A DNA stretch of 64,000 bases from Treponema sp. (GTDB lineage: Bacteria > Spirochaetota > Spirochaetia > Treponematales > Breznakiellaceae). Positions 1-64,000 of the stretch are shown here, piece after piece. The stretch is taken from contig WQYB01000005.1 in assembly GCA_009781475.1 (NCBI GenBank), positions 1 to 64,000 of the forward strand, in the 5' to 3' direction. Numbering within the stretch: position 1 is the first letter of the stretch; the number at the start of each line of letters is the position of its first letter. The translations under genes were made by a program, and so were the position numbers. The notes below the pieces were generated by a model, which saw only the letters and a list, made by a program, of their open reading frames with translations, did not search any database and was not told the DNA's origin.

Positions 1-30
1 ACTAACAATTATAGAATCTTTCCTAAAATA

Positions 31-119
31 AATTCACACGGAGACACGGAGGCACAGAGTACACGGAAAAGATTTGGAGTATGAACTCCGTGCCTTTGTG
101 CCTCTGTGTGAAATTAATT
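31..119. repeat. cacggag-type inverted repeat, intergenic copy 1
   Basis: Two arms of about 30 nt face each other: the left begins ttcacacggagacacgga and the right ends in the complementary gcctctgtgtgaa. They would fold into one long imperfect hairpin. It sits directly after the end of era on the minus strand, so it may end that transcript. The same units recur at 40301, 44310, 56243 and 56958, and inside era and epmA. No T-run follows, so I read it as a mobile or dispersed hairpin and not a classical terminator. Confidence 0.85.
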
Positions 120-127
120 CGAACTAT

Positions 128-1054
128 TTATCTGTCGATGATTTTTTTAAGGGTGTGGTCTTTTTGCCGCCAGTCTTTGCCGGTTTTAACTCGTAAATCC
201 AAATCTATTTTCCAGTCAAAAACCTGTTTAAAATTTTTCAGCGACGCAAGGCGAATTGCTTTTATCATCTCGCCGCCTTTGCCGACTACCATGCCTTTTT
301 GCGATTCACGTTCAACTATTATAAATGCTCTTACCCAAAGCTGCCCATTTTTATCGTCTTCTTTAAATTCCATGTCGGCAATTTCTACATACAATGAATG
401 AGGCAGTTCCTGGCGCAGCCGGTTTATCGCCTGTTCACGGATAATTTCTGCAATACGAAACTCTGTTTCCTGATCTGTGTAATATTCACTGTCATAAAGC
501 GGCTGTCCTTCGGGCATCATATCGTACAAGACAGACAAAAGTTCTTCGACACCTTGTCCTGTGAATGCAGAAATTGTAAAAATGCGTTCTTTATTAAAAT
601 CACACGCAGGCACGGAGGGAGAAAGAGAAGGTAAATACTTTGTTATAAATTCTTTGGAGCGGTTAATATCTGCGTCAGGTACATCTATTTTATTTATAGC
701 AATAACAACTTTTTTAGTTAAAGGTGTTAAGAATTTAACTATTTCTTCTTCTTCCTGTCCGGGAGCGCGAAATGCATCGATAATATATAAAATTAAATCG
801 CTTTCTGAAATTGCATTATTGGAAACATCCATCAATTTTTTGTTCATTTTTTTTTCGCTGGAATGTCTGCCGGGAGTATCTATAAAAATTAACTGACCTT
901 CTTCGCGGTTAACAATTCCGCGGATTGCATTACGTGTAGTTTGCGGAACCTTGCTTACAATTGCAACTTTTTCGCCGCACATTTTATTCAGAAGCGTTGA
1001 TTTTCCTACAGAAGGACGCCCAATGATCGTAACAAACCCGCATTTTTTAATCAT
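128..1054 (-). CDS. era: GTPase Era
   Basis: Era is a Ras-like GTPase with a C-terminal KH domain that binds the 3' end of 16S rRNA during 30S assembly. The 308-residue protein shows the P-loop GRPSVGKST at 12-20, DTPG at 59-62, NKID at 121-124, ISA at 161-163 and the KH signature GKGGEMIK near 260. The start follows AAGG, and only 7 bp separate it from the stop of the giant gene, so the two are probably co-transcribed or era has a promoter inside that gene. Residues 140-152 (YLPSLSPSVPACD), between NKID and ISA, are encoded by one arm of the dispersed cacggag repeat. That loop is several residues longer than in E. coli Era, so the repeat seems to have inserted in frame. Function call is secure; the insertion is an inference. 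Confidence 0.97.
   Translation of the reverse strand: MIKKCGFVTIIGRPSVGKSTLLNKMCGEKVAIVSKVPQTTRNAIRGIVNREEGQLIFIDTPGRHSSEKKMNKKLMDVSNNAISESDLILYIIDAFRAPGQEEEEIVKFLTPLTKKVVIAINKIDVPDADINRSKEFITKYLPSLSPSVPACDFNKERIFTISAFTGQGVEELLSVLYDMMPEGQPLYDSEYYTDQETEFRIAEIIREQAINRLRQELPHSLYVEIADMEFKEDDKNGQLWVRAFIIVERESQKGMVVGKGGEMIKAIRLASLKNFKQVFDWKIDLDLRVKTGKDWRQKDHTLKKIIDR
599..637. repeat. cacggag-type half-element inside era
   Basis: The plus strand reads tcacacgcaggcacggaggg followed by agaaagagaag, a single arm of the dispersed repeat. Read on the minus strand it encodes Era residues 140-152 without breaking the frame. Only one arm is visible. Confidence 0.6.
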
Positions 1055-1061
1055 TGGTTAT

Positions 1062-4000
1062 TTACCTTATAACCATTATCTGTCTGATTTCGTCAATGTC
1101 AGGTGCTACAATACGCATAAAGTACATACCGCGCGCTACAGGTCTTCCGGCATTATTTGTTCCGTCCCATCCGTCTGTATATTCGCCTGCTTCACGCATT
1201 TCGTTTCGTCTAATGGATTTAACCAATGCGCCTTCCATTGTGTGAATATTAATTGTTACTCTGCCCGCGCGTGCCATGTGATAACGTATATAAGCGACTT
1301 CCCTGTTGCCGGAATTAATAACATTATTCATCATTGTTACGCCGCCTCGTTGGCGTCTTACGTCTTGAATATCAAAACTGAACGGACGCACAAGCTGATA
1401 CCAGTTAGGCGGTATGGCAGCGCCTCGCGCGATATGAAGACGAGCAACAAAAAGATCAGAAGAAGGAGTTAGACGATAAATAAATTCTATTTTATTACCG
1501 CTTGTAATTGCTCCGGGGAAATCATAATTATATAAAGAAGTTCCTACGTTAGTTAAAGGTGATTGATTGATTGCACTTGGAGTTGCATTATAAATCGGCG
1601 CATAATAAAAGCGCGGACGATAACCATTTAAGCTTAAAATATTCGGTATCCATAATCCGCCAGTACCTCTTCCTCTTTCTGCAGGTTGTGCAGGATTTCT
1701 AAAAGCAGCGGATACATTAGTTGTCCAGAAAATTTCAAAATTTGATCCGGATAAACTTGAGTTTAATCTTGACTGCATTTGTATAATACCGCGTTGTTGA
1801 CTAAGATATTCATATTCCAGGAATCTTGAACCGTCAAAATCCCTTAAAATACCGGTATCGGTAATATAATCACGCCAATCCCAATCCCATTCGTCATTAT
1901 CAGCAAATGGATCTGTATTTAACGGAGATACATACCTTGCCCATATAGGCCAAGCAAAATAATTATCCTGATCAATACTGGTCGGAGGAACTGAAACAAG
2001 GACGTCTGTTACACGGCGTATAACGTAATCCTCTGTAAAACTTTGCGGAGTTATATATTCACCATCTCCATCTTCAAGTTGAGCAACCATTGCAGGTGTT
2101 AATAATCTGTTAGGAGGTAAAAATACCTGACTTAATAGAACTGGTACTCCTGCAGTTTCTGCATTAGATTCGTCTGAACTTATACCTAAATGACTATTCC
2201 CTCTTACTATTGCATACTTTGTATACCCCCAATTTAAAGGATATTTTGGCGCAGTATAATATTGATTATCCAAATCTTTCCAATCTAAAGCTCTAAGCCC
2301 CTGATCTACCATATTTTCAATTAAAAAATACCCATCAATTTGTGATGTATTACTCATATTAATTAATCCGGATAAAGTGCTAACATTAAGAGTAGCAGCA
2401 GGCGGCAGATTTAAAATATATCCTAATGTAGCGGAAATAACAGTTTGTGTATATGGAGGATGATTACTTCCATCAATCGGAAAGAATCTCCAGGTATATG
2501 TATATGCATTTGTAGTTTCTACTCTTGTTTCTGTAACAGGGCTGCTTCCATATTGAAACCCACCTGTTACAACAGGTTCTGATGTTCTTACATACACCTG
2601 CGGATGTCCGGGAAGAGTAAGCGTGTAAGAAATCCTCGGCGGAATAGTATCAAAAGGAACAATATTCCTGTCAACAGCGGGATCGCCAACTAAAATAGAA
2701 GGATGCTGCCTATCAGCCAATGTTGTATTTCTTATAACATTCCATCTTGGGGTATTACCTCCATCGATTTCAGGTTTTGGGACTAAATAAATATAAAATG
2801 AATCTTCATCAAAATCACCAGTGCCTGTAAAACGATGAACCATTTGGAAACCATTATGAAAATAATCAAATCTTGATTCAGGACTTGGTCTGGTTCTTAA
2901 TACTTCATAACCTTCAACAGAGACATCAAAATCTGTAAAATCTCCGTTTAATTTAAAATTTGCTTGAACCCTTATTCTATCCAATCTGCCATCACCAGAA
3001 TAATCCTCTGTAAAACTGTAAAGTATTGTTCGAGGCACTCTAAACCAAACCCAATCGTAATTAAAATAACTGCTTTGTCCGGTGGCGTAGTAGGGGTCAA
3101 ATTCTATCGTATCTTTATCTAAAGGTATGATTATTCTTTGATTAAATGAATGACTGAAATATAAATTTACATAATCAAATCTACCTATTGGGTCAACTCC
3201 GTCAAAAATTAAATTTATATTCCAGTATTTACTCATTTCAACAGCACCTGTAGTTTTTAAATCCCCTGGTCTTGGATTTGCAGGTAACATTAATGATGTA
3301 ATTGAACCAACTCCGCCAGGTGCTCCCATCGTTGAACGGTATTCGTATGGAACTGTATTTGGGTATGGAGCAGTATCTGTCGATTGCTGTTCTGTTAATC
3401 TTGTTAGTGTAATATAATTTGCAGCACCAGGTGCTCCTTCAATAATAAATCTATCCATTACAACATGATGATGTGGATTTCTGGAGAATTGAATAGTCGC
3501 TCCATTTTCTAAACATTCAAATTCACGCCAAATTGTATAACCTACGATCTCAAAAAATATATCTGTATATGTTTCGCCAATTTCTTTTGCAAAAGAAACT
3601 TTACCGCCAGGATCTTGTCTGAAAACATAAGGAACCATAGTTGGATCAGGGAATCCTAAAGTATTTGGATTTATTTCAACATTTGGGCTTTCCCATCTGG
3701 TATATTTTATTGTAGTAGAACCATTATTATTATACTCAATTAAATTTCTTGTACCCTCAAGTCCTGCATACATTATAATATTATTATTTGCGGCATTCAG
3801 CCATGAATTACTTGCATTAGTTGACAAAATAAATACTTCACCTCTAAAAGAAACAGTACCTACAGATGCCAATGTTGTTTGTGAATTCTCGCCAACATGA
3901 AAACTGCCAATGGGTTGATTAACTGTAAGAGTCTGTGCGCCAATACCATTCATGTATAATACAAGTTGTGGTGTATTGCCTGCAAGAGTTAAATTTGGAG

Positions 4001-7000
4001 CAGCAGAAATATTTGCATTTACTGTTACTTCTAAAGTTGCCCAAAATGAATTTTCTAAAGTAAATGAAGTTGGATTATTTAAATTAAGATTAGTAGCTGT
4101 TATCCTTGATCCAAGTGTTTCTCTATCTGCACGTACAGGTGTACCGCCAAGTAAAAGATTTCCATTATAACCTGTAAAACCTGCCTGTCCTGTTCCGTTT
4201 CCTATTTGCCATGAACCATCAATTAGAATAAGCCTTGCACCGTCTATTGAACCTGAACCAGCTTCCATTTTAAGAGTTCTAGTATTTCTTTGAGTAACAG
4301 TATTATTGTTTATAACTGTGACAGTACTTCCCATTTTGATGAGCACATTACATAATTCACGATTACTTGAAGGTGGAGTAAAGAAACTTAAATCGTGTGC
4401 CGCTGTTGTCCCTGATACAGAATAGAAAATTATTTCACTATCATTATGATGCGTAAAATTACCAAGTACAACATCAGCGCCAAAATATATTTCTACAGGG
4501 TTAGCGCCTGTTAATTCACCGCTTGCGCCTGTTATATAATCACCTTCAAAATAGGCATTCTTAATAAGTGTAAATGCGCCGGTATTATTCATGTTAGTTT
4601 CACCACTAACTGTAATTACTTCTTCTACTGTAAGCACATTCCCTGTAAATGAATAATTACCTGAATAATTTTGTATTCCAACAAATGTAGTAGAACCTGT
4701 ACCTGTTTGGGTGAAACTGACGGCATATATTTCATCATTAAAAGCAACCGTACCGTTACTTGTTACTGTTATATTACCAATTCTATCAATTAAATCAGTT
4801 CCTACTTTACCACCAACAGTTATCAAAGGACTTTCGAATGATAAGTCTCCAATATTTTCTGTATCGCCGGAAATATTAATACTGCCGGTTCCGTTTAATT
4901 CCAAGTTATATGCAGCCTGACCAACAATATTACCAATATTAATAATTGTACCTGTTAATTCTCTAGTTGTTCCTGTAGTACCACCAAGTGTTATATCTCC
5001 ATTATAGTCTTGTGTGGTTGCCGTTGTAATATTAGCGTTTACATTACTGATACCGTTTACAACCATACTGCCAATATCTACATCACCATTAAATCTAGCA
5101 TTTGTACTATTAATTGTTAATAAATAATCACCTTCAATTTCATCATTAAAATAAACCCAACTTGCCGGAACTGCTGTTGTTACGTTAAGAATTACACTTG
5201 CACCTAATGTAACATTGCCGGTGTAGGTTTGATTTCCGCTTGTGGTGATATTACCATTAATTTCACTGGTTCCGGTAACTTCTAGAGTTGTCATTCCAGT
5301 GTTTGTAGAACCGTTGAAAACAGCATTACCTGTTACTAATAATGACAGATTATTACCTGTTATTGCACCCATTGTTACAGTTACACCTTCTAGTGTTCGT
5401 GTCGTTCCAGCACCGCCTAGTAAAACATTTCCGGTATATGTTTGTGTGCCTGTAGTTGTAATATCTGCGTTAATTTGACTTTCACCGCTTACACTAACAC
5501 TACCTACATTTACCGTATTACCTCCAGCTGCCAAGCCAAACATTGCATTAGCGTTTATAACTGTTAATGAATAATTGTTATTAATATTGCCATGAAATGA
5601 AATTAAGTTTCCTGCTGTTGTAGCATCTAATATAATATCTTCACCCAGTGTTACATTGCCGTTATAAGTTTGAGCACCGCTTGTGGTAATATTACCGTTA
5701 ATTCCACTGGTTCCGTTAACTGTAAGTGTTCTTATTCCATCACTGACACCATTAAATACAGCATTACTATCTATTAATAATATTCTATCATTACCTGTTA
5801 TATTATTACTTAAATTTGCACCTAATGTAACAGTTGAGTTTGTTGTAGTTAAAATTCTTGTATCACCTGCTAAACCGCCGCCAAATTCTACATCTCCGCC
5901 GTAGTTTTGTGTAGTTGTTGTAGTTATATCTGCGTTAATATCAGAACTTCCGCCGCCTGTTACATTAACAGAAGCTATTGGATTACCTGTTCCGACTACA
6001 GTTCCTACATTTCCATTAAATACTGCATTTGCATTTGTTATTGTTAACGCACGCGCAGTTACATCAATACTTTCTACTGTATCAGTTGAACCTGCTCTAT
6101 TCAATGTTATTGTACTTCCCGTATTAGCCGTAAGATTTACTGTACCTCCAATTCGTACATGTCCGTTATATGTTTGATTACCAGCTGTACCAATATTACC
6201 AGTAATTATAGTTGTTGTAGTATTTGGAACTGCATCAGCAACAGTTAAACTGCCATTACTATCTACATTTCCATTAAACCTTACAATCGCATTACTAGTT
6301 GTTGAAAAATTTATATTTCCTATAAGAGAAATTAAACCACTTCCTGTATTAGCACCATAAATTTGATCACCTGTAGTATTAATATTATTGTTGATTGTAG
6401 TAGTTCCCGTAGCTCCATTATTAATATTTATACTTGTTAATCTTGTATTTCCACCTACTATATTATCAAATATTACATTTCCGCTATTAACAACTAACGC
6501 ATTTGCGCCGTTTACGGTATTTTGGAAATGTATATTACTACCTGCTGCTGCAGATAGATTTACAGTTGCGCCAAGTGTTACAGCGCCATTATAAACTTGA
6601 GCATCTGTTGTTGATTGTATTGTTCCAACAGTTTCTATACTACCTCTTATAGTACTATTTCCATCAACAATTAGGTTTCTTAAATTATCAGCTATAGTAA
6701 GATCGATTGCATCAGCGGTTACTGCACTTGAAGTTAATGTTAACGAATTATTAACGCCAATAATTGTGCCAATTGTAATACTATTTGCTTCTATCGTACT
6801 GCCAAGAACTGCATCAGATCCATTAAGAGTTATCTGATTTACATTAAATGTACTTGTTGCTCCATCAAGTTCAATGTTTGCATTATTTAAAAACACTCCT
6901 TCACTACCAGGTAATAAAGTTAATTCTGATGCTTCATAATCACCAATGACATGTATTTGTCCGGTAATTGCAGTTCCTCGAATTTCAAAAGTCATCGATC

Positions 7001-10000
7001 TAGGAACATCTCCAACTTCATGAATAAAAATACTATTATTAGTATTAACAAAAATTGTTGTTTCATTACTTATATTTGAATCAATAAAATATGGATTAAT
7101 TAATGCAGAATAAATATCTTCAATTTGTGTCGTTGTATATATAGTACCGTCATAATAAACTACATCTCTGTTACCATTAAATACATTATGCAAGTGATAT
7201 CTATCCCCTGCTACAAAACCGTGAAAATAATGATCTGTATATACTGTATCTAAATCAAGACAAAGATGTGTAGCACCACTTGGATTTATATTAGCAGAAG
7301 ATATGGAAAAATCTTTTGCACCAATATAAATAGTTGAAGAAATATCACATGCCACGTTAAGACTAGAACCGCCTAAATTGGTTCTGCCAGTACCGGTTGA
7401 AGTTAATGTGCCGGTTGTATTTATAATTACATCTCCGTTTTTTGCACCTGCTTCTAATATTATTATTGTACCTGTTACTGCACCATTTATATTTATATTT
7501 TGGTTATCTGCGGATCTAAGTGTAATTTCTCCATTACTATTTGTAACATCTCCAACAATAAGACTTCCGCTGTTAACATAAATTATATTTCCAGAACCAT
7601 TGTTTTCAAATGTGATATTTGCTGTATTATTGTCAGTTCTATCTAATGTAATACCGCCGGTTGCAGTTACAGATAAAATTCCGGTTGTAACGATTGCTCC
7701 GTTTTGGTTTACAATACCTGTATTTTCAATTGTAATATCATTACTGCCAACATTATTAATTCCGGCAATTGTAAGCGCACCTGTATTTGTAAAATCAACA
7801 GTACCGCCTGCACCTGTGATGTTTAAGGTTCTTATTGAATTGCCTGTTTCGTTTAGAGTTATAATATCACTTGAATTTAGAATAAGCGTTCCGTTTATTT
7901 CGATCGAACCGGACTGAGTTATCGCACCTGAAGCAATTATTGTTACATTATTTGCGCCAACATCGCTAATTTCTATTATTTCAATTTCATCACTGTTTGT
8001 AAATTGTACAGTAGCGCCGGCTCCTGTTATTGATAATGTTTCAATATTATTACCTGGATTAGTTAATGTTACTGTATTATTAACACCTGTTGAGTTTATT
8101 AAAAGATTTGCAGCATTAATCGAACCCGTTTGAGAAATTGCTCCTACCTGATTTGCATTATCACCAAGTATTAATTCATCACGAACAACTATATTACCAT
8201 TTAATCTAATAGCGCCACGATTAGCTGGAACAACATGAAGTAAAGATAATTTGTCAATTGCTGCATTACTTACATTACCGCTAATAATAATACTTTCTTC
8301 TAAATTATGATTTCTTGCAACAAGTGCCAGATTATTATAAACAGATCCCGTAATACCGCCAATTGTTATATAACCAGCTGTTATATTATTATCAACTCCA
8401 AGCAATTCCAATAAATTTGCATTAAAATGATTATTACCAAAATCTACTATAGTATCATTCAAACGTACTCTTTCTGTAGTAAGTGTAGTTGTGTTTGTTG
8501 TACTAGTAAATGAATTAATTCCTCTAAATTCAATAAAATCAACGCTATTAGTAATAAATGTTAAATTTTTATCAGTAGACGGATCTACATCAATAATATA
8601 AATATTATATCCTGCAGATGCTGAGAAAATTTCTCTTGGATCAGTTGGATTAATAATAACATAAGGAGTTATAGAAGGATCAGGATTTGTTACATGTGTT
8701 GTATAAATTATATGGCGGTCAACTAATAATTTAATAAACACACGTTCGTTATTACCGCCGTCATTTGCAACAATTGAAGTAAGATTAAGATTAAGTTCGT
8801 TAGTTGAATAACAATCCTTTATTGTGGGCATATTTAATAAGTTAATATTTCCAGGTTGTATATTAATTGTCCAGTAATTCTCCGGGTCTTCTGTTATTAC
8901 ACCTCTTATTACAGACCCGTCTAAAGTTAAAGTATTAATGGTTTGTGTAAAACTATTTTGGAAAAGTACAGTGCCGTTACAGATTACATTATGAAAAGTA
9001 TTACTACCATTTACAGTTGCAGAATTAAATATAACTGCTCCATCACCATGATTAAATGTACCTGTTCTTGTCCATGTGCCGCCCTCTACAGTTATCATAC
9101 TGGCTGCCTCAGCGGTTAAAGTTCCTGCAATATTAAAATTTACAGCAGAAAGATCATATATACCAATATCAAAAGAAGCTCCGCTGGCAATATAAAATGT
9201 ACCTGAATAAGTTTGATTGTCTCTGGCTGTACCGGTTCCTGTATTCTGAGAATAATTAACCGCAAATACTTCAGCATCGTCAAAAAATATATTTCCGTTT
9301 ACAGTAATATTACCAATAGGTGAGCCAGCTGCTCCAACCGATGTATTAATAAAGATATTTATTGGTGAAGGATCACTTGCATTTAATTCAATATTTCCCG
9401 TTCCTGTAATTACAGGCAGAGCTATTTGAGTAGCATTAATTGTGTTATTTGTCGTTCCAACAAGAGTTACTGGAATTGTAGACGAATGCCAAAATTGATT
9501 ACTACCGCGGTTTAATGTACCATTATTAAAACGAATACTAACATCTGTATTAATTGTTAATCCGTCACCTGTAAAATTATTAGTTCCGCGGAATTCGACA
9601 TAACCTTGTCCGGTTGTTGTAAATGTTAAATTAGCTGCAGAAGACCAAGCATTAATTGGAACATCAATAATATAAATATGACGATTTACAGGTGCAGCTT
9701 GGTTAGTAAATGCTTCATTTGCATTTACCCATCTGTAATTTGGAGTATTAAGATCAGGATGAAAACTTGCGCTTGGCTCAGTAAAACTTAAAACAATATG
9801 TCTGTCGTTTGGATTATGCAAATGGTAATTACCTGTAACAACACTATCAAAAGCATCATGAACATATTCTATTACTAAATCAAGACAAAGATCTCCAAAA
9901 CCTATATTATTAACTGAACCTCCAGCGGTTACAGTAAAATCATTTGCTTCAATATATATTGCTGAATCTTCATCACAAATTATACCTCCCAGATCTTCTT

Positions 10001-13000
10001 CACCCGGACTTGAAACATTTATTAAACCGGTTAAATTTACATTACCTGTTTTGTTTCCGGCTTTTATTACTAATTGGTAACAATTTATTGTTCCTGCTAT
10101 TGCAATATTAGTACCCGCTGTAAGATTAACTTTACTATTTTGTTCTAAAGCAGTTCCTATACCGCCTGTAACAGTAATAACTCCGTTTGTTGATGTTAAA
10201 TTAATATCTGCGCCGGAAACAGCAGTTCTAATTGCCTGAGCTCCTGCTCCAACTGTTAGATTTCCTGTATTTGTAATAGAAATATTTCCACCAGTAGTTG
10301 CATTATTTGTGGCAGTTGCTGTTAAAGCAGCTGTGTTATTATTAAATTCAATATCACCGGAAGTATTATTTGTTAAATTGACTGTAGCAACATTGTTAGC
10401 TGCATTGTCTAATGTAATACCGCCGGACGTTGCTGTTGCTAATACATTTGCTGTGAATGTTCCGGTTGTTTCAATTGCCCCTGTTTGTGTTATTGCTCCT
10501 ACAGCGTTTATTGTAACGTTTCTGTCTGCACCGCTTTGTATATTAATTTCTTCAATTTCAAGTGCTTTATTATTAGTAAATTGTATTGCACCATTACCTG
10601 TTCCAACAGGTCTTGTAATATTTATTGTATCAATATTATTTCCGGGATTATCAAGAGTTATTGCGCCAGTTGCATTTATTGTAACAGTTTCTGCTTTAAT
10701 CGCACCTGTACCTGTATTTGGCTGTCTTATATTTCCAGTATTTGTTAATGTATTTGCAATTTCAGTATTTGTTAATGTATTTATAGTTACTGTTTCAACA
10801 TCAAGATTACCTAAAATATTAATGTTATAAGAATGATCTGTTGAAGCTAAATTTGGATTTCTACCAGTAGAATTTATTGTAAGATTCCTGATTCCTGCCG
10901 GTATTGTTTTAAATATAGTAACAGATGAATTAATAGCATCCATAGCTGGAATATCCCAATGACCACCTGTGGCAGTAATAGTTAAATCAATATTATTGCC
11001 TTCTACATTAATAGAACCCGAACCAAGTTGAATTGCTGGTGGAGATGGAAGTGGAAAATGATCGATGCCTAACTGAACAGCTAAAGCTGTTATTCTAACA
11101 TTAGTAACAGAACCATCAATATTATTACCTACAAATGTAACTTTATTTAATAATGAATTTGTTCCTTGCGTAGGAACCCTAAAATCTGTATCATAAAACC
11201 TTATGCCACCTCCATTTGTTTCAAAAGCAGCAAACCAAACTTGAAAACTATTATATCCGCGGAATTCGACAAATGCGGTATTACTTGCCAATATGGGTAA
11301 AGCCAAAGCAGTATGACCAACATCAACAAAATATAGATTCATATTATCAGGGGTCTGATAATTCGATATTGGCAATGCAGGATTAAAATTATCTGCTGTA
11401 GGAACAGAAAGATCAACATTAACAAATCTATAAATATCCGGATTAGAAGCAAAATCAGAGTGATCGTCAAGCAATTGAGCTATTGTTTTCTGAGATGCGC
11501 TATAAAAAACAATATGCCTGTCAACAATCTCATTATGTAAATGAAAATTACCACTTACTAATGAAGTAAAATCAGCTGCATATCTCTGAACAGTTAAATC
11601 AAGACACAATTCCCCAGCACCGGGATTAATACTATTGTTATCTGCCGATGAAAAATTATTTGCATTAATGTAAATAGTAGAAGGAGTTGTACATGGTTCA
11701 CTTAAATATGAACCACCTAATCCCGCTACTCCAGTATTACCAGAATTTACTGTTATAGAATTACCTGCGGCTACAGCTACATTACCTGTTTCGTTAATAA
11801 TAATATTACCAGTATCTATTGCATTTGCCGTATTATTTATATTTACACTGAGTGTATTTGCCGATCCACGATTGCCATTATAATTAATATCACCTGTTGT
11901 TCCGTTATTATTTAGATTAATTGAATTTATAACATTACCTGGTGCAGCATCCATTGATATTCCGGTTGCGGCATTCACTGTAATATCAGAACCTGTAACA
12001 ACGCCAGCAAAGGTAACATTACCGGCACTTGAAGTAAATGTCCTTGTACCTGCTCCACCTAGCGTAACAGCTCCGGTATAAGTCTGATTACCGCTTGTAT
12101 TTATATTTGCATTAATTGTACTTGCGCTGTTATTATTAACTTCAACACTTTCTGCAAATACACTCTGTCCGAATGTAACATTATTTGTACTATTTACAAT
12201 AACATTTCCAACTCTTGTTGCTGCATTGGTTCCAACCTGTCCTGAAAAGCCAACATTACCAGTACCGGCAGTTAAAGTAAGATTTCCTGTTCCTGTAATA
12301 GCTGGGTTAGCAGTGGATGTAAATGATATATTTCCATTTCCTGTACCAGAGTTTAATATTGAAGTTCCGGTTCCGCCTAAAGTAACAATGCCGCCAAAGC
12401 TTATATCATTATCTACTGTCGAAAGAGTAACTCCGTTTAATGTTACAGTTCCTGTAAAGTTGATACCACCGTTAGCTGTAATTGCTGCGTTTTGTGTAAA
12501 AAGACCGCTGTTATTGACAGTCATAGCGCCATTTATATTTACAATTCCGTCTAATGTTATAGCTGTTCCGTTCAGAATAAAATTTCCAACACCTGTTACA
12601 GTACCCAAATTGATGTTCGCCGCTGTTGTAATTGTGTTGCTTGTACCGATTAATGTAAGCGGTATTGAAGGCGTGCTGGTGTTGAAAGCGTTACTGCCAC
12701 GGTTTAATGTGCCATTTAGATTAATATTACCTGTAGTTATATTTAAAACAATACCAGAAATTGTATTAGTTCCGTTAAACTCAACATATTCTGTTAATGC
12801 TGTTGCAAGCGTAACAGCACCGGATAATATGTTAGTTCCTCTAAATTCAATAAATCCATCACCGCTAGTTGTGAATATTAAATCATCCGTAGAAGCGACA
12901 TCAATTATATAAATATTATAATTTGCTGATGCTGTAAAACTTTTTCTTGGATCGCTAGGAGAAATAACTATATGATCGGCAGGAATATCACCTGGTATAG

Positions 13001-15026
13001 CAGAAGTAGAAAGCGTAGTGTAAACAATATGTATATCTTCTAAATCATTTATAATACCTCCGCTATCACAAGGAAAATGATAACGATTTCCATCAATTCT
13101 GCCATTTCCATTACCAGTAAAATTGATTACATTTAAACAGATTTCACCATTAGCTCTTGTAGGTCCTGGTCCTGGATAAATTATTCCTGAACCACTTACC
13201 GCATTAAAAGTGTTTGCATTAACAAATATAGCTGAATTTATTCCATTACCATCACCTGGAGTTAAAAAGTGATTTCCTGTACTGGACACATTTATAGTTA
13301 CTGGAGCTGCAACTGTTACTGTATTGTTCGGAGCAGTTAATACTAATCTATTTGTATTTGTAATATTCCCATTAATATTAATATTTCCAGCTGATGAATT
13401 TAATGTTAATACATTTGAAGTTCCAATATTTACTCCACCTAATCCAATTGTTATGCCATTGTTTGCATTTACAGTAAGCCCAACATTACCGTTAACAGTA
13501 TTTGTTGTTACTATGCTTCCGTTAGTTGAGGTTAAGATACGAGTACCTGTCGTACCTAAATTAATAGCACCATTATAATTTTGATTACGTGTAGTGGTAA
13601 TATTATTATAAATATTAAACAATAATCCTGTTAAAGAAAGATCACGAACACCTGTAATACTACCAACTGTAATAATCCCAGCGACAGAATTAAGTGTTAG
13701 ATCATTAGCTCCCAAACTTGTAACATCACCTAATAATATACTCATAGCATTTATGCTGCTAGTTCCATCAAGTATTATAGGATATGCAGCATCAAAAGAG
13801 TTACCAATCAAGTTTATATTTGCATCAACTAACCTAATACCACCATCACCAGGTGAGAGATTAAGAAAACCAGTAGTCGTATAACCACCTCGTATTTCTA
13901 TAAAACCTGTTCCATTAATAATAAAATCAATACTTCTTGTATTTGCAGGATTAGAATCTCCAACATCAACAATATAAATATTGTAATTAAGATCAACACT
14001 ATATGATAATAATGTATCTAAATCTATTCTGCTAGAATCTATATAAGTATGATTCAATGGGATATCACTTGGCACAAAAGTGCCATAAACTAAATGACCA
14101 ATAATTGGTTCTACAACAATTGGTGTTGGCGTTCCATGAAAATGGTAACGATTTCCATTAATTTTATTTGGACTAATCAAATATTCAGCAACATTAAAAC
14201 AAACTTGTCCAGATGCTGCTGGAATAATTACTCCAGTACCGCCATATGCTCTAAATTGATTTGTATTTATATAAATAGATACATTACCAGTATGAATATT
14301 AGGAGGAGTATTACATTCACCTAGAGGACTATTTGCAACACCAATTGTATTTATATTTGCAGACCCATTTACTGTTACATTCCCACTTGAAGCATTTATA
14401 ATTAATCTATTAGAGTAAACATCTCCAGTAAATGTGATGTCTCTAGCAGAAGTGAGTGTTATATTACGATTTCCTGCAATAATTCTCCCAACTCTTAAAT
14501 CTTGACCCGGATTACTTTTTGTAATAGTTAAATTCGTACTCCAAAATTGAATTGGTGCGCCGTCCATGGTAAAATTATTACCACTATCAATTTGCGTTAC
14601 GCTGTCATTGATGATTAAATTAACCGAAGATAATTCAGCATTTGGAGTATTATTAGAATAAAAATCATTATTCAATTCTGTTGTGGTAGAAGCTAACAAG
14701 CCATCTGAAACTAACACAGGCGTATTTAAGAATAATCTATTAACAGTTATCGAATTATTATTAAGAAAAAGTTGAAAATGAACATTTATATAAAGAGAAT
14801 CTAAGGTAATTGGTTCATATACATTTAATGGCCATGATGCCACATTTATTAATGCAGTATCGCCAGCTCCATTTGGAAACCTACTTGCATTTTCTTCACC
14901 TGTTGTTATGTTCCTCCAATTGCTTGCAACAGTCCAACTCGAACCGCCTTTCCACTCAAATTCATCTCCCCACGCCACACTAACGAGAATAACAAAAAAA
15001 AGTAGGAAAACAGCAAACTTCTTCAT
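1062..15026 (-). CDS. giant exported beta-solenoid-like repeat protein (4654 aa)
   Basis: The product starts with a clear Sec signal peptide (MKKFAVFLLFFVILVSVAWG) and a W..G...W...NW segment like those at the start of many large surface proteins. Most of the chain is rich in Asn, Thr, Gly and Ile. Six diverged modules carry the series 'CLDL - YHLHN - RHIVY - YNIYIIDV - FIEFRG', with FIEFRG-like motifs near residues 373, 723, 1251, 1807, 2162 and 2678; several modules hold a Cys pair (C..STIYI / LCLDL). From about 2700 to 3400 shorter repeats follow (QTYNGNVTLG type, roughly 60 residues apart). The final ~950 residues are not repetitive, and the last ~75 (YHMARAGRVTINI...GMYFMRIV) resemble a FlgD-Ig/T9SS-type C-terminal domain. 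No autotransporter barrel is visible. SD: AGG 7 nt before ATG. Likely a surface or secreted adhesin-like filament; function unknown. Confidence 0.9.
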   Translation of the reverse strand: MKKFAVFLLFFVILVSVAWGDEFEWKGGSSWTVASNWRNITTGEENASRFPNGAGDTALINVASWPLNVYEPITLDSLYINVHFQLFLNNNSITVNRLFLNTPVLVSDGLLASTTTELNNDFYSNNTPNAELSSVNLIINDSVTQIDSGNNFTMDGAPIQFWSTNLTITKSNPGQDLRVGRIIAGNRNITLTSARDITFTGDVYSNRLIINASSGNVTVNGSANINTIGVANSPLGECNTPPNIHTGNVSIYINTNQFRAYGGTGVIIPAASGQVCFNVAEYLISPNKINGNRYHFHGTPTPIVVEPIIGHLVYGTFVPSDIPLNHTYIDSSRIDLDTLLSYSVDLNYNIYIVDVGDSNPANTRSIDFIINGTGFIEIRGGYTTTGFLNLSPGDGGIRLVDANINLIGNSFDAAYPIILDGTSSINAMSILLGDVTSLGANDLTLNSVAGIITVGSITGVRDLSLTGLLFNIYNNITTTRNQNYNGAINLGTTGTRILTSTNGSIVTTNTVNGNVGLTVNANNGITIGLGGVNIGTSNVLTLNSSAGNININGNITNTNRLVLTAPNNTVTVAAPVTINVSSTGNHFLTPGDGNGINSAIFVNANTFNAVSGSGIIYPGPGPTRANGEICLNVINFTGNGNGRIDGNRYHFPCDSGGIINDLEDIHIVYTTLSTSAIPGDIPADHIVISPSDPRKSFTASANYNIYIIDVASTDDLIFTTSGDGFIEFRGTNILSGAVTLATALTEYVEFNGTNTISGIVLNITTGNINLNGTLNRGSNAFNTSTPSIPLTLIGTSNTITTAANINLGTVTGVGNFILNGTAITLDGIVNINGAMTVNNSGLFTQNAAITANGGINFTGTVTLNGVTLSTVDNDISFGGIVTLGGTGTSILNSGTGNGNISFTSTANPAITGTGNLTLTAGTGNVGFSGQVGTNAATRVGNVIVNSTNNVTFGQSVFAESVEVNNNSASTINANINTSGNQTYTGAVTLGGAGTRTFTSSAGNVTFAGVVTGSDITVNAATGISMDAAPGNVINSINLNNNGTTGDINYNGNRGSANTLSVNINNTANAIDTGNIIINETGNVAVAAGNSITVNSGNTGVAGLGGSYLSEPCTTPSTIYINANNFSSADNNSINPGAGELCLDLTVQRYAADFTSLVSGNFHLHNEIVDRHIVFYSASQKTIAQLLDDHSDFASNPDIYRFVNVDLSVPTADNFNPALPISNYQTPDNMNLYFVDVGHTALALPILASNTAFVEFRGYNSFQVWFAAFETNGGGIRFYDTDFRVPTQGTNSLLNKVTFVGNNIDGSVTNVRITALAVQLGIDHFPLPSPPAIQLGSGSINVEGNNIDLTITATGGHWDIPAMDAINSSVTIFKTIPAGIRNLTINSTGRNPNLASTDHSYNINILGNLDVETVTINTLTNTEIANTLTNTGNIRQPNTGTGAIKAETVTINATGAITLDNPGNNIDTINITRPVGTGNGAIQFTNNKALEIEEINIQSGADRNVTINAVGAITQTGAIETTGTFTANVLATATSGGITLDNAANNVATVNLTNNTSGDIEFNNNTAALTATATNNATTGGNISITNTGNLTVGAGAQAIRTAVSGADINLTSTNGVITVTGGIGTALEQNSKVNLTAGTNIAIAGTINCYQLVIKAGNKTGNVNLTGLINVSSPGEEDLGGIICDEDSAIYIEANDFTVTAGGSVNNIGFGDLCLDLVIEYVHDAFDSVVTGNYHLHNPNDRHIVLSFTEPSASFHPDLNTPNYRWVNANEAFTNQAAPVNRHIYIIDVPINAWSSAANLTFTTTGQGYVEFRGTNNFTGDGLTINTDVSIRFNNGTLNRGSNQFWHSSTIPVTLVGTTNNTINATQIALPVITGTGNIELNASDPSPINIFINTSVGAAGSPIGNITVNGNIFFDDAEVFAVNYSQNTGTGTARDNQTYSGTFYIASGASFDIGIYDLSAVNFNIAGTLTAEAASMITVEGGTWTRTGTFNHGDGAVIFNSATVNGSNTFHNVICNGTVLFQNSFTQTINTLTLDGSVIRGVITEDPENYWTINIQPGNINLLNMPTIKDCYSTNELNLNLTSIVANDGGNNERVFIKLLVDRHIIYTTHVTNPDPSITPYVIINPTDPREIFSASAGYNIYIIDVDPSTDKNLTFITNSVDFIEFRGINSFTSTTNTTTLTTERVRLNDTIVDFGNNHFNANLLELLGVDNNITAGYITIGGITGSVYNNLALVARNHNLEESIIISGNVSNAAIDKLSLLHVVPANRGAIRLNGNIVVRDELILGDNANQVGAISQTGSINAANLLINSTGVNNTVTLTNPGNNIETLSITGAGATVQFTNSDEIEIIEISDVGANNVTIIASGAITQSGSIEINGTLILNSSDIITLNETGNSIRTLNITGAGGTVDFTNTGALTIAGINNVGSNDITIENTGIVNQNGAIVTTGILSVTATGGITLDRTDNNTANITFENNGSGNIIYVNSGSLIVGDVTNSNGEITLRSADNQNININGAVTGTIIILEAGAKNGDVIINTTGTLTSTGTGRTNLGGSSLNVACDISSTIYIGAKDFSISSANINPSGATHLCLDLDTVYTDHYFHGFVAGDRYHLHNVFNGNRDVVYYDGTIYTTTQIEDIYSALINPYFIDSNISNETTIFVNTNNSIFIHEVGDVPRSMTFEIRGTAITGQIHVIGDYEASELTLLPGSEGVFLNNANIELDGATSTFNVNQITLNGSDAVLGSTIEANSITIGTIIGVNNSLTLTSSAVTADAIDLTIADNLRNLIVDGNSTIRGSIETVGTIQSTTDAQVYNGAVTLGATVNLSAAAGSNIHFQNTVNGANALVVNSGNVIFDNIVGGNTRLTSININNGATGTTTINNNINTTGDQIYGANTGSGLISLIGNINFSTTSNAIVRFNGNVDSNGSLTVADAVPNTTTTIITGNIGTAGNQTYNGHVRIGGTVNLTANTGSTITLNRAGSTDTVESIDVTARALTITNANAVFNGNVGTVVGTGNPIASVNVTGGGSSDINADITTTTTQNYGGDVEFGGGLAGDTRILTTTNSTVTLGANLSNNITGNDRILLIDSNAVFNGVSDGIRTLTVNGTSGINGNITTSGAQTYNGNVTLGEDIILDATTAGNLISFHGNINNNYSLTVINANAMFGLAAGGNTVNVGSVSVSGESQINADITTTGTQTYTGNVLLGGAGTTRTLEGVTVTMGAITGNNLSLLVTGNAVFNGSTNTGMTTLEVTGTSEINGNITTSGNQTYTGNVTLGASVILNVTTAVPASWVYFNDEIEGDYLLTINSTNARFNGDVDIGSMVVNGISNVNANITTATTQDYNGDITLGGTTGTTRELTGTIINIGNIVGQAAYNLELNGTGSINISGDTENIGDLSFESPLITVGGKVGTDLIDRIGNITVTSNGTVAFNDEIYAVSFTQTGTGSTTFVGIQNYSGNYSFTGNVLTVEEVITVSGETNMNNTGAFTLIKNAYFEGDYITGASGELTGANPVEIYFGADVVLGNFTHHNDSEIIFYSVSGTTAAHDLSFFTPPSSNRELCNVLIKMGSTVTVINNNTVTQRNTRTLKMEAGSGSIDGARLILIDGSWQIGNGTGQAGFTGYNGNLLLGGTPVRADRETLGSRITATNLNLNNPTSFTLENSFWATLEVTVNANISAAPNLTLAGNTPQLVLYMNGIGAQTLTVNQPIGSFHVGENSQTTLASVGTVSFRGEVFILSTNASNSWLNAANNNIIMYAGLEGTRNLIEYNNNGSTTIKYTRWESPNVEINPNTLGFPDPTMVPYVFRQDPGGKVSFAKEIGETYTDIFFEIVGYTIWREFECLENGATIQFSRNPHHHVVMDRFIIEGAPGAANYITLTRLTEQQSTDTAPYPNTVPYEYRSTMGAPGGVGSITSLMLPANPRPGDLKTTGAVEMSKYWNINLIFDGVDPIGRFDYVNLYFSHSFNQRIIIPLDKDTIEFDPYYATGQSSYFNYDWVWFRVPRTILYSFTEDYSGDGRLDRIRVQANFKLNGDFTDFDVSVEGYEVLRTRPSPESRFDYFHNGFQMVHRFTGTGDFDEDSFYIYLVPKPEIDGGNTPRWNVIRNTTLADRQHPSILVGDPAVDRNIVPFDTIPPRISYTLTLPGHPQVYVRTSEPVVTGGFQYGSSPVTETRVETTNAYTYTWRFFPIDGSNHPPYTQTVISATLGYILNLPPAATLNVSTLSGLINMSNTSQIDGYFLIENMVDQGLRALDWKDLDNQYYTAPKYPLNWGYTKYAIVRGNSHLGISSDESNAETAGVPVLLSQVFLPPNRLLTPAMVAQLEDGDGEYITPQSFTEDYVIRRVTDVLVSVPPTSIDQDNYFAWPIWARYVSPLNTDPFADNDEWDWDWRDYITDTGILRDFDGSRFLEYEYLSQQRGIIQMQSRLNSSLSGSNFEIFWTTNVSAAFRNPAQPAERGRGTGGLWIPNILSLNGYRPRFYYAPIYNATPSAINQSPLTNVGTSLYNYDFPGAITSGNKIEFIYRLTPSSDLFVARLHIARGAAIPPNWYQLVRPFSFDIQDVRRQRGGVTMMNNVINSGNREVAYIRYHMARAGRVTINIHTMEGALVKSIRRNEMREAGEYTDGWDGTNNAGRPVARGMYFMRIVAPDIDEIRQIMVIR

Positions 15027-15307
15027 CAGTACCTGGTATACCCTCTAAATATTAATAACATAAAATTTAATCAGAAAAATATGCAATTATTATTGATACT
15101 ACATTGGCATGTGCGAAAAACACCGGCGGCGACATACGGTGTGGATCGGGATGCAGCCACGCCAAAGCGTGCGTTAACTGAAGCCACGACCGTCCGGAGC
15201 CGCAGGGGGTTTACGCTCATGCCACAGAATGAATTATAATAATTTTCATATATATTTATCGGCAGATCCCTCTCCCTTCTATATTGTAGCATACTATGGG
15301 AGAATTT
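14994..15307. repeat. duplicated leader of the giant gene, copy A
   Basis: This segment holds the first codons of the giant gene and about 280 bp upstream. It matches 16031-16350 in the same orientation, with point changes and small indels in the AT-rich parts and very few changes in a GC-rich core. The pair flanks the CdiA-CT-like ORF as direct repeats. Confidence 0.93.
15105..15224. repeat. GC-rich 120-nt structured element, copy A
   Basis: A GC-rich block in AT-rich surroundings, bounded by inverted ends (TGGCATGTGCG and CGCTCATGCCA). Inside is the small stem CACGC-CAAA-GCGTG. The copy at 16148-16267 has the same length and differs at only a couple of positions across the central ~88 nt. 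On the minus strand it lies in the leader of the giant gene. An 85-codon ORF runs through it (15071-15328), but I cannot tell whether it is translated. It could be a mobile repeat or a structured RNA. Confidence 0.75.
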
Positions 15308-15354
15308 GGCTACTATTTTGGTTGACATCGTAATGATTTGGAGTTATATTAAAG

Positions 15355-15948
15355 TTATCGGGGGCATTTCGGTATATCCGTTTTTCCCTGGATAGCCGCC
15401 GGGTCGCTTGACCCGGATTTTTTTTGTCTATAAACAGAGTTCGAAAGCTCTTCTTCTGTCCAATGATGAAATTCTCCTATTTGAGTAAAATAAGCAAAAA
15501 TTACTCCGCCATTAAATCCCTTACGATTAATAAACCCAGATAACTTTCGAGTAAATTCGTGGCGGGATATTTGTGAATCAATTTTCAAGAATATATATAA
15601 TGCTTTTGCTCTTGCTTCTTTGTAACGAACTTCAACTTGTCTTATACTCCCTGTAATTGTTTTAAATTCCATTACATGACCATCAACTACAGCATCCGGG
15701 TATTTTTTATGTTTTTCTCCAGGATTTGGGTTCTCTGGCAGTAAATAGACCGTACTTCCACAATCAACCAATATAAAAGCTTGCTTCAACTCTTTATCTA
15801 GTGTTTTTATTTGTTCTGCACTACGTGGCATCCTGCTTTTTGCAATGAAAATACCTGCATCAATAATATCCCATTTTTCATGAGGATACAAACTTTTTGC
15901 AGTTTGTAGTGCTCTTTCTGCATTACATTGCTTTTTTTTATTTATCAT
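15355..15948 (-). CDS. CdiA-CT-like (tRNase/BECR-type) toxin-domain protein
   Basis: The 197-residue product has in its middle a segment that fits the C-terminal nuclease domain of contact-dependent inhibition and phage MuF-type toxins: VYLLPE near residue 70, then YPDAVVDGHVMEFK, then a basic KEARAKA helix and IFLKID. In that family the DG..x(E/D)FK part forms part of the nuclease fold. No signal peptide, no clear SD and no recognisable immunity gene follow. It lies between two direct copies of the giant-gene leader. Upstream, in the same frame with one TGA between, is a relic of the giant protein's signal peptide, so this ORF may be what remains of an exported fusion. The family call is from memory of the motifs and is moderate; it could also be a restriction-endonuclease-like protein. 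Confidence 0.55.
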   Translation of the reverse strand: MINKKKQCNAERALQTAKSLYPHEKWDIIDAGIFIAKSRMPRSAEQIKTLDKELKQAFILVDCGSTVYLLPENPNPGEKHKKYPDAVVDGHVMEFKTITGSIRQVEVRYKEARAKALYIFLKIDSQISRHEFTRKLSGFINRKGFNGGVIFAYFTQIGEFHHWTEEELSNSVYRQKKSGSSDPAAIQGKTDIPKCPR

Positions 15949-15990
15949 GCGTATATTTGAATAAATTCTAGTAAATGGTTTAGTTAGAAT

Positions 15991-16062
15991 TCATATTTGA
16001 AATATAATAAAAAAATTAACACCTGAACATAAAAAAAGCAGAAAAACAGCAAACTTCTTCAT
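15991..16062 (-). pseudogene. relic 5' end of a second giant-protein gene
   Basis: ATG at 16060-16062 opens MKKFAVFLLFL, identical over ten residues to the signal peptide of the giant protein, and then runs into CSGVNFF and a TGA at 15991-15993. The same frame continues through about 14 codons into the start of the CdiA-CT-like ORF. It belongs to leader copy B. The simplest reading is a second giant gene that lost its body. Confidence 0.7.
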
Positions 16063-16350
16063 CAATACCCGATATACCCTCTAAATATCAATAATGTAAA
16101 ATGCAATTAAATCAGTAAAATATGCGAATTATTATTAATTACCACATTGGCATGAGCGGAAAACACCGGCGGCGACATACGGCGTGGATCGGGATGCAGC
16201 CACGCCAAAGCGTGCGTTAACTGAAGCCACGACCGTCCGGAGCCGCTGGGGGTTTATGTTCATGCCACGAAATCATTTATAATAATTTTCATATATAATC
16301 ATCGGCATTTTCCTCTCCCTTCTATATTGTAGCATATTATGGGAGAATTT
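16031..16350. repeat. duplicated leader of the giant gene, copy B
   Basis: Second copy of 14994-15307, same orientation. It ends 1 bp short of the hicA stop codon, which marks a sharp duplication or insertion border at 16350/16351. The AT-rich flanks have diverged more than the GC-rich core. Between this copy and the toxin-like ORF start (15949-16030) I see only the relic signal peptide and AT-rich DNA. Confidence 0.93.
16148..16267. repeat. GC-rich 120-nt structured element, copy B
   Basis: Same length as 15105-15224, with inverted ends TGGCATGAGCG / ...CATGCCA and the same internal CACGC-CAAA-GCGTG stem. The core is nearly unchanged while the surrounding sequence has drifted, which suggests selection or gene conversion on the core. 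Confidence 0.75.
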
Positions 16351-16351
16351 A

Positions 16352-16525
16352 CTATATGAAGGCTTTAATAATTCGTTTTGCAGTAGATTCTTTGATTTCA
16401 TTGTGTCTTGGAACAGCTTGTCCAATATTTGTTTCTTTTTTTACATACCAATCATGCTTAGCGCCATGTCGTTCAAGAACAGCACCAAGACTTGTAATTT
16501 TCTTGATTAAATCCAGCCTTTTCAT
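16352..16525 (-). CDS. hicA: HicA-family mRNA interferase toxin
   Basis: The 57-residue product begins MKRLDLIKKITSLGAVLERH and continues GAKHDWYVKKETNIGQAVPRHNEI, ending KESTAKRIIKAFI. This is the small dsRBD-like HicA fold: basic N-terminal helix, the G.KH motif with the catalytic-type His, and the PRHNEI strand before the last helix. HicA toxins cleave mRNA when not bound by HicB. Its ATG overlaps the hicB stop (ATGA, 4 bp), so the two are translationally coupled with the antitoxin first. The stop lies right at the edge of the duplicated leader. Length is usual for the family. Confidence 0.85.
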   Translation of the reverse strand: MKRLDLIKKITSLGAVLERHGAKHDWYVKKETNIGQAVPRHNEIKESTAKRIIKAFI

Positions 16526-16761
16526 GCAATTTTTAAATAACCATGACTGCGAATAAAAGAAAAATCATATGTTTTTATATCTTCATGCAGGGATCGAAGC
16601 ATTTCTTCAAATTCTGCAAAAGTTTCACCTTGTGTAGTGTAATCAGGATAATCATCCAAAAAACCTACATACCATCCGTCATCTTTCCAGTAAGTATAAC
16701 CTAATTCCATACATGATTTTACCATATTTCTTGATAAGCAACAAGTTCGGTTTAATTTCAA
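16522..16761 (-). CDS. hicB: HicB-family antitoxin
   Basis: The 79-residue protein contains YWKDDGWYVGFLDDYPDYTTQGETFAEFEEMLRSL, the partial RNase-H-like fold of HicB, which neutralises HicA. No separate DNA-binding domain is visible at the C-terminus, so autoregulation is uncertain. Three in-frame ATGs compete for the start. The first (16761) has AAGG 7 nt upstream; the second (16725) and third (16710) fit the usual HicB N-terminus better but lack an SD. Transcribed just before hicA, and divergent from the small gene at 16878. Confidence 0.8.
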   Translation of the reverse strand: MKLNRTCCLSRNMVKSCMELGYTYWKDDGWYVGFLDDYPDYTTQGETFAEFEEMLRSLHEDIKTYDFSFIRSHGYLKIA

Positions 16762-16820
16762 ACCTTAATCCGCACCGTTCTGTAGGAACGATATCAGAAG
16801 ACATTCCACCCAATTCCCCC

Positions 16821-16862
16821 TTGCCACAATCGTACGATTTTGCTATACAAATATCGTATGAT
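16821..16862 (+). promoter_or_regulatory. promoter with twin palindromic operators
   Basis: TTGCCA (16821-16826), a 17-nt spacer and TATACA (16844-16849) form a good sigma70-type promoter for the plus-strand genes. A perfect palindrome ATCGTACGAT (16829-16838) fills the spacer. A near copy, ATCGTATGAT (16853-16862), lies just after the -10, with centres 24 bp apart. A protein bound at both would block RNA polymerase. The regulator is not identified; the neighbouring HicB or the small product encoded at 16878 are candidates. Confidence 0.65.
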
Positions 16863-16877
16863 ATTAAGGAGATAAAA

Positions 16878-17072
16878 ATGATAGCAAAATTGTCAGATCC
16901 CGATCAAGATAAAATGTCAATTCTGGACAGTCTTGTCGGGATTATTAAAGGAAATACAATAAGCCTTGATGAAATAAAAAGAGAAAGATTAGCCAGGCAC
17001 GCTCCCTGGATCATGGATCCCAAGTATGATACTCCGCCGGATCAGGAAAGAGTATTAAGGAGTAAAACATGA
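16878..17072 (+). CDS. small antitoxin-like protein (64 aa), unrecognised
   Basis: ATG 7 nt after AAGGAG opens MIAKLSDPDQDKMSILDSLV and continues through ISLDEIKRERLARHAPW. The short helical C-terminal part resembles the toxin-binding end of RelB/VapB-like antitoxins, but no family is certain and no toxin lies next to it in the same operon. The stop overlaps the ATG of the epimerase by 4 bp, so both are translated from one mRNA. A longer in-frame ORF begins at 16713, but it would cover the promoter and hicB, so I prefer this start. Confidence 0.7.
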   Translation: MIAKLSDPDQDKMSILDSLVGIIKGNTISLDEIKRERLARHAPWIMDPKYDTPPDQERVLRSKT

Positions 17073-18106
17073 AAGTACTATTTATAGGCGGAACAGGAAC
17101 AATTTCCAGCGCGATCACAAGACGAGCGGCTCAATTGGGCTGGCAGCTTTTTTTGCTTAACCGCGGAAACCGCAAAGGCGAGTTTAAAGGAGCCGAATTT
17201 AAACATATTGAATGTGATATTTTCAGCGAAGAAACGCCTGCGATTAAAGAAAAACTGGAAAAAGCGATTGGCAAAGGAAACAAGTTCGATGTTGTCGCCG
17301 ATTTTATCGCTTTTGTGCCCGATCATGTAAAAAAAGATTTTGAAATTTTTAACGGACTTTGCAAACAGTATATTTTTATTTCATCGGCATCGGCGTACCA
17401 AAAGCCGCTTTCGTCTTACCTTATTACAGAAGGAACCCCTGTATCAAATCCGCTGTGGAAATATTCAAGGGATAAAATTGCCTGCGAAGAATATTTAATG
17501 CAAAAATACCGCGATTGCGGCTTTCCTATAACAATTGTCCGCCCAAGTCACACATATGACGAACGTAATGTCCCGCTTGGAGTACACGGCAAAAACGGAA
17601 GCTATCAAGTTTTAAAAAGAATGCTGGACGGCAAACCCGTCATCATTCACGGAGACGGCACTAGCCTTTGGACATTAACCCATAACAGCGATTTTGCACG
17701 CGCATTTGTGCGATTAATGGGAAACATTCATGCAATTGGTGAAACATTGCATATTACATCTGACGAAAGTGTAACATGGAACCAGATTTATCAAGTAATT
17801 GCAGATGCTTTAAATGTAGAGTTAAAAGCTGTGCATATATCAAGCAGTTTTCTTGAAAGCTGCTCACAGGGAAAATACGATTTTAAAGGCAGTCTTTTAG
17901 GCGATAAAGCCAATTCTGTAGCTTTTGATAATACCAAGTTAAAACGGCTCGCCCCGGACTTTTGTGCAAAAGTGCGTGTAGACGAAGGCATCAAAATGAC
18001 AGTAGCAAATGTACTTAATAACAAAGAATTGCAGCGTGAAGATGCCGAATTTGACCAATGGTGCGATAAAGTGATAGCCGCATTGCAGAGTGTAAAAATT
18101 CTGTAA
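17069..18106 (+). CDS. NAD-dependent epimerase/dehydratase (extended SDR family)
   Basis: The 345-residue protein has an N-terminal Rossmann motif (LFIGGTGTISSAI, residues 4-16), a GNRKGE loop after beta-2, and the Ser...YSRDK catalytic pair (SSASAY near 110, then YSRDKIACEE near 132). This is the extended short-chain dehydrogenase fold used by sugar-nucleotide epimerases and by chloroplast CSP41-like proteins. The substrate cannot be read from the sequence. It overlaps the small antitoxin-like gene by 4 bp and is followed by a hairpin at 18107-18130. Confidence 0.88.
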   Translation: MKVLFIGGTGTISSAITRRAAQLGWQLFLLNRGNRKGEFKGAEFKHIECDIFSEETPAIKEKLEKAIGKGNKFDVVADFIAFVPDHVKKDFEIFNGLCKQYIFISSASAYQKPLSSYLITEGTPVSNPLWKYSRDKIACEEYLMQKYRDCGFPITIVRPSHTYDERNVPLGVHGKNGSYQVLKRMLDGKPVIIHGDGTSLWTLTHNSDFARAFVRLMGNIHAIGETLHITSDESVTWNQIYQVIADALNVELKAVHISSSFLESCSQGKYDFKGSLLGDKANSVAFDNTKLKRLAPDFCAKVRVDEGIKMTVANVLNNKELQREDAEFDQWCDKVIAALQSVKIL

Positions 18107-18130
18107 GGGGACAGAGTGTACTCTATCCCC
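18107..18130. repeat. palindrome GGGGA-C-AGAGT-GT-ACTCT-A-TCCCC
   Basis: A 24-nt near-perfect palindrome lies straight after the epimerase stop and just before the end of the convergent membrane-protein gene. It can fold in transcripts of both strands but has no T-run. Palindromes of this form (ggggacag...) are typical REP-like repeats, so it may be a REP copy acting as a shared 3' stabiliser. Confidence 0.6.
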
Positions 18131-18139
18131 CACATACCA

Positions 18140-18472
18140 TTATTTCTTGTTTTGCTTTTTGTGCTCTTTCATGGCAAGAACAGCGATTACGACGAATAAT
18201 GTGAGGAAAAATAAAATCGTTAAAATAATTGCGATGGGATTAGATTCATCTTTTACTTCAATAGGTTGGTCAACCCTATAGGTAGACCAGTCAATAGGAA
18301 CTTCAGTACCAGTAGAAAAATAGATAATAACACAGATTATTACAGTAAGAACCATCACAGCCAGTGCAATAAGGCTTACCAAACGAATTTGAAAACTCGA
18401 CTTTTTATTAAGAGCCATGTAACTTACGGCTCCCATAATTGCTATACCTAATATAACGCCAAGGAAAATCAT
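18140..18472 (-). CDS. small membrane protein, three TM segments
   Basis: I chose ATG 18472, which gives 110 residues: a first hydrophobic segment (MIFLGVILGIAIMGAVSYMA), a second at about 28-52 and a third at about 84-103, with a Lys-rich tail (KEHKKQNKK). The longer open frame up to 18622 would run over the ferredoxin gene and its leader. Family not recognised. Convergent with the epimerase, divergent from ferredoxin. Confidence 0.7.
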   Translation of the reverse strand: MIFLGVILGIAIMGAVSYMALNKKSSFQIRLVSLIALAVMVLTVIICVIIYFSTGTEVPIDWSTYRVDQPIEVKDESNPIAIILTILFFLTLFVVIAVLAMKEHKKQNKK

Positions 18473-18532
18473 ACTTGATTTTCGGCATTTTATATGATAT
18501 TTTGTAGATAATATATAATAGCGAGGTACAAT

Positions 18533-18703
18533 ATGGCTCATAAAATTAGTGATGCTTGTGTCAGTTGCGGAGCATGTGTTTCCGAATGTCCATTGGATGC
18601 GATTTCGGAAAAAGACGGACAATATGTAATCGATGCAGATAAATGCACAGATTGCGGCGCTTGCGTTTCTTCATGTCCGACAGAAGCAATTTCGGCAGGG
18701 TAA
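18533..18703 (+). CDS. 2[4Fe-4S] ferredoxin
   Basis: A 56-residue protein with two CxxCxxCxxxCP motifs: [12 protein letters not shown] (9-20) and [12 protein letters not shown] (38-49). These bind two [4Fe-4S] clusters, and the length and spacing are those of clostridial-type ferredoxins, electron carriers in anaerobic metabolism. An AGG precedes the ATG and TATAAT lies just upstream. A strong terminator follows at 18723. The stop codon is 1 bp before the proposed TTG start of the M23 gene. Confidence 0.95.
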
Positions 18704-18704
18704 A

Positions 18705-19655
18705 TTGTTCATAACAAAAGCTGGCAAGGGAGTAACCCTTGCCTTTTTTTTATTATATATTTCTCTTCATGTTTGTAATGCCCAGCAGGCGGGTGTTTTT
18801 CCTGAAATACTAAGACTTACCCCGTCAGACACGGCTTTTAGGCAGTTATCCAGCGATATCGAAGCAAACAGAATACGCCTTGCCAGTATCAGAAATAACC
18901 GTGCATCTTTTTCATCGCAAAATATGGCTGATCATTTGACAATTTACCAATACACAGTCCGTGCGGGCGAAGATATTTTCTTCCTGGCAGCGCGTACTAA
19001 TATTCCTTACTCTACCCTTGCAAGTTTAAATAGAATTAATAATACAATGTCACTGGAAGCAGGGAGCGTTTTATTAATTCCTTCGTGTCCGGGGATTTTT
19101 ATACCTTTAAATATCGAAACAGACCTTGAAAAAATAATCGGATTGACAAGACAAAATACCCAGGATTTTATCGAATTAAGAATAAGAAAAGCCGGAACAC
19201 CGGTAGTATATTATTTTTTTCCCGGCGCTGAATTTACACCGACAGAAAGAGCTTTCTTTTTAAACTCAGGATTTCGCTTCCCTCTTCGCAATTACCGTGT
19301 ATCAAGTTCCTTTGGTCCGAGAAATGACCCTTTTTTAGGGCATCGAACCATGCACAATGGTATTGACCTTGCAGCCCCGGAAGGAACGGAAGTTTTTGCA
19401 GCTGCAGACGGAGTTGTAACGGCAGCAGGTTTTGATCCTGTTTACGGCAATTATATAATAATTACACATAATAACAGATGGACAAGTCTTTACGGTCACT
19501 TGCAAGTCATACTTGTAGCCTTGCGGACAGAGGTAAAATCAGGTAATCTGATAGGAAGGGTAGGATCAACAGGTCAATCTACAGGACCGCATCTGCATTT
19601 TGAACTGCGGCAGGACGGAAGACCGTTTGATCCGGCAGGAAGGCTTCGTCCCTAA
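18705..19655 (+). CDS. LysM and M23 (LytM-type) metallopeptidase, exported
   Basis: The 316-residue protein has a signal peptide (FITKAGKGV then TLAFFLLYISLHVCNA), a LysM peptidoglycan-binding motif at roughly 80-130 (YTVRAGEDIFFLAARTNIPY) and an M23 domain at ~200-316. Zinc ligands are visible: HNGID and HLHFE. No ATG, GTG or CTG with an SD gives a sensible start; TTG 18705 has AGGG 5 nt upstream and leaves exactly one signal peptide. The frame extends up to ATG 18633, but that part overlaps ferredoxin. A terminator-like hairpin lies within the signal-peptide codons. Probably a cell-wall hydrolase or, as in other spirochaetes, a periplasmic cell-division factor. Confidence 0.85.
   Translation: MFITKAGKGVTLAFFLLYISLHVCNAQQAGVFPEILRLTPSDTAFRQLSSDIEANRIRLASIRNNRASFSSQNMADHLTIYQYTVRAGEDIFFLAARTNIPYSTLASLNRINNTMSLEAGSVLLIPSCPGIFIPLNIETDLEKIIGLTRQNTQDFIELRIRKAGTPVVYYFFPGAEFTPTERAFFLNSGFRFPLRNYRVSSSFGPRNDPFLGHRTMHNGIDLAAPEGTEVFAAADGVVTAAGFDPVYGNYIIITHNNRWTSLYGHLQVILVALRTEVKSGNLIGRVGSTGQSTGPHLHFELRQDGRPFDPAGRLRP
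18723..18751 (+). terminator. rho-independent terminator after ferredoxin
   Basis: GGCAAGGG, the 5-nt loop AGTAA, CCCTTGCC and eight T residues: a perfect 8-bp stem with T-tail. It ends ferredoxin mRNA but lies inside the 5' end of the M23 frame, so read-through or attenuation would control that gene. Confidence 0.9.
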
Positions 19656-19676
19656 AAATTGACGGAGAAAAAAAGG

Positions 19677-20672
19677 ATGGGTATGCTAGCAGCAGGTTTT
19701 TTTCTCATAATTTTCCTGCTATTTCCAGGTCTCTATTTAAATGCGCAAATAGAATCATTCCGCACATTTGTTGACGCCGTTGTCGAAGTAACTCCGGAAA
19801 GAATGAACGGAACCACTGTCAATATTGGTATAAATAATTCTGTAATTATTAATCTGGGTGCTGAAGCGCGTTTCTTAAGAGGTATAGAACTTGAAATTAC
19901 CGCTCCTCAAAGCTGGCTGCAATATCGCGGCGCACTTGTAATGGCTATTTACAATAACATCAATCCAACAACAGCATCCGGCACTGCAGATTTTGTCGGC
20001 AATCGTATTGCCTTTGAAGCCCTCCCCTCCAGGTTAAGGATCATCTATCATATTCCAATCCGATCTCAGCATGGATTTAGAACAACCACTACTGTTTCTG
20101 TCCCGTCTAATATAGCCCAACCTGCGGCATTTCCCATAATGTTCAGGTTATCGCAGGTAATGAAGGGATTACCGGATGAATTTGAACGAACTTCATTTAA
20201 TTTGGCAGTAAGACCAATTCTTAGCGATGAAGGCGCTGTAAGGCTTGTTCCGCGCTTTCCGCCTCAATTAAGAAACAGACCTTTTACAGTTTTAATAAAC
20301 GACAATGTAATAAGTAATTTAAACGAGCAAATATTGCTGCGTGAAGGCGAACATCATCTTGTAGTTCTTTCCGATGATTACCGCAACGAAAGCCGCCGTT
20401 TTGTCGTAGAAAGAGGGCGTATTATCGATTTAATCATCGATTTACAAGACCCTACCCCAATTTTAATATTCGAAGCGCCTCAAAACGCCAGGATTTTCCT
20501 TAACAATTCTCTAATCCGCAATGTAGCAGACCCTATCACTGTAGAACCGGGAACCCATGAGGTCAGGTTCCAGGTCGGCGACTACACAATAACACGCACA
20601 TTAAACATCCAGCGCGGTAAAACTTACCGTGTCGCTCTTGCCGTGGATTTAACAATCCAGGAAGAAGATTAA
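19677..20672 (+). CDS. exported PEGA-like domain protein
   Basis: The 331-residue product starts at ATG 19677, preceded by GGAG; the alternative TTG at 19659 only adds six polar residues. Signal peptide residues are about 1-23 (MGMLAAGFFLIIFLLFPGLYLNA). The middle is beta-rich without a known family. The C-terminal third carries two PEGA-like repeats (LINDNVISNLNEQILLREGEH and IFLNNSLIRNVADPITVEPGTH), short beta modules often anchored near the envelope. It follows the M23 gene by 21 bp in the same direction, and a terminator ends the unit. Confidence 0.8.
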   Translation: MGMLAAGFFLIIFLLFPGLYLNAQIESFRTFVDAVVEVTPERMNGTTVNIGINNSVIINLGAEARFLRGIELEITAPQSWLQYRGALVMAIYNNINPTTASGTADFVGNRIAFEALPSRLRIIYHIPIRSQHGFRTTTTVSVPSNIAQPAAFPIMFRLSQVMKGLPDEFERTSFNLAVRPILSDEGAVRLVPRFPPQLRNRPFTVLINDNVISNLNEQILLREGEHHLVVLSDDYRNESRRFVVERGRIIDLIIDLQDPTPILIFEAPQNARIFLNNSLIRNVADPITVEPGTHEVRFQVGDYTITRTLNIQRGKTYRVALAVDLTIQEED

Positions 20673-20784
20673 ACGGCTCCGAAAAAAACAGTTTATTTAT
20701 TACATCGCCTAACCGATACTCAAAGTGTCGGGATTATAGTTCCCCTCCCAAATCACTATATTTCCGATATGCCTCAAGGGCATG

Positions 20785-20821
20785 GAGCTGTTCGATTACA
20801 AACTCGGGCAGCTCTTTTTTT
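20785..20821 (+). terminator. rho-independent terminator
   Basis: GAGCTGTTCGA pairs with TCGGGCAGCTC (11 bp, two G-T pairs, loop of 8), followed by seven T residues. It should stop transcripts from the M23-PEGA unit before the next gene. Confidence 0.75.
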
Positions 20822-20870
20822 ATATCAAACCTTGTATTGTTATATTAAGCCAATTTTAATATAATTTATC

Positions 20871-22253
20871 ATGCGTGAAAAACAGACAGAAAACGAAGAC
20901 CAGGTTAAATTAAAGCATTATTTCGGTATAAGACCGGGTGTTTACCTTACTGTAATATACTCAATAGTTTTACTAATCATAATCTTTTTCTTTTTAATTT
21001 TTCCGGGGATTAAAAACCCGGGTTCTGTAATAATCGTAAAAACAAATCCCGCAGGTGCAGCCATCAGAGTAAACGATGTTTACATGGGACTTAGCGGCAG
21101 CAGAATATTTGTCCCAAAAGGCTCTCATACAATTACAGCCGTTATGCCGGGTTTTGAAAGCCAAAGCGCTGTTCAGCAAATACCTTCACGAATTTTTGCT
21201 TCTCTTTTATTTCCGAAAAAAGTAAAGATGGAATTTACTCTGGAAACAAATGATCCAACCGGCGCATTTGCATATTATGCTTCAGATTTTGCTTCCTGGA
21301 CATTCGGCGGAGAGCCGTCATCTATATGGCAAATCCCTATGAGCCTTTCACAAGGCGCATACCGGGTCGGTCCTTATGGAAAAAATGATTCCGTTAAAAA
21401 AGAATTAAACGATATTTTGCTTGCAGCATCCCGTTTTACCGTAACCCAGGCTGCAATGCGTGATTTAATCCGTGCAAAAGTACTTATAAACAATAATGGA
21501 AACGCTCCTTCTGCGCCTGCATTAATAAGTTCAATTTCGGATGCAATTACATTTCTTTCTGTAAACACGGGCAGCGCACAATGGCTATGTGAATTACTTC
21601 CATCCAATTCCCCTGTTACAACTGCGATTGAATCGTCTGATTGGCACAAGTTTTCAATGCTTTCCAATAATACAATGAAAACCCAAATAGGATTATATAA
21701 AATGTGGGATTTTGATTACTTTGAAAGTCCGTTACAAAATATATCAATATTAATGTCCGGCATGATTGAATTTGGGATAAGTGAAATGCCTATTACTAAT
21801 TCTATGTTTGAAACATTTTTAAATGAAAATCCGCAATGGAGAGAACACAAAACCGATTATTTTCCTGAAGAAATTAACATAAATACAATAAACACGGATG
21901 CTGTTACCGGGATAACATGGTATGCTGCACATGCTTTCTGCGAATGGCTGACAAACCGGTATATTCAACCGGCTTCAAATATGGAATTCAGACTACCTAC
22001 GGAAAAAGAATGGCAGGTTGCATCCTTTTTTATCGAAAACATGAGTAATTCTGGCTGGGAATGGTGCGCCGATTATTATGCTCCATTATCATTTATAAAT
22101 GCGCCATCCAACGCGGTAAAATTAATCGGTTCTCCTGAAAGGTCAATACTTGGTAGAACACCGGGTTCAACATCAGAAACAAGAGCATATCTGCCTCCGG
22201 ATTTATCATCGCCGTTTGTTACATTTCGCATCGTTTACGCAGAAAAAGAGTGA
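20871..22253 (+). CDS. PEGA and SUMF1/FGE-like domain membrane protein
   Basis: The 460-residue protein has one N-terminal TM helix (about 25-45), a PEGA domain (about 48-95: VIIVKTNPAGAAIRVNDVYMG) and a C-terminal domain like formylglycine-generating enzyme (SUMF1), seen in ITNSMFETFLNENPQW, AVTGITWYAAHAFCEWL and FRLPTEKEWQVA, then GWEWCADYY. In such fusions the FGE-like part is often a binding domain and not an enzyme, and I do not see the full pair of catalytic cysteines. It probably faces the periplasm. Followed 15 bp later by smpB. Confidence 0.8.
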   Translation: MREKQTENEDQVKLKHYFGIRPGVYLTVIYSIVLLIIIFFFLIFPGIKNPGSVIIVKTNPAGAAIRVNDVYMGLSGSRIFVPKGSHTITAVMPGFESQSAVQQIPSRIFASLLFPKKVKMEFTLETNDPTGAFAYYASDFASWTFGGEPSSIWQIPMSLSQGAYRVGPYGKNDSVKKELNDILLAASRFTVTQAAMRDLIRAKVLINNNGNAPSAPALISSISDAITFLSVNTGSAQWLCELLPSNSPVTTAIESSDWHKFSMLSNNTMKTQIGLYKMWDFDYFESPLQNISILMSGMIEFGISEMPITNSMFETFLNENPQWREHKTDYFPEEININTINTDAVTGITWYAAHAFCEWLTNRYIQPASNMEFRLPTEKEWQVASFFIENMSNSGWEWCADYYAPLSFINAPSNAVKLIGSPERSILGRTPGSTSETRAYLPPDLSSPFVTFRIVYAEKE

Positions 22254-22268
22254 GCGATAGGTATTATT

Positions 22269-22730
22269 ATGGGTGAAGGCACAAAATTAATCGCACAAAA
22301 CAGAAAAGCACGCCACGATTACACCATCGATGAAAGTTATGAATGCGGCATTGAACTTATGGGAACCGAAGTTAAATCATTCCGTGACGGCAAAATCTCT
22401 TTCCCGGACGCCTGGGCAGAAGTTGTAAACGGCGAAGTATGGGTGCGCTCTTTAGTGGTAGCCGAAAACCCCTTTTCATCGATTTTTAACCATGAACCTG
22501 ACAGACGAAAACGGCTGCTTCTCCACAAAGAAGAAATTAAAAGAATACACAGAAAAGTCGAAGAAAAAGGTTATACGCTCATTCCATTGTCGTTTTATTT
22601 CAAAAAAGGCAGGGTAAAAGTGGAATTAGGGCTTTGCAAAGGCAAAAAAGCCTACGATAAACGCGCCGGCATCCGTGAAAAAGACCTAAAACGCGACATC
22701 GCCCGCGAATTCAGACAAAAGATTCATTAA
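22269..22730 (+). CDS. smpB: SsrA-binding protein SmpB
   Basis: SmpB binds tmRNA and brings it to stalled ribosomes for trans-translation. The 153-residue protein shows the family landmarks: LIAQNRKARHDYTI at the start, ELMGTEVKSFRDGKISFPDAWAEV in the OB fold, LLLHKEEIKRI, and the basic C-terminal tail GKKAYDKRAGIREKDLKRDI. Length is usual. A divergent hairpin repeat at 22738 follows the stop. Confidence 0.98.
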   Translation: MGEGTKLIAQNRKARHDYTIDESYECGIELMGTEVKSFRDGKISFPDAWAEVVNGEVWVRSLVVAENPFSSIFNHEPDRRKRLLLHKEEIKRIHRKVEEKGYTLIPLSFYFKKGRVKVELGLCKGKKAYDKRAGIREKDLKRDIAREFRQKIH

Positions 22731-22737
22731 TTTTTTT

Positions 22738-22824
22738 ACCACAAACCACACGAAATCTTGCCTGCGGCAAATTCACGAACTCTAACTTCGATATCCTTTC
22801 GTGATGGTTCGTGGGGTTCGTGGT
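22738..22824. repeat. ccacaaacc/ggttcgtgg inverted repeat
   Basis: Arms accacaaaccacacgaa and ttcgtggggttcgtggt are inverted copies. A second short stem (ttgcctgcggcaa) is nested between them. Related in design to the cacggag elements but with a different unit, between convergent smpB and the FtsB-like gene, where it could end both transcripts. Confidence 0.75.
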
Positions 22825-22854
22825 TAATAATTGTATTTATCTTATTTTATAATT

Positions 22855-23292
22855 CTACTTTGAGCGGGTTTCGATGAATTCCAGCATAAATAAAAAGGCG
22901 AAGACCAGTAAACCTATACAAAAAGCAGCTATTTTTATATGTTTGTCCGGAATATAGTCCGGTTTTTGAGCCGTATATACATTTCCAACCTTTGAAGGTA
23001 TCGGATTTATATTCCCTAACCCGACAATTCGTATAAAACGTTCATTTTCCTGACCATAACCCATTAAACGGGCATGAATCAAAATAGTTTCCTGATCATA
23101 AATTAAATTATTTTTTGTTTTTTCCAGTTCTTCATTTAAAATCCCAAGAGTTTTTATGTTTTCCCATTGATGATCACGCTCGGATAAAAGGTAATTATAA
23201 GCTGATATACTTCTTGGACCGCCTAAAAATGAAAAAATTGTATATATAGCAATAGCCACCCAAACAGCGATGAGATATTTTAGAATTCTCAT
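22855..23292 (-). CDS. FtsB/DivIC-like septum formation initiator protein
   Basis: The 145-residue protein has an N-terminal TM helix (residues 5-25), then a predicted coiled coil (WENIKTLGILNEELEKTKNNL), then ARLMGYGQENERFIRIVGLG. That last part matches the motif after the coiled coil in FtsB/DivIC proteins ('ARe.lGy...gE..i.i'), which link FtsL and FtsQ in the division complex. A second TM helix near the C-terminus (about 118-138) is unusual for FtsB. No clear SD. The call rests on the architecture and the short motif, so it is moderate. Confidence 0.7.
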   Translation of the reverse strand: MRILKYLIAVWVAIAIYTIFSFLGGPRSISAYNYLLSERDHQWENIKTLGILNEELEKTKNNLIYDQETILIHARLMGYGQENERFIRIVGLGNINPIPSKVGNVYTAQKPDYIPDKHIKIAAFCIGLLVFAFLFMLEFIETRSK

Positions 23293-23349
23293 GGTTCGAT
23301 TAACGGTAATTTATACAAGTTTCTTTAAGTAATCAATTGAAAAGCGGCA

Positions 23350-23378
23350 TTGACAACAGGAATAGCATACTTTATTAT
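23350..23378 (+). promoter_or_regulatory. sigma70-type promoter for the acidic protein gene
   Basis: TTGACA (23350-23355), 17 nt, TATTAT (23373-23378), 86 bp before the ATG at 23465. This is close to consensus, so the downstream acidic protein and MAF genes are probably well expressed. Confidence 0.75.
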
Positions 23379-23464
23379 TAATATATAGGGTAAATAGGTA
23401 ATTCTATTGAAAATAGGTTAGAATACCGATAATTAACGATATGTGTTAATTTAGGGAGCGGTCA

Positions 23465-26113
23465 ATGGCAAGTAATAAAAAACCTTCAATATACTCAGAT
23501 CGTAGCGGTATCGGCTCTGCAGAAGATCTTGATGAATACGGGGTATGGGTAAAAAGCGAACCCCAGGTTCTTCCCGAGAATGAAAAATCAAACGCTTCTT
23601 CCGGTTTAAAAACATCTTTTGTGCCGTCCAGTTCTGCTGATGATGAAGCATTAACTTATGATGACGCTATTCTGGATGTTAACGTAAATTCAGAATTTTC
23701 TGATTTTGGCGATATAGAATTCCCTGATGACAGTATTGCAATAGAAACTGTTGAAAGTTCCGGCAGCGCGGAATTTGATGATTTTGACACTTCATCCATT
23801 GCGGATAACGCAGTTTCAGATGATGATATTTCCTTTGACATTGATGATACTGACGACAGCGATATATCAATCGATAATAGCGATTTGTCAATCGATAATG
23901 GCGATTTGTCAATCGATGACTCATCTTTTGATGACAGCGATTTATCAATCGATAACAGCGATTTGTCAATCGAAACCGAAGACAACTTTTTAATTGATGA
24001 TGATCAGGATTTTGAAATTCCTACGGTTAAATCAATCGAAAACAATGTTGACAGCTTACAGTCAGATATTGATTCTATTAAATCAGACGATAAAGAATTG
24101 TCTTCGCATCTTTTGCAGAAAATTGCGAATGAACTTTCATCTATCAGAACTGAACTTACAGACCTTAAAAAAGAATTTGCTAATGTACGCCCTGCAATAG
24201 ATGATGATAAAAAAGACGAACGCGGCAGTTTCTTCAACGAAGAAGATGATGAAACTATCGCTCTTACAGGCGATGAGCTTGATAATATGTTCGGAACAGG
24301 CACTGATGATGATAAAACAGAAGAAAGCATTCCGGATTCTTTTGCGTCATCTGACATTGACGATGACGATGACGAAGCAATCGCTCTTACAGGCGATGAA
24401 CTTGACAATATTTTAAACTCAGCCGATTTTACCGAAGAATCAGGAACCGAAGAAAACCCGGAAAGCGATTTTTCACTTGATGATGATCCAATGGATGTTT
24501 CAATGGATATATCAGACGATGATATGAACGATTCTGTATCTTTTGATGATATTGATTTATCCGCAGCTTCAGATGACGTTGATTTTTCATCTATGGAGGA
24601 TGACAACACAGACAGTATTGAAGATGAAACTGAAATTGATATGAGCATTGATGAAGGACAAACCGAAGATGATTCTTTGGATATTGATTCAATAGATTTC
24701 GGCGGCGAAGACTTAACAACTGATGATTTGTCAGCTGATGATTTTACAACTGACGATTTTTCAGCTGATGACTTAGATTTAACCACCGATGACTTAGCAT
24801 CAGATGATTTAATTACCGACGATTTATCAACCGACGATTTTTCAACCGACGATTTTTCAATGGAAAGCTCACCGGATGAAAGCGAAGCAGCCGGCAGTTT
24901 AGCCGAAGATGATTTTATTGACATTGATACAGACGATTTAGACATTGACCTTGATCCTAATACACTTTTAGATGAACAAAATGCTTTGGAAGACGACGCT
25001 TTTAACGTAGACAGTTTTGATGCAACAGAAGAGGCAGATACCGCAGATATAGCCGAAGATTCATTCGACGATATTGGTTTAGACCTGCCGGACACTGAGG
25101 CTTCAAATGACATTTTCGATGGTTTTTCTGAAGACGATAATTCCGATGAACTTGAAAAATTAATGGAAGACGGTGCGACTCCTGTTACAGATCTTCCGGA
25201 AAACAGTTCATACCTGGAAAACGATGAAACCGAGTCAGATGCAGAATCAGATTCCATCGATGACGATTTTGATCTTTCAAACGCTGTTATTGACGAACCG
25301 GATTTATCCGCTGACAGCATTAATGATAATATAGACGAACCTTCCATTGATGAACCAGATTTTGATTTGGATTCTCTTGATGATTTAACAATAGGCGACA
25401 CTGACGATTTCAATATCGATGAACCGTTAGATGATCCTCTGGCAAATGACAGTATCAACAGCTTTGGTTCTGATGACGATTTTGGATCAGATGATTTTGC
25501 TGCAGACGATTTTGGATCGGATGATTTTGGAACAGACGACTTTTCATCAATCGATGATTTTACATCAGACGCTCCTGCGCCAGCTAAAGCTCCTGCAAAA
25601 CAAGCTCCAGCACCGCAAATGCAAGCTCCAGCTCCGCAGCAGGCTTATGCACCGCAAGCGCAAGCTCCAGCACCGCAGCAAGCTCCTGCGCAAGCCTACG
25701 CTTCCCCTGCACAAGCTCCAATGCAGCAGCAAGCTCCGCAAGCAGCGCCTCAATCGGGTTTTGCAACTCCGCCGCCGCAGGCAGCACCGGCACAAGCAGC
25801 TCCGGCTCCTATGCAAGCAGCGCCGCAAGCGGCTCCTCAACAAGCCTACGCTGCGCCTGCGCAAGCTCCAATGCAGCAAGCAGCGCCTCAATTTGCGGCT
25901 CAACCGGCGGCTCCTTCACAGCAGCAGCCTCAAGGCGCAGCCGCTCCGGATGGTTTCCAAATTCCAAATGAATTAAAATCAGAACTTAGAAATATTTTAA
26001 GTTATATGGATCAGCTTCTTGAATCCCTTCCTGATCAAAAGATCGAAGAATTTGCAAAATCTGATTACTTTGATTCTTACAAAAAGTTATTTAAAGAATT
26101 AGGGTTGGTATAA
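23465..26113 (+). CDS. acidic low-complexity protein with ALTGDELDNI motifs
   Basis: The 882-residue protein is mostly Asp/Ser-rich, with runs such as DLSIDNSDLSIDNGDLSIDD (about 138-160) and TTDDLSADDFTTDDFSADDL (about 418-440). Two matched motifs, ETIALTGDELDNMF (~255) and EAIALTGDELDNIL (~303), recall Treponema proteins of this type. A Gln/Pro/Ala-rich stretch (about 705-825) follows. The last 45 residues (KSELRNILSYMDQLLESLP, then DQKIEEFAKSDYFD) look like a folded helical domain. No signal peptide or TM. SD GGGAG before ATG. Function unknown. A 484-codon ORF on the opposite strand is only the complement of Asp and Ser codons. Confidence 0.9.
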   Translation: MASNKKPSIYSDRSGIGSAEDLDEYGVWVKSEPQVLPENEKSNASSGLKTSFVPSSSADDEALTYDDAILDVNVNSEFSDFGDIEFPDDSIAIETVESSGSAEFDDFDTSSIADNAVSDDDISFDIDDTDDSDISIDNSDLSIDNGDLSIDDSSFDDSDLSIDNSDLSIETEDNFLIDDDQDFEIPTVKSIENNVDSLQSDIDSIKSDDKELSSHLLQKIANELSSIRTELTDLKKEFANVRPAIDDDKKDERGSFFNEEDDETIALTGDELDNMFGTGTDDDKTEESIPDSFASSDIDDDDDEAIALTGDELDNILNSADFTEESGTEENPESDFSLDDDPMDVSMDISDDDMNDSVSFDDIDLSAASDDVDFSSMEDDNTDSIEDETEIDMSIDEGQTEDDSLDIDSIDFGGEDLTTDDLSADDFTTDDFSADDLDLTTDDLASDDLITDDLSTDDFSTDDFSMESSPDESEAAGSLAEDDFIDIDTDDLDIDLDPNTLLDEQNALEDDAFNVDSFDATEEADTADIAEDSFDDIGLDLPDTEASNDIFDGFSEDDNSDELEKLMEDGATPVTDLPENSSYLENDETESDAESDSIDDDFDLSNAVIDEPDLSADSINDNIDEPSIDEPDFDLDSLDDLTIGDTDDFNIDEPLDDPLANDSINSFGSDDDFGSDDFAADDFGSDDFGTDDFSSIDDFTSDAPAPAKAPAKQAPAPQMQAPAPQQAYAPQAQAPAPQQAPAQAYASPAQAPMQQQAPQAAPQSGFATPPPQAAPAQAAPAPMQAAPQAAPQQAYAAPAQAPMQQAAPQFAAQPAAPSQQQPQGAAAPDGFQIPNELKSELRNILSYMDQLLESLPDQKIEEFAKSDYFDSYKKLFKELGLV

Positions 26114-27546
26114 TTCCTGATAAAAACACACAGTTTATAAACAGCCTTCACTCAAGGTATAATCCGCAGGGTGAGGCTGTTCGTTATATTGATTCTTTAA
26201 ATCTAAAAGAAAATACCGAATGTTTTATCCTTATTGAACCTGGTCTTGGTTTTCTAATTCCTGTATTACAGGAAAGATTTAAAACAAGCAAAATAATCGC
26301 TTTACATGTCGAACATCACCCTACTCAGGTGTTAGTTCATGAAGAAATCCCTGTTTTACACGGAATAGAAGCATCTTTAATAAATAATTTTCTTGAAACT
26401 CATGTACCTGAAACTGATATTGAACTTATTAAAATAATAGAATGGAGACCTTCATTAAATTATTATAAAGATTCTTATGTTAAATTGCTTTCACATGTTG
26501 TAGAATTTTTAAAGCGTACAGATGCAGGAAACAGAACAACCGCTGCTTTCGGTAAAAGATGGGTAAGAAATTTCTTTAAAAACCTTGAAAATATCGACAA
26601 AACACTTCTTTACAGGCAAACAACCCTTCCTGTAATAATAACAGGTTCCGGTCCAAGCCTTGAAAAAGCGATGCCAATAATTAAGAAAATACAGAAAAAT
26701 TGTTTAATAATCGCTTCATCATCTTCTGTAATGGCGCTCTCTTATAATAATATAAAAGCCGATATAATAATTTCTACAGACGGCGGCAATTGGGCGCTGC
26801 ATCATACTTATGCCGCATACAGATACCAAAAAAACACTAACCTTGCAGTAAATCTCTGCGCCGCGCTGCCTTCTCAGTACAGACATTCTCCTTTACTGGT
26901 TATAAATGACGGCAGCCTTTGGCAAAATATTATTTTACATAAACTTTCTATACCTTCGGTTATTATTCCGCAAAGAGGAACCGTTACTGCAACAGCTGCA
27001 GAGCTTGCAGGAATTTTATCTAATGCAAATATTTATCTTGCCGGAATGGATTTATCGGTAAATGATATTAAAACACATGTAAAACCATACGGCTTTGACA
27101 ATTTATTTTTCTCCCGCGCCAGCCGGCTGTTTCCTGTTTATAATGAACTTTTTACCCGTTTTACACTTTTAAAACAGGGAGCAAGTTTGGATATATACGC
27201 AGCATGGTTTAAAAATAATAAAAAATCGCTTTCAAATAAGATATTTTCACTTGATTTTCCCGGCAGCGGAGAATCAAATATTTTTAAAAACGCAAGCCCA
27301 TTTGATTTATCCGGTACAAAAAAAGATGATACTTTTTTTAAAATTGAAAATATAAATAAAGACAGTTCACTCTTGCAGCAAACGGGTTTAAAAACCTTAA
27401 TTGACGCATTAAAAGAAAAGCAATACGGTGAAGATTTAAAAAAAGAATTAAATGCCTTACTTTTTCCCGGTGAAAAAACAGTAACCGCTGAAGCGCTTGA
27501 AAATGCATTAAAAGAAGCTGCCAATAAAAAGGGATCGTATGAATAA
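26113..27546 (+). CDS. MAF/DUF115 family protein (first copy), possible ATT start
   Basis: The central 6-hydroxymethylpterin-pyrophosphokinase-like domain of the MAF family is seen in VIITGSGPSLEKAMPIIKKI and ADIIISTDGGNWALHH. Such proteins add nonulosonic acids to flagellin or modify motility proteins. The first usual start codon is GTG 26329. However, the frame is open upstream, and LHSRYNPQGEAVRYI there (26140-26184) matches VHSLVDPKREAQRLI in the neighbouring paralogue. I therefore start at ATT 26113, which overlaps the stop of the acidic gene and has AGGG 8 nt upstream, giving 477 residues. The start is unproven. It overlaps the next MAF gene by 8 bp. Confidence 0.8.
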   Translation: MPDKNTQFINSLHSRYNPQGEAVRYIDSLNLKENTECFILIEPGLGFLIPVLQERFKTSKIIALHVEHHPTQVLVHEEIPVLHGIEASLINNFLETHVPETDIELIKIIEWRPSLNYYKDSYVKLLSHVVEFLKRTDAGNRTTAAFGKRWVRNFFKNLENIDKTLLYRQTTLPVIITGSGPSLEKAMPIIKKIQKNCLIIASSSSVMALSYNNIKADIIISTDGGNWALHHTYAAYRYQKNTNLAVNLCAALPSQYRHSPLLVINDGSLWQNIILHKLSIPSVIIPQRGTVTATAAELAGILSNANIYLAGMDLSVNDIKTHVKPYGFDNLFFSRASRLFPVYNELFTRFTLLKQGASLDIYAAWFKNNKKSLSNKIFSLDFPGSGESNIFKNASPFDLSGTKKDDTFFKIENINKDSSLLQQTGLKTLIDALKEKQYGEDLKKELNALLFPGEKTVTAEALENALKEAANKKGSYE

Positions 27547-29149
27547 GATCCGTTATAAATTTGAAAAATCCAAAACCGGCGAAATAGTTCCGTTAATTGT
27601 AAGTTCATCGGGTGCTGAGGCGCAAGCTGTTCATTCACTTGTTGATCCTAAACGTGAAGCACAGAGGTTAATTTCGGCAGTTACAGAAGAAACAGGTTTT
27701 TTAATCTTTTTTGGACTAGGCGGAGGTTTTTATCCCGAAGCCGCATTGGAATTGACTGATGCTCAGATTATTGTTATCGACTTTGACAGAAAAAGTATAG
27801 AAGAACTATTAATATCAAAAGACTATTCCCATCTTTTAAAAAACAGCCGTTTTAATCTTCTTGTTGACTTTTCTTATGAAGAAATAAAAAGTTTTATAAC
27901 AGAAAATTATAAACCTGCTTTGCATAACGGCATTAAAACAATTCCATTAAGAGTTAGAGTTGAACAAGACAAAGCTGTCTTTGAAAAAACAATAGATGGT
28001 ATACAGGAAGTTATTGAAATAGTATCGGGCGATTATTCTGTTCAATCGCATTTTGGAATTCGCTGGTTTTCTAATATTATCCGCAATGTAAAAAACATTG
28101 ATAAAAATAAAAACCAATGGCAGTTACCTGTTAATACAGAAGAAGCGGCTATTGTCGCGGCAGGACCATCACTTGATCAGCAGCTTCCATTAATTAAAAA
28201 AGCAAAAGCGCAAAATGTTTTTATAATAAGCAGCGATACCGCTTTTGGAGTTTTAATGCAAAATGGAATTAAACCGGATGTAATCATATCTATCGATTGC
28301 CAGTTAATAAGTTATTATCATTTTCTGGGTGATTACAGCAGTCAACTGCGGGAAATTCCTCTTTTGCTTGACATAACAAGCCCTCCTATGCTCTTTGGAT
28401 TATCAAACCTGCCTTTATTTTTTTCAAGTACACATCCTCTTTCGCATTATATATGTAATAATTTTAAATCTATGACGCAATTGGATACATCCGGCGGGAA
28501 TGTAACGTATACCTGTCTTTCTTTTGCAGAAATTCTCGGAGCGCACAATATTACTTTTTACGGAGCGGATTTTTCATATATTGGCAGCCGCTCTTATGCA
28601 AAAGGAACATATCTAAATCCGTTTTTTTCAAAAAAACAAAACAGGTTGTCTCCTATAGAAGCGCAAATGTCGGTTTTTTTATACCGTTCATCTTTTCTGC
28701 CTTTGGAAAATGAAAAAAAAGAAAATTACTTTGAAACATATCAGCTTCGGTTCTACCGGAAAAAACTGGAAGAAAAAATAGCTGTTATGACGGCAAAAAA
28801 TAATAATTTAAATATTAAATTCGCTGAGGGGAAAGGGGCTCCGGTAAGTATTTATAAATCGTTTAATAATAAATTGAATAATAATCAAAATACAATACCA
28901 AATATACAAAATACAAAAAATATTACCGGTATGGATTTTCTTGAACAATACAGAAATGATATTAGAAATCTTCCTGTTATATCATTTTCCTGCGCTTCAT
29001 TAAATGAAAAACAAAAAAACATCTTTACTACTCTATTACCCCTGGCAGCTGCTGTAAAAAAAAGAAATACAAATTTAAAACAAAATGAATTAATGGAAGA
29101 AGTTAAAAACCTTTCTGTTTCAAAAATCGAAAAAGTTCTGAATTCTTAA
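27539..29149 (+). CDS. MAF/DUF115 family protein (second copy)
   Basis: A 536-residue paralogue of the preceding gene. Shared landmarks are AAGPSLDQQLPLIKKAKAQN (~202-222) and IKPDVIISIDCQLISYYHF. Upstream it has an N-terminal Rossmann-like segment (FFGLGGGFYPEAALEL). The family is linked to flagellin glycosylation, and treponemes commonly carry MAF genes. The start overlaps the first copy by 8 bp, so translation is coupled. Substrate unknown. Confidence 0.88.
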   Translation: MNKIRYKFEKSKTGEIVPLIVSSSGAEAQAVHSLVDPKREAQRLISAVTEETGFLIFFGLGGGFYPEAALELTDAQIIVIDFDRKSIEELLISKDYSHLLKNSRFNLLVDFSYEEIKSFITENYKPALHNGIKTIPLRVRVEQDKAVFEKTIDGIQEVIEIVSGDYSVQSHFGIRWFSNIIRNVKNIDKNKNQWQLPVNTEEAAIVAAGPSLDQQLPLIKKAKAQNVFIISSDTAFGVLMQNGIKPDVIISIDCQLISYYHFLGDYSSQLREIPLLLDITSPPMLFGLSNLPLFFSSTHPLSHYICNNFKSMTQLDTSGGNVTYTCLSFAEILGAHNITFYGADFSYIGSRSYAKGTYLNPFFSKKQNRLSPIEAQMSVFLYRSSFLPLENEKKENYFETYQLRFYRKKLEEKIAVMTAKNNNLNIKFAEGKGAPVSIYKSFNNKLNNNQNTIPNIQNTKNITGMDFLEQYRNDIRNLPVISFSCASLNEKQKNIFTTLLPLAAAVKKRNTNLKQNELMEEVKNLSVSKIEKVLNS

Positions 29150-29153
29150 TTTA

Positions 29154-29999
29154 TTAAACGCCGAATGCCATTGCCGCATACCCTACAAATGAATCGGGCA
29201 CAGAAATTGAGGTTTCTTTATCAATATCAGCGCTGGTTGAATATTCAAGGAGTTTTGCATTCCCAAGCCCCTTTTCATGCGCAAATCCCATAACACCCAA
29301 TACAGCTCCCGGCGAACATGATGAAAAATCTTTTTCTGCTCTAAATAGCGTCTTTTTTGCATCCCCAGATTCCACAGCTTTAATAAAAGCGGCATCATTA
29401 ACATCTCGCACCCAATCAAGAGCTTTACTGCCGGTTCCTTTGGGTGAAAATCCGTAATTTCTGCCGTAATGCGTTAAATCTGCTGATGCAATTACATTAA
29501 TATCACGCCCTAATTTAACCGCAGTCTTCGAAATAATCTTTCCGTATTCATAGGATTTAATATCAGCAGGAAGGCGCAGCCATAAAACTTTTGCATTTGG
29601 AAAAAAGTAATGCGCCATTGGCAGAAGAACTTCGACAGTATTATCACGGTAACAGTCTTCCTTACCGCCTAATTCTTTTATTAACAAGGCGCGCAGATCA
29701 TTATCTATGGACATTTGACCAAAAGGTGTTCTAAGAGCATCCTCCATGGCAAAAAGCGCTTGTTTTTCTGCCGGCAGATGACCGCCGAGTATAATAATTG
29801 TATCAGCTTGCGGTTTTAAGGACGCAAAGGCAATAGCGGCTATTTTACCGCAATAATACCAGCCTGCATGCGGAGCGATAGCAGCCTGACATGAAAAAAG
29901 CCCTTTTTTGCCATGTTTAAACTCTGATAAAAAGCCGCTTACAGAGTTTGCATCACGGGGAAACCAGCCTGCAGGTAATGAATATTCTCTTATTTGCAT
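29154..29999 (-). CDS. MEMO family protein (AmmeMemoRadiSam system protein B)
   Basis: The 281-residue protein carries the MEMO signature APHAGWYYCGKIAAIAFASL, then IIILGGHLP, ADLTHYGRNYGF and CSPGAVLGVMGFA. MEMO proteins are related to LigB dioxygenases; His residues of AGWYY/THYG-type motifs line the metal site. In bacteria it is often found with AMMECR1 and a radical SAM protein, but neither lies here. Convergent with the MAF genes and divergent from the gene at 30039. Confidence 0.92.
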   Translation of the reverse strand: MQIREYSLPAGWFPRDANSVSGFLSEFKHGKKGLFSCQAAIAPHAGWYYCGKIAAIAFASLKPQADTIIILGGHLPAEKQALFAMEDALRTPFGQMSIDNDLRALLIKELGGKEDCYRDNTVEVLLPMAHYFFPNAKVLWLRLPADIKSYEYGKIISKTAVKLGRDINVIASADLTHYGRNYGFSPKGTGSKALDWVRDVNDAAFIKAVESGDAKKTLFRAEKDFSSCSPGAVLGVMGFAHEKGLGNAKLLEYSTSADIDKETSISVPDSFVGYAAMAFGV

Positions 30000-30038
30000 G
30001 ATAAATCTACCGATAATTATATCAGAGAAGTAATAAAT

Positions 30039-31220
30039 ATGGAAAGAAAAAATAATAAAACCTGGAATATATCGATTGGCGGTTCAATAGTTGCCGCATT
30101 GTGTATTATTATCTACCTTTTTGCCCTTATTCAGGGAGTTGTGCGTGTATATCTGAGCATTGAGCAGCGCAGCGAGGTTGCTCGTATTGAATTTTCACAA
30201 TTATACAGCCTTGCCCAATCTGAGGGAATACATGGCTTTATGAGCGAAAGCTATAAACAAACCATGAATAATGCCTTAATTTCAACAAAAAGCATTGAAG
30301 CGCTTATAATTACAGGCTCGGATAACGCATTCGCTTTTGAAAAACAAAGAGATAATGCTATTACCTGGGTGAATAATACTCCCAGATTTAAAAATAAATT
30401 TAGTTTTTCCAATGAAAACTTTTATGAATCGATGTCAATTCAGGATATTCGAAACGCAAATATTCAGGCTGTGGCAAGCGCTTTTGATTACAGTGTAATT
30501 TCAAAAATATTAAAAGAAACCCTTATTCTTATTCTTATTGGATTTGCTATTGCTTTTATTACCATGTTATTGCAGCTTTTATTAACAAAACCCGTAAAGG
30601 GAGATATGGTCTTAGTACCTACTAATGAGCAGAAAAAAAAGGTTAAACAGCCTTATGAAAGCGAATCTGTCAGAATAAATCCATTGAAAAAAGTATTTTC
30701 AGATACATCAACAAACCCAAAAGGTCTTTATTCACCGCGAAGCAATATAGGCTGGGAGGAATATATAAAAGACCGTCTGGATTCCGAATTACACCGCTGT
30801 TCATCAACAGAAAAAGATCTTTCCCTTGTATTAATGGATTTTGAAAATGTATCAGACGATGAAATGTTCAGACAGGCGGCGGAAGAAGCTGTTTCGTTTT
30901 ACACATCAAGAGATTTACTTTTTGAGTACGGCAAGCAGGGTGTAGCTGTTATTCTTCCCGGCATAGGTCTTGATAGTGCAATAGAAAAGTCAGAAAAATT
31001 TTACCAGCGTGTTATGGAAAAATTTATTCAAAGCCAGGATGATATTTTTAATATTAAAATTGGATTATCTTCACGGGCAGGACGGCTTTTAAACGCAGAC
31101 AGAATAATGCTGGAAACGAAAGAAGCTCTTAAAAAAGCAAAAAATGATCCTAGAACATCTATAATAGCTTTTAAAAGTGATCCGGAAAAATACAGAGATT
31201 ATATCAGAACAAGCAGTTAA
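30039..31220 (+). CDS. membrane sensor with degenerate GGDEF domain
   Basis: I start at ATG 30039 (GAGAAG 8 nt upstream); the ATG 45 bp earlier adds a polar extension and no helix. The 393-residue protein has a TM near residue 15-35, an extracytoplasmic sensor region, a second TM at about 157-182, then a linker and a C-terminal GGDEF-like domain. In place of GG(D/E)EF it reads LLFEYGKQGVAVILPG, so catalysis of cyclic di-GMP is unlikely; the fold may bind a nucleotide or a partner. The Asp of VLMDFENV lies where the first metal ligand sits. Confidence 0.75.
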   Translation: MERKNNKTWNISIGGSIVAALCIIIYLFALIQGVVRVYLSIEQRSEVARIEFSQLYSLAQSEGIHGFMSESYKQTMNNALISTKSIEALIITGSDNAFAFEKQRDNAITWVNNTPRFKNKFSFSNENFYESMSIQDIRNANIQAVASAFDYSVISKILKETLILILIGFAIAFITMLLQLLLTKPVKGDMVLVPTNEQKKKVKQPYESESVRINPLKKVFSDTSTNPKGLYSPRSNIGWEEYIKDRLDSELHRCSSTEKDLSLVLMDFENVSDDEMFRQAAEEAVSFYTSRDLLFEYGKQGVAVILPGIGLDSAIEKSEKFYQRVMEKFIQSQDDIFNIKIGLSSRAGRLLNADRIMLETKEALKKAKNDPRTSIIAFKSDPEKYRDYIRTSS

Positions 31221-31231
31221 ACATCTTTTTA

Positions 31232-32185
31232 TTATTCTGTTTCAAAAAAGTCAGCGTTTCTTAAAAGTCTTAATGATGCCCACAACGGAATTACATACGT
31301 ATAAGTACTGTTACTAACCCTTGCATAACGCTTGTGAACTTCATCATAATCACTGATACGAATTGTAATAACAGTGCCGTTGCCGAATTCAACTACAATA
31401 CGGGCATAATCAAACGAAATTTCAGCGGCTGATGCAGGATCAATAAAATCTTCACCTTCTGCATTTAATACAAAATCTATATAACTTTCTATATTTGACA
31501 AATCAGGCGACTGGACAGAAATCCCGGAAACATCCCATCTTCTGTTATTGCGGGTAAAACGCTGTACTTCGTCAGGAGCAGCGCCGCCGTATACAGTAAG
31601 TCTTTGCACATTGCTTAAATCGGCAAAACCGCCGTCACTTTCAGGAATAAGGCGCAGATTGTACCAGCTTGTAACAGCTCCGGTTAAATACGCTCTTATG
31701 CTGCTGTCTCCTGAACGTACTTCATTATGACCTGCTTTCCTGAAATAAGATTCTTTTCCCATAAAATCATCATCACCGATTAAAAGATCAAGAATAACCG
31801 AATGTTCACCGTATATTGTTACTCTGCAAGCGCTTTGATCTAAACCAAAATTTTCATGCGAAGAAACACTTGAAGCGCGAAGAGGCCACTGCGACCTTGT
31901 TGTAAAAATTCTTAAAAAATCATCGATTCTTGATTGACGGGCTGGATACACATTGTTTTCGAATGTTATATACCATTGAGAATTTATTTTTTCTATTTCA
32001 AATTCCTGCCCGAAAGATTTAATAACAATCTTTGATGTATTTTGCGCTATTTTGGAATCCAGCCAGACAAATGTTGCCGACCTTGCGTTATCCCAATTAT
32101 AATCAAAAATAAAACTTCCTATATATGACAATACCAGTACGCCGATTAACGAAAGAAGGCAGATTAGCTTATTTTTATATGTCAT
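31232..32185 (-). CDS. DUF4340 domain protein, ABC transporter partner
   Basis: The 317-residue protein has an N-terminal TM helix (about 7-25) and a periplasmic domain with repeats typical of DUF4340: a strand-rich half with FGQEFEIEKINSQWYI and PARQSRIDDFLRIFTTR, then LIGDDDFMGKESYFR. It overlaps gldG by 11 bp, and DUF4340 proteins are usually encoded at the end of gldA-gldF-gldG clusters. It is likely the last envelope part of this transporter. Confidence 0.85.
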   Translation of the reverse strand: MTYKNKLICLLSLIGVLVLSYIGSFIFDYNWDNARSATFVWLDSKIAQNTSKIVIKSFGQEFEIEKINSQWYITFENNVYPARQSRIDDFLRIFTTRSQWPLRASSVSSHENFGLDQSACRVTIYGEHSVILDLLIGDDDFMGKESYFRKAGHNEVRSGDSSIRAYLTGAVTSWYNLRLIPESDGGFADLSNVQRLTVYGGAAPDEVQRFTRNNRRWDVSGISVQSPDLSNIESYIDFVLNAEGEDFIDPASAAEISFDYARIVVEFGNGTVITIRISDYDEVHKRYARVSNSTYTYVIPLWASLRLLRNADFFETE

Positions 32186-33809
32186 TCATGTTCTCCTTTT
32201 CTGTATTTTTTGCAAGCATCCTTCGCCTAAACGCTATAAAAAAACCTGCGGCAATTACAAATAACGGAATTAAACCAACATTTACAATTTGTGAAAACCT
32301 CATCGCGCTGTTTCTTCGGGTTTCATCAAGAATTTTATCAAAACGTCCTGTCTGCGGCAGCCTGTTTCTAATGCCGATTATATCATCATCATTAACAAGC
32401 CAGTCTGCAATACGTAAAATTAAATCAAGATTATGCTGTTCGCCGCGCTGGACATCCTGAGTTGCAGCTATCATATCGGTTGTAAAATCGGTATCGCCTA
32501 TAACAATGATACGCGAAGCTCTTGCCACCATTGGCATATCGGGAAGTTCATCATCCAAACCAACACGGGAAGGTTTATCAACACCACTGAAAAAACTTGG
32601 GAATAAACCTGTTAATGCAGCGCCAAGAATCTTTTCTCCTCTGCTTTCATCCGCTTCAAGCTCCATCATATAAAGAACATCCGGGCTTGTGTGAAACTCC
32701 TGTCTCATAGTCCATGCTTCCTGAGTACTTGTAAAAAGAGGAACAGCTTCTACATTAGGCGGAGGATATAATCCCAAAGGGCTTGCCCAATAAAGATCAA
32801 CTCCGTTAAAACCTGCGCTTACCGGATGATCCATATTCCCGCTTGAACCGTAAACACCTATCCAAAGAGGATAACGGGCATGTCTTAAAACTGTCTGCCC
32901 CGACATCGCCACTGATTGAAACTGTATTATAAGAGCGGTTTTATCCATTACAAGCTCGGATCTTATTACAGCGCCGTACGATTGAATCATGTCAAGCAAT
33001 CCAAAATCAATTAAGTGTCTGGCGTCAATTGTCCCGCGCACAGTATCAACAAAAACTCCTTTAACGGCGAATAAAACTTTTCCGCCTAATTGAATATATC
33101 TGTCAATTCTGTATAAAACCCAATCATCAAAGTCTTCCACGCCTCCCAATACAAATAAAGCCGGCAGGTTATCGGGTATATCTTCACCCGGCTGCAAAAG
33201 CCGTATTTGATAACCTGCATCAGTTAAAACCATATTTAATAAATTAAAATCCATTCTCCATTGTCTGAAGTAATCGCCTACAATTATTCCTACTACACGT
33301 TCTGTATTATTAACAAGCGAACGAATCCTTGTTGTAAGATCATATTCAAGGGTTTCTGTTGCTATAACCCACGGCAGAACATCAATTCTATCAAGATACT
33401 CAATTACAATACCGGAATAAACCGTACTAAAGCTGGCTTGATCCTGCTCTACATTTTGAATCTGCCTGGGTATAAGACCCAATTCATCGACCATTCTGGA
33501 AACTCCGGCTTTTACAGGATCACGTACCGTTAGGCGAATTTTTCCTTTTGAGTATGCAGTATATTCGATCAGTGTATCTTCGATTTCACTAACAAGTGAA
33601 GTAATATTTCTTAATCTGTCAGAAACATAATATGTAATATTTACAGGTTCAGGTATTTCTCTGTGAAGGTTACGCGAAACTTGTGATATTGTATACGCTT
33701 TATTTTTGGTAAGATCCAGGCGCAGCCAAAAACGATCGCTTACCATCAAAGCCAGGATTATTACAGTGACTGTTAATAATGATATAATTAATGTTTGTTT
33801 TTTTGTCAT
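32175..33809 (-). CDS. GldG-type ABC transporter accessory protein
   Basis: The 544-residue protein has a TM helix at the N-terminus (LIISLLTVTVIILALMVSDRF) and another near the C-terminus (about 510-530), with a large periplasmic part between. It belongs to the GldG/Gldg_uba family: early ...KNKAYTISQVSRNLHREIPEPVNITYYVSDRL, then YTAYSKGKIRLTVRDP, and ALFVLGGVEDFDDW. Start: ATG 33809 with GGGAAG upstream; the GTG at 33830 is 21 bp earlier and would overlap gldF. Part of a GldA-GldF-GldG-DUF4340 exporter. Confidence 0.88.
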   Translation of the reverse strand: MTKKQTLIISLLTVTVIILALMVSDRFWLRLDLTKNKAYTISQVSRNLHREIPEPVNITYYVSDRLRNITSLVSEIEDTLIEYTAYSKGKIRLTVRDPVKAGVSRMVDELGLIPRQIQNVEQDQASFSTVYSGIVIEYLDRIDVLPWVIATETLEYDLTTRIRSLVNNTERVVGIIVGDYFRQWRMDFNLLNMVLTDAGYQIRLLQPGEDIPDNLPALFVLGGVEDFDDWVLYRIDRYIQLGGKVLFAVKGVFVDTVRGTIDARHLIDFGLLDMIQSYGAVIRSELVMDKTALIIQFQSVAMSGQTVLRHARYPLWIGVYGSSGNMDHPVSAGFNGVDLYWASPLGLYPPPNVEAVPLFTSTQEAWTMRQEFHTSPDVLYMMELEADESRGEKILGAALTGLFPSFFSGVDKPSRVGLDDELPDMPMVARASRIIVIGDTDFTTDMIAATQDVQRGEQHNLDLILRIADWLVNDDDIIGIRNRLPQTGRFDKILDETRRNSAMRFSQIVNVGLIPLFVIAAGFFIAFRRRMLAKNTEKENMNDI

Positions 33810-33820
33810 AACGTACTTCC

Positions 33821-34558
33821 CTACTTCCACTTTCTGAACAAGATAACTCTTGTATTGACAAATAAAAATAATGCCGTAACCAGAATAAAAAACGCAAGGT
33901 GTCTTGAATCTGCCAAACCTTTTGTAAAACTTTCAAAATGATACGCCAATGAAATAAAATTGACAGAATTTGCAAGCCAGCCGGGAAGCGAAAAATGCAT
34001 TGTTATCTGATTTACAAGCATTACTACCATAAGAACTACAACAGTACCTAAAAATGCGCTTGCCTGGTTTTTCGATAAACAAGACATTAATAAACCAAGA
34101 GCAATGGCGCATGATCCCAGTAAAAACGCTCCAAGGTATTCGCAGAATATCATGCCGGCATCGAAACTTCCCAAACTTAAAAGTGTCAGCAGAAGCGGCA
34201 CTGTTAATAAAAGCATTACGAGTAATACGCCAAGACAAGCGAAAAACTTTCCAAGCACAAGATCCCATTCAGTAAACGGCATTGTCAGTAATAATTCTAC
34301 AGTGCCTGTTTTTCTTTCTTCTGCCCAGCTTTTCATTGTAATTACAGGAATAACCAAAATAAAAACAACCGGAAAAATCGCAAAATAAGGTCTTAATGTT
34401 GCCTGACCTGCTGTAAAAAACTGCTGAAAATAAAACAGCCAAACGGAACAAAAAATTAAAAAGAAAACTGTAGCTCCGTAAAACGCAGGCGCGTTTAAAT
34501 ACTGTAAAAATTCTTTTTTAGCAAGTGTAAGGGCTCGATATGGAATTATTTTTTTCAT
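33821..34558 (-). CDS. ABC-2 permease, GldF type
   Basis: 245 residues with about six TM helices. KKEFLQYLNAPAFYGATVFFLIF near the start is the typical ABC-2 permease opening; PVITMKSWAEERKTGTVELLLTMPFTEWDLVLGKF is the cytoplasmic coupling region that meets the ATPase. Gliding bacteria use GldF with GldA and GldG; in spirochaetes its substrate is unknown. Overlaps gldA by 4 bp. Confidence 0.92.
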   Translation of the reverse strand: MKKIIPYRALTLAKKEFLQYLNAPAFYGATVFFLIFCSVWLFYFQQFFTAGQATLRPYFAIFPVVFILVIPVITMKSWAEERKTGTVELLLTMPFTEWDLVLGKFFACLGVLLVMLLLTVPLLLTLLSLGSFDAGMIFCEYLGAFLLGSCAIALGLLMSCLSKNQASAFLGTVVVLMVVMLVNQITMHFSLPGWLANSVNFISLAYHFESFTKGLADSRHLAFFILVTALFLFVNTRVILFRKWK

Positions 34559-35535
34559 ATTTGCTCCTGTCCGTCTTTTGTAAGTTTAACAAAGATATCT
34601 TCTATACTTAATTTTTTTCTGTTCATTTCAAGGATTTTAATGCCGTTATTCACAGCCCAGTCAAAAATATGTTCATCGGTATTTTCATTATTATCCAGTG
34701 CCGGAATAAAAAAAGCTGCGTTAATTAATTGATTTTCCAAAGAATTAACAGATATGCTGGAAAGATTTCCAAGAGCAGATAATTTTTCTTTAATTATATC
34801 CTGTGCATTTTCGCCTGTGTATTTTAAAACCAGTTCCCATGTATCGCCGCCTTTAATTGATCCTGCTATTTCTTCAGGACGTCCCTGAGCTGCGATTTTT
34901 CCGTCATTTATGATTAAAACCTGCGAACAAATTGCTTCCACTTCCTGTAATATATGAGTTGATAAAATTACAGTTTTCCTTTTACCAAGTTCTTTAATTA
35001 AAGAACGTATTTCAATAATCTGGTTAGGATCTAAACCTGTAGTCGGTTCATCCAGAATCAATATCGGCGGATCATGAAGTATCGCCTGAGCAAGTCCTGT
35101 TCTTTGGCGGTAACCTTTGGAGAGAGTTTCAATTCTTCTTGTCCTAAATGATGTTAAGGCGCAGGCTTCAAGACTTGAATTAATAGCTTTTTGCCGGTTT
35201 TGTTTTGCAATACCGTATGCTTCGGCAGTAAAATTTAAATATTCATCGACAGTAAGATCGCCGTAAAGAGGTACATTTTCCGGCAGATAACCTATTCGTT
35301 TTTTAATTTCCAGCGGTTTTTCATCAACAGGAATTCCGTCAATCATGGCTGTTCCGCCCGATGGAAAGTGAAAACCCGTGAGTATTTTCATTATTGTGGT
35401 TTTACCGGCTCCGTTAGGACCTAAAAAACCAAGCACTTCCCTGTCTCCAACAGAAAAAGAAACATCATTAACAGCATGTACATTTCCATATTGTTTAGAC
35501 AGGTTTTTTACTTCAATTTTTATTTGTGCACTCAT
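34555..35535 (-). CDS. ABC transporter ATPase, GldA type
   Basis: The 326-residue protein has Walker A GPNGAGKTT (about 39-47), a Q-loop, the signature LSKGYRQRTGLAQAIL (~135-150), Walker B ILILDEPTTGLD and the H-loop STHILQEVE. The last ~80 residues are a C-terminal regulatory domain seen in GldA/NatA-type proteins. It energises the GldF permease downstream. 18 bp after the rnz stop, so likely in the same operon. Confidence 0.94.
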   Translation of the reverse strand: MSAQIKIEVKNLSKQYGNVHAVNDVSFSVGDREVLGFLGPNGAGKTTIMKILTGFHFPSGGTAMIDGIPVDEKPLEIKKRIGYLPENVPLYGDLTVDEYLNFTAEAYGIAKQNRQKAINSSLEACALTSFRTRRIETLSKGYRQRTGLAQAILHDPPILILDEPTTGLDPNQIIEIRSLIKELGKRKTVILSTHILQEVEAICSQVLIINDGKIAAQGRPEEIAGSIKGGDTWELVLKYTGENAQDIIKEKLSALGNLSSISVNSLENQLINAAFFIPALDNNENTDEHIFDWAVNNGIKILEMNRKKLSIEDIFVKLTKDGQEQI

Positions 35536-35553
35536 AGTAGAATAATATATAAA

Positions 35554-36483
35554 TTAATCAACATATTCAATCGGGAATACCATCCGATCACGGGTAAGAA
35601 CAGTATCGGGAAAAACAGCCTGGGCTTCCTGTAATAGATTTTTTAATTCATGCTCTGTATAACGCGGACTGTAATGAATAAGAGCAAGTTTTTTAACACC
35701 CGAAGACGCTGCGGCGATTTTAGCTGCTTCTTGTGCAGTCATATGTTTTTTAGCTTTGGCATCTTCCGCTAATTCCTTGCTGAACATGCCTTCGCAGATA
35801 AATAAATCGGAACCTATAACATGCGTTGATATTTCACTGGATGCAAGTGAATCTGTAACAAACGAAAATTTCCTGCCATTACGGGAATTACCCATTACGT
35901 CCTCGGGTTTGAAAACCTTGCCGTCTTCGGTTTTAACCGTTTCGCCTTTTTGCAGTTTTCCCCACAACTTACCGACAGGAATATTAAGCTCTTTTGCTTT
36001 TTGCGGATAAAATTCGCCCGGGCGTTTATCTTCTTCCAGTGTATAACCATAACATGGTTTTGTGTGCGAAAGGGGAAAACAGCGTACATGATAACCATCC
36101 CCTTTATATACAATACCCGGTGATGTTATTTCTTTCACAATAATTTCATAATTAATATACATGTCCAAAACCCGGCGGCTGGATTCGATATACTCTGCGA
36201 TACGGGGAGGTCCAATTATATAAAGCGGATCATCCCTGTCCACCTGAGATGATAACATTAAAAGCCCCGGTATCCCTGTAACATGATCGGCATGAGTGTG
36301 ACTTATAAAAATGACAGATATTTTTTTCCAGCGAAGATTAAGGCGGCGCAGCGATACTTGAGTTCCTTCACCGCAGTCAAAAAGGAATAATTCTCCCTCC
36401 CGCCGTAAAAGTACTGATGTTAAATGCCTATTGGGCAGCGGCATCATCCCGCCGCAGCCAAGTACAAAAGCCTCAAGATTCAT
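35554..36483 (-). CDS. rnz: ribonuclease Z
   Basis: RNase Z cleaves the 3' trailer from tRNA precursors. The 309-residue protein is a metallo-beta-lactamase with the metal motif HTHADH (~64-69), GIPGLL after it, FDCGEGTQ upstream, and the C-terminal HYSPRYTE, where His is a ligand. LGCGGMMPLPNRHLTSVLLR is the usual start. Its ATG overlaps the diguanylate cyclase stop by one base. Standard length. Confidence 0.95.
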   Translation of the reverse strand: MNLEAFVLGCGGMMPLPNRHLTSVLLRREGELFLFDCGEGTQVSLRRLNLRWKKISVIFISHTHADHVTGIPGLLMLSSQVDRDDPLYIIGPPRIAEYIESSRRVLDMYINYEIIVKEITSPGIVYKGDGYHVRCFPLSHTKPCYGYTLEEDKRPGEFYPQKAKELNIPVGKLWGKLQKGETVKTEDGKVFKPEDVMGNSRNGRKFSFVTDSLASSEISTHVIGSDLFICEGMFSKELAEDAKAKKHMTAQEAAKIAAASSGVKKLALIHYSPRYTEHELKNLLQEAQAVFPDTVLTRDRMVFPIEYVD

Positions 36484-37658
36484 TAATCGCCTTTAGGCAT
36501 TATTTTGTATTGTTTAATTTCATCACCCAGAATAACAGCACAATTGCGTCCTGAGCTTTTAGCGGTATAAAGCGCTTTATCAGCAAGATCATACAATCCT
36601 TCGGTATCTTGACGGGAACCGCATCGTATAATATATACCCCAATGCTCATCGTTACATATTTTGAAACCTTGGATTTTTCATGAAGCAGTTTTAAATTCC
36701 TGATAGTTTCTGTCCAGTGATTAATAACTTTATCTACATTGGCAGGGTCTTTTTCAAACCATAAAAGCGCGAACTCTTCGCCGCCGACTCTTGCTGCATA
36801 TACGCCTAATGTATTTAATGAATTTAACGCTCCGCCAATTCCGCGCAGACATTCATCGCCTTGCGGATGTCCGTAATGGTCATTATATAGTTTGAAAAAA
36901 TCGATGTCGGCAAGTGCGATGCAAAGCCAATCGTCAGATGCTCTGTAATTGGATAAAAACCTTTGAAAAGTCTGGTTAAAATCACGGCGGTTTTTTAGCT
37001 GTGTCAGTTCGTCAGTAATACTTTGATCAACATATTTATTACGCTCTTCTTCGAGCCTGTTGGCGCTTATTTCTAATCCTAACCGCAGTTTTGTAATTTG
37101 CCATGTAATTAATAAACTTAGAAACGCGGCAACAAATGTATTTGCAATAAGAAAAATTTTATTCATAGGAGTTTCAAAAATAAGAGCCGAAACTGTAAAA
37201 ATTAATACTGCTCCAAACGTAAGAAAAAAGTTAAGCTGCGGCGGATTTACAAACATTATAAGAGCGCAAATTAAAAAACACGGGAAAAGAACGGCAAAAG
37301 TACCCGGGTTTGACCATATATCAAGATATGTAGAAAAGATAATTATATTGGCATAATACAATACTGTTAAAAAATATATTATTCTGTTGTTTACGTTTAT
37401 TTGCTGCATTATAAAATTGGCGTAAAATGATATTAAAAGCGCAATAAGACCTACGGCTAGATAAATACCGGCTTTTAAAAAATTACCATTTTCAGCCAAA
37501 ATAGGGATAAGCGACAAACAACCGGCGATAACAGCTACAAATATATTTAATTGGCGCAAGCCAAGAAGGTTATTATTAAAAACTATATTACTCATACACT
37601 CTTGGTACTGCTCTCTTCCAAATGAATAAAAGCGCCAATTGTAGATAAACTTAAGCAT
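36483..37658 (-). CDS. membrane diguanylate cyclase
   Basis: 391 residues: about six TM helices within 35-190, a short coiled coil (EISANRLEEERNKYVDQS), and a GGDEF domain at about 210-380. Active-site GGEEF (RVGGEEFALLW), DIDFFKLYNDHYGH and DELTQLKNRRDFNQTF are intact, so it should make cyclic di-GMP. The inhibitory I-site RxxD is missing before GGEEF. Two starts are possible: ATG 37658 after GGGGG, or ATG 37595; both keep all helices. Overlaps rnz by 1 bp. Confidence 0.92.
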   Translation of the reverse strand: MLKFIYNWRFYSFGREQYQECMSNIVFNNNLLGLRQLNIFVAVIAGCLSLIPILAENGNFLKAGIYLAVGLIALLISFYANFIMQQINVNNRIIYFLTVLYYANIIIFSTYLDIWSNPGTFAVLFPCFLICALIMFVNPPQLNFFLTFGAVLIFTVSALIFETPMNKIFLIANTFVAAFLSLLITWQITKLRLGLEISANRLEEERNKYVDQSITDELTQLKNRRDFNQTFQRFLSNYRASDDWLCIALADIDFFKLYNDHYGHPQGDECLRGIGGALNSLNTLGVYAARVGGEEFALLWFEKDPANVDKVINHWTETIRNLKLLHEKSKVSKYVTMSIGVYIIRCGSRQDTEGLYDLADKALYTAKSSGRNCAVILGDEIKQYKIMPKGD

Positions 37659-37744
37659 GTGTAAGCCCCCAATAGGTAATTATATATTAAAAACCACTCT
37701 ATGGGAAGGAAAAAATGAATGATTTTTTAACAAAAAGCTCTATT

Positions 37745-38773
37745 TTATAATTGCAATTTACTTCGCTCGGCAAAACCAGTTAAATTATGGAATTCCAATA
37801 TAGAACCATCATCAAGCAGTGCCTTGCCTGAAAAAAAACCGCAAACCTGCCGGCGGGTGGAAAAATGGAAAAAAAGCCTGTGGCGGTCAATTCTTTCCTG
37901 ATGCGGGTGGAATGTCATTTCCAGCCTGTTATCATTACTGGTAAAACGCCAGTCAGAAAGCCAGTCAGACAAAGGAATATGAAATGTAACTTGATCCAAT
38001 TTATGTAATTTCCCGTCAATAAAAAAGCCGTTTTCTGTTCCTAATGATGAATCTGCCCTGCTATAACCTATGCAAAAACTAAGTTGTTTGCCTGAACATA
38101 TACCGCAAGCCGCTGCCCAATAGCGGGTATCGGCTTTAGGGCGGGCGCATCTTGTCCAGTCAAGTATCCCCCAGGCGTTTCCCCTGTTAAAAATAATTTC
38201 CAGACTGCTAAACTGCATTACACCCTCTGCAATATACCATGGAGAACATTTTGCATATTTAAAGGCGTTTTTTTCATTCCTCCAAGGTTGGTTTGTAATA
38301 AGCGACTGAGAATCTTCATTCTCGGTTAAAACCAGCGCACCCCTAAGGCTTCGATGTCTGCCGAAATCCGGAATATCCACTTTGATAATTTTTGCTCCGC
38401 CTTCCATACAAAGAAAATCCAGATGCATTTTTTTTCTCCGCCAGCGGATTGAACCGGATTCACTGCTGTTTGGCATATTGTATCCACCAAGCGGCATAAA
38501 TGAGCTAAATACTTGTGTTGATCTTTTTTTGTCTCTTAACGATATAACGGAAATACTCATGTGACCAAGCCAGCCGTCATCCCTTATTTCAAAAATAAAC
38601 ATATGTGTAGGAGAAAATACAATATATCGATCTGATTCTGTAATTTTATATCTTGGAGCATAAGACATGTCAGGATCATAAAAAAAATTTGATTGTTTTG
38701 ACCAGCCAAAATTCTGCGGATGCCCTCTTTCGTCCAGTAATGATAAAGGGGTATTTATTTCATTTTGAGGCAT
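37745..38773 (-). CDS. DUF2804 family protein
   Basis: The 342-residue protein fits the DUF2804 family of unknown function, soluble and widespread in spirochaetes: LLDERGHPQNFGWSKQSNFFYD, then KKMHLDF, WGILDWTRCARP and GFFIDGKLHKLDQV. No signal peptide. It is divergent from murD with only 63 bp between, so their promoters lie together. Function unknown. Confidence 0.85.
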   Translation of the reverse strand: MPQNEINTPLSLLDERGHPQNFGWSKQSNFFYDPDMSYAPRYKITESDRYIVFSPTHMFIFEIRDDGWLGHMSISVISLRDKKRSTQVFSSFMPLGGYNMPNSSESGSIRWRRKKMHLDFLCMEGGAKIIKVDIPDFGRHRSLRGALVLTENEDSQSLITNQPWRNEKNAFKYAKCSPWYIAEGVMQFSSLEIIFNRGNAWGILDWTRCARPKADTRYWAAACGICSGKQLSFCIGYSRADSSLGTENGFFIDGKLHKLDQVTFHIPLSDWLSDWRFTSNDNRLEMTFHPHQERIDRHRLFFHFSTRRQVCGFFSGKALLDDGSILEFHNLTGFAERSKLQL

Positions 38774-38836
38774 ATATCATTCCTGTTGATTTGTGTACCT
38801 GTTTACAGTAAAAGGCTATCATGTTATTAAGATAAC

Positions 38837-40282
38837 ATGGATTATAAAGGAATAAAAGCATTAGTGATGGGGCTTGGCTTACACGGCGGCGGGCTTCAGT
38901 CGGCATGTTTTTTATTGAAACGCGGAGCAGATGTTACAGTTACCGATTTAAGAGACGAAGTTACATTAAAACCTTCAATTGAACAATTGGATAAATTCTG
39001 CACTGAATTCGGATGTAAACCTGTCCGTTATATTCTTGGAAAACACGAAATCGAAGATTTTCAAAAAGCCGATATTGTAATAAAAAACCCCGGTGTTAGA
39101 CCGGATTCGCAATTTTTAAAAGTTTCAAAACGAATTGAAACAGACATTTCACTTTTTTTATCAGAATCGCCTGCCAGAATATTCGGCATAACAGGCACAA
39201 AAGGTAAAAGCGGAACAGCATCCGCACTCCACTGGATTTTAGGAACAGACAGAAAATCCGGCAAGGCTTTTCTTGGCGGAAACATTACTGTCTCTCCTTT
39301 AACATTTTTAGATGAATTAACAATTAATGACGATGTGGTGCTTGAACTTTCCAGTTTCCAATTAGGCGATATAAAAAATCATACCGGCGCAGACGGAAAC
39401 AAGTTATTAAAACCAGCCGCCGCGATTTTAACATCGATTATGCACGATCATTTAGACCGTTATGTCTCGATGGATGAATACATCGATGATAAAAGAAATA
39501 TTTACAGGGGACAGGATTCATCATGTATAACAATTGCAGGCGATGATGATTGGGGTAAAAGTTTTCACGCTGAATCAAAAGGAAAACCTGTAATTTGGTC
39601 AAACAAAAAAAGCCTTCATTCTCCTTTTGAAAAAGGACAAAGCGGCGGCTGGATAACCCCGGATGGTATAGGTCTCGCCTGTCTTTATGATTTTGATGTT
39701 TGTGAAGAAACTGTTGAACTTGTTCCACAACGCCTTTTAACACCGGGCAGTCATCAAAAGATAAACATGCTTAGCGCTTCTTTGGCCGCTTACGGTCTTG
39801 GTTTCCAGGCGCAGACAATCCGCGGCGCGTTAGCCGAATACCGCGGGCTTGAACACCGCCTTGAATACTTTCATACAGTTAACGGAATAAAATTTTTCAA
39901 TGACAGCGCCGCAACAATCCCCGAAGCCGCCGCCGCTTGTATCGAAGCTCTGTCTGCCGATGCGCCTTTAGTTCTTGTTACAGGCGGCACTGACAAAAAC
40001 CTTGATTTTACTCCTTTGGTTAAGACAGCAAAAAACGCCAAAACATTAATTTTATTGGAAGGCACTGGAAGTGATAAATTGGCTTCGATGTTAGATAAAG
40101 AAGGAATTTCGTACAACGGACCATTTGATGATTTGGACAAAGCTGTACAATTTGCGTTAAGTAAAGCGCAAAGCGGCGATAATGTAGCGTTATCACCCGG
40201 TTGTGCGAGCTTTGGAATGTTTTTAAACGAGTTTGACCGCGGTCGCAAATGGAAAGAAGCCGTTAAAACTTATGCTGGTTAA
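38837..40282 (+). CDS. murD: UDP-N-acetylmuramoylalanine-D-glutamate ligase MurD
   Basis: MurD adds D-Glu to UDP-MurNAc-L-Ala in peptidoglycan synthesis. The 481-residue protein has the N-terminal Rossmann part VMGLGLHGGGLQSACFLLKRGADVTVTD, the ATP loop ITGTKGKSGT (~120), VLELSSFQLGD (~175), and the C-terminal GLEHRLEYFHTVNGIKFFNDSAATIPEA and VTGGTDKNLDF. Followed by a hairpin repeat and epmA. Confidence 0.96.
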   Translation: MDYKGIKALVMGLGLHGGGLQSACFLLKRGADVTVTDLRDEVTLKPSIEQLDKFCTEFGCKPVRYILGKHEIEDFQKADIVIKNPGVRPDSQFLKVSKRIETDISLFLSESPARIFGITGTKGKSGTASALHWILGTDRKSGKAFLGGNITVSPLTFLDELTINDDVVLELSSFQLGDIKNHTGADGNKLLKPAAAILTSIMHDHLDRYVSMDEYIDDKRNIYRGQDSSCITIAGDDDWGKSFHAESKGKPVIWSNKKSLHSPFEKGQSGGWITPDGIGLACLYDFDVCEETVELVPQRLLTPGSHQKINMLSASLAAYGLGFQAQTIRGALAEYRGLEHRLEYFHTVNGIKFFNDSAATIPEAAAACIEALSADAPLVLVTGGTDKNLDFTPLVKTAKNAKTLILLEGTGSDKLASMLDKEGISYNGPFDDLDKAVQFALSKAQSGDNVALSPGCASFGMFLNEFDRGRKWKEAVKTYAG

Positions 40283-40300
40283 AAAACAATCAATAAGAGT

Positions 40301-40384
40301 TCTCACGGAGACACGGGGACACGGAGAACACAAAGGAAAGATAGTGAATTACGACTCCGTGACTCTGTGCCTCCGTGTGAGATT
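40301..40384. repeat. cacggag-type inverted repeat, intergenic copy 2
   Basis: Left arm tctcacggagacacggggac, right arm ...ctctgtgcctccgtgtgaga, separated by an AT-rich loop. It lies between murD and epmA; the GGGG that follows its right arm probably serves as the epmA ribosome-binding site. Confidence 0.85.
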
Positions 40385-40394
40385 GGGGTTATAA

Positions 40395-41387
40395 ATGAAT
40401 TTAGAGATGCTGCAAAGACGTGCTGCAATTATTAAACAGATACGCTCTTTCTTTGAACAGAAAGGCTACCTTGAACTGGATACTCCCCTGCTTTCGCCGG
40501 ATTTAATCCCTGAATCCTGTTTAGAAGTTTTTCAAACCGAACGTCTTTTCCCAAAAGGCAGTAAAAAAGAAAAACAATCCCTTTGGTTAATTCCTTCGCC
40601 GGAAATCTGGATGAAAAAGATTATTGCCAAACATAGTGTAAATGTTTTCCAGATTTGTAAATGTTTCCGTAATGGTGAATCGGAAGGCAGATTTCACAAC
40701 AGCGAGTTTACAATGCTTGAATACTATACGATGGATGCAGATTATATGGATTCGCTTGTTTTAACAGAAGAATTGTTTAGAAATTTAACCACGAAGAACA
40801 CGGAGTTACACGGAGAAAGAGGTAAAAGTAGTTTATTACCATTTGAGAGGATTACGGTTGCACAGGCTTTTAAAAAATATGCAGGGTTTGATTTATTTGA
40901 AACTGCCGCTAAAGGAGCTGATGCCATGTGTTTACAAGCTGTAAAACTCGGTCTTGACCCGATGCCCGGTTTAACAGTAGCGCAGCTTTACGATTTAATT
41001 TTTATTCATTCTGTAGAACCGCATCTAAAAAGTGATAAACCTGTTGCTCTTATTGACTACCCTGCTTTTGTTCCATGCCTTGCAAAAAAAGCGGCTAACG
41101 GACATACAGTTGAACGCTGGGAATTGTATTACAATGGTTTAGAACTATCAAACTGTTTTTCCGAAGAAACAAACGCACAAAAAGTAAAAGAGTTTTTTAT
41201 AAATGAACAAGAAGAGAAAAAACAAAATGCCATTGTCCAACACAAGGTGAACAATAATTATTACAAATTGTTTGAAAAACAATTTCCGCGCTGCAGCGGC
41301 GTTGCAATGGGATTGGACAGGCTCATTATGGCTCTTACCGGAAAATCCAGTATTGACAGTGTAATGATGTCATTTGATGAAAATTAG
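40395..41387 (+). CDS. epmA: EF-P lysine ligase EpmA (GenX/PoxA type)
   Basis: EpmA is a lysyl-tRNA-synthetase-like enzyme that attaches (R)-beta-lysine to elongation factor P. The 330-residue protein lacks the anticodon-binding domain. It has class II motif 2 FRNGESEGRFHNSEFTMLEY (91-110), ELYYNGLELSNCFSE and motif 3 GVAMGLDRLIMAL. Residues 131-143 (LTTKNTELHGERG) come from a dispersed repeat inserted in frame in a surface loop between motif 2 and LPFERITVAQAF. EpmB and efp are not in this window. Confidence 0.9.
   Translation: MNLEMLQRRAAIIKQIRSFFEQKGYLELDTPLLSPDLIPESCLEVFQTERLFPKGSKKEKQSLWLIPSPEIWMKKIIAKHSVNVFQICKCFRNGESEGRFHNSEFTMLEYYTMDADYMDSLVLTEELFRNLTTKNTELHGERGKSSLLPFERITVAQAFKKYAGFDLFETAAKGADAMCLQAVKLGLDPMPGLTVAQLYDLIFIHSVEPHLKSDKPVALIDYPAFVPCLAKKAANGHTVERWELYYNGLELSNCFSEETNAQKVKEFFINEQEEKKQNAIVQHKVNNNYYKLFEKQFPRCSGVAMGLDRLIMALTGKSSIDSVMMSFDEN
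40788..40822. repeat. cacggag-type half-element inside epmA
   Basis: Plus strand: aaccacgaagaacacggagt then tacacggagaaagagg, one arm of the dispersed repeat, kept in frame. It encodes epmA residues 131-143 in a loop that other EpmA proteins lack or keep shorter. Confidence 0.8.
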
Positions 41388-41433
41388 GTGATTATTAAGA
41401 ATTTCTCATTTATATATAATATACTTTTTTTCA

Positions 41434-41994
41434 TTAATATCTGTTATAATATTCTTCTTCTTTACCTTTATACCAAGCACTAGTAAATAAATATATTAAT
41501 CCTGATAAATCTAATCCTACGCCTAATTTAAACTTATTTTGATTATTATATTCTGCAAATATAGAAAAGAACAGTGAATAATTACCGATTATTTTTGGAA
41601 AAGCATACAATTGTGCTCCTACAGATGCATAAAAACCATTAAATATTCGATCAGTAGCTATTTCATGTTCTAAACTCCAGGCAACTCTTCCATAAAAAGA
41701 AAAATAAATATTATAATAATTATTTATAGGTATAACTGATAGCTCCAATGGTAAAATATTATATTGTGTATTATCATTAATAAAGTTTAATTCCAGTAAA
41801 TTAAAACCTATGCCAAAATAACTTTTTATTACCCAATTAAAATGCAGTATATCAAAACTTATATCAGGATTTTTATTTATAAAATCATAATATATTTTAG
41901 CATTCCCTATATTCCATTTAAATTCTAAATCTTGAGCAAATATATTTCCAATTACCAGAAAAACTAATATAATTATTAAAATTAACCTTTTCAT
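41434..41994 (-). CDS. small beta-barrel-like exported protein
   Basis: The 186-residue product has a clear signal peptide (MKRLILIIILVFLVIGNIFAQ) and then alternating hydrophobic strands ending in aromatic residues, as in outer-membrane barrels (e.g. YGRVAWSLEHE, FKLGVGLDLSGLIYLF). Not recognised as a known family. It ends the rpsO-to-murB gene run, 4 bp after murB, and is noticeably AT-rich. Confidence 0.75.
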   Translation of the reverse strand: MKRLILIIILVFLVIGNIFAQDLEFKWNIGNAKIYYDFINKNPDISFDILHFNWVIKSYFGIGFNLLELNFINDNTQYNILPLELSVIPINNYYNIYFSFYGRVAWSLEHEIATDRIFNGFYASVGAQLYAFPKIIGNYSLFFSIFAEYNNQNKFKLGVGLDLSGLIYLFTSAWYKGKEEEYYNRY

Positions 41995-41998
41995 GTTT

Positions 41999-42946
41999 TT
42001 ACTGCCCTACAAATAAAATCTCGGGTTCAAGTTCAAAACCTGTCGCTTTTTTTACTTTGTTTGCGACTTCGTCTGTTAACGCGCGGATATTTGCGGCAGT
42101 TGCATTACCTGTATTGATTATTATATTGCCGTGAAATGGAGCTATTTGCGCATCTCCGATTTTAAAACCTTTTAAACCTAGTTCGTCAATTATTAGTCCT
42201 GTAGGTTTTCCAAATTCACGGTTGTTTTTAAAAGCGGAACCTGCACTCGGGAAAAGGTAGTGTCCCTTATCAATCCTGTCTTGTTTGTTTTTATTTATTT
42301 TATTTATTATATCTTGTTTATTACCTTTTCTTAAATTAAATGCGGTGGATAAAATTAAACAATCCATATTTTGAAAAGGGCTTAACTTGTATCCAAATCC
42401 GTGTTTTTCTTCGATTTCTATTTTTTTTATTGTATAGTTATTTTTAATTAAATCTTTTTCTATTATTTCTACCCGTTTTAACACATCTGACATTTCATTG
42501 TCATAACAGCGGGCATTCATCCAAACAGCGCCTCCTATAGTACCGGGCATTCCTGACAAAAACTCAAGTCCGCTTAATTCACTTGCGGCAGTTATCTGAC
42601 ACGCTTCATCCATTGTTGTTCCGGCTCTTAAAACAAACTCGTTTTCATTAACAATTTGTCCGTTCCATTTTTTTGTATCAAGAACGATACCTCTAATTCC
42701 TTTGTCGCTTACAACAATGTTGGCTCCGCCTCCAAGAACAAAAACAGGTATTCCTTCTTTTTTTGTTTCATTTAAAAGTCCGGTGCAAAAATCAGGGAAA
42801 CCATCTCCCGATGGTTTTATCCAGCAATCGGCTTCTCCTCCAACTTTAAAAGTTGTATGGTTTTTCATTGTTTCGTTAAAACGAATATCAATTTCGCATG
42901 GATTTTGTGATAGACATTTGTTAACAATATCTTTTATTTTATTCAT
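41999..42946 (-). CDS. murB: UDP-N-acetylenolpyruvoylglucosamine reductase MurB
   Basis: MurB reduces UDP-GlcNAc-enolpyruvate to UDP-MurNAc with FAD and NADPH. The 315-residue protein shows TTFKVGGEADCW, VLGGGANIVVSD, LSGMPGTIGGAVWMNARCYDNEM, the catalytic-Ser region FPSAGSAFKNNREFGKPTGLII and a C-terminal Glu (FELEPEILFVG). The AGSAFKN form suggests the type II enzyme, which lacks the Tyr loop. Confidence 0.96.
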   Translation of the reverse strand: MNKIKDIVNKCLSQNPCEIDIRFNETMKNHTTFKVGGEADCWIKPSGDGFPDFCTGLLNETKKEGIPVFVLGGGANIVVSDKGIRGIVLDTKKWNGQIVNENEFVLRAGTTMDEACQITAASELSGLEFLSGMPGTIGGAVWMNARCYDNEMSDVLKRVEIIEKDLIKNNYTIKKIEIEEKHGFGYKLSPFQNMDCLILSTAFNLRKGNKQDIINKINKNKQDRIDKGHYLFPSAGSAFKNNREFGKPTGLIIDELGLKGFKIGDAQIAPFHGNIIINTGNATAANIRALTDEVANKVKKATGFELEPEILFVGQ

Positions 42947-42968
42947 TTAATAACTTTATTTATCTTTA

Positions 42969-44414
42969 TCAGGTATCGTCAGGAATTTCAATTCCAAGGG
43001 ATTCCGCAATACGTCTTTCTTTTCTTGCAAGACTATCGTTTCTGTCTTTTACAAGCGTTAAAATTTCCAGCCTTAATTCCAAAAGATTATTGTTAGATGC
43101 CATATCAAGAGCGTATGATTTTTCTATAATTGTGCCGCTTGTCATAAAACGCCGTGCAAGATTTTCAATATCTTTTTTCTCACCTTCAACTACTGCTTCA
43201 CCTGCCACTCTTAAAAAACCGTTATACAAAGCTGTCTGGTTTTTAGTTCTTGCATCATCAAGTTCAATAATAAGTTTTGTAAATACTGCTGGAGACTTAG
43301 TTTTCATAAGCATATCCGCAGCAAGTATGCGGACACGATCGGGATTTCTGCGTTCAGAAAATAAAACATCCAAAACCGTAATCGCTTCTTCGTTGGCGAT
43401 CGCTCCAAGGGCTCTTATCGCTTCATCTTTTACATTGGGAACTTCATCGCGTTCGGCGCGGAATCTTAAAAACGGAACAGCCGCAGCAAGTTTTCTCTGA
43501 GCGCTTGCCTGTGCCGCTGCAATTCGTGTGCGGTAATACGAATCACGAAAACCTTCCAAAATTGCATTATCTACAGCTTCACCCGAAAACGGACCAAGAG
43601 CGGAAACTGCTGCCGACCTTACATTCGGATCGTTAGTTGAAACACAGCCAAGTATGGCATCAAGACCTTCTTCATCGCCGATCTTGGAAAGTGCGCCTAA
43701 CGCTGCGATACGAAGCGGCATACGCTCGTCTGTATTAGAAGCTATATCAACTAAAAGCGCAACACCAACAGATGAAGCTGTTTCGCCGATAGCTGTTATT
43801 ATTATACTTCGGTTATCGCTGCCAGGTTCTCTGTTTTCATAAAAGTCTATAAGAAACTCTGCTGTTTCATCCGCCAATTTTGTGTCCGAAGAAGCAGCTC
43901 TCCCGATTGCCCGAAAACCTGCGCTCATAAAACGTCTTTCTTCTGAATCTAAAAGTTCCATTATTGAAGGGACAGCATCGGCGGATTTAATACGGCCAAG
44001 ATATTCAACAGCGGATAAAATTGTTTCGTTTGTTTCATCTTCACGTTCGTCTATTATTCTAATCGCGCGGCTTTCAAGCCCTGTTTTTTCGCGTTCTCCG
44101 AAAAAAGCAAAAATGCCGGTTAATATTCTCTGGTTTTTTGATGTTTCTATTAAAGCTATAAGTTCATTATCAAGATAATCTGCGTTTTCTGTTCTAAGTG
44201 TTTGAATAAGAGATGCTATTTCTGTTTCAGTACCGTACTGGATGGTATCACGCCGTGTCGCTTCCACATCCTGCTGCGCAAACAATGGAAAAGAAATAAC
44301 GAAGAATATGAACCACAGAGGACACGGAGTTGCACGGAGTTCTTTGTACGAAATCTTTTTCTTCCTCCGTGTTTCTCCGTGTACTCCGTGGTTATTAATT
44401 CTTTTCTTAATCAT
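42969..44414 (-). CDS. exported HEAT-repeat protein
   Basis: The 481-residue protein is a solenoid of HEAT-type helical pairs (e.g. SVGVALLVDIASNTDERMPLRIAALGALSKIGDEEGLDAI). Start ATG 44414 follows GAGG; the GTG at 44426 lies 12 bp earlier. Residues 7-35 (NNHGVHGETRRKKKIS...) come from a complete dispersed repeat that was inserted in the n-region of the signal peptide; the hydrophobic core (IFFVISFPLFA) follows directly, before QQ. Export may therefore still work. It overlaps tgt by 8 bp. Probably a periplasmic scaffold. Confidence 0.85.
   Translation of the reverse strand: MIKKRINNHGVHGETRRKKKISYKELRATPCPLWFIFFVISFPLFAQQDVEATRRDTIQYGTETEIASLIQTLRTENADYLDNELIALIETSKNQRILTGIFAFFGEREKTGLESRAIRIIDEREDETNETILSAVEYLGRIKSADAVPSIMELLDSEERRFMSAGFRAIGRAASSDTKLADETAEFLIDFYENREPGSDNRSIIITAIGETASSVGVALLVDIASNTDERMPLRIAALGALSKIGDEEGLDAILGCVSTNDPNVRSAAVSALGPFSGEAVDNAILEGFRDSYYRTRIAAAQASAQRKLAAAVPFLRFRAERDEVPNVKDEAIRALGAIANEEAITVLDVLFSERRNPDRVRILAADMLMKTKSPAVFTKLIIELDDARTKNQTALYNGFLRVAGEAVVEGEKKDIENLARRFMTSGTIIEKSYALDMASNNNLLELRLEILTLVKDRNDSLARKERRIAESLGIEIPDDT
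44310..44394. repeat. cacggag-type inverted repeat, inside the HEAT gene
   Basis: Both arms are present: aaccacagaggacacggagt on the left and tccgtgtactccgtggtta on the right. The element is 85 nt and lies in frame at codons 7-35 of the HEAT protein. Confidence 0.85.
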
Positions 44415-45537
44415 TTTTTTCCTCACTGTATCTCGATAAAAAATCTTTCTTATACTCTAAAAACCTTCCTTGGTCTATTGCGTTACGGGCTTTAGCCATT
44501 AAATCGTTAATAAAATACAAGTTATGATAACTGGCTAACATCGAACAAAGAATCTCCTTTGTCTTGAATAAATGACGCAAGTAAGCCCTGGAGTAACCTG
44601 CGCATACTTTACAACCGCACTCTTTATCTATCGGCGAAAAATCATATGTATTTTCGGTCTTTTTTAGCGATATTGGTCCATTATGAGTGTAAACTCTGCC
44701 GTTGCGCCCTTCCCTCGTAAGCGAAACGCAGTCAAACATATCAATACCATGTTCTATTGCGTTTAGAATATAATCGGGAGTGCCTATCCCCATTACATAT
44801 CTTGGTTTTTCTTCAGGCAGCAAAACAGCCGTCGCTGCCATCGTTTCATAAAATTGCTCCGATGGCTCTCCTACAGATAATCCGCCGATTGCAATTCCTG
44901 GTGTATCAGAATCAATACAAATCTGTGCGCTTTTTTTTCTAAGATCAGGAAAAAAATTACCCTGCACGATGCTAAAAAGACTTCCTTTATATCCGTTATT
45001 AACTGCTTCATTCCAAGTAACTAAAGATCTATAAAGCCAATTTTCTGTAATATCAAGCGCATTTTCCGCTTCTTTGCGGCTGGATCCCCATGCTGAGCAA
45101 TAATCAAGCTGCATTTGAATATCACTGTTTAAAGTTACCTGAATATCTACAGCTTTTTCCGGTGTTAAAAAATGCCTGGAGCCGTCTATATGAGATTGAA
45201 AACTTGCTCCTTCGTTAGTAATTTTGCGTAACGCAGAAAGAGAAAAAACCTGAAAACCTCCCGAATCTGTTAAAATATTTCTGTCCCAATTAATAAAGTT
45301 GTGAAGCCCTCCGGCTTTTTTTATTACTTCTTCACCAGGGCGAAGATAAAGATGGTATGTATTGGAAAGAATAAGATTAAAACCAATTTCTTTTAAATCG
45401 TCAGATGTTAGCGCTTTTACTGTTCCGTTTGTTCCTACAGGCATAAATACAGGTGTTTTTACTTCTCCATGCGTTAGCTGCAATATACCGGTTCTGGCTT
45501 TGCATGAAACATCGCGGTTAATTATATTAAATTTCAT
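44407..45537 (-). CDS. tgt: tRNA-guanine transglycosylase
   Basis: Tgt exchanges G34 for preQ1 in tRNAs with GUN anticodons. The 376-residue product, starting at ATG 45537 (1-bp overlap with the lptG stop), has GTNGTVKALT, LSNTYHLYLRPGEEVI, LTDSGGFQVFSL, IVQGNFFPDLR, the GGLSVGEP motif, VMGIGTPDYIL and zinc ligands in CGCKVCAGYSRAYLRHLF...H. A longer ORF adds 21 residues from inside lptG and is less likely. Confidence 0.96.
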   Translation of the reverse strand: MKFNIINRDVSCKARTGILQLTHGEVKTPVFMPVGTNGTVKALTSDDLKEIGFNLILSNTYHLYLRPGEEVIKKAGGLHNFINWDRNILTDSGGFQVFSLSALRKITNEGASFQSHIDGSRHFLTPEKAVDIQVTLNSDIQMQLDYCSAWGSSRKEAENALDITENWLYRSLVTWNEAVNNGYKGSLFSIVQGNFFPDLRKKSAQICIDSDTPGIAIGGLSVGEPSEQFYETMAATAVLLPEEKPRYVMGIGTPDYILNAIEHGIDMFDCVSLTREGRNGRVYTHNGPISLKKTENTYDFSPIDKECGCKVCAGYSRAYLRHLFKTKEILCSMLASYHNLYFINDLMAKARNAIDQGRFLEYKKDFLSRYSEEKND

Positions 45538-46613
45538 TATGTTTTTGCGCTCCGAAGCAAAAGTATACCAATAACAATAAATAAAACTATCGGGAACCAA
45601 GCACCAATAAACGGATGAAAATAGTTAAGACCTGCCATTGTCATACTGAGCATTTCGACTATATAAAATATTACAGCTACTGCAAGACTTGTAAAAAGGC
45701 TCATTAATAAAATATTTTTTTTGAATCTTCCGCCCATAGAAACTGAAAGTATCATTACAATAAAAGAAGTTGTAGCAAATGAATAACGATGAAAATAATC
45801 CGCTTGAGCCTGATAATGCGGAAGACCAACATAACGAAGATCATTTATAAATACTCTCGCTTCTCTTGCCGGCAGTTCCTGAAAAACTACTGTTCTTCTT
45901 CTAAACATATCTGGATGTTCTGTATATGATGTACAAAATGCAAGCGGATTAACACGCAATATTTCATCATCATACTGATAAATAACAGCGTTTCTGAACT
46001 CCCAATGCGTTTCATTCCAATCAGCAGAAGGAGCTCTGATTTGTGACAAAAATCTGCCGTTTACATCTTTTTCAACTATAATAACGTCATTTAATATTTT
46101 TTTGTCGTAATCAAAATAATCAACCAAATAAATAAGACGTCCGCCTCTTGTGATAATAACAATATTATTACCGCTTCCGGCTACATATTGATTCAAAGCA
46201 CGTCTTGTAAGTTCATTTTTTACTTTAACTGCAGGAATTACCAATTTATCTTCATAAAAAAAAGATAATATTGATGTAATAAAACCAACAATCAAAAGTG
46301 AAAAACAAAACCGCCAAAAAGGTATACCTGATGAAAAAACACATGTTAGCTCATTTTTTTCAAAAAGATCGCCAAGTACATATGCTGCAGCAAAAAGAAG
46401 TGAAATAGGCAATGCAAATGAAATACTTTTAGGAATAAAACAAATACTTATATACAAAATTGATGCTATCGGCACATCATTATTAATGAACTGGATTAAG
46501 TTGGAAAAAAGATCGATTAACAGAATTATAAAAGAAAATAATGAAATTGCGATTAAAAATATAGGAATAAATTGGCGTAATAAATAAATATCGAGTATCA
46601 TTATTTTTTTCAT
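45537..46613 (-). CDS. lptG: LptG-like permease (YjgQ family)
   Basis: LptF and LptG form the inner-membrane permease that lifts lipopolysaccharide for the Lpt bridge. The 358-residue product (ATG 46613) has TM helices at about 10-30, 50-75 and 95-115 before a periplasmic beta-jellyroll, then three more helices at the C-terminus. It overlaps lptF by 4 bp (ATGA) and tgt by 1 bp. Naming of F versus G is based on order and the family. Many treponemes lack LPS, so another lipid may be the cargo. Confidence 0.85.
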   Translation of the reverse strand: MKKIMILDIYLLRQFIPIFLIAISLFSFIILLIDLFSNLIQFINNDVPIASILYISICFIPKSISFALPISLLFAAAYVLGDLFEKNELTCVFSSGIPFWRFCFSLLIVGFITSILSFFYEDKLVIPAVKVKNELTRRALNQYVAGSGNNIVIITRGGRLIYLVDYFDYDKKILNDVIIVEKDVNGRFLSQIRAPSADWNETHWEFRNAVIYQYDDEILRVNPLAFCTSYTEHPDMFRRRTVVFQELPAREARVFINDLRYVGLPHYQAQADYFHRYSFATTSFIVMILSVSMGGRFKKNILLMSLFTSLAVAVIFYIVEMLSMTMAGLNYFHPFIGAWFPIVLFIVIGILLLRSAKT

Positions 46614-47878
46614 TTCTTTGCCCTGAGTATCATTAAAACCATACCGGTAAGCAATGACATAATATTTGGAAACCACATAGATATTAAAGGCGGAGATTGT
46701 GAACGTAAAGCCAGTAACTGCCCGATATAAAGCAAACACCAGTACAATACGGCAATAATAACGCCGTAAATAAAACCTACGGTTTGACCATTTCCTTTTG
46801 CCATTAACCCCAATGAAACTGCCAGAAAAACAAAACAAAACGCTCCAATCGGTACGGAAAATTTTCTGTGTATTTCAACAACATGAATTAAAAGATTTCT
46901 GTCATCTCTTATTGAAATAAGAGAGTTTATTTCACGCTGTAAAGTTGAAGCATAAGATGCTCTTCTATTCCAGTCCTGGGAGCCGGGACCTTCTCTTAAA
47001 ATATTTTCAAGTGCAAATGCCTGATTAGCCAATCTTATTTTTCTATTATTTTCATTTTCAGCTATTTCTAATCTTCTGGCAGAAATTGTTGATAAAACAT
47101 CTCTTGAACTCATTTCTCTGGGAGTGATGTTAAAATCCATCTGCATAATATCTTCGTTTGAAACCCAGTATTGCAGTTGATCGGCGGTTGCGTAATCATA
47201 ATTTTCTCTTGTCATTTCTTTTGATGACAAAACAAATGCATTATCCAAATTCAAATTAAGTCCTTCTTTACCGCTGTCTCTTAATTCTGCACTGCTTGCC
47301 ATAATCATTCGTCTTTCACCTTCTTCAGTTTTATCCAAAATAAGAAGATCGTTAATTACATTACCTGAAACACCGCCTGTTATAACAAATGTATCTCTGA
47401 ATCTTTTTACAGAATTTGCCTGTAATTCCAGAGCCGGAACTGAAACAAGAATCCTTCTCCATAATTTATTGTATTGAATCATTCCAGCGGGAAGCAATAC
47501 ATCATTCGTAAAAAATGATAAAATTGAAATTATAATTCCCATTGTAAGAGCGGGAAAAAAAACAATTTTATAAGAAAAACCTGATGTCAGCATAACAAGA
47601 ATTTCATTATCTGATGTTAATCTCCCAATTGTCATTAATGTAGCTACTAATGAAGCGAAAGGAGCCGACATTGCAATAACAGTAGGCAGCGAGAATAGAA
47701 TTAATAAAGCTACCTGACCGAATGGTACATGCCTTTCCAGAACTTCCCTTGCTAATAATAATATTTGATTCACAAAAAAAACAAAAAAGAAAAAACAAAA
47801 ACATATTAAAAAAGTAAAAAACATTTCTGCAAGCACGTAACGATAAACTGTAAAAGAAAGAAACCGCTTGCTCTCCAT
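46610..47878 (-). CDS. lptF: LptF-like permease (YjgP family)
   Basis: The 422-residue protein begins MESKRFLSFTVYRYVLAEMF and has the same six-helix layout as LptG (three TM, periplasmic jellyroll, three TM). SD AAGGA is 7 nt before ATG 47878; a TTG one codon earlier is less favoured. Coupled to lptG by a 4-bp overlap. Assignment F versus G is tentative; a YjgP/YjgQ pair is clear. Confidence 0.85.
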   Translation of the reverse strand: MESKRFLSFTVYRYVLAEMFFTFLICFCFFFFVFFVNQILLLAREVLERHVPFGQVALLILFSLPTVIAMSAPFASLVATLMTIGRLTSDNEILVMLTSGFSYKIVFFPALTMGIIISILSFFTNDVLLPAGMIQYNKLWRRILVSVPALELQANSVKRFRDTFVITGGVSGNVINDLLILDKTEEGERRMIMASSAELRDSGKEGLNLNLDNAFVLSSKEMTRENYDYATADQLQYWVSNEDIMQMDFNITPREMSSRDVLSTISARRLEIAENENNRKIRLANQAFALENILREGPGSQDWNRRASYASTLQREINSLISIRDDRNLLIHVVEIHRKFSVPIGAFCFVFLAVSLGLMAKGNGQTVGFIYGVIIAVLYWCLLYIGQLLALRSQSPPLISMWFPNIMSLLTGMVLMILRAKK

Positions 47879-47912
47879 CAATACATCCTTGTAATTCTAA
47901 AACTCTGTAAGT

Positions 47913-48353
47913 TTAGATTCCGGTCGAGCCAAAGCCGCCGCTTCCCCTAATACTTTGCGATAGTTTATCTGCTATTATAATCTGAGCACGGCAAATAGGA
48001 GCAAAGACAAGCTGGGCTATCCTATCTCCGTCGTTTATCGTAATGTCCTGATCTCCGAGGTTGATTAAAATAATCTCAATATCACCGCGGTAATCTGCAT
48101 CAATAGTACCCGGTGAATTAAGTACCGTTAATCCTGTTTTTAATGCTAAACCGGAGCGCGGACGAATTTGCGCTTCATAACCTTTTTGAAATTCTATTTT
48201 AATTCCGGTCGGGATTTTAACCCTGCCAAGAGGCGGTATGGAAACAGGAGTATCAAGAAAAGCCTTTAAATCCATACCGGATGCATTTTCGCTTTCATAT
48301 CGTGGTATTTCAACACGATTATGAGATTTTACAATTTTTACTTTTACCTTCAT
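47913..48353 (-). CDS. dut: dUTP diphosphatase
   Basis: Trimeric dUTPase: converts dUTP to dUMP and diphosphate. All five motifs appear in the 146-residue protein: ASGMDLKA (24-31), PRSGLALK (63-70), GTIDADYRGDI (81-91), GDRIAQLVF, and the C-terminal RGSGGFGSTG arm. Start ATG 48353; downstream of pnp by 51 bp. Confidence 0.97.
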   Translation of the reverse strand: MKVKVKIVKSHNRVEIPRYESENASGMDLKAFLDTPVSIPPLGRVKIPTGIKIEFQKGYEAQIRPRSGLALKTGLTVLNSPGTIDADYRGDIEIILINLGDQDITINDGDRIAQLVFAPICRAQIIIADKLSQSIRGSGGFGSTGI

Positions 48354-48404
48354 GACGCCCTCACAATATATACGGGCTAAACACGCTTCCCTATTTATGC
48401 TCGT

Positions 48405-50504
48405 TTATTTTGCTTCAATTGCGTCAATGTACGAAAGGTTAAGCCTGCCTTGTTTGTCAATCTCAAGAAGTTTAACAGGTATTTGCTGACCTTCCTTTAA
48501 TACATCAGTAACCTGAGCAATTCTCTGCCGCGAAAGTTTGCTTATATGAACCAATCCTTCTTTACCCGGCAGTATTTCTACAAAAGCTCCGAAATCCATT
48601 ATGCGTTTAACTGTTCCGTTATATATTCTGTCTACTTCCGGATCAGAGGCGATTCCTAAAACAGCTACTTTGGCATTTTCAGCGTCTTTTGTATTTTTAC
48701 CGAAAATTGTTACTGTTCCGTCGTCTTCGGTATTAATTTTAACAGAATATTGTTCGCATAACGCTTTTACATTTTTTCCGCCGGGACCGATTAAAGCTCC
48801 GATCTTGTCAATATCAATACGCAATGAAAGAATTTTAGGAGCATACTCGCTGATTTGGTCTGCAGGTTTGTCAAGACATTTATTCATAATCGAAAGTATA
48901 TGCAGCCTTCCCCTTTTCGCCTGATCAAGTGCTTTTTGCATAATCGCAGGGCTAACTCCTGCAATTTTTATATCCATTTGAAATCCGGTAATTCCGTCTG
49001 CAGTTCCTGCAACTTTAAAATCCATATCACCAAGATGATCTTCTTCGCCGAGAATGTCGGATAACACTGCAAACCTGTCGTTAGGACCTGCGTTTCCTTC
49101 TGTTATAAGACCCATCGCAATACCTGCAACAGGTTTCTTCATCGGAACGCCGGCATGCAGCATTGCTAAAGTGCCGCCGCAAACAGATGCCATCGAAGAT
49201 GAACCGTTGGATTCCATTATTTCTGAAACAACACGAACTGTGTAAGGAAATTCTTCTTTGGACGGTATCATCGCTTTTAAAGAACGAAGAGCTAAATGCC
49301 CGTGACCTATTTCGCGCCGTCCTGTTCCTGTTCTGCCGACTTCGCCTACCGAATACGGAGGAAAATTATAATGAAGCATAAAGTTTTCGCGTTTATCGCC
49401 TTCAATATCATCGAAAATCTGCTCGTCAAAAACCGTTCCTAAAGTTGTAACGCAAAGAGCCTGTGTTTCGCCTCTTGTAAATAAAGCAGAACCGTGTGTA
49501 CGTTGTAAAATATCAACTTCGCAGGTAATATCACGGATATCTTCAAGACCTCTTCCGTCAACACGTTTGCCGTTATTTAAAATGGAAGTGCGAAGGATTT
49601 CGTACTGCATATCTTCGAACAAAACGTCAAATAATTTCTTTTGTTTCTCATCTTCAAGCTGAGTTGCATACTGCTCTTCGTATTCTTTCCTGACAGCTTT
49701 AATTCCTTCTCGTCTTTCATGTTTTGCAGGAAGAAAACATGCCTTTTCCAGTTTCGGATAAGCGCCAGACCTTATGGTTTCTCCGTTTTCAAGAGAATAA
49801 GATAAGGTTGTTAATGGTAATTTTTCCTTTCCGGCAAGTTCGCGCAGTTTATCCTGCAACGAGCAAAATTCTTTAATCATGGCATGAGCTTTATCGAGCG
49901 CTTCGATCATAAGATCTTCGCTTACTTCTTTTGCGCCGCCTTCTACCATTGTAATTCCGTTTTTTGTACCGGCTACTACAATTTCCATGGTAGATTTTTC
50001 GATCTGTTCATAGGTTGGGTTAACAACCAGCTGACCATCAACCTGACATACTCTTACACCAGCTACAGGTCCGTTAAAAGGAATGTCAGAAATATGAACT
50101 GCGGCAGATGAAGCAATAATCGCAAGAATATCAGGAGGATTTACCTGATCTGTAGAAAGCGTTGTCGGAATTAATTGTATTTCACGCCCGAAACTTTTTT
50201 CGAATAAAGGGCGCATAGGTCTGTCTATAAGACGGGAAACAAGTATTTCTTTGTCTTTTGGACGGCTTTCTCTTTTAATAAAACCGCCGGGTATTTTTCC
50301 TGCAGCATAATATTTTTCGTTATAATCAACGGTAAGAGGTACATAATCAAGACCTTCTACGGATACTGATGATGAACAGACAGTAGCAATAACCGCCGAT
50401 CCTGCATATTGAGCAAAAACAGAGCCGTTTGCCTGTTTTGCTATCCTGCCGGTTTCAAGAGTAAGTTCCTTGCCGGCAACATTGAGTGTTACTTTTTGCA
50501 TCAT
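48405..50504 (-). CDS. pnp: polynucleotide phosphorylase
   Basis: PNPase degrades RNA phosphorolytically from the 3' end. The 699-residue protein has two RNase PH domains (active residues in FMLHYNFPPYSVGEVGRTG and ILGEEDHLGDMDFKVAGT), the KH domain IGALIGPGGKNVKALCEQY and the S1 domain GTVKRIMDFGAFVEILPGKEGLVHIS. It follows rpsO with a 1-bp overlap, the classic rpsO-pnp pair. Confidence 0.98.
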   Translation of the reverse strand: MMQKVTLNVAGKELTLETGRIAKQANGSVFAQYAGSAVIATVCSSSVSVEGLDYVPLTVDYNEKYYAAGKIPGGFIKRESRPKDKEILVSRLIDRPMRPLFEKSFGREIQLIPTTLSTDQVNPPDILAIIASSAAVHISDIPFNGPVAGVRVCQVDGQLVVNPTYEQIEKSTMEIVVAGTKNGITMVEGGAKEVSEDLMIEALDKAHAMIKEFCSLQDKLRELAGKEKLPLTTLSYSLENGETIRSGAYPKLEKACFLPAKHERREGIKAVRKEYEEQYATQLEDEKQKKLFDVLFEDMQYEILRTSILNNGKRVDGRGLEDIRDITCEVDILQRTHGSALFTRGETQALCVTTLGTVFDEQIFDDIEGDKRENFMLHYNFPPYSVGEVGRTGTGRREIGHGHLALRSLKAMIPSKEEFPYTVRVVSEIMESNGSSSMASVCGGTLAMLHAGVPMKKPVAGIAMGLITEGNAGPNDRFAVLSDILGEEDHLGDMDFKVAGTADGITGFQMDIKIAGVSPAIMQKALDQAKRGRLHILSIMNKCLDKPADQISEYAPKILSLRIDIDKIGALIGPGGKNVKALCEQYSVKINTEDDGTVTIFGKNTKDAENAKVAVLGIASDPEVDRIYNGTVKRIMDFGAFVEILPGKEGLVHISKLSRQRIAQVTDVLKEGQQIPVKLLEIDKQGRLNLSYIDAIEAK

Positions 50505-50773
50505 TATTTTCGTAATCCCAATTCTTTAATTAGTTTACGATAACCTTCCAGATTGGTACGCTGAATATACTTTAACATTCTGCGGCGTTTTCCGACCAAT
50601 ATCAAAAGCCCTCTTTGACCTGATTTGTCTTTTTTAAACTGCTTGCAATGTTCTGTAAGCTGGTTGATTCGTTCAGTAAGCAGTGCAATCTGAACTTCCG
50701 TAGCGCCTGTGTCTTTTTCATTTTTCCCAAATTTTGTTACAATTTTAAGCGCATTTTCTTTGTCTAATGCCAT
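50504..50773 (-). CDS. rpsO: 30S ribosomal protein S15
   Basis: Standard 89-residue S15 with TGATEVQIALLTERINQLTEH, the RGLLILVGKRRRMLKYI motif and the C-terminal helix. It binds the central domain of 16S rRNA. First gene of the long minus-strand run rpsO-pnp-dut-lptF-lptG-tgt-HEAT-murB. SD GGAG lies 7 nt before ATG. Confidence 0.98.
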   Translation of the reverse strand: MALDKENALKIVTKFGKNEKDTGATEVQIALLTERINQLTEHCKQFKKDKSGQRGLLILVGKRRRMLKYIQRTNLEGYRKLIKELGLRK

Positions 50774-50794
50774 ATTTATCTCCGTTTGACCAAA

Positions 50795-50823
50795 ATAATG
50801 GCATAAACCGGCAAAAGTGTCAA
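50795..50823 (-). promoter_or_regulatory. sigma70-type promoter for rpsO
   Basis: On the minus strand TTGACA (50818-50823), 17 nt, CATTAT (50795-50800), 22 bp before the rpsO ATG. It probably drives the nine-gene run. Confidence 0.75.
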
Positions 50824-51081
50824 GGGGACTACATCACACAGCCGTATTTCCATTTTCCGTCCTTGTTTTCAATAATGGCGGCAAGGGTTTCTTCGCAGAA
50901 AACCGCTGTAGCGTTCTATTATTTACCCACGGAGGTACGGAAATCTCCATTTTTACGAATTTTTAGGGAACTTATTCAGATTTTTTCGTGCATTTATTTC
51001 CAATATTTTACCTTATTTTGCCAAATCTGCGAATATTAACATTATTTATGGAATATGTGTTTTCATTATTAGCATAACCTA

Positions 51082-51110
51082 TCGACACAAAGTATAATTT
51101 ATTCTATAAT
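51082..51110 (+). promoter_or_regulatory. sigma70-type promoter for glgC
   Basis: TCGACA (51082-51087), 17 nt, TATAAT (51105-51110), 28 bp before the ATG. The SD AAGGAGG follows. Confidence 0.75.
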
Positions 51111-51138
51111 AAACTAGATTTTTAAGGAGGGCATAAAT

Positions 51139-52410
51139 ATGTCTGAAGTTTTATCCATCATATTGGGTGGAGGCAAAGGAACTCGTTTATTTCCGCTAAC
51201 CCAGTTCCGATCAAAACCGGCAGTCCCCTTCGGCGGCAAGTACCGTCTTGTTGATATTCCCATTTCCAACTGTATTAATGCTAATTTAAGACAAGTTTAC
51301 GTTGTTACACAGTTTAATTCGGCTTCTTTACATATGCATATAGGCAGAACTTACGTTTTTGACTCATTTTCCAATGGTTTTGTTGAAATTCTTGCCGCCG
51401 AACAAACCCCTGAACATACAGGCTGGTATGAAGGCACTGCAGACGCTGTTCGCAAGAATTTACTGCATTTTAGGTCGCAAAACCCGTCATATTACATGAT
51501 TCTATCCGGTGACCAGCTTTACAGAATGGATTTAGAGGATTTTCTGAAAAGACATATTGATTCCGGAGCCGCCATAACAATTGCCTGTACAGGTGTAACA
51601 AGGGAAAATGCAAGCGGTCTTGGTATACTAAAAGTCGATAAAAAGAACCAAATTACGGAATTCATGGAAAAACCCGGTCCAACCAAGGATATTTCTGATT
51701 ACAAAGCTCCTGCCGAGCTGCAAACCGAAAAAAATAAGGATGATTGCTACCTGGCATCTATGGGTATTTACATTTTTAATGCAAAAACGATGGAAGAATG
51801 CCTTGCTAACGAACTTACCGATTTTGGAAAAGAAATAATCCCTGCCGCTATCAGTAAACTTAAGGTTAACGCCTATCTTTTTGACGGTTATTGGGAAGAC
51901 ATTGGAACAATTAAAAACTTTTATGATACAAATCTTGAGTTAACTTCATTAAAACCTCACTTTGATTTTTATGACGAGCAAAAACCAATATATACCCACA
52001 TGCGAAACCTGCCTCCGTCAAAAATGAACTTTTCTAACATGAACCAGTCAATTGCTGCAGAAGGTTGTATTATAACAAACGCTAATATAACAAACTCTAT
52101 CGTTGGTATTCGTACAATAATAGAAACCGGTTCCAGTCTTAATGGTGTTGTATGTATGGGTGCAGACTTTTACGAAACAGAAGTCCAAAAATTGCAAAAT
52201 GCCGAAGCCAGAGTTCCAAATGTAGGAATTGGACGAGGCGCAATTATTAAAGGCGCAATTATCGACAAAAACGTCTGTGTCGGCGAAGGCTGCCGCATCG
52301 GTGTTGATGACATTAAACGTGTTGACGGTAATTACGGTCATTACTGGATTGTAGACGGAATTATTGTAATTCCAAAAAATACAATACTATATCCGGGAAC
52401 AGTTATTTAA
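51139..52410 (+). CDS. glgC: glucose-1-phosphate adenylyltransferase
   Basis: GlgC makes ADP-glucose for glycogen. The 423-residue protein has IILGGGKGTRLFPLTQFRSKPAVPFGGKYRLVDIP, the substrate motif GTADAVRKNL, ILSGDQLYRMD, and WEDIGTIKNFYD, then a left-handed beta-helix C-terminus (IIKGAIIDKNVCVGEGCRIG). A strong SD and promoter precede it. Plant-like proteins of this type are also found in spirochaetes. The VanY-like gene follows without a gap. Confidence 0.95.
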   Translation: MSEVLSIILGGGKGTRLFPLTQFRSKPAVPFGGKYRLVDIPISNCINANLRQVYVVTQFNSASLHMHIGRTYVFDSFSNGFVEILAAEQTPEHTGWYEGTADAVRKNLLHFRSQNPSYYMILSGDQLYRMDLEDFLKRHIDSGAAITIACTGVTRENASGLGILKVDKKNQITEFMEKPGPTKDISDYKAPAELQTEKNKDDCYLASMGIYIFNAKTMEECLANELTDFGKEIIPAAISKLKVNAYLFDGYWEDIGTIKNFYDTNLELTSLKPHFDFYDEQKPIYTHMRNLPPSKMNFSNMNQSIAAEGCIITNANITNSIVGIRTIIETGSSLNGVVCMGADFYETEVQKLQNAEARVPNVGIGRGAIIKGAIIDKNVCVGEGCRIGVDDIKRVDGNYGHYWIVDGIIVIPKNTILYPGTVI

Positions 52411-53232
52411 TTGATTCGTTTTGCTGCATTAAGTTTTGTATTTTTACTTTTTCTGACATGTAATACTGTTTATTTTGATGATTCAGAATTTTACCAATTA
52501 ATATCAAGTGATAACCGTTCAGGGGCGGATTTTAATAATATCGCAAGAATTTCTTTAACATTAGATAATGCTCAAATACCTTCAGGTATATCTTCCCGAA
52601 TTCTTAATAATGTTTCTAATCCTGCATTTAATAACGAACTTAATTTTATTATTCAAAATGTTGACCGCAATTTTTGGATTTTAGTTGATAAAGAAAATGC
52701 CTTAAGCCGCGATTATACGCCGTCTGATCTTGTTCAACTGGAAAACTCATCTTTTAGAGTGAACCGAAACGATCTTTTTTTAAGAAGAATTGCCGCAACA
52801 AGCCTTGAAGAAATGTCTATAGCAGCAATGACAGAAGGTTTAACAATACTTGTATCTTCTGCTTACAGGTCTTTTACAAGCCAGGAGCAAATATATACAC
52901 GTAATGTAAACCAAATGGGAAGACAGGCTGCAGACAGAGTTTCTGCGCGTGCCGGGCACAGTCAGCATCAGCTTGGACTTGTTGTAGATTTTGGCTCAAT
53001 TACAAACGCTTTTGCCCAAACGCGCGAAGGACGCTGGATTGCAGCTAACGCATCACGTTTCGGCTGGTCACTTTCCTACCCTGACGGCTACGAAAATGTT
53101 ACAGGTTACAGCTATGAAAGCTGGCATTACCGTTATGTTGGAAAAGAAGTTGCGGCATTTATCGATAAATATTTTGACGGCATCCAGCAATACGCCCTTC
53201 GTTTTTTACATGAATACCAAAAGTTAAATTAA
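52411..53232 (+). CDS. VanY-type D,D-carboxypeptidase lipoprotein
   Basis: The 273-residue product starts with TTG directly after the glgC stop. Its signal peptide (ALSFVFLLFLTC) ends in a spirochaete-type lipobox with Cys near residue 17. The C-terminal domain is a VanY/M15B peptidase: SSAYRSFTSQEQIY, zinc motif SQHQLGLVVDFG (SxHxxGxxxD) and ESWHYRYVG. It should trim peptidoglycan stem peptides in the periplasm. Its stop overlaps the stop of convergent clpC by 4 bp. Confidence 0.88.
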   Translation: MIRFAALSFVFLLFLTCNTVYFDDSEFYQLISSDNRSGADFNNIARISLTLDNAQIPSGISSRILNNVSNPAFNNELNFIIQNVDRNFWILVDKENALSRDYTPSDLVQLENSSFRVNRNDLFLRRIAATSLEEMSIAAMTEGLTILVSSAYRSFTSQEQIYTRNVNQMGRQAADRVSARAGHSQHQLGLVVDFGSITNAFAQTREGRWIAANASRFGWSLSYPDGYENVTGYSYESWHYRYVGKEVAAFIDKYFDGIQQYALRFLHEYQKLN

Positions 53233-55790
53233 TAACTTGTTATAAGTTCTGGTTCAAATACTTCTACGGTTTTTTTGGCGCGAAGTTTTATCATGCCGTT
53301 TTTTGCATCAGCGGTAAAGGTTGCGCCGTCTTTCCAGCAGCCGTTAAGAATCATTTCAGCAAGCGGACATTCAAGCTCTTTTTGAATAGTGCGCCGTAAA
53401 GGTCTTCCTCCGTATTTTGGATCCCAGCCTTTTTCCAAAAGAATACGTCTCGCAGCCGAAGTAACTTTTAAGCTGTAATTTTGTTCCGAAAGCCTGTTTG
53501 AAAGCTGTGCGAGTTCAATATCAAAGATAGCTTCTATTTGTTTTTGTTCCAATGTGTTAAATACAACAATTTCATCAACTCTGTTAATAAATTCAGGGTT
53601 AAAAATCCTGCGTAATTCTGACATTGCAGCAGATTCAATTTCTCCCGTATTCATAAGTCCTGAACCGGATGCAAAACCCAAACGGGAGTCTTTTGTAATC
53701 TCTCTTACACCAGCGTTACTTGTCATAATAATTACAGTGTTTCGGAAATTAACAGTATGACCCAGATTGTCGCGAAGCTCTCCTTCTTCCATCACTTGCA
53801 AAAGTAAATTAAAAATATCATGATGAGCTTTTTCAATTTCGTCAAATAATATTACACGGTAGGGATTGCGTCTGATTTTTTCTGTTAACATTCCGCCTTC
53901 TTCGTAACCGATATATCCGGGCGGCGCTCCAACAAGACGGGAAGCGTTATGTTTTTCCATATAGTCGGACATGTCAATACGGACAAGCGCATCTTCGTTG
54001 GCAAATAAATATTGAGCAAGTTTTCTGGCAAGAAGCGTTTTTCCGACTCCTGTTGGACCTAAAAATATAAAAGAACCCATAGGACGGCGCAAAGATGAAA
54101 CTCCTGCTCTAGACCTTCTTATTGCAGATGCAATCCGTTTAATCGCATCATCCTGTCCTATAACGTTTTTATTAAGCTCATCTTCGATTAGTAATAAACG
54201 TTTTGATTCCTGTTCTTCAAGATGCATAACAGGTATTCCTGTAGCTTCTGTTACTATACATCGAATATCGTCATCGCTGACTACAGGACGTTCATTTCTT
54301 GACATATATTCCCAAGCCACCCTGGCTTCTTCAAGACGGTTTTTTAATAAACGAACCTTGTCACGAACTTCAGCAGCACGCTCATAATCCTGAGTACTTA
54401 CATAAGTATTTTTTTCTTCGCATAACTGCGCAATTTCCGTTTCAATATCCGTTATCTCAGGCGGCTGCTGCCGGTTTTCCAGTTTTCTTAAAGCGCCGGC
54501 TTCGTCTAGAATATCTATTGCTTTATCCGGCATAAACCTGCCAATTATATAACGCTGCGCAAGTTTTGCAGCCAAATTAATTGAACTTTGTGTATATTTT
54601 ACCTGATGATGATCTTCATATTTTTTCTTTATACCGTTTAAAATTTCCAGTGTTTCATCAAATGATGGTTCCTCTACAATTATCGCCTGAAAACGCCGTT
54701 CCAATGCAGCGTCTTTTTCAAAATGTTTGCGGTATTCAGCTAACGTCGTAGCTCCAATACAGCGAATCTCTCCGCGGGAAAGACCCGGTTTTAACATGTT
54801 GGAAGCATCTAAAGTTCCTTCCGCTCCGCCTGCTCCGATAATCGAATGTATTTCGTCAATAAATAAAATGATGTTAGCTGCTTGACTTACTTCCCGCAGT
54901 ATTTTTTTAATTCGTTCTTCAAATTCGCCGCGGTATTTAGTTCCCGCAACAACAAGCCCCATATCAAGGCATAAAATCCGTTTGCCCGATAAAACATCAG
55001 GAACTGCTTCACTTACCAGTAATAACGCAAGCCCTTCTACAATCGCTGTTTTGCCTACACCCGGCTCTCCTACCAAAATAGGATTATTTTTTGTTCTTCT
55101 TGATAATATACGGACAGCGCGGTTTATTTCCGCTTTCCTGCCTACAACAGGATCAATTTTTCCGGCTTTTGCCATTAAAGTAAGATCTCGTGAAAATGTA
55201 TCTAATGTAGGCGTAAGAACAGGGTATGCAGCAGGTTTAATTCTTGGCTGCCTTTCTGTTTCGACAGCGGTTTTTTGATGCACTCTTTCCCTGTGAACAT
55301 AAAACGGCTGATATTTTTCCGCCGGCATATAATCATCATTTCTTGTGGAAGGCTGATTAAATGTAGTTTGAATTATCACCCTCATCATATCTGTATCAAC
55401 AGCACGTTGATTAAGGTACACATTGACGCTTGAATCCTGCTCGCGCATGGCTGCAAAAAGTAAATGTTCAGTTCCAAGATAATCGCTGCCCATCGCTCTT
55501 GCTTCTTCTGTAGCAATATCAAGCATATTTTTTGTACGTCTTGAAGGCGGAACTTCGCCTCTTATTATAAGACCCGGAATTCTTGGGATAGAACTTTCAA
55601 GAATATGTTTAAATTCTGAAATATCGATTCGAAGGAACATAAGCGCTTTACAGGCAGTTCCGCCGCCGTCTTTGAGCATGGCGATAATGATATGCTCAGG
55701 TAATAATTGATCCGAATTAAAACGCTTTGCCTCTTCCTGAGCATTTATGGAAAGAAGCCGCTGTACACGATTTGTAAGTCCTTTAAACAA
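53229..55790 (-). CDS. clpC: ClpC-type AAA+ chaperone/unfoldase
   Basis: The 853-residue protein has a Clp N-domain (two repeats, 1-145), Walker A GEPGVGKT (241-248), a UVR motif ([20 protein letters not shown]) in the middle region, a second Walker A GPTGVGKT in the C-terminal half, and an LGF tripeptide (SRLGFASG) where ClpP docks. It unfolds proteins for ClpP. Start: TTG 55790 with AGAGGTG 5 nt upstream; no ATG fits better. clpP is not in the window. Confidence 0.92.
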
Positions 55791-55826
55791 GAATACACCT
55801 CTATAATTAATTATAAGTTACTTTTA

Positions 55827-56369
55827 TTATTTTTCAATAATAACTATATCGCCTTCCAGTACCCCGGCTCTTGAAAACCAGCCCTGCGGTACTTCCAGTG
55901 CATAACGTACTGAACGGCTAGACACAATATTATTTGTATCATGCGGGTACATATCTTTCATTTCGATTATTCTGCCGTCAGAAGCGATAAAAGCGATTGT
56001 TAGCGGGATATAAGTATTTTTCATCCAGAAAGATAATACCTGATCTCTTTCATATACAAAAAGCATTCCCTCGCCGTCAGGAAGATTCTGCCTGTGCATA
56101 AGACCTTTCATCTGTTCTTCACTGGTAGTTGCAATTTCTGCTTTTATTGTTGTTATTACCTTTCCGTCTCTTTCTATCGAAAGTTCCTGAACGGCTAACT
56201 TCTGCGAATTACACGCAATAAATAAGATTAATATTAATAATATTTCACACAGAGGCACAGAGAGCACGGAGGACACAGAGGGTTTTGGTTTAATATTAAA
56301 TAACGCATAGCTCTCCGTGTCTCCGTGTCTCCGTGTGATTAATTTTGAAATTAATTTGTTAGAATTCAT
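55827..56369 (-). CDS. DUF192 lipoprotein with repeat-derived leader
   Basis: The C-terminal ~125 residues are a DUF192 domain (TTSEEQMKGLMHRQNLPDGEGMLFVYE, FWMKNTYIPLTIAFI, RYALEVPQGWF). DUF192 proteins are exported and of unclear function. Residues 11-41 come entirely from a complete dispersed repeat (56243-56341). Just after it lies a hydrophobic stretch (EILLILILFIAC) with lipobox Cys at 53, so the element sits in the n-region of the signal peptide. It overlaps the upstream gene by 11 bp. The original start may have been lost in the insertion. Confidence 0.8.
   Translation of the reverse strand: MNSNKLISKLITRRHGDTESYALFNIKPKPSVSSVLSVPLCEILLILILFIACNSQKLAVQELSIERDGKVITTIKAEIATTSEEQMKGLMHRQNLPDGEGMLFVYERDQVLSFWMKNTYIPLTIAFIASDGRIIEMKDMYPHDTNNIVSSRSVRYALEVPQGWFSRAGVLEGDIVIIEK
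56243..56341. repeat. cacggag-type inverted repeat, inside the DUF192 gene
   Basis: Left arm tttcacacagaggcacagag with agcacggagg, right arm ctctccgtgtctccgtgtctccgtgtgatt, AT-rich loop. The two arms are complete, and the frame stays open through all 99 bp. Confidence 0.85.
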
Positions 56370-56913
56370 TTAAAAAATCCTGGCGGAGGCGGACATGACC
56401 GGATTCAATAAGCCCGGATTCATTAATAATATCGTTAAACACAACCCTGTCGATATATTTTACAGTAAGCGGTCTTTCAATCGCAATTCTGGTTTCTTCT
56501 GTTTCCCATACTGCCATCCTGGGATCAAGATACGAAGGCTGCCCGTACTTATCAACAAATTGAGTAAAAACTGAATAATGATCGATTATTTCCGTGTTAA
56601 GAGAAAAAGACATTATAAAGACTTCACCGTCTCTCAATTGAAAAAATGCCCGCTTTATAAAAGATGATCCTGTGGTTTCCACAAGACTTTGCTCTCTTGC
56701 AGGAAGAAATGAAACATCCCTGTCACCCCTGAAAAGAAAGAGATCATCTCTTAAAAGACCGGTTTTTAAATCATCAAGATTCATACCAAGATACAATTGA
56801 CGGAACTGACGAGGCAGTCCGCTTTCATCATCATTTTCACTTAAATCCTGCGCCCAGACAAAAGGCAAAACAAGAAAGAAAACTAAAATTACAATAAAAA
56901 ATCTATTACTCAT
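56359..56913 (-). CDS. exported protein, family not recognised (184 aa)
   Basis: Start ATG 56913 gives a signal peptide (MSNRFFIVILVFFLVLPFVWA). The body contains EDDESGLPRQFRQLYLGMNLDDLKTGLL, PSYLDPRMAVWETEETRIAIERP and a charged C-terminus. Nothing specific is recognised. The frame is open for another 45 codons upstream, but that part is the repeat at 56958, so it is not counted. Overlaps the DUF192 gene by 11 bp. Confidence 0.75.
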   Translation of the reverse strand: MSNRFFIVILVFFLVLPFVWAQDLSENDDESGLPRQFRQLYLGMNLDDLKTGLLRDDLFLFRGDRDVSFLPAREQSLVETTGSSFIKRAFFQLRDGEVFIMSFSLNTEIIDHYSVFTQFVDKYGQPSYLDPRMAVWETEETRIAIERPLTVKYIDRVVFNDIINESGLIESGHVRLRQDFLNEF

Positions 56914-56957
56914 AGTTATATATATTATCGGAGAATTTATGAAAATTAAAGAAGAAA

Positions 56958-57064
56958 AACCACGGAGTACACGGAGAAACACGGAGGAAGAATGAGCTTT
57001 CGTACTAAAAACTCCGTGAAACTCCGTGTGCTGGAAGCTTCGCTGCAAGTACCTCTGTGGTTAA
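56958..57064. repeat. cacggag-type inverted repeat with nested insertion
   Basis: Left arm aaccacggagtacacggaga, right arm beginning tccgtgaaactccgtgtg and ending tacctctgtggtt. The right arm is split by a second palindromic piece (gctggaagcttcgctgcaag). It lies between the cNMP regulator and the 184-aa gene. Confidence 0.85.
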
Positions 57065-57082
57065 AATTTTAAATTTTCTAGT

Positions 57083-58315
57083 TTAAGCCAGTGGTTTGTT
57101 ACCAAGGCGGGTTTTTTCCAATTGCTGCATTTTACGGTAATATGCATTCTGTTTTACGATCTCGCTTGCGTCTTTGACTACCAACTTTTCATTAATTATC
57201 TGGAATGCACGGTTTGCCATCAATTTACTGCCGTATATTCTGCCATCTCCCTGTGAAAGTCCAACCATGTTAATAAGCTCTTTTAAACCAAAATCAAATG
57301 AATAATTGGTAGTGGAGCCAATATTAATTTTTTTCTTGTCAATTTGGATTTGGAGCATATCATACATACGCCCGAGCGGTTCACTAATCTGAGTATTGGC
57401 AAGCTGTTTATAAATCAGCCAAATCCTTTCGGATAATAATGTGGTAAGTCGTGCTATAAGCTGCGGCTGCGTTTTAATCATTTGCTGGAAGTTTTCACGG
57501 TTTACTGCCATAAGCTGACAATCTTCGTAGGCGACTGCTCCTGCCGCTCTTGGTTTGGACTCCAAAAGCGCCATTTCGCCGAAAATATCTCCGGTTTTTA
57601 ATACAGCAAGCAAAATCTCGTTATTATCGATGATTTTTACTATTTTAACCGCTCCCTTTTGTATAATAAAAAGTTCGTCACCAGGTTCACCTTCGCAAAA
57701 AACAATTTGGTCTTTCTTTAAAGAACGAATATTTTCGCCGGGTTTAAAGGGCTGCTGTACATCCTTTACATAAGGAGCAATCTTTTTTAACCGCTCAATA
57801 GCGCTTGGAACATTAAAACCTTTTGGACAGCATTTGACATATTTTTGATAAGAGTAAAAAGCCTGATTAAATTGATTATGCCTTGCGTAATATTCAGCAA
57901 CATCAAAGATATGACTTGGATCTTCGGCGGCATTATTTTTTAAAGTAAGACGTGTCAGCGCTTCGTCAAGGTAGCGCATTCGTTTGGAGAACTGTAATAT
58001 AATCTTCATAGCAACAGGAGCGTTATTTTGAATAAGTTGGCTGAATTGTTCTTTTTGAACTGAAATAAGAGTAACATCGGTAAGAGCTTTAGCCGTCTCA
58101 ATATGACTGTGACCTGCCATAGTAGAAACAACGCCGAAAAAATCACCAGGTCCAAGGGTATCTCCCTGTTCCTCAGCGACAATTTGGACTTCTTTTGAAA
58201 GTCTTACCTTTCCGGAGCGGATAATAAAAAATTTGTCTGCATTTCTCTTACCTTCGACTATTATATAAGAGCCAGCAGAAAAATTTATAAATGCTAGTTG
58301 CAGCGGTGCAGCCAT
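57083..58315 (-). CDS. regulator with two cyclic-nucleotide-binding domains
   Basis: 410 residues: a first cNMP-binding fold (about 15-110: IIVEGKRNADKFFIIRSGKV), a helical/TPR-like middle (FDVAEYYARHNQFNQAFYSYQKYVK), a second cNMP fold (about 205-305: VFCEGEPGDELFIIQKGAVKI, DIFGEMALLESKPRAA), and a C-terminal winged-helix-like region with LKELINMVGLSQGDG. The second fold has FGEMALL-x-RA, the cNMP-cassette. Treponemes commonly keep such a protein; its ligand is unknown. Divergent from the rsmD operon. Confidence 0.85.
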   Translation of the reverse strand: MAAPLQLAFINFSAGSYIIVEGKRNADKFFIIRSGKVRLSKEVQIVAEEQGDTLGPGDFFGVVSTMAGHSHIETAKALTDVTLISVQKEQFSQLIQNNAPVAMKIILQFSKRMRYLDEALTRLTLKNNAAEDPSHIFDVAEYYARHNQFNQAFYSYQKYVKCCPKGFNVPSAIERLKKIAPYVKDVQQPFKPGENIRSLKKDQIVFCEGEPGDELFIIQKGAVKIVKIIDNNEILLAVLKTGDIFGEMALLESKPRAAGAVAYEDCQLMAVNRENFQQMIKTQPQLIARLTTLLSERIWLIYKQLANTQISEPLGRMYDMLQIQIDKKKINIGSTTNYSFDFGLKELINMVGLSQGDGRIYGSKLMANRAFQIINEKLVVKDASEIVKQNAYYRKMQQLEKTRLGNKPLA

Positions 58316-58457
58316 CTCCCCCTCTCACTCAATAAATTACAGTATAGGAATTATATCGGCATGATGTCAACTAGCCTTGATTGTTGAAATAAGCCGCAGA
58401 TTTTGTTATATTTACTATATAAAGGCAGTTTTTCTGCCGATATAATGTAATAATGCC

Positions 58458-58901
58458 ATGAATAAACGTATAAATTTTGAAGATACAATTTTTATCTTAA
58501 ATGTCAGAATCAGAATGATTCGTGACCTTATGCGTCTTGATATAGATGCTAGTCTTTTTTATGATCAAACAATAAGTGATCTTGAATTTATTAACTCTGT
58601 TTTAAATATGCTATCAGAAAAATTTTTAGAAAATATGAAATTCCTTGATCGGGAAGTTGAAGCGGATAATATTCTTGATGCAGAATGGCAGTACGGACAG
58701 CTTTTAAATGAAATTTCCAATAATTCAAGCATTTTTACTCCGGTTATTTTTCAGGAAATACCCGTCATTATAAATAGACTGAGAAAAGACAGTATCAGAC
58801 GAAAAAATCAAATAGAAGAATCATATACTCCGGCGGAAAATTCCAAACAAGAGCCTGTTGTAAGCCATGCTGAATTAAATGGACTTTTAGGCAGCGCTTA
58901 A
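58458..58901 (+). CDS. helical hypothetical protein
   Basis: 147 residues, largely helical (IRMIRDLMRLDIDASLFYDQTISDLEFINSVLNML), with a Lys/Arg-rich turn near 118-124 and an unstructured tail. No signal peptide or known motif. It is the first gene of the rsmD-TPR-rlmN run, 10 bp before rsmD. A short hairpin (GGCAG-TTTTT-CTGCC, 58424-58438) lies in its leader. Confidence 0.75.
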   Translation: MNKRINFEDTIFILNVRIRMIRDLMRLDIDASLFYDQTISDLEFINSVLNMLSEKFLENMKFLDREVEADNILDAEWQYGQLLNEISNNSSIFTPVIFQEIPVIINRLRKDSIRRKNQIEESYTPAENSKQEPVVSHAELNGLLGSA

Positions 58902-58911
58902 ATCCTGAAAA

Positions 58912-59445
58912 ATGAGAATAACCGGCGGTTGTTTAAAAGGCAGGAAGATTTCAGTTCCGCCGGGTGAAATAAGACCGAGTATGGACAGGATGCGGGAATC
59001 TGTTTTCGCTTGTCTAGGTGATATAAACGGTTTATCATTCCTTGATATTTTTACAGGTTCTGGTATTATCGCCATAGAAGCGGCTTCCCGCGGAGCTTCA
59101 TATATCGAAGCGATTGAACAGGATAAATTAAAAACCAAAATTCTACTTGAAAATGTTTCAATTTCGCCAAGCCGTATTAACTGCCGTTTCATGCCTGCCG
59201 AACTTTTTGTAAAACGAGCAAAAAAATCTTTTGATATTATTTTTCTCGATCCTCCGTTTCCGTACCAATTTAAGTGGCAATTAGTAAAAGATATTACACT
59301 ATCAAAACTGGCGGCAGATGGTACAAAAATACTGATTCACCGCCCTCGTCCTGAATATTTAAAGGAGGAAATTTCAAATCTTAAAAGATTTGATTCACGG
59401 GAATACGGAAGATCGGTAGTCGATTTTTTCTTGTGTTTTTATTAA
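58912..59445 (+). CDS. rsmD: 16S rRNA (guanine966-N2)-methyltransferase RsmD
   Basis: RsmD methylates G966 of 16S rRNA with SAM. The 177-residue protein starts MRITGGCLKGRKISVPPG, followed by RPSMDRMRESVFACLG, the SAM motif FLDIFTGSGIIAIEAASRGA and FDIIFLDPPFPYQ, where the NPPY-like motif is DPPF. Usual length. A RibB/coaD partner is not present downstream. Confidence 0.95.
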   Translation: MRITGGCLKGRKISVPPGEIRPSMDRMRESVFACLGDINGLSFLDIFTGSGIIAIEAASRGASYIEAIEQDKLKTKILLENVSISPSRINCRFMPAELFVKRAKKSFDIIFLDPPFPYQFKWQLVKDITLSKLAADGTKILIHRPRPEYLKEEISNLKRFDSREYGRSVVDFFLCFY

Positions 59446-59477
59446 AAAAGGTTTATTATTAATCTATAAGAAAAAGC

Positions 59478-59822
59478 ATGGATAATAAAAAAATATTTGA
59501 AAAATTTGATGACAAAAACGCATTCATAAAAGTAACAGCACCGGCAACTGTCGAAGGCTCTCAAAAAGCGGCATTAAACCGTAAAGGCAACCAAATGTTT
59601 AATGACGGGAATATTGAAGGGGCTAGAAGAATTTTCATGACAACCGGTTATTCTGACGGACTTTCAAGAGTCGGAGATTATTATAAAGAAAACAACAGGC
59701 TAATCGAAGCATTGCGTATGTACTGGACAGCGCCGGATCGGAAAAAATCACAGCCATTAATAGATAAACTTGCTATCGTTTTACAAAGTATGATATGTGA
59801 ACAGGAATCAGAAAATGAATGA
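59478..59822 (+). CDS. small hypothetical protein
   Basis: 114 residues with no signal peptide. ALNRKGNQMFNDGNIEGARRIFMTTGYSDGLSRVGDYYKE looks like one or two TPR-like helical pairs, so it may work with the TPR protein that follows. The stop overlaps the ATG of that gene by 8 bp. Confidence 0.75.
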   Translation: MDNKKIFEKFDDKNAFIKVTAPATVEGSQKAALNRKGNQMFNDGNIEGARRIFMTTGYSDGLSRVGDYYKENNRLIEALRMYWTAPDRKKSQPLIDKLAIVLQSMICEQESENE

Positions 59823-60897
59823 ATCTGATACTCAAAAAATAGCAGATATCTCAAAAGCCGGTTATCAAATGTTAAAAGAAAACAGAGTAAGCGATGCTAT
59901 CGATTGTTTTACAAGAATCCTTCTAATTGATGAAAATAATAATTACGCTCTTGTAGGAATGGGAGATGCAACCAGAAAATCCGGTTCTGTCAGTGATGCT
60001 GTTAAATACTATCAAAGATGCTTAAATCATCACCCGGGCAATAATTATGCTCTTTTTGGCCTTGCAGATTGTTATAAGGCTTTAAATCAATATCAAAAAG
60101 CAATTGATATTTGGGAGCAGTATTTATTACATGATGATAAAAATATTACGGTTTTAACCAGAATTGCTGATGCTTACAGAAAAGTTAAAGATTTTGAAAA
60201 TTCAAAAAATACTTATCTTCATGTAATAAATATGGAAAAGACAAACCCCTATGCCATTATCGGTTTGGGACATTTACATTATGATTTTAAGGATTACGAA
60301 AAAGCTCTTTTTTACTGGGAGCAAATGATTGAGTTTAAAAAAGATGAAATAGATATCCGCGTTCTTACATCAATCGGCAATTGTCATCGTAAATTAAAAA
60401 CATTTGACAAAGGCATTCCCTATTTTGAATCTGCTCTTCAAAAAGAAGTACATAATTTTTATGCTCTTTTTGGTCTTGCTGATTGTTACAGGGGATTAAA
60501 TCAATTTGAAAAATCCCTTATTTACTGGAATCGCATTCTTATACAAGACCCAAGAAATAAAATGATTTTAACGCGCACAGGTGATGCTTACCGCAATTTA
60601 AGTGATTTTGAAAACGCTAAAATATATTACGAAAAAGCATTAAACATTGAGTTTGATACTTATGCTGTTTTGGGTCTTGCTATTCTTTCAAAAGTACAGG
60701 GAAGATACGACGAAGCAATAGCTTCGTTAAAACGTTTAATCCAGCAGGATAATAAAAATTACCGCTTATACATTGAACTTGCCGGCTGTTTATTACAAAC
60801 CGGCAATAAAAAAGCAGCGCTGGAAACTTTGGAAAATTTTCAAAAGTTTGGAATTAAAAATGACAAAATTTCTGAAATGCTTGAATCTTTAAGTTAA
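59815..60897 (+). CDS. TPR-repeat protein
   Basis: 360 residues, made of about nine TPR units (AIDCFTRILLIDENNNYALVGMGD, QKAIDIWEQYLLHDDKN, EKALFYWEQMIEF, EKSLIYWNRILIQDPRN). NYALFGLADCYKALNQ and FYALFGLADCYRGLNQ repeat almost word for word. No signal peptide, so probably a cytoplasmic scaffold. Start ATG 59815; a GTG 18 bp earlier lies inside the previous gene. Confidence 0.88.
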   Translation: MNESDTQKIADISKAGYQMLKENRVSDAIDCFTRILLIDENNNYALVGMGDATRKSGSVSDAVKYYQRCLNHHPGNNYALFGLADCYKALNQYQKAIDIWEQYLLHDDKNITVLTRIADAYRKVKDFENSKNTYLHVINMEKTNPYAIIGLGHLHYDFKDYEKALFYWEQMIEFKKDEIDIRVLTSIGNCHRKLKTFDKGIPYFESALQKEVHNFYALFGLADCYRGLNQFEKSLIYWNRILIQDPRNKMILTRTGDAYRNLSDFENAKIYYEKALNIEFDTYAVLGLAILSKVQGRYDEAIASLKRLIQQDNKNYRLYIELAGCLLQTGNKKAALETLENFQKFGIKNDKISEMLESLS

Positions 60898-60911
60898 ATA
60901 ATAGTAAAAGT

Positions 60912-61976
60912 ATGAAAAATCTTTGCGGCTTATCCCTTACAGAACTTGAACAAATATTTCCTTCTCATCCGCGTTACCGCGTTAAGCAAATTTATAAATG
61001 GATTATTAAAGGGATCAGCAGCTTTGAACAAATGACAGATATTCCGAATTCTATGCAGACAGAACTAAAAAAAGATTTTAAAATATTATCAAGTGAAATT
61101 TCAAGTATTCATAATGATGTTAACACACAAAAAACAGCTGTTACTTTAAAGGACGGCTCATGTGTAGAGTCAGTTTTATTAAATGATGATAAAGACCGTT
61201 TTACTGTTTGTCTTTCAACACAGGTTGGATGCCCTGCAGGTTGTGTCTTCTGTAAAACAGGCAGCCTTGGATTTAAACGTAACCTTGACAATACCGAAAT
61301 AGTTGAACAATTTTTCCATTTGAAGAATTTATTAGAGAAGATCTCTCGCAGAGACGAAGAGACGAAACATACGATAGATAATATCGTGATCATGGGCATG
61401 GGAGAGCCGCTTTTAAATCTTGATAATTTGCGTAAAGCTATTTCAATTTTTACAGATCCGCATGGTATGAACTTTTCAAAACGAAGAATAACAGTTTCTA
61501 CCTGCGGTATTTATGCCGGTCTTTTTGATTTGGCAGAAAATGGTCCTTTTATCCGTCTTGCTCTTTCACTTGTAACGGCTGACGAAACATTAAGACAAAA
61601 ACTTATGCCGATAACAAAAACAAATCCGCTTAAAAATGTAAAAGATGCTTTAATTCGTTTTCAGAAAAAAAGCTCCAGCCGTATCACATTGGAAGTTCCT
61701 TTATTGGGTGGTATTAATACACGTAACAAAGATGCCGTTTCCATTTTTGAATTTTCAAAAGGGTTAGATACTGTTGTAAATATTATCCCCTGGAATCCTG
61801 TAACAAATCTTGAATTTGAAGGAAAACCTTTATATGAACCTGATAAAAATGAAATACAGGATTTTATCAAAATGCTGGAAAATCAAAAGTTAAAAGTTAC
61901 AAAACGTTTACATAAGGGCAGATCTGTAATGGGAGCATGCGGACAGCTTGGAAGCTCACTTTTACATGGATTCTGA
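60912..61976 (+). CDS. rlmN: dual-specificity rRNA/tRNA methyltransferase RlmN
   Basis: RlmN, a radical SAM enzyme, methylates C2 of A2503 in 23S rRNA and A37 in tRNA. The 354-residue protein has the cluster motif CPAGCVFC (~110), IVIMGMGEPLLN, RRITVSTCG, SLVTADETLRQKLMPI and the C-terminal GACGQL, with the second catalytic Cys. Residues 144-156 (ISRRDEETKHTID) come from a tctcgcagagacgaagagac stretch that looks like another repeat type, in a loop where related enzymes vary. The end overlaps the convergent SH3 gene by 15 bp. Confidence 0.95.
   Translation: MKNLCGLSLTELEQIFPSHPRYRVKQIYKWIIKGISSFEQMTDIPNSMQTELKKDFKILSSEISSIHNDVNTQKTAVTLKDGSCVESVLLNDDKDRFTVCLSTQVGCPAGCVFCKTGSLGFKRNLDNTEIVEQFFHLKNLLEKISRRDEETKHTIDNIVIMGMGEPLLNLDNLRKAISIFTDPHGMNFSKRRITVSTCGIYAGLFDLAENGPFIRLALSLVTADETLRQKLMPITKTNPLKNVKDALIRFQKKSSSRITLEVPLLGGINTRNKDAVSIFEFSKGLDTVVNIIPWNPVTNLEFEGKPLYEPDKNEIQDFIKMLENQKLKVTKRLHKGRSVMGACGQLGSSLLHGF
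61341..61366. repeat. possible tctctcgcagagacg repeat inside rlmN
   Basis: atctctcgcagagacgaaga is partly self-complementary (tctc-gcagaga) and sits in a variable loop of rlmN. Without other copies in the window the assignment is weak. Confidence 0.35.
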
Positions 61977-62354
61977 AGCGGTTTGTGCCTGGCTTTCATT
62001 TCTGTATATTTCCATTACATCTTCCTTAAGCCAGCCTTGCTGTTCCGATTCAATAAATACCCATGAAATAAAACCGTCAGAGGTTCTTTGCAGTTGACGC
62101 CTTATAACCTTTACAACAGAGCCGCGGCGAAGGTAACCTAAAGATTCACTATTTTCCAAAGGATCAACCAATATATGCGTAAATGACGCTGTTATAACCC
62201 CATAACCAATATAATCTCTTGAAAGGGGGGAAGTAACAGGCGGAATAACAGGGTTGTCGTCCCTGCCTGCGAGGCAGGAGTTAAATGTAATCAAAGAAAA
62301 AACAAAGAGCAGAATTAAAGTAAAATATGACAATTGACTATTTACGTGTTTCAT
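61962..62354 (-). CDS. SH3-domain lipoprotein
   Basis: From ATG 62354 the product has 130 residues: a lipoprotein signal (FTLILLFVFSLITFNSC, Cys ~27) and a bacterial SH3 domain (ASFTHILVDPLENSESLGYLRRGSVVKVIRR, WVFIESEQQGWLKEDVMEI) that may bind cell wall. The ORF is open 18 codons further upstream, but that part crosses the divergent barrel gene. The CLAGRDD codons after the lipobox lie on a short palindrome (62262-62278). Confidence 0.8.
   Translation of the reverse strand: MKHVNSQLSYFTLILLFVFSLITFNSCLAGRDDNPVIPPVTSPLSRDYIGYGVITASFTHILVDPLENSESLGYLRRGSVVKVIRRQLQRTSDGFISWVFIESEQQGWLKEDVMEIYRNESQAQTASESM
62262..62278. repeat. CCTGCCT-gcg-AGGCAGG palindrome in the SH3 lipoprotein gene
   Basis: Perfect 7-bp stem with a 3-nt loop, placed right at the lipobox codons. 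Possibly part of the same class of hairpin insertions. Confidence 0.5.
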
Positions 62355-62370
62355 TGTTATTCTCATTATA

Positions 62371-63372
62371 ATGAAAAATATATATTCTTTTCCAGTTTTA
62401 GTCATCATTATATTTTTATTTTTTTCAGTTAACCCGGTATTTTCCCGGGAACAAACAGATACTGATTATGGATTTTCACTTGCTCCCCAGTTTGGTTTTA
62501 TATCCGGTAAAGCTCTTGAACTTGTCTACCCTGACCAGTCAAGACCTCATATTGATTTATTAAGCGAATTAACCTGGGAAATGAAACCTGTCTATTATTT
62601 GGGTATTCAAATTGACATAAAACGCAATGATATAATGAGCGCAACCGGTTTTTTCTCATCAATTTCATTCAAGATGGGGATACCCGGTGTTTCAGGTATT
62701 CATGAAAACCGTGACTGGATGAACCTGCATAATAATAACTTAACTCATTTTTCAAGCCATACAAATAATACAAAACAGTTTTTTTGGCTTGATGCGGTTT
62801 TTGGCATATCAATACCTGCAGGAAATTTTTATTTAAAACCGTTTATCAGCGGTTCATGGATGCGTTTTTCTTTCTCGGGAACAGACGGTTATGGAAATTA
62901 TACATGGTTTACTCCTCCGGATGTTTCATATAGCGGTCAGGAGGTTATCCGTTATCAGCAGGATTGGTTTATACTAGCCATTGGATTTTCAGCAGGCACA
63001 AAAATTTTATCATCTTTTTCGGTTGATTTAACTTTTCAAATATCTCCTTTTACATACTGCGCTGCAAGAGACGATCATCTGCCTGTTATACTTCCGCCTC
63101 CGTTTTCAAATACAAACCATAAGATTTTTAAAGACTATACAAGTTTGGGGCTTTTTCTTGAACCAAGCGCAGCTATTTCCTTTTCAGCGGGTAGATTTGA
63201 TTTTTCTTTAATCGGCGCGTATCGTTATATTGGAAAAACCAGAGGTACTTCATATCTTGACAATAATAATACAGGATACTTCTCAAAAATCGGCAATGCG
63301 GGAGCTAGTTTATCATTTTTTGATATACGCTTTCTTGCCGGAATTAAAATCTGGCAAAATTTAAAAAATTAA
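62371..63372 (+). CDS. omptin-like outer-membrane beta-barrel
   Basis: The 333-residue protein has a signal peptide (IYSFPVLVIIIFLFFSVNPVFS) and barrel-like strands to the end. Segments align by eye with omptins (OmpT/Pla): ENRDWMNLHNNNLTHFSSH with DQDWMDSSNPGTWTDESRH, ARDDHLPV with the catalytic Asp/His DNDEHY, and TSYLDNNNTGYFSK with TSLYDHNNNTSDYSK. By that alignment one of the paired active-site Asp residues is Asn here, so activity is uncertain. The match is my own reading from memory, not a search. Divergent from the SH3 lipoprotein. Confidence 0.6.
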   Translation: MKNIYSFPVLVIIIFLFFSVNPVFSREQTDTDYGFSLAPQFGFISGKALELVYPDQSRPHIDLLSELTWEMKPVYYLGIQIDIKRNDIMSATGFFSSISFKMGIPGVSGIHENRDWMNLHNNNLTHFSSHTNNTKQFFWLDAVFGISIPAGNFYLKPFISGSWMRFSFSGTDGYGNYTWFTPPDVSYSGQEVIRYQQDWFILAIGFSAGTKILSSFSVDLTFQISPFTYCAARDDHLPVILPPPFSNTNHKIFKDYTSLGLFLEPSAAISFSAGRFDFSLIGAYRYIGKTRGTSYLDNNNTGYFSKIGNAGASLSFFDIRFLAGIKIWQNLKN

Positions 63373-63388
63373 TATAATTGGATTTTTT

Positions 63389-63784
63389 TTATAAAAACAG
63401 CGCATGCGGAAACAGAAAATGAATAATGGCAACGGCAAATAAAGCAAGTCCTATCGGTTTTCTAAACGCAAGGAGGCTGACCCCAAAACGATCCAGCTCT
63501 CCGGTTTTGGAAGATGTATTCTGACGGTACATTCCAAAAATCAATATTATACCGGCGATAACCCCGCTTGATGCAGGTATAAAATCACCTATAATTACGA
63601 ATTCCTTCATAGGAGCCAAAAGTTTAAGAATACCTGTAACAATGCTTAAAATGCCCAATACAAGAATGAAAGTGGGGTTATTAACCGGGACCAGTGTATT
63701 TTCAAATCTGCTGTCATCACCGCAAAACAAGATATACCCGGTGAGAAAATTACATAAGATGGACAAAAAATACAATTGTTCCAT
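63389..63784 (-). CDS. small membrane protein, four TM helices
   Basis: 131 residues with hydrophobic segments near 5-20, 36-56, 65-83 and 109-128. No known motif. The 16 bp between its stop and the convergent omptin-like stop hold no clear terminator. Confidence 0.7.
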   Translation of the reverse strand: MEQLYFLSILCNFLTGYILFCGDDSRFENTLVPVNNPTFILVLGILSIVTGILKLLAPMKEFVIIGDFIPASSGVIAGIILIFGMYRQNTSSKTGELDRFGVSLLAFRKPIGLALFAVAIIHFLFPHALFL

Positions 63785-63842
63785 ATTTAATTAATAACAG
63801 AAAAAAGGGGAAAAGTCAACTGATGATATGGAAAAGTATTAA

Positions 63843-64000
63843 TTATTCAGGCGAAAATTTAATTTGAAGGTTGTTTTTTTCATTTTGAAGCACCATTAAT
63901 AACACAGGTCCGTAATAAGGAGTAATAAAACGGTACTCTTCTTCTTTTTCAAAGCTAAAATAAATACGATGATAAAAAATATTTGAAGTCATGTCCGCAG
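63843..64000 (-). CDS. 3' end of a gene, cut by the window edge
   Basis: The minus strand is open from the right edge to a TAA at 63843-63845. The visible C-terminus reads NIFYHRIYFSFEKEEEYRF and ITPYYGPVLLMVLQNEKNNL, with a beta-strand-like end. Too little for a family call. Confidence 0.6.
   Translation of the reverse strand, partial: ADMTSNIFYHRIYFSFEKEEEYRFITPYYGPVLLMVLQNEKNNLQIKFSPE

Follow-up and report, generated by a model that had tools for sequence, protein, structure and literature searches.

In the AT-rich mitochondrial DNA of yeast, the GC clusters are short mobile palindromes, and some of them lie within coding sequence. Repeats of a comparable kind are described from bacteria. 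In the REPIN/RAYT system, single repeats (singlets) are regarded as doublets that have decayed (Bertels and Rainey 2011, PMC3116915). The Rickettsia palindromic elements (RPE; Ogata 2000, reviewed in PMC2229807) are hairpins of about 100-150 bp that are found in frame in conserved genes as well as between genes. In Yersinia, YPAL/RU-2 is a small mobile repeat that contributes to a predicted signal peptide (Delihas, PMC2229807). Here we describe palindromic repeats that interrupt, in frame, the signal peptides of exported proteins, and of which one family has the same arms as those on either side of a GxxExxY nuclease gene in the same genome.

The genome (G000 in the comparisons below) is assembled to 3.29 Mb in 216 contigs and is 93% complete, and the window, by which we mean the whole 64-kb stretch of DNA that was analysed, lies on its contig C5. 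The repeat from which the analysis started is found in the gene of a DUF192 (COG1430) lipoprotein of 180 codons (55827-56369, minus strand, ATG at 56369; PF02643 match with E 5e-32). Its arms reach from 56245 to 56338 on the minus strand, which makes the element 94 bp long, or 99 bp with 2-3 flanking bases. The outer arms, read on the minus strand, are TCACACGGAGACACGGAGACACGGAG and CTCTGTGTGA; they are inverted, are built from 8-nt CACGGAGn units and enclose a middle of 42 nt. A strong hairpin is predicted (-41.9 kcal/mol, z -7.7), and 0 of 200 shuffled sequences were equally stable. A search of the 64-kb window against Rfam matched no known RNA family. The element occupies codons 11-42 in frame, between the n-region of the signal peptide (codons 1-10, MNSNKLISKL, 56340-56369, minus strand) and its h-region with the lipobox (ILLILILFIAC, 56211-56243, minus strand; the lipobox Cys is residue 53). 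The protein is read through as MNSNKLISKL-itrrhgdtesyalfnikpkpsvssvlsvplce-ILLILILFIAC, where lower case marks the residues encoded by the repeat, and the lipoprotein is presumably exported normally with the insert in place.

A second signal peptide in the window, that of a HEAT-repeat exported protein (42969-44414, minus strand), is interrupted in the same manner: MIKKRIN is followed by an in-frame palindromic repeat (44312-44392, minus strand) and then by IFFVISFPLFAQQ. We call the DUF192-type repeat family A (ends TCACACGGAGnCACGGAG) and the HEAT-type repeat family B (ends ACCACGGAGnACACGGAG). The initial annotation had placed a 99-bp repeat in codons 10-42 of the DUF192 gene, followed by the lipoprotein core and its Cys, and had taken the two genes as two cases of one repeat in a signal peptide. 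The position holds with the codons corrected to 11-42, and the core and Cys53 do follow the repeat; the shared location of the two cases also stands, but they are not the same element, since the HEAT repeat belongs to family B.

Other copies in the window lie in and between genes. Full family-A repeats are intergenic at 34-111, which is 16 nt from the 3' end of era, and at 40301-40380, and a full family-B repeat with a disturbed right arm is intergenic at 56959-57039. A family-B half repeat (40788-40815, plus strand) is in frame in a class-II tRNA-synthetase-like gene (40395-41387), at a site that is empty in the genomes G006 and G009, and era itself, a conserved GTPase gene, contains an in-frame A-like arm remnant coding LPSLSPSVPACD (599-631, minus strand). 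As a separate observation, beside a surface-protein-like ORF of 4654 aa the window also has a direct duplication (14995-15307 and 16031-16350, about 1.04 kb apart), with identities of 87% over 77 nt and 92% over 211 nt.

Both families are far more frequent than chance would give. A 26-base family-A pattern has 121 matches in the 3.29 Mb genome and its reversed control has 0, and a 17-base B-type pattern matches 13 times in the window where 0.29 matches are expected. In 996 kb of stretches, mostly picked around copies, to which all copy statistics refer, 161 copies were called: 44 full and 43 half repeats of family A, and 47 full and 27 half repeats of family B, the B count taking in some loose halves (at most 6 mismatches; control matches at that threshold 0). 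The full inverted doublets that fold as hairpins number 91. At least some of the half repeats look like decayed full copies, because an A half in this genome (L093 4011) is a full element in the sister genome G010. Exact family-A arms are recorded in Treponema MAGs from termite gut, which are relatives of this genome, and a literature search with the bare repeat string returned only primer matches. A third family, with CGCAGAG/CGCAAAG units, occurs in large numbers in G004, G009 and G010 and was seen at the flanks of L107 and L127; GxxExxY genes with arms of this type are present in G010 and G009.

The arms of family A are also found around a gene. A search of this genome for GxxExxY found a single gene (L101, 6572-6955), a full member of TIGR04256 / PF13366 PDDEXK_3 (E 3e-37) with the D...ExK motif, which is flanked by A arms in opposite orientation, plus at 6537-6562 and minus at 6984-7009. 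In many phyla, inverted arms (local IR score of at least 13) bracket 56 of 67 GxxExxY loci, as against 7 of 357 shifted control positions (p 1e-50), in a sample made up mostly of genomes that were chosen for A arms or that belong to the same genus. In Spirochaetota genomes chosen regardless of repeats, the only sample free of repeat-based choice, 14 of 24 loci are bracketed and 0 of 91 controls are, and several of the unbracketed loci have recognisable, shorter arms. The bracketing arms belong to a single superfamily built of short tandem units (CACGGAG, CACAAAG, CGCAGAG, CGCAAAG, CACGAAC, CGCAGATT and others). Within the genus, PF13366 is found in 6/6 genomes with at least 4 A arms and in 10/34 others (p 0.002). 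The arms are thus associated with GxxExxY genes, and the reading that we favour, with a probability of roughly 60%, is that the 94-99 bp element is a non-autonomous REPIN/MITE-like repeat whose copying into A-run/T-run sites is promoted by the GxxExxY nuclease. In the open literature on GxxExxY, TIGR04256 and PF13366, no description of such arms was found, and their novelty is provisional. Plasmid carriage of GxxExxY was considered as well and is nearly absent, with the one query used matching 5 of 72,556 plasmid records.

It is possible, though doubtful, that GxxExxY is instead a passenger or parasite of arms that are spread by recombination or by another enzyme. Bracketing alone is no proof of mobilisation, as genes of PF05635, which has no known nuclease fold, are also bracketed (20/30), and family B thrives in this genome, although no B-type GxxExxY gene was found in the assembly, which is 93% complete. 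Recombination would also fit the exchange of families at single sites. At six in-gene positions (L090 4030, L066 4052, L081 4027, L077 3986, L065 4029 and L095 4009), the family present in G000 differs from the one in G010, and the G010 copy at L095 is chimeric, with one arm of each kind; because of these differences, such shared sites have either been hit repeatedly or been converted between families. Against a mere passenger, the arm sequence tracks the distance between GxxExxY proteins (Mantel rho 0.28), even among pairs below 65% identity (0.25), values that 0 of 1000 permutations reach in either case. The catalytic residues E43, D83, E93-x-K95 and Q107 show little or no variation, and the predicted protein model (pLDDT 93.8) matches PD-(D/E)XK nucleases. 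In a Sedimenticola MAG, some short A elements have loops with GxxExxY remnants of about 30 residues (E 2e-7 to 9e-5), which at the sequence level would mark them as internally deleted derivatives; the A loops of this genome contain no recognisable GxxExxY remnant beyond the arms. The RAYT/Y1 transposase domain, as one other enzyme, is absent from this genome. As for PF05635 itself (four-helix-bundle, 23S IVP; loci L347-L376), the bracketing of 20/30 loci compares with 7/357 control positions, and the inverted arms are of another kind, with heptamer-like short tandem units (TAGGGAC, GGAATAG, TGAGGGA). We take these to be reminiscent of the STRR repeats of cyanobacteria.

Where the copies sit relative to genes was determined with 875 genes called with a purpose-built codon model, so that starts are approximate. 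About 70 of the 161 copies lie within open reading frames. Of the 88 gene 3' ends that flank intergenic copies, 73 are no more than 30 nt away. In tandem spacers, 35 copies are nearer to the 3' end of the upstream gene and 4 are nearer to the downstream start, and convergent spacers hold 24 copies where 8.4 are expected. In-gene A copies are spread evenly along genes (KS p 0.10, 53 copies). The preference for gene starts that the initial annotation had considered is therefore refuted by mapping 161 copies in 996 kb, because intergenic copies crowd at 3' ends and in-gene A copies show an even spread. A flank target was considered as the cause of the 3'-end bias and is unsupported: the B-flank model described below gives 3' ends no higher scores than the regions upstream of 5' ends. 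More probably, the bias would come from selection against insertions that disrupt promoters.

A special relation with signal peptides is nevertheless real. At the n/h junction, between a Lys/Arg n-region and the hydrophobic core, lie 13 of about 66 in-ORF copies, an excess of about 40-fold (binomial p about 2e-17 against a target of 0.5% of coding DNA, itself a rough estimate from about 186 signal-peptide genes with a 24-nt target each). These 13 copies were listed by eye from translations, and several depend on GTG or TTG starts. Ten belong to family B (window 44312, L062 11308, L065 15273, L068 8339, L083 3959, L084 3974, L087 7580, L095 8788, L098 3990 and L123 3991) and three to family A (window 56245, L065 8125 and L097 12819), which gives junction shares of 10/25 and 3/43 (Fisher p 0.003). 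A stricter automatic scan for signal peptides found 3 junction copies where random placement predicts 0.74; it undercounted because its h-region often started within residues encoded by the repeat. Signal peptides are thus a hotspot, mostly for family B.

The flanks of family B offer a possible reason. Their consensus is an A-run on one side of the repeat and a T-run on the other (AAAAAAAAATTA / TAATTTTTTTTT), and in a model trained on intergenic B copies only, in-gene B copies score at the 99th percentile. In uninserted genes, 30% of signal-peptide junctions lie above the flank threshold, against 2.8% of other coding windows (p 3e-43); for other gene starts the share is 6%, for intergenic windows 10%. 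At the codon level, this consensus is mimicked by Lys codons with Phe/Leu codons after them. If the flanks are the target, the hotspot is explained, and target choice would be its cause; if they are part of the element, the match to signal-peptide DNA still holds, with a weaker meaning.

The simplest competitor is pure tolerance, in which insertion is random and n-regions are merely the least harmful place for it. Signal-peptide n-regions vary in length, and the even spread of in-gene A copies along genes suggests that many positions are tolerated. However, tolerance alone does not predict that families A and B differ in their share of signal peptides, the copies cluster at the n/h junction, which is where the flank score peaks, and few of them are found at the starts of non-exported genes, which are also often tolerant. 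We regard random insertion as somewhat unlikely to be the whole explanation. The tolerance of n-regions that the initial annotation had offered is probably needed as well, but in view of the flank scores at junctions and in other coding windows it is not sufficient on its own.

The DUF192 insertion is shared with the sister genome G010, where it has the same frame. Between the two genomes the element is 99.0% identical, with 0 synonymous changes in 32 codons, and identity in the remainder of the gene is 78.9% (p 1.5e-7 for the contrast). A recent common origin would be enough to account for this, and so would conversion or constraint. Constraint would fit an insert that is kept for a function, for example as a hairpin at the 5' end of the coding sequence that tunes translation or export, and the loop of the element, which is unique within the sequence compared, would fit this too. 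We nonetheless consider such a function improbable, as other species have no insert at this spot or have unrelated ones: DUF192 orthologs carry other repeats at or near the junction in G024, G019, G009, G033, G035, G030, G008 and G015, and are without a repeat in G021, G023 and G006. In addition, at two other sites that the genomes share, the copies show no clear excess of conservation over their flanks (76/82 vs 129/150 and 40/48 vs 118/131 identical positions). It is very improbable that DUF192 translation truly begins downstream of the repeat and that the repeat is an untranslated leader: there are in-frame GTG codons inside the repeat and a naive coding model chooses one of them, but a start inside the repeat would give a leader without positive charge, several insertion-free orthologs start with MNS at the same ATG (e.g. 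MNSRRLAVVLFIILSFTSC and MNSKNYLFVFVILFFLSC), and G010 preserves the whole frame.

The HEAT gene presents a similar picture across species, with a CACGAAC-type repeat in G009, G027 and G038, a CGCAGAG-type repeat in G007, a CGCAAAG half in G035 and no insert in the remaining orthologs. Some sites have a copy in one species and none in another, and no clean target-site duplication was seen in any of the empty-site comparisons, in which the empty sites had diverged or the flanks had often been rewritten over 20-40 nt.

Copying promoted by the GxxExxY nuclease, the reading preferred here, could work as follows. The arms of the short element correspond to the ends of a longer one in which the same arms enclose the GxxExxY gene, and the nuclease would recognise and cut these arms as a hairpin or as a duplex. 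Repair or strand transfer after cutting would copy the arms, with short copies riding along, and insertion would take place at a dyad of an A-run followed by a T-run. In an AT-rich genome the n/h junction supplies such a dyad through AAA/AAG Lys codons followed by TTT/TTA/CTT. Insertions at these dyads would survive at gene ends and, if in frame, at tolerant positions of proteins; in-frame survival is possible since the arms lack stop codons in several frames and a longer n-region is tolerated.

We would lay even odds on a broader reading, that GxxExxY nucleases define an undescribed, phylum-spanning class of palindromic mobile elements, which have a gene-bearing form of about 0.5 kb and many short hairpins, have clade-specific arms, insert between A-runs and T-runs, and repeatedly rewrite signal peptides. 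If true, GxxExxY, a bacteria-wide family of unknown function, would gain a testable role, and the repeats of the ACACGGAG / CGCAAAG / CACGAAC type in many phyla would gain a likely owner. Besides REPIN/RAYT, a second hairpin system linked to a nuclease would then be known, with an unrelated enzyme fold. The presence of hairpins in signal peptides would have a sequence-based reason, namely that the DNA of a Lys-rich n-region and a T-rich h-region resembles the target, and species-specific insertions would alter the leader length and charge of exported proteins, as a source of protein novelty.

Compared with the systems described at the outset, the repeats share with REPIN/RAYT the inverted doublets of short repeats forming hairpins, the high copy number, the association with one nuclease family and the non-autonomous copies. 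Unlike in REPIN/RAYT, the associated enzyme is a PD-(D/E)XK protein encoded inside the palindrome, and unlike the extragenic REPINs many copies are in open reading frames. A RAYT (Y1 transposase domain PF01797) was rejected as the mobiliser, as a search of this genome found none and the control search was positive in 5/14 known genomes. The repeats thus resemble REPIN/RAYT in their working but are not a member of it, because there is no RAYT and many copies lie in genes. As in bacterial MITEs, there are terminal inverted repeats, and the ends are shared with a longer gene-bearing element. The GC clusters of yeast mitochondrial DNA (PMC4478555) belong to another genome and have another sequence than the Treponema repeats, and are likened to them by description only. 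The RPE, also compared by description only, are similar in that conserved protein genes here have in-frame insertions (the tRNA-synthetase-like gene and others); the differences are the Treponema-type host phylum, the arm sequence, the gene-bearing long form and the signal-peptide hotspot. In the case of YPAL/RU-2, hydrophobic residues come from the repeat and the description centres on one locus (PMC2229807), whereas the repeats described here separate the n-region from the h-region in about 13 genes whose signal peptides are otherwise intact.
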